Origin: Candidatus Mcinerneyibacteriota bacterium
GTDB taxonomy: Bacteria; AUK180; JAQVHJ01
Direction of reading: 5' to 3'
DNA length: 12,112 nucleotides
Assembly (NCBI GenBank): GCA_030630935.1
Contig: DAOVMD010000047.1
Span: 1 to 12,112, forward strand
Under the pieces are notes generated by a model. The model did no database searches. It had not been told where the DNA came from and saw only the letters and a program-made list of their open reading frames with translations. Below are positions 1 through 12,112 of the stretch, one piece after another. The stretch's first letter is position 1. Every line of letters begins with the position of its first letter. The position numbers and the translations under genes are program-made.

Positions 1-1
1 A

Positions 2-67
2 GCTTTAAACATTGAAGATTTCCATAAAAAAAGGCCTAAGTTCAAAGGCGCTGGTGTATACATTTAG
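2..67 (+). CDS. Possible C-terminal end of a gene entering from the left (partial)
   Basis: Frame 2 of the plus strand is open from the window edge to a TAG at 65-67 and gives 21 codons with protein-like composition, ending HKKRPKFKGAGVYI. The basic and glycine-rich ending could be a real protein tail. The stretch is too short for family recognition, and an open run of this length can occur by chance. A hairpin followed by a T run (137-166) lies downstream and could end its transcript. Confidence 0.3.
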   Translation, partial: ALNIEDFHKKRPKFKGAGVYI

Positions 68-108
68 ATATGCCGTATATCGCGCATATATGGTTCTTTA
101 AACCATAT
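68..108. repeat. Two adjacent inverted repeats (hairpin cluster)
   Basis: ATATGC at 68-73 pairs with GCATAT at 84-89, and immediately after it ATATGGTT (88-95) pairs with AACCATAT (101-108) across a five-base loop. The second hairpin carries the string GGTTCTTTAAACC, similar to the GGTTCTT that begins the transposon-like ends elsewhere in the window. Function unknown; it may be a remnant transposon end. Confidence 0.45.
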
Positions 109-136
109 TGCACTCATTTTCGTGATAAACCCACGC

Positions 137-166
137 TAGGGGTGAACCCCTACTACGAATTTTTTT
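137..166 (+). terminator. Hairpin plus T run, possible rho-independent terminator
   Basis: TAGGGGT (137-143) pairs with ACCCCTA (146-152) around a GA dinucleotide, or as a six-pair stem with a TGAA loop. Seven bases later there is a run of seven T (160-166). The gap between stem and T run is longer than in a classical terminator. The same GTAGGGGT-like word recurs in repeats near 10980 and 11103, so this may be part of a dispersed repeat instead. Confidence 0.35.
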
Positions 167-182
167 CATAAAAGCCATAAAT

Positions 183-326
183 GGCTCTTAAAGCACTTGC
201 TTCAAACTCTAAATTCTTTTTATATATTATTCATTAAAAGACTCGTAAGAGCCTCTGTCTATTTTTTTGTTTTTCATCTTATACAATTCTTTTTTTTTAT
301 TTTACAAGTTTTTTTGGAGAAGAACC
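183..326 (-). mobile_element. Decayed transposon-like repeat, copy A (longer sibling of the 1891-2007 element)
   Basis: Read on the minus strand from 326, the sequence starts GGTTCTTCTCCAAAAAAAC, about the same as the left end of the element at 1891. Two blocks match it: 285-326 against 1891-1931, and 183-221 against 1922-1960 (35 of 39 bases). They are separated here by 222-284, which the other copy lacks. Both junctions carry AAAAAGAATT (minus strand), so the shorter form looks like a deletion between these direct repeats. The extra segment contains a 16-codon minus-strand ORF (227-277) starting MKNKKIDRG, and the 183-221 block reads as FEASALRA in one frame, perhaps the start and end of a lost transposase. 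The far terminal repeat is not seen and the 8 bases after 326 have no matching flank. Confidence 0.6.
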
Positions 327-360
327 TTTAAATTTAATAAGATTTGATTTTTTACAGTGA

Positions 361-714
361 TTACTTGATATATTGAAGGGAAGTATTGCCGATTTCTATT
401 ATATCTCCGTCTTTCAGAATTCTTTTTGTTACAGTACGTCCATTAACCTTAGTACCATTTGAACTGCCCATATCTTCAATGATTTCTTTTCCCATTGACT
501 CTATTAATTGAGCATGAATTCTCGATGCCTTTTTATCATGAATTGAAAGCGCGCAGTCAGAGGACCGGCCAATTGTAAAGCAGGGAATGTTAATAAGGAT
601 TTCTTTATTCTTGTATAAACCGTTCATGATTTTAATCTTACCTCTGGTGGATTCAACCTTCTTGGTCATTCCCTCAACAAAGGTTTCATCACCGAATTGA
701 TCTTTTGCCACCAC
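361..714 (-). CDS. FHA-domain phosphothreonine-binding protein
   Basis: This small cytosolic protein of 117 residues is a single FHA domain with a short N-terminal tail. The canonical motifs are present: G49-R50-S51, S64-R65-x-H67, S84-S85-N86-G87 and N91-G92, the set that binds phosphothreonine peptides. Residues 1-24 precede the domain and contain Thr11 in an acidic setting (DETF). GarA and OdhI carry a regulatory threonine ahead of their FHA domain, but the similarity here is only positional. The start is GTG at 712-714, chosen because AGGGGG lies six bases upstream; a second GTG follows directly. It has its own consensus promoter (754-782), so it need not depend on the TPR gene upstream. 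No Ser/Thr kinase is visible in the window, and the partner is unknown. Confidence 0.93.
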   Translation of the reverse strand: MVAKDQFGDETFVEGMTKKVESTRGKIKIMNGLYKNKEILINIPCFTIGRSSDCALSIHDKKASRIHAQLIESMGKEIIEDMGSSNGTKVNGRTVTKRILKDGDIIEIGNTSLQYIK

Positions 715-753
715 AACTTGCCCCCTTTTTTTTATTATGTTGGCTTATAATGT

Positions 754-782
754 ATTATAGCGTATTTTTTTAAAAATGTCAA
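754..782 (-). promoter_or_regulatory. Consensus sigma-70 promoter of the FHA gene
   Basis: On the minus strand a perfect TTGACA (782-777) and a perfect TATAAT (759-754) are separated by 17 bases. This predicts a transcript start near 747 and a leader of roughly 33 bases before the GTG start. A full match at both hexamers with optimal spacing suggests strong expression, or a promoter held down by a repressor. Confidence 0.85.
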
Positions 783-800
783 TAGAAATAATTTTATACA

Positions 801-824
801 ATAGACGTGCCATGGCACGTCTAT
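801..824. repeat. Perfect 24-nt palindrome between the TPR and FHA genes
   Basis: ATAGACGTGCCA is followed directly by its own reverse complement, so both strands read the same. It lies 26 bases past the TPR stop codon and 18 bases upstream of the FHA -35 box. It could fold as a ten-pair stem with a CATG loop and act as a terminator for the TPR gene, though only a mixed AT stretch follows, not a clean T run. It could equally be a binding site for a dimeric regulator acting on the FHA promoter. Confidence 0.75.
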
Positions 825-849
825 ACAATAACTCTTAAACTCTTGAACT

Positions 850-1788
850 TTAAATAATCGTAATGATTTCGTCAAGGAACTCATAAAGAGCTTGCCTGCC
901 CTTCTCTTTATATATTTCCTTTAACTTAGGGATATAGGTTTGGACTCCAATATTTTGGCATACGAAAACCAAGTCAGAACTGACTGATTTATGGCTGGGC
1001 CTTACACGTAGAACTTCCAAAAGATGATAAATTGCCCGCTTATATTTCCTTAAATCGAAAAAAATCATTCCCAGTTTATGATGTGTTCCTTTATATAGCT
1101 TATCGGGTTTTTGTGGAATATCTATTGCTCTGAGGAAATAGTCTTTTGCATTTTCTTTATCATTTTTCTGAGTATACAAATCACCTAATTTAATCAGGTA
1201 AACTCTATGGGGGTAAATTTCAATTAATTCGAGATATTCATCTATTAACTGCTCCGGAGTAGGTTCTGGAAACTTCTCTTCAAACTTTGTAAGGTGCGAT
1301 GTTGCCTTTTTCTGCATGATATCCTTAATACTTTCATAGAACTCCTTATTAGAACTATATATTGGCAGGACTTCTTTTATATACTCAAATGCCTTATCCA
1401 AACCCATGAGTTGATAAAAGGTCATAATAAACTTGGATATCAATAAAGGATCTGATGGTGAAAACTCTCTGAAAGTTAAGAAATGTTTCTCTGCTATCTC
1501 CGGGGCATTAGCTTCTATTGCTCTCTTTGTTTTTTCAAGTAAATAATTACAGTATGCAATTTCAAAATCTTTTTTTAATGTATTTTTGGGAAGTTTCTTA
1601 TTCTTAATATAATATTTAATTACTTTCTCAAGTAATGTTTTATCCTGAAGATAATATTTTACTTCGTAGTCAATATTCTCAATTATTAAGTCATCTTCAT
1701 TCAATTTTTTAAGGTCTTGAGTTAGATATAAAATTAAACCAATAAAAACAATGATTAAAACAATCATACCAAGATAAACAATTATCAT
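850..1788 (-). CDS. Membrane-anchored TPR-repeat protein
   Basis: This protein of 312 residues has one strongly hydrophobic helix at residues 2-23 followed by polar, Lys/Glu-rich sequence. That suggests an N-terminal membrane anchor with a large soluble domain; topology is not certain. Residues about 190-290 show TPR-like helix pairs, such as LGDLYTQKNDKENAKDYFLRA and LGMIFFDLRKYKRAIYHLLE with the usual small/aromatic pattern and a final Pro. The middle part (90-180) is helical and may hold degenerate TPRs. The ATG at 1786-1788 has AGGAG eight bases upstream. The FHA gene follows on the same strand after 135 bases but with its own promoter. TPRs are protein-interaction scaffolds; the neighbour suggests a shared signalling or assembly role, which is inference. 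Confidence 0.85.
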   Translation of the reverse strand: MIIVYLGMIVLIIVFIGLILYLTQDLKKLNEDDLIIENIDYEVKYYLQDKTLLEKVIKYYIKNKKLPKNTLKKDFEIAYCNYLLEKTKRAIEANAPEIAEKHFLTFREFSPSDPLLISKFIMTFYQLMGLDKAFEYIKEVLPIYSSNKEFYESIKDIMQKKATSHLTKFEEKFPEPTPEQLIDEYLELIEIYPHRVYLIKLGDLYTQKNDKENAKDYFLRAIDIPQKPDKLYKGTHHKLGMIFFDLRKYKRAIYHLLEVLRVRPSHKSVSSDLVFVCQNIGVQTYIPKLKEIYKEKGRQALYEFLDEIITII

Positions 1789-1828
1789 CAGGATGGCTCC
1801 TAATATATTCTTCGGATTTATCTTATTT

Positions 1829-1857
1829 ATTATATGAAATTATTAATTGAAAGTCAA
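1829..1857 (-). promoter_or_regulatory. Sigma-70 promoter of the TPR gene
   Basis: On the minus strand TTGACT (1857-1852) and a perfect TATAAT (1834-1829) are 17 bases apart. The predicted transcript start is near 1822, giving a leader of about 33 bases with AGGAG ahead of the ATG. The MITE-like element begins 33 bases upstream of the -35, so the promoter itself is intact. Confidence 0.8.
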
Positions 1858-1890
1858 GAACTTTTTTAACATGAGTTTCCTTTATTTTTT

Positions 1891-2007
1891 GGTTCTTCTT
1901 CAAAAAAGCTGGTAAAATAACAAAAAGAATTTATAGTTTGAAGCAAATGTTTTAAGAGCTATGCAGTCTTTCCCGGGAATTTCAACCAATTAAAATGGAG
2001 AAGAACC
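1891..2007. mobile_element. 117-bp MITE-like element with terminal inverted repeats and 8-bp direct flanks
   Basis: The left end begins GGTTCTTCTTCA (1891-1902) and the right end finishes TGGAGAAGAACC (1996-2007), inverted repeats matching at 11 of 12 bases. The 8 bases just outside are identical on both sides, TATTTTTT (1883-1890 and 2008-2015), as expected of a target duplication. GG(C/T)TCTT ends with 8-bp duplications are known from the ISL3 family, so an ISL3-type transposase is the best guess. One frame reads FEANVLRAMQSF and then a stop shortly before the right end, resembling a transposase tail kept after internal deletion. The flank is a T-rich tract, which weakens the duplication slightly. 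A longer, inverted sibling lies at 183-326, so the two copies bracket the FHA/TPR pair. Confidence 0.72.
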
Positions 2008-2045
2008 TATTTTTTTTGTTATATTAATATGTACAGCATTAGCGA

Positions 2046-2129
2046 GGTTCTTCGGGACTGCTCATGATATTCATTTCAGGCTCAAAATATTAATCTCTGG
2101 TTTCCCTGATGCAATAGAGCGGAAGCTCT
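2046..2129. other. Remainder of the 1789-2228 intergenic region: lone GGTTCTTCGGG and a small GNRA hairpin
   Basis: GGTTCTTCGGG at 2046-2056 resembles another transposon terminus of the same type, but no partner end or duplicated flank is found downstream. At 2116-2129 AGAGC and GCTCT pair around a GGAA loop, followed by TTTCTAAATAAA; this is too weak to call as a terminator. No coding sequence is supported in this stretch, which leads to the promoter at 2171. Confidence 0.35.
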
Positions 2130-2170
2130 TTCTAAATAAATCCCTGAACTTTCGTTATCATTAAAAATTC

Positions 2171-2199
2171 TTGAATTTAGATAGATTTTATGTTATAAT
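2171..2199 (+). promoter_or_regulatory. Sigma-70 promoter of the receiver-dnaJ-serS-hypCD operon
   Basis: TTGAAT (2171-2176) and a perfect TATAAT (2194-2199) are separated by 17 bases. The predicted start near 2206 leaves a short leader of about 23 bases before the ATG at 2229. No other promoter of similar quality is seen before 8757, so it may serve all seven genes. Confidence 0.72.
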
Positions 2200-2228
2200 T
2201 AATATTTATATAATATTAAGAGAGATTT

Positions 2229-2606
2229 ATGAAAAAGATATTAGTAGTTGATGATTCGAAGACAATCAGGTTAATGATGGAAGCCGGATTAAGCAAAGAA
2301 GGTTACGAAGTGATTACCGCCATAGATGGTGAAGATGGTTTAATTAAAGCTTTCACAGAGAATCCAAATTTAATTGTTCTTGATGTAATGATGCCTAAGC
2401 TGAATGGTTTTCAAGTTTGTCGAAAGATAAAAAGAGATGAGCGAACCTTACATATCCCCGTTTTAATATTAACAGCACAGGATCAGAAGGAAGAGATATT
2501 AGAAGGATTTAATGCGGGAGCAGATGAATATTTATGTAAACCTTTTAAGTTTGACGAATTATTAAGACAAGTAAAAACTCTCCTGAAACTATACGGTGGA
2601 GATTAA
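2229..2606 (+). CDS. Single-domain CheY-like response regulator
   Basis: At 125 residues this is a complete receiver domain with no output domain. The acidic pocket D8-D9, phospho-acceptor D52 (in VLDVMMP), switch residue T82 and K104 (in CKP) are all present, so phosphorylation by a histidine kinase is expected. With no attached effector it should act by binding a partner, as CheY, Spo0F or DivK do. No kinase is encoded in the window, so the source of the phosphate is unknown. It is the first gene of a plus-strand run and ends 12 bases before dnaJ, which points to co-transcription. The ribosome site AAGAGAG is modest. Identification of the domain is secure; the role is not. Confidence 0.95.
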   Translation: MKKILVVDDSKTIRLMMEAGLSKEGYEVITAIDGEDGLIKAFTENPNLIVLDVMMPKLNGFQVCRKIKRDERTLHIPVLILTAQDQKEEILEGFNAGADEYLCKPFKFDELLRQVKTLLKLYGGD

Positions 2607-2618
2607 GGAAACAGGAAG

Positions 2619-5085
<2,467 letters not shown>

Positions 5086-5088
5086 AAA

Positions 5089-5313
5089 ATGTGTTTAGGG
5101 ATACCGATGAAAATTATGGAACTAACCGGTCTGGAAGGAGTGGTTGAGATTCATAACGTTAAAAGGAATGTAAGTTTTATGCTTCTTGATGATGTTAAGG
5201 TAGGGGATATGGTCTTAATTCATGCGGGATTTGCAATTCAAAAAATTAGTGAGAAAGACGCAGAAGAGATAATAAAAGTAATTGAAAGCTTAGATTTCGA
5301 ATTTCAAATTTAG
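5089..5313 (+). CDS. hypC: Hydrogenase maturation chaperone HypC/HybG family
   Basis: A protein of 74 residues starting MCLGIPMKI, the hallmark of the family. After Met removal, Cys2 becomes the N-terminal residue that holds the iron in the HypCD complex. H45 in HAGFAI matches the conserved second-motif histidine. HypC carries the Fe(CN)2CO unit with HypD and then docks on the large subunit of [NiFe]-hydrogenase. The ribosome site GGGAG overlaps the last codons of serS and the start lies three bases after its stop, so the two are likely translationally coupled. It precedes hypD by nine bases, a classical pair. The gene ends with TAG, which shows that TAG is a real stop in this genome. Confidence 0.95.
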   Translation: MCLGIPMKIMELTGLEGVVEIHNVKRNVSFMLLDDVKVGDMVLIHAGFAIQKISEKDAEEIIKVIESLDFEFQI

Positions 5314-5322
5314 AGAAGGGAA

Positions 5323-6423
5323 ATGGATTTACTTGATAAATTTAGAGATAAAAACCTGGTTTTAAATGTTATAAAGAATTCAAATAAATTATTAGATGAT
5401 ATTGGTCAGGTGAATTTTATGGAAGTATGCGGAACACATACGGTTGAGATATTTAAATTTGGGATCAAGAAACTTTTTAATAATAATCTGAATTTAATAT
5501 CCGGTCCCGGGTGTCCTGTTTGCGTAACAGGTAACCGTTATTTAGATACTGCAATTGCCTTGAGTAGGAGAAAAGATGTTATCATAACAACATTTGGCGA
5601 TATGATGCGGGTTCCAGGCTCAACGTCTTCATTAATAGAGGAGCGCTCCGCAGGTGCAGAGATAAAAGTTTTATATTCAGCAAGAGACTCCCTTAAGATT
5701 GCTTCCGATAACCCGGACAAGAAGGTAGTCTTCCTGGGAGTAGGTTTTGAAACCACAGCCCCAACAATTGCATCAACAGTAAAGCTTGCCGAAGCACAAA
5801 ATATAAATAATTTTTACGTTTTAACTGCTCATAAAACAATGCCGAATGCAATGGCTGCAATTCTTGCATCTGAAAAGGTAAAAATAAACGGTTTTATTTG
5901 TCCCGGTCATGTTTCAACAATTACCGGTATTCATATTTATGATTTTATTCCGGAACAGTTTAGTGTTCCTTGTGTGGTCTCGGGATTTGAACCACTTGAT
6001 ATTGTCCAATCAATTTATTCTTTATGTAAACAATTATATAAAAATATTGCAATCGTGGAGAATACATATTCAAGGGTGGTCAGGGAGAATGGAAATCAAA
6101 TTGCACAGCAGATCTTAGTGGAAGTTTTTGAAGAATCCGATGAGGATTGGCGTGGAATAGGAATAATTCCTGGCAGCGGCTTGAAGTTTTGCGAGGAATA
6201 TTCAAGGTTTGATGCATTTCTTCAGATCCCAGTCGATGTTGAGGAGACTATTGAACCGGAAGGCTGTCGCTGCGGTGAAGTTTTACGGGGAATAATAACT
6301 CCTTTGGAATGTCCCCTATTCAAGAACGGCTGTTCAATTGATCATCCGATTGGAGCATGTATGGTATCATCAGAAGGAACATGCGCAGCATATTTCAAGT
6401 ACCATATTGAAGAAAGAACATAA
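5323..6423 (+). CDS. hypD: Hydrogenase formation protein HypD
   Basis: At 366 residues this has the normal HypD length. It is the iron-sulfur scaffold on which, with HypC, the iron gains its CN and CO ligands; CN comes from HypE/HypF. Key features are C36 in MEVCGTHT, C64 and C67 in GPGCPVC, and a cysteine-rich C-terminus (GCRCGEVLRG, ECPLFKNGC, GACMVSSEGTC) that holds the [4Fe-4S] cluster and disulfide pair. AGAAGGGAA precedes the ATG. hypE, which commonly follows hypD, is absent here; an alcohol dehydrogenase gene takes its place 23 bases downstream. The rest of the hyp set and the hydrogenase must lie elsewhere if the pathway works. Confidence 0.96.
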   Translation: MDLLDKFRDKNLVLNVIKNSNKLLDDIGQVNFMEVCGTHTVEIFKFGIKKLFNNNLNLISGPGCPVCVTGNRYLDTAIALSRRKDVIITTFGDMMRVPGSTSSLIEERSAGAEIKVLYSARDSLKIASDNPDKKVVFLGVGFETTAPTIASTVKLAEAQNINNFYVLTAHKTMPNAMAAILASEKVKINGFICPGHVSTITGIHIYDFIPEQFSVPCVVSGFEPLDIVQSIYSLCKQLYKNIAIVENTYSRVVRENGNQIAQQILVEVFEESDEDWRGIGIIPGSGLKFCEEYSRFDAFLQIPVDVEETIEPEGCRCGEVLRGIITPLECPLFKNGCSIDHPIGACMVSSEGTCAAYFKYHIEERT

Positions 6424-6446
6424 AAAATTAAGAAGGAAAACTAAAA

Positions 6447-7598
6447 ATGAAAGAGATATTTCAATTTTTTCAACCAACAACAATTATTTTTGGTCCCGGA
6501 GCAGTTTCAGAAGTAACCAAACTTGCTGCAGGACTAGGGAAGAAAGCGCTTGTGATAACCAGTAACTTCTGGCTTAAGGAGAGGAAGGTTTTACAAAAGT
6601 TATCGAAGAATCTAGTGAAGAATAAAGTTCGGCACCTTTACTATCCAGCTGTCAGTCCTGAACCCAAGGCAAGATCGGTCAATAGTGCGGTTTCGCTTGC
6701 CCAATCAGAACATGTTGATCTTGTGATTGCAATTGGCGGGGGCTCTGTTCTTGATGTCGGGAAATCGATTGCGATTTTATTAAAGAATTTTGGGAGAGCT
6801 GAAAGGTACTTAGAACTAGACGGGTCTTATAAGATTAGGAATAAAGGAGTTCCCTTTATTGCAATTCCAACTACAACCGGAACAGGTTCTGAGGTTACAA
6901 AGAACGCCGTGTTATTTAATAATAAAACTAAAATGAAACGGAGTATCCGGTCTGAATTTATGTTCCCAACTTATGCAGTAATTGATCCAAAGTTAACAGT
7001 CTCTCTACCTCAAGACCTGACTGCTTTAACTGGAATAGATGCTTTTACTCATTTAATAGAAGGATACCTTTCAAAAAAATCAAATATCTTAACAGATGTT
7101 TTTTCAGTATACGGAATTAACCTGATAAAACATTCTCTTCCTAAAGCCTGCAAGGATAAAGCAAAAGATATCGATGTCCGTTCTAAACTTTCGTTAGCGT
7201 CACTTTTGGGAGGTTTCGCTCTCTCAAATTCAAGTATGGGAATATGCCACGGGCTTGCCGGGACACTCGGTAGTATAAAATCAATACCGCATTCTGCTGC
7301 AGTTGCTATATTGCTTCCACATGTGCTTGTGTTTATGCATGGGAAACTTGATAAAATAAAAATTCTCTCTAAAATATTAATGAAAAAAAGTGGTACAAAA
7401 AGTGAATTAAGGAACTGGTTCAGAACTTTTTATAAAAAGATAGGGTTAAACCATAAATTAGTAGATTTTGATATAAAACCTGAAGACTTAAAAAACATTG
7501 CTCAATCCGCATTAAAGACTAATTCCATTAAAGGTTCTCCTGTTTCCGTAAAGAAGATAGACCTGATTAATATTTTAAAGAAAGCTTTAGCTGAATGA
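6447..7598 (+). CDS. Iron-containing (group III) alcohol dehydrogenase
   Basis: An NAD(P)-dependent dehydrogenase of 383 residues, the usual length. The nucleotide-binding GGGSVLDVGKSIA is at 97-109 and PTTTGTGSEVTKNAV at about 136-150. The four metal ligands fit the family: D198 and H202 in GIDAFTHLIEGY, H268 in CHGLAGTLG and H282 in IPHSAA. The 14-residue gap between the two last histidines is as in FucO. Metal-dependent oxidation of a primary alcohol or reduction of an aldehyde is expected; the substrate cannot be read from sequence. AAGGAAAA precedes the ATG. Its place right behind hypCD suggests a fermentative, redox-balancing context, which is inference only. Confidence 0.93.
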   Translation: MKEIFQFFQPTTIIFGPGAVSEVTKLAAGLGKKALVITSNFWLKERKVLQKLSKNLVKNKVRHLYYPAVSPEPKARSVNSAVSLAQSEHVDLVIAIGGGSVLDVGKSIAILLKNFGRAERYLELDGSYKIRNKGVPFIAIPTTTGTGSEVTKNAVLFNNKTKMKRSIRSEFMFPTYAVIDPKLTVSLPQDLTALTGIDAFTHLIEGYLSKKSNILTDVFSVYGINLIKHSLPKACKDKAKDIDVRSKLSLASLLGGFALSNSSMGICHGLAGTLGSIKSIPHSAAVAILLPHVLVFMHGKLDKIKILSKILMKKSGTKSELRNWFRTFYKKIGLNHKLVDFDIKPEDLKNIAQSALKTNSIKGSPVSVKKIDLINILKKALAE

Positions 7599-7604
7599 TT
7601 TATT

Positions 7605-8735
7605 ATGAAAAGGCTTGTTAGAAATTTAAAATTCTTAATACAGGCACCTTTTAAAAATCTGTCAAGATTCATTTCAATTTTATTTAAAACAAACATCCAA
7701 ACCGGACCTATCCTTGCAGCAGTTAGTTTAACCAGTACATGCCACACTCATTGTTTAATGTGCTGGTACCACTCTCCCTTAATGAAACAGGATGATGACT
7801 ATAATAATTTCAACCTGGAACTTTCTTATAATGTGGTGAAACAACTGTTAATTGATTTAAAAGATATCGGAGTTAAACGCCTTTTTATTTCTGGTGAAGG
7901 CGAACCATTTAATCATCCGGATATTAAGAAAATTTTAAAGTTAATAAAACAGCTCAAGTTTGAATTCTTTATGATTACCAACATAACAAACCTGAGTCCA
8001 GAAAAAGCAGATCTTCTTTTTGATTCAGGGTTAATTGGTGCAGAGATAAGTACACATGCATCATCTTTTGAGACATATAAAAAGATTTATCCTGTTTTAA
8101 ATGAGAAGTTCTTTGAACTCGGTAAAACCGGGCTGAAACGCTTGATTGAGTTGAGAAATAAATTTGGCTACCCAAGAATTGAACTTATCCATGCGATATG
8201 TAAACAGAATATAGATGATTTGGAAAACATTATTAAAGATGCAGTGAATTTTAATATAGATAAATTAACCTTAAAAAGGGGTTTGTTTAATTCCCAGCTT
8301 CGAAGCCAGCTTGAACCTGACCCGGAGCAATTTACAAAAGCATTTGATGTCCTAACCCGGTACAAAGATATAAAAATTAAAAATAACTTCGTTGAATTTG
8401 CATTATCCATCAAGTCAGACTCATTTGATAGTTTTAAAGAACAAGTTGAGATCGATACAATTCAAGGCGGAGGAGAAGTTGATAATTACCGGTTTTGTTA
8501 CATCCCATACCTGACAACAAACATCCTTGCAGATGGCTTGGTTCTTTCATGTAATTATGACCCGTTTGCTGTGCGGGCAGGAAATATTAATTATAAATCA
8601 TTTAAAGAAATATGGTTTTCACATAAATATCAAGCCTATCGAAAACAAAGAAAATGTCGTGCCTGCTTAGCTTTATCGACCTATCCATACATGAACGGGA
8701 TAAGGAAAATCACAAAAATTACAAACAATTTTTAA
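7605..8735 (+). CDS. Radical SAM protein with SPASM-like C-terminal domain
   Basis: A protein of 376 residues. The CxxxCxxC cluster motif is C46-C50-C53, giving the [4Fe-4S] centre that cleaves S-adenosylmethionine. SGEGEP at 96-101 corresponds to the GGEP-type SAM-binding motif. The C-terminal part has C298, C316, C351 and C354, with the last in a CxxC, and a context (NILADGLVLSCNYDP, FKEIWFS) typical of SPASM/twitch domains that hold extra clusters. Such enzymes modify peptides, sugars or cofactors. No small precursor peptide gene is seen nearby, so the substrate is unknown. It starts six bases after the dehydrogenase stop with no clear ribosome site, suggesting translation coupled to that gene. 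It closes the seven-gene run. Confidence 0.9.
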   Translation: MKRLVRNLKFLIQAPFKNLSRFISILFKTNIQTGPILAAVSLTSTCHTHCLMCWYHSPLMKQDDDYNNFNLELSYNVVKQLLIDLKDIGVKRLFISGEGEPFNHPDIKKILKLIKQLKFEFFMITNITNLSPEKADLLFDSGLIGAEISTHASSFETYKKIYPVLNEKFFELGKTGLKRLIELRNKFGYPRIELIHAICKQNIDDLENIIKDAVNFNIDKLTLKRGLFNSQLRSQLEPDPEQFTKAFDVLTRYKDIKIKNNFVEFALSIKSDSFDSFKEQVEIDTIQGGGEVDNYRFCYIPYLTTNILADGLVLSCNYDPFAVRAGNINYKSFKEIWFSHKYQAYRKQRKCRACLALSTYPYMNGIRKITKITNNF

Positions 8736-8756
8736 TATGAAAATATAAAAATGTTA

Positions 8757-8785
8757 TTGACAAAACTGAAAAAAAATAGTATATT
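8757..8785 (+). promoter_or_regulatory. Sigma-70 promoter of the M48 protease/SSB-like unit
   Basis: A perfect TTGACA (8757-8762) and TATATT (8780-8785) are 17 bases apart; an overlapping TATAAT at 8785-8790 would need a 22-base spacer and fits less well. Transcription would start near 8792. AAGGAG at 8799-8804 stands seven bases before the ATG, so the leader is very short. Confidence 0.78.
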
Positions 8786-8811
8786 ATAATATAGAATTAA
8801 GGAGAAGCACT

Positions 8812-9687
8812 ATGAAAAAGACAATGTTATTATTTATGAGTCTAATATTTGTTCTAGCCCTTACTTCGTGTCATCATGTTATCAAAGGTGAAAAGATGCT
8901 AATGTCTAATGAGCAGGAGCTTAAGCTTGGAGCTCAAGTTCACAAGGAGATTTTAAAAGAGTTTAAGCTTTATAAAAATCCTCAGGTAAAAAGTTATGTT
9001 GTACGTGTTGGGAAGAAGATTGTTAGTAAATGTGACAGGAAGGATATTCCATATAAATTCTTTGTACTTGATACTGATATGGTAAATGCTTTTGCAGGAC
9101 CTGGTGGATATGTTTATGTTACGACAGGAATGTTAATGTTTATGAAGAATGAAGCTGAGCTTGCTTGTATTTTAGGTCATGAAGTTGGTCATATTACCGA
9201 GCGTCATGCAGCCAAGAGAATGCGTGAAGTTATGGGATATAAAATTTTAGCGATTGGTTTAGCTGTCGGTGGTGTTGATATGGGTGTTGAGATACTTAGC
9301 CTTGGTATGAACCTGGCCTTAAATGGTTATTCCCAGAAGAATGAATATGAAGCAGACGAGAAAGGGATTCTCTATGCTAATAGAGCCGGATATAATCCGC
9401 ATGCAATGCAGAATCTCTTTGTTCGGCTTGAACAGAAGTCAAAAAATAAAAATGAATATAATACATTTAATAGAATGCTTTCAAGTCATCCCCCGACAAG
9501 GTCGAGAATTAATAGGGCACATAAGATTCAAGAGAAACATAATATGATGGGACTAAATGCCCCCAAGTATTATGCAAAACAATATAGGCAGATTAAAAGT
9601 ATAATTTCCAGGGACAGTGGAGGTCTTCGTAAGAACCCGAAGATAAAAAAGGGTAACCGAAAACCTGGTAGGAATAAAAAAAGATAA
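8812..9687 (+). CDS. M48-family zinc metalloprotease, lipoprotein
   Basis: A protein of 291 residues with a lipoprotein signal: basic start, hydrophobic core at 5-18 and lipobox LTSC with C20 as the lipidated residue. The active site is HEVGH at 123-127 with E178 in NEYEAD as the likely third zinc ligand, the arrangement of the peptidase M48 Oma1/BepA/LoiP-type proteins. These act in the periplasm or on the inner face of the outer membrane in protein quality control. The segment at 145-170 is Gly-rich and hydrophobic, as in relatives. The C-terminus is a short basic tail (KKGNRKPGRNKKR). No TPR domain follows, so it is more LoiP/YcaL-like than full BepA. It has its own promoter and an excellent ribosome site. 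Confidence 0.94.
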   Translation: MKKTMLLFMSLIFVLALTSCHHVIKGEKMLMSNEQELKLGAQVHKEILKEFKLYKNPQVKSYVVRVGKKIVSKCDRKDIPYKFFVLDTDMVNAFAGPGGYVYVTTGMLMFMKNEAELACILGHEVGHITERHAAKRMREVMGYKILAIGLAVGGVDMGVEILSLGMNLALNGYSQKNEYEADEKGILYANRAGYNPHAMQNLFVRLEQKSKNKNEYNTFNRMLSSHPPTRSRINRAHKIQEKHNMMGLNAPKYYAKQYRQIKSIISRDSGGLRKNPKIKKGNRKPGRNKKR

Positions 9688-9725
9688 AGCGGGAAGCGTC
9701 CTTTCCTAAACCCAGGGAGAGGGCT

Positions 9726-10682
9726 ATGAGATTTTCAACCAACAACCTCCTCATTCTTCAGGGGAGAGTAATTTCAAAACCGTTATTAATGTTAACTTCA
9801 AACAGGAAGAAGCTTCTTAAATTTCTTGTTAAGGTTCCCAACAAAGAATTAACGACCAAGAGTTTAATTCCGGGGTCATACGAAACCATTTCTGCATACT
9901 CCATAGGTTCCAGGGCAGAATTGTTTTATGAAGGGGTGAATAAGGGAAGAGATGTAATTATTTTGGGGAGGTTAGTTAATATCCGGTCCCGTCAAAAGAT
10001 CTATACTGACCTTGGGATTGATTTAATTATAAGAACCCTTATCCAGAAAGAATCTTTATACCTGAAAGCTACACCGGTGAAACGGATTAAGATTAAGGAA
10101 AAGATATTTTCAATATTCCCTGACAAAGTATTTCCCGGTCAACCCCGGGATGAGATTTTGATTCTTAATCTCAGGAAGATCAGGGTATTAAATAATTACA
10201 GAAACGTAATAGAGTTAACCGGAAATATTTCTAAAAAAGATATTCGAATTTACAAGAACCGGATTTCGTTTGATATAAAAATCAAGCGAGACCAATTACT
10301 CTTTGATAAGAATCTGATAACTGATCATTCAAAGTTTGATATTATTAACGTCTCCTTTAAAAGAGTTGATGCCGAATCTGTTTTAAATTTTGAATTTGAC
10401 CAGATTAAGATTAAGATAATTGGCAGGCTTTTTAAGAAGACCAGGTTAGCAATTGAATATGATAAAAAGAGAATTCAGAAACTTCTTAATGATTTCAAAA
10501 ATGTCAGGAATAACGACAGTGCGGGATTTAAGAGAATAATGAATGATATAAAAAAGTTCGAGAAAACTCCGGTTATGAATTATTCTTTAAAAGTAAAAGC
10601 CAGACATTTAATAATTATTCGGGGAACATTCAAATGCGATAGGACAGAACATTCCCACGCACAAGCGTTAAGCCCGATATAG
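9726..10682 (+). CDS. SSB-like protein with two tandem divergent OB folds (putative)
   Basis: A protein of 318 residues with no family I can name outright. Residues 7-106 follow the bacterial SSB plan: NLLILQGRVISKP, a strand KFLVKV, YETISAYSIGSRAEL, then GRDVIILGRLVNIRS and closing strands. Residues 160-298 repeat the plan: NVIELTGNISKKD, FDIKIK, FDIINVSFKRVDAES, QIKIKIIGRLFKK, with a Lys-rich insertion at about 245-283 before the last strand. Two OB folds in one chain are known from Deinococcus-type SSB. The usual acidic SSB C-terminal tip is missing, and the last 18 residues run into GC-richer repeat-like DNA, so the end may be secondary. GGGAGAGGG precedes the ATG, and the gene lies 38 bases after the protease gene with which it probably shares a transcript. 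Single-strand DNA binding is inference. Confidence 0.72.
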   Translation: MRFSTNNLLILQGRVISKPLLMLTSNRKKLLKFLVKVPNKELTTKSLIPGSYETISAYSIGSRAELFYEGVNKGRDVIILGRLVNIRSRQKIYTDLGIDLIIRTLIQKESLYLKATPVKRIKIKEKIFSIFPDKVFPGQPRDEILILNLRKIRVLNNYRNVIELTGNISKKDIRIYKNRISFDIKIKRDQLLFDKNLITDHSKFDIINVSFKRVDAESVLNFEFDQIKIKIIGRLFKKTRLAIEYDKKRIQKLLNDFKNVRNNDSAGFKRIMNDIKKFEKTPVMNYSLKVKARHLIIIRGTFKCDRTEHSHAQALSPI

Positions 10683-10850
10683 GTGTAGATGTCCAATGAT
10701 CCATTATTTGCGGAGCCCAGAACCCTAGCAAAGCGCGTGGTTCCGGGTCATTGTCCCGCCCTTTTGGGTACGGGATTCCTTCACTACGTTCAGTCACGAG
10801 CAGAGCGCGGCAATCTGGGAGTTTGCTCCCTTTCCCATTTATGATTTATG
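10683..10850. repeat. GC-richer non-coding block with hairpins
   Basis: From about 10640 to 10840 the base composition rises well above its surroundings and no supported reading frame is present. CCCGCCC (10755-10761) pairs with GGGTACGGG (10766-10774) through a TTTT loop, leaving a two-base TA bulge. GGGAG (10817-10821) pairs with CTCCC (10826-10830) around TTTG and is followed by three T. The composition and clustering look like a dispersed intergenic repeat; only one copy is in the window, so this cannot be shown. Either hairpin could help end the protease/SSB-like transcript. It is not a recognisable tRNA. Confidence 0.5.
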
Positions 10851-10975
10851 ATTGATAATTATTAATTGATAAACCGATTTGCATTATATATTAAAATGCT
10901 TTTGTTCAGAGCAATATTTCTTAGTAGAAACTTTTATATTATTTATTCAAAGACAAAGGAATTGTTTGCCAAGCA

Positions 10976-11014
10976 AAGTAGGGGTCGGACATTGTTTTAT
11001 AAACAAATTTTTTA
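10976..11014 (+). terminator. AT-rich hairpin with T run after a GTAGGGGTCGGAC word
   Basis: TTGTTT (10992-10997) pairs with AAACAA (11001-11006) and is followed by A and six T (11008-11013), a weak terminator shape. Just upstream lies GTAGGGGTCGGAC (10979-10991), a word resembling the GTAGGGGT-like strings at 137 and, inverted, at 11103. The rest of 10851-11085 is AT-rich and I see no gene in it. Confidence 0.3.
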
Positions 11015-11085
11015 TATTCAAATTTATATTTTAAAATTTATTATTTTTATTGTAGTCATTCGGGAGGATTAAATTCTTTTAATCA

Positions 11086-11105
11086 GGGTTTCCGGCCGGA
11101 AACCC
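11086..11105. repeat. Perfect 20-nt GC-rich palindrome
   Basis: GGGTTTCCGGCCGGAAACCC reads the same on both strands and stands out in strongly AT-rich DNA. It lies in the convergent space between the SSB-like gene and the broken minus-strand gene. No T run follows on either side, so it is not a plain terminator; a protein-binding site or the core of a dispersed repeat are alternatives. Confidence 0.75.
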
Positions 11106-11173
11106 CTACTGACCTTTCTCTTATCTTTTTGATATTTCAAATATGATTAATTTTAATATAAGAAATAAGATAA

Positions 11174-11215
11174 CGGCACCCTATTGCCCAAGTCATAAGT
11201 CATAGGTCGGCACCC
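11174..11215. repeat. CGGCACCC direct repeats and AAGTCAT tandem heptamers
   Basis: CGGCACCC occurs at 11174-11181 and again at 11208-11215. Between them AAGTCAT is repeated twice in tandem (11190-11203) and a third, partial unit follows (AGGTC). The right-hand copies form the 3' end of the minus-strand reading frame that ends at 11200, whose last codons (KSGADL and stop) come from this repeat. It looks like a small intergenic repeat abutting that gene. Confidence 0.55.
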
Positions 11216-12030
11216 GATTTTATTTTATTAATTAAATTAGATATGTTTATAATTATTAAAAAGTTTGAACTTATTATCCTTTTTGATGATATAAAGTAAT
11301 TACCATCAAAATAGCTATTGTATCCACAATTAATCTTTTTATAATCATATAAATATCCATAAACTTGTAATTGAATTATATCTTTTACATTAAATGTTAA
11401 TGATAAACCATAAATAGGAACAATCCTATTTAATTTTACTTTTCCACCGACTATATTTGTTTCTGAAGACATTTCTGGCAAAAATATTTTTATAAAATTA
11501 TTACTACAACCTAAATGTAATGAAAGATAAAAGCTCATTATTTTTAACATAACAAATTGATAATCTACCATAATCTGGTTATTGTTAAGTACTGCTTTAG
11601 GTACACACCAGCAATTAAAATCATCAATAATTTCTATATTTTTAAACAATAATTCTTGATAACTTAAATTAAGGTAATTCATATAGAATATTTTATTCAA
11701 AGGATATTTCAATATAAATCCTAACCTATTTTTATAATCCTGATATTTATTATCTTTATCCATTAAAATTGAATTGCTTTTAATTATTCCTAAAAATATA
11801 TCTCTTCTATTTTTATTTGGTTTTTTAAATTCTAAATTATTATTACTTTTAGTTAAACTTAAACTTTTAAGATAATAATTTTCAAAAATAATTCCAATAA
11901 AGAAATTATCTAATAGAAAATCAGTTTTAGTTTTATTCTTATTATCAATATTATTATCCTAAAATCCCAAAAAATTATAACTATATAGTTTAAATAAGCA
12001 AAAATAGACGGAAAAAACGAAATAAAACAA
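11200..12030 (-). pseudogene. Broken AT-rich gene, possibly an exported beta-rich protein
   Basis: The longest open part starts at ATG 11763-11761 (187 codons), but the same frame stays open and protein-like upstream with no ATG, GTG or TTG until an in-frame TAG at 11961-11959. Beyond the TAG the frame continues to a TTG at 12030-12028 as a hydrophobic stretch like a signal peptide (FYFVFSVYFCLF). Read through the TAG the gene would have about 276 sense codons. The body alternates short hydrophobic and polar runs with many Tyr, Asn and Ile, as in outer-membrane beta-strand proteins, but I recognise no family. Its C-terminus (KSGADL) comes from an intergenic repeat, so the 3' end also looks displaced. 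The base content is far more AT-rich than the neighbouring genes, which may mean foreign origin. TAG ends intact genes here, so recoding is unlikely. Confidence 0.6.
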
Positions 12031-12038
12031 AAAAAGGC

Positions 12039-12067
12039 TTGACTTTTGGTGAACCAATAGTTATAAT
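12039..12067 (+). promoter_or_regulatory. Strong sigma-70 promoter for a gene leaving the window
   Basis: TTGACT (12039-12044) and a perfect TATAAT (12062-12067) are 17 bases apart on the plus strand, predicting a transcript start near 12074. It is followed within 10 bases by a near-perfect ribosome site, so a real gene should start at once. Confidence 0.82.
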
Positions 12068-12079
12068 ATATATTATAAC
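12060..12079. promoter_or_regulatory. Perfect 20-nt palindrome over the -10 box, candidate operator
   Basis: GTTATAATATATATTATAAC is self-complementary and covers the -10 hexamer and the start site of the rightward promoter. The arms TTATAAT and ATTATAA are those of the PerR box, but with four bases between them instead of one. It also supplies a TATAAT on the minus strand (12077-12072) that could serve the broken gene at 11200-12030. A repressor site is plausible; the regulator is unknown. Confidence 0.6.
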
Positions 12080-12082
12080 CAT

Positions 12083-12112
12083 AAGGAGGTGAAATCTGTC
12101 TTTTGAACTAGA
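12083..12112 (+). CDS. Shine-Dalgarno and likely start of a gene running off the right edge (partial)
   Basis: AAGGAGGTGA at 12083-12092 is a ten-base match to the complement of the 16S rRNA 3' end. The only frame open to the edge at suitable spacing starts with CTG at 12096-12098, six bases after AAGGAGG, and would read (M)SFEL. The GTG at 12090-12092 overlaps the ribosome site and stops after five codons; TTG at 12103 stops at once. Either CTG is a rare start, or the gene begins beyond the window after a leader. Confidence 0.4.

Follow-up and report, generated by a model that had tools for sequence, protein, structure and literature searches.

The nearest described counterparts of the SSB-like protein reported here are the bacterial SSBs (PF00436), such as SsbA and SsbB of B. 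subtilis, with which it appears to have an SSB-type OB topology in common but from which it differs in its two predicted halves per chain, in the apparent helical insertions after strand 4, in its basic charge and in the lack of both the acidic tip and the stacking aromatics. Two OB folds per chain, as predicted here, occur in the SSBs of Deinococcus-Thermus; those, however, are main SSBs with an acidic tip, whereas the present protein is an accessory one that exists beside a canonical ssb, is tipless and seems to bear insertions in both halves. PriB, as is predicted for the SSB-like protein, is an SSB-derived OB fold without an acidic tail, although it has one OB only and its gene belongs to the rpsF-rpsR operon, while the protein described here would be a double OB of 318 aa whose gene comes after that of an M48 protease. 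With regard to expression, the leader of ISPpu9, an element of the IS200/IS605 type, forms a structure at the 5' end of the mRNA that likely includes the ribosome-binding site, as is the case here, and weakening of this structure leads to more translation (PMC8450116); the ISPpu9 leader is long and is the target of an antisense RNA, whereas here one leader type is common to the SSB-like, ComM and Y1 genes. Y1/RAYT proteins process single-stranded DNA, and the host roles of those RAYT groups that lack REP palindromes are open (PMC6006769).

The window, that is, the whole stretch of 12,112 nucleotides that was analysed, corresponds to contig C120 of G000, a genome assembled to 80% completeness in 471 contigs, and the sole genome of the same family available for comparison was G001 (72% complete). 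The SSB-like gene is genuine, as judged from the ORF call and from an ortholog in identical gene order in G001, and it adjoins the M48 protease gene as originally predicted, the ORF running from an ATG at 9726 to a stop at 10682 and starting after a gap of 38 nt past the M48 stop. The ortholog (L005:5553-6461, minus strand, 302 aa) shows 33% identity across 296 residues (E 4e-54), and both genomes share the arrangement serS, Fe-alcohol dehydrogenase, radical SAM, M48, SSB-like. Since the neighbouring proteins are 53-74% identical between G000 and G001, as against 33% for the SSB-like protein, the SSB-like gene is the fastest evolving among them; identities of 48, 60 and 40% at codon positions 1, 2 and 3 form the pattern expected from selection at the protein level. 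Because the M48 sequence is much better conserved (74%), the adjacency of the two genes by itself tells little about function. Five further genomes, which belong to the same class but to a different family, do not have the SSB-like gene. About 20 nt 3' of its stop codon begin the pieces of a mosaic of short dispersed repeats (~10700-10910), which are 87-90% identical to copies on several other contigs, and further on the minus strand holds, at 11200-11763, an A-T-rich ORF of 187 aa without a convincing Pfam match.

Table 1. Coordinates of the SSB-like gene, its parts and the leader sites (window positions unless a contig is named)
Feature	Position	Strand	Basis
M48 metalloprotease, lipoprotein-like N-terminus, upstream neighbour	8812..9687	+	Pfam M48 E 2.9e-34; syntenic ortholog 74% identical
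Leader: CGGGAAGCGTCCTTT and hairpin, ribosome-binding site in 3' arm, then ATG	9687..9728	+	Fold; motif sharing; covariation
SSB-like protein of 318 aa with two predicted SSB-type OB halves in tandem	9726..10682	+	ORF; syntenic ortholog; pI 10.3; no Trp
First OB half with strands 1 to 4, residues 4-86	9735..9983	+	Pfam SSB 22.2 bits; hhalign P 2e-10; reverse retrieval of SSBs
Lys-rich insertion, first half, residues ~95-128	10008..10109	+	Unsupervised alignments opposite second-half hairpin; helices in low-confidence model
Second OB half, residues 150-300	10173..10625	+	AF2 model pLDDT 76; Foldseek and VIA-align SSB matches; weak sequence support
Helical hairpin insertion, second half, residues 247-276	10464..10553	+	AF2 model, local pLDDT 72-79
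Strand 5 of second half, residues 289-298	10590..10619	+	AF2, local pLDDT ~88
Lineage-specific C-terminal tail, not in ortholog, no acidic tip	10626..10682	+	Ortholog alignment
Leader sites, G000	Window 9687-9728; C95 (L062 1501-1540); C338 (L066 1501-1547)		
Leader sites, G001	C12 (L063); C179 (L069); C345 (L073); C389 (L065)		

The evidence that the first half is SSB-like is strong. PF00436 matches residues 7-85 of the window protein with an E value of 1.5e-4 and 22.2 bits, and the ortholog scores 22.2 bits alone and 24.3 bits in a genome search, both proteins remaining under the curated cut-off of the family (26 bits). Against a canonical SSB profile built from the SSBs collected in this analysis, hhalign gave the first half a probability of 97% (P 2e-10) and a score of 61.5, compared with at most 20.6 in column shuffles (0 of 200 as good), and it placed residues 4-86 on SSB residues 2-84 without a gap, from one end of strands 1-4 to the other. 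In the reverse direction, the two-sequence profile recovered canonical SSBs from unrelated genomes; these profiles are thin because two orthologs of the SSB-like protein are known and no more. Despite the sub-threshold Pfam score, the profile-profile comparison makes homology clear, and the SSB pattern claimed for the first half by the original prediction proves to be beyond chance at residues 7-85.

The second half, for which Pfam returned no match, is with moderate confidence a more diverged copy of the SSB-type OB, the sequence evidence being weak. Compared with the first half it gave P 0.024 (5 of 300 shuffles as good), compared with SSBs P 0.038 (5 of 200) and compared with both jointly P 0.032 across 136 columns (5 of 300), the same register from strand 1 to strand 5 being found each time; the internal repeat that had been read from LQGRVISK/LTGNISKK and ILGRL/IIGRL is accordingly in register but statistically weak. 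Residues 150-300 were modelled from an alignment that held both halves of both orthologs together with 17 SSBs clipped after strand 4. With these SSB rows in the alignment, the AF2 model reached a pLDDT of 76 and placed strands at residues 161-169, 179-187 and 204-212, a helix at 213-220 and a strand at 226-236, giving in total five strands and a helix in the SSB order; strand 5 emerged although the SSB rows contributed no letters to that region of the alignment. A Foldseek search with the model ranked B. subtilis SsbA first (E 5e-5), SsbA and SsbB being the top matches, while VIA-align gave Z ~11 against SSBs and included PriB chains among its structure matches. Since SSB rows were present in its alignment, the model counts as support and not as proof. 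The second OB fold of the original prediction is in keeping with this model; the full-length model from the two orthologs had a pLDDT of 36.

In each half, strand 4 (GRL/GRI/GNI) is followed by ~45-50 residues and then by strand 5, so that the Lys-rich helical insertions would occupy the place at which canonical SSBs have the L45 loop. The insertion of the second half appears as a helical hairpin in the AF2 model, whereas that of the first half, which would separate strand 4 from a likely strand 5 (residues ~142-150), is placed by the alignment and by a low-confidence model. A Lys-rich insertion had been pointed out in the original prediction and is indeed present, but it is not unique, as one is placed between strands 4 and 5 of both halves. 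Because the insertions match in this way, the unit that was doubled probably carried a strand 4-5 insertion already.

The genome contains a canonical ssb elsewhere, on contig C124 within rpsF-ssb-rpsR-rplI-dnaB (135.9 bits, pI 4.9), the product of which terminates in the acidic tip ...DSNDDVPF, and the SSB-like protein is therefore an accessory paralog. The search for a canonical ssb hence agrees with the earlier view that the window protein is not the main SSB and is encoded away from rpsF-ssb-rpsR, its gene following M48 instead. The absence of an acidic, partner-recruiting tip is likewise confirmed by the C-termini, which read ...ALSPI in the window protein and ...ETAIFY in the ortholog, and the ortholog has no counterpart of the final 22 residues of the window protein. 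In G001, the SSB-like gene was the sole SSB match and no canonical ssb was seen, most likely as a consequence of an assembly gap. Both orthologs are basic, with a pI of 10.3 for the window protein and 9.7 for its counterpart. As far as the alignment places them, the counterparts of W40, W54 and F60 of E. coli SSB carry no aromatic side chain, which applies to both halves in each ortholog, and ssDNA binding is therefore not to be assumed. Strand 3 does hold Tyr or Phe two residues off the stacking positions (Y52 and Y58 in the window protein, F and Y in the ortholog), and these might substitute for the canonical stacking residues.

Further relatives of the SSB-like protein were not returned by tblastn with the two-sequence alignment against GTDB genomes, nor by the same alignment among viral contigs, and a profile search of 386 genomes yielded canonical SSBs and noise but no additional ortholog. 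The adjacent radical-SAM protein, used as a query, led only to the related genome G001. The SSB-like protein was unmatched in NCBIfam, PHROGs and PADLOC and had no sequence match among solved structures.

What is new here, and the part most worth following, is the leader in which a hairpin encloses the ribosome-binding site and which is shared with other genes. Between the M48 stop and the SSB-like ATG, both G000 and G001 carry GGRAAGCGTCCTT and then the ribosome-binding-site hairpin, GGGRAAGCGTCCTT being the conserved 5' side that introduces it; in the window, the arms lie at 9698-9707 and 9715-9724, and the leader model R1 matches at 9687-9726. A 12-mer search pattern, derived solely from the two SSB-like leaders and searched in the two genomes, also precedes a ComM/YifB gene (G000:C95) and one Y1 transposase gene in each of G000 and G001, the identity of these downstream genes being taken from Pfam. 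The raw count of the 12-mer was 7 against 5 for the control, which is no excess, and the case for the leader therefore rests on position and structure. With at most one mismatch to GGGRAAGCGTCCTT, about ten places were found in the two genomes, of which 7 of 10 lie 36-48 nt upstream of start codons, an outcome whose chance is on the order of 1e-13 if, as estimated, ~0.6% of positions fall in that zone; another 2-3 such places are away from gene starts. The seven leaders precede the SSB-like gene in both genomes, comM once and a Y1 (RAYT-type) transposase gene four times, all share their orientation relative to the gene, and all (7/7) have the ribosome-binding site within the hairpin. The SSB-like gene is the only one whose orthologs bear the leader in both genomes.

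The leader arms vary in sequence while their pairing is kept. Among the seven sequences, both-sided changes occur in 5 of 12 base pairs (8 of 500 shuffles as good) and covariation amounts to 0.321 against 0.204 when shuffled (2 of 500 as high), both values coming from an alignment hand-padded to the hairpin structure, which favours that structure. Folding energies range from -10.9 to -18.6 kcal/mol, as against a mean of -4.4 kcal/mol at 52 other gene starts, some of the lowest-energy controls themselves appearing to be truncated leaders. Rfam recognized no family in the window, and a search of 60 genomes with the leader model gave no convincing site beyond the family. Since dprA and comEC have no leader upstream, the idea of a general competence regulon was rejected. 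An exact copy of the motif with a hairpin also occurs on the minus strand of G000:C191 (1526-1561; L064, L148) with no ORF behind it, perhaps as the remnant of a lost gene, and a further Y1 transposase gene of G001 (C271; L129, L149 ~2010-2066) has an apparently decayed leader (GGGAAAGTGTTATTC). Behind the Y1 transposase gene of G001:C345 stand tandem copies of a lipoprotein-like gene (L147, 1743-2453 and 2757-3488), the first 70 residues of which are identical.

With slightly better than even confidence, we favour a lineage-specific accessory tandem-OB SSB paralog that binds nucleic acid and whose translational control is shared with other single-stranded-DNA genes. An SSB-type OB domain would have been duplicated within one chain, and the resulting protein would bind single-stranded nucleic acid mainly via its charge and would not recruit the usual SSB partners. 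Its gene probably shares the M48 transcript and is translated from it, the leader hairpin closing the ribosome-binding site, and the same type of hairpin would close those of the ComM/YifB gene and several Y1 transposase genes. Because the hairpin is common to these genes, production is probably low until it opens through a protein, an RNA or a change of temperature, at which point the SSB-like protein would be released jointly with the products of the other single-stranded-DNA genes. ComM acts in the branch migration of incoming DNA. The likely role of the SSB-like protein would then be in single-stranded-DNA traffic, for example transposition or uptake, and not in replication. It is more tentatively that we picture the tandem SSB-like protein, ComM/YifB and the Y1 (RAYT-type) transposases as one post-transcriptional set with one leader type, released by a single signal or binder that could possibly be the SSB-like protein itself or a transposase.

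The protein could instead be an SSB relic that no longer binds nucleic acid and has a structural or protein-binding function, for instance as a scaffold or as an anti-SSB that pairs with canonical protomers. The non-aromatic equivalents of W40, W54 and F60 throughout both halves and both orthologs, the complete lack of Trp in the window protein and the fast divergence relative to the neighbours all fit this idea, which we nonetheless hold to be doubtful, as both orthologs retain a strong positive charge and the Tyr/Phe residues of strand 3 could take over stacking. That only the first half derives from an SSB and the second is no OB fold at all would agree with the silence of Pfam and with sequence tests reaching just P 0.02-0.04; we judge it improbable in view of the identical whole-domain register in three independent comparisons and of a model with SSB-ordered strands and helix, in which strand 5 was recovered where SSB rows were lacking.

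Other alternatives concern the leader. An OB fold with a basic charge would suit an RNA-binding protein that regulates its own and related leaders, and would thereby be the regulator of the set; phage T4 gp32 offers a precedent for autoregulation, and the SSB-like gene is the sole leader-bearing gene orthologous across both genomes. Hairpins are also what Y1 transposases recognise, however, and these could fill the part of the binder just as well; such a regulator seems to us a long shot. A little less improbable, yet still unlikely, is that the leader is a REP-like or IS-end DNA element made by Y1 transposases and present at gene starts by chance, with no joint control. Y1 (RAYT-type) transposase genes do follow 4 of the 7 leaders, and palindromes often flank RAYT genes (PMC2817692, PMC3733652, PMC6006769), but the ~10 places at one mismatch or less in two genomes are far under the copy numbers of REPs, the GTAG tag is absent, the arms differ in sequence and still pair, and every leader stands in one orientation 36-48 nt upstream of a start codon, whereas RAYT-associated REPs have been described mostly downstream of genes (PMC3733652). 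CGTC-tagged REPs, which have loops of 4-5 nt and are unlinked to RAYT genes (PMC3733652), were also considered since the leader contains CGTC. They were ruled out by loop size, the leaders having loops of 7-21 nt, and by the pairing of CGTC, which is partly or wholly base-paired in the leaders.

In an accessory SSB, it is as a rule the tail that departs from the main SSB. In the present case it is the domain itself that appears doubled, with helical insertions at the L45 position and with the stacking residues missing, and if the SSB-like protein binds nucleic acid, as our preferred reading has it, its binding mode would differ from that of other SSBs. The leader shared by these genes of single-stranded-DNA enzymes hints at a small co-regulated set, and it provides a testable link among the SSB-like protein, ComM and the Y1 transposases.
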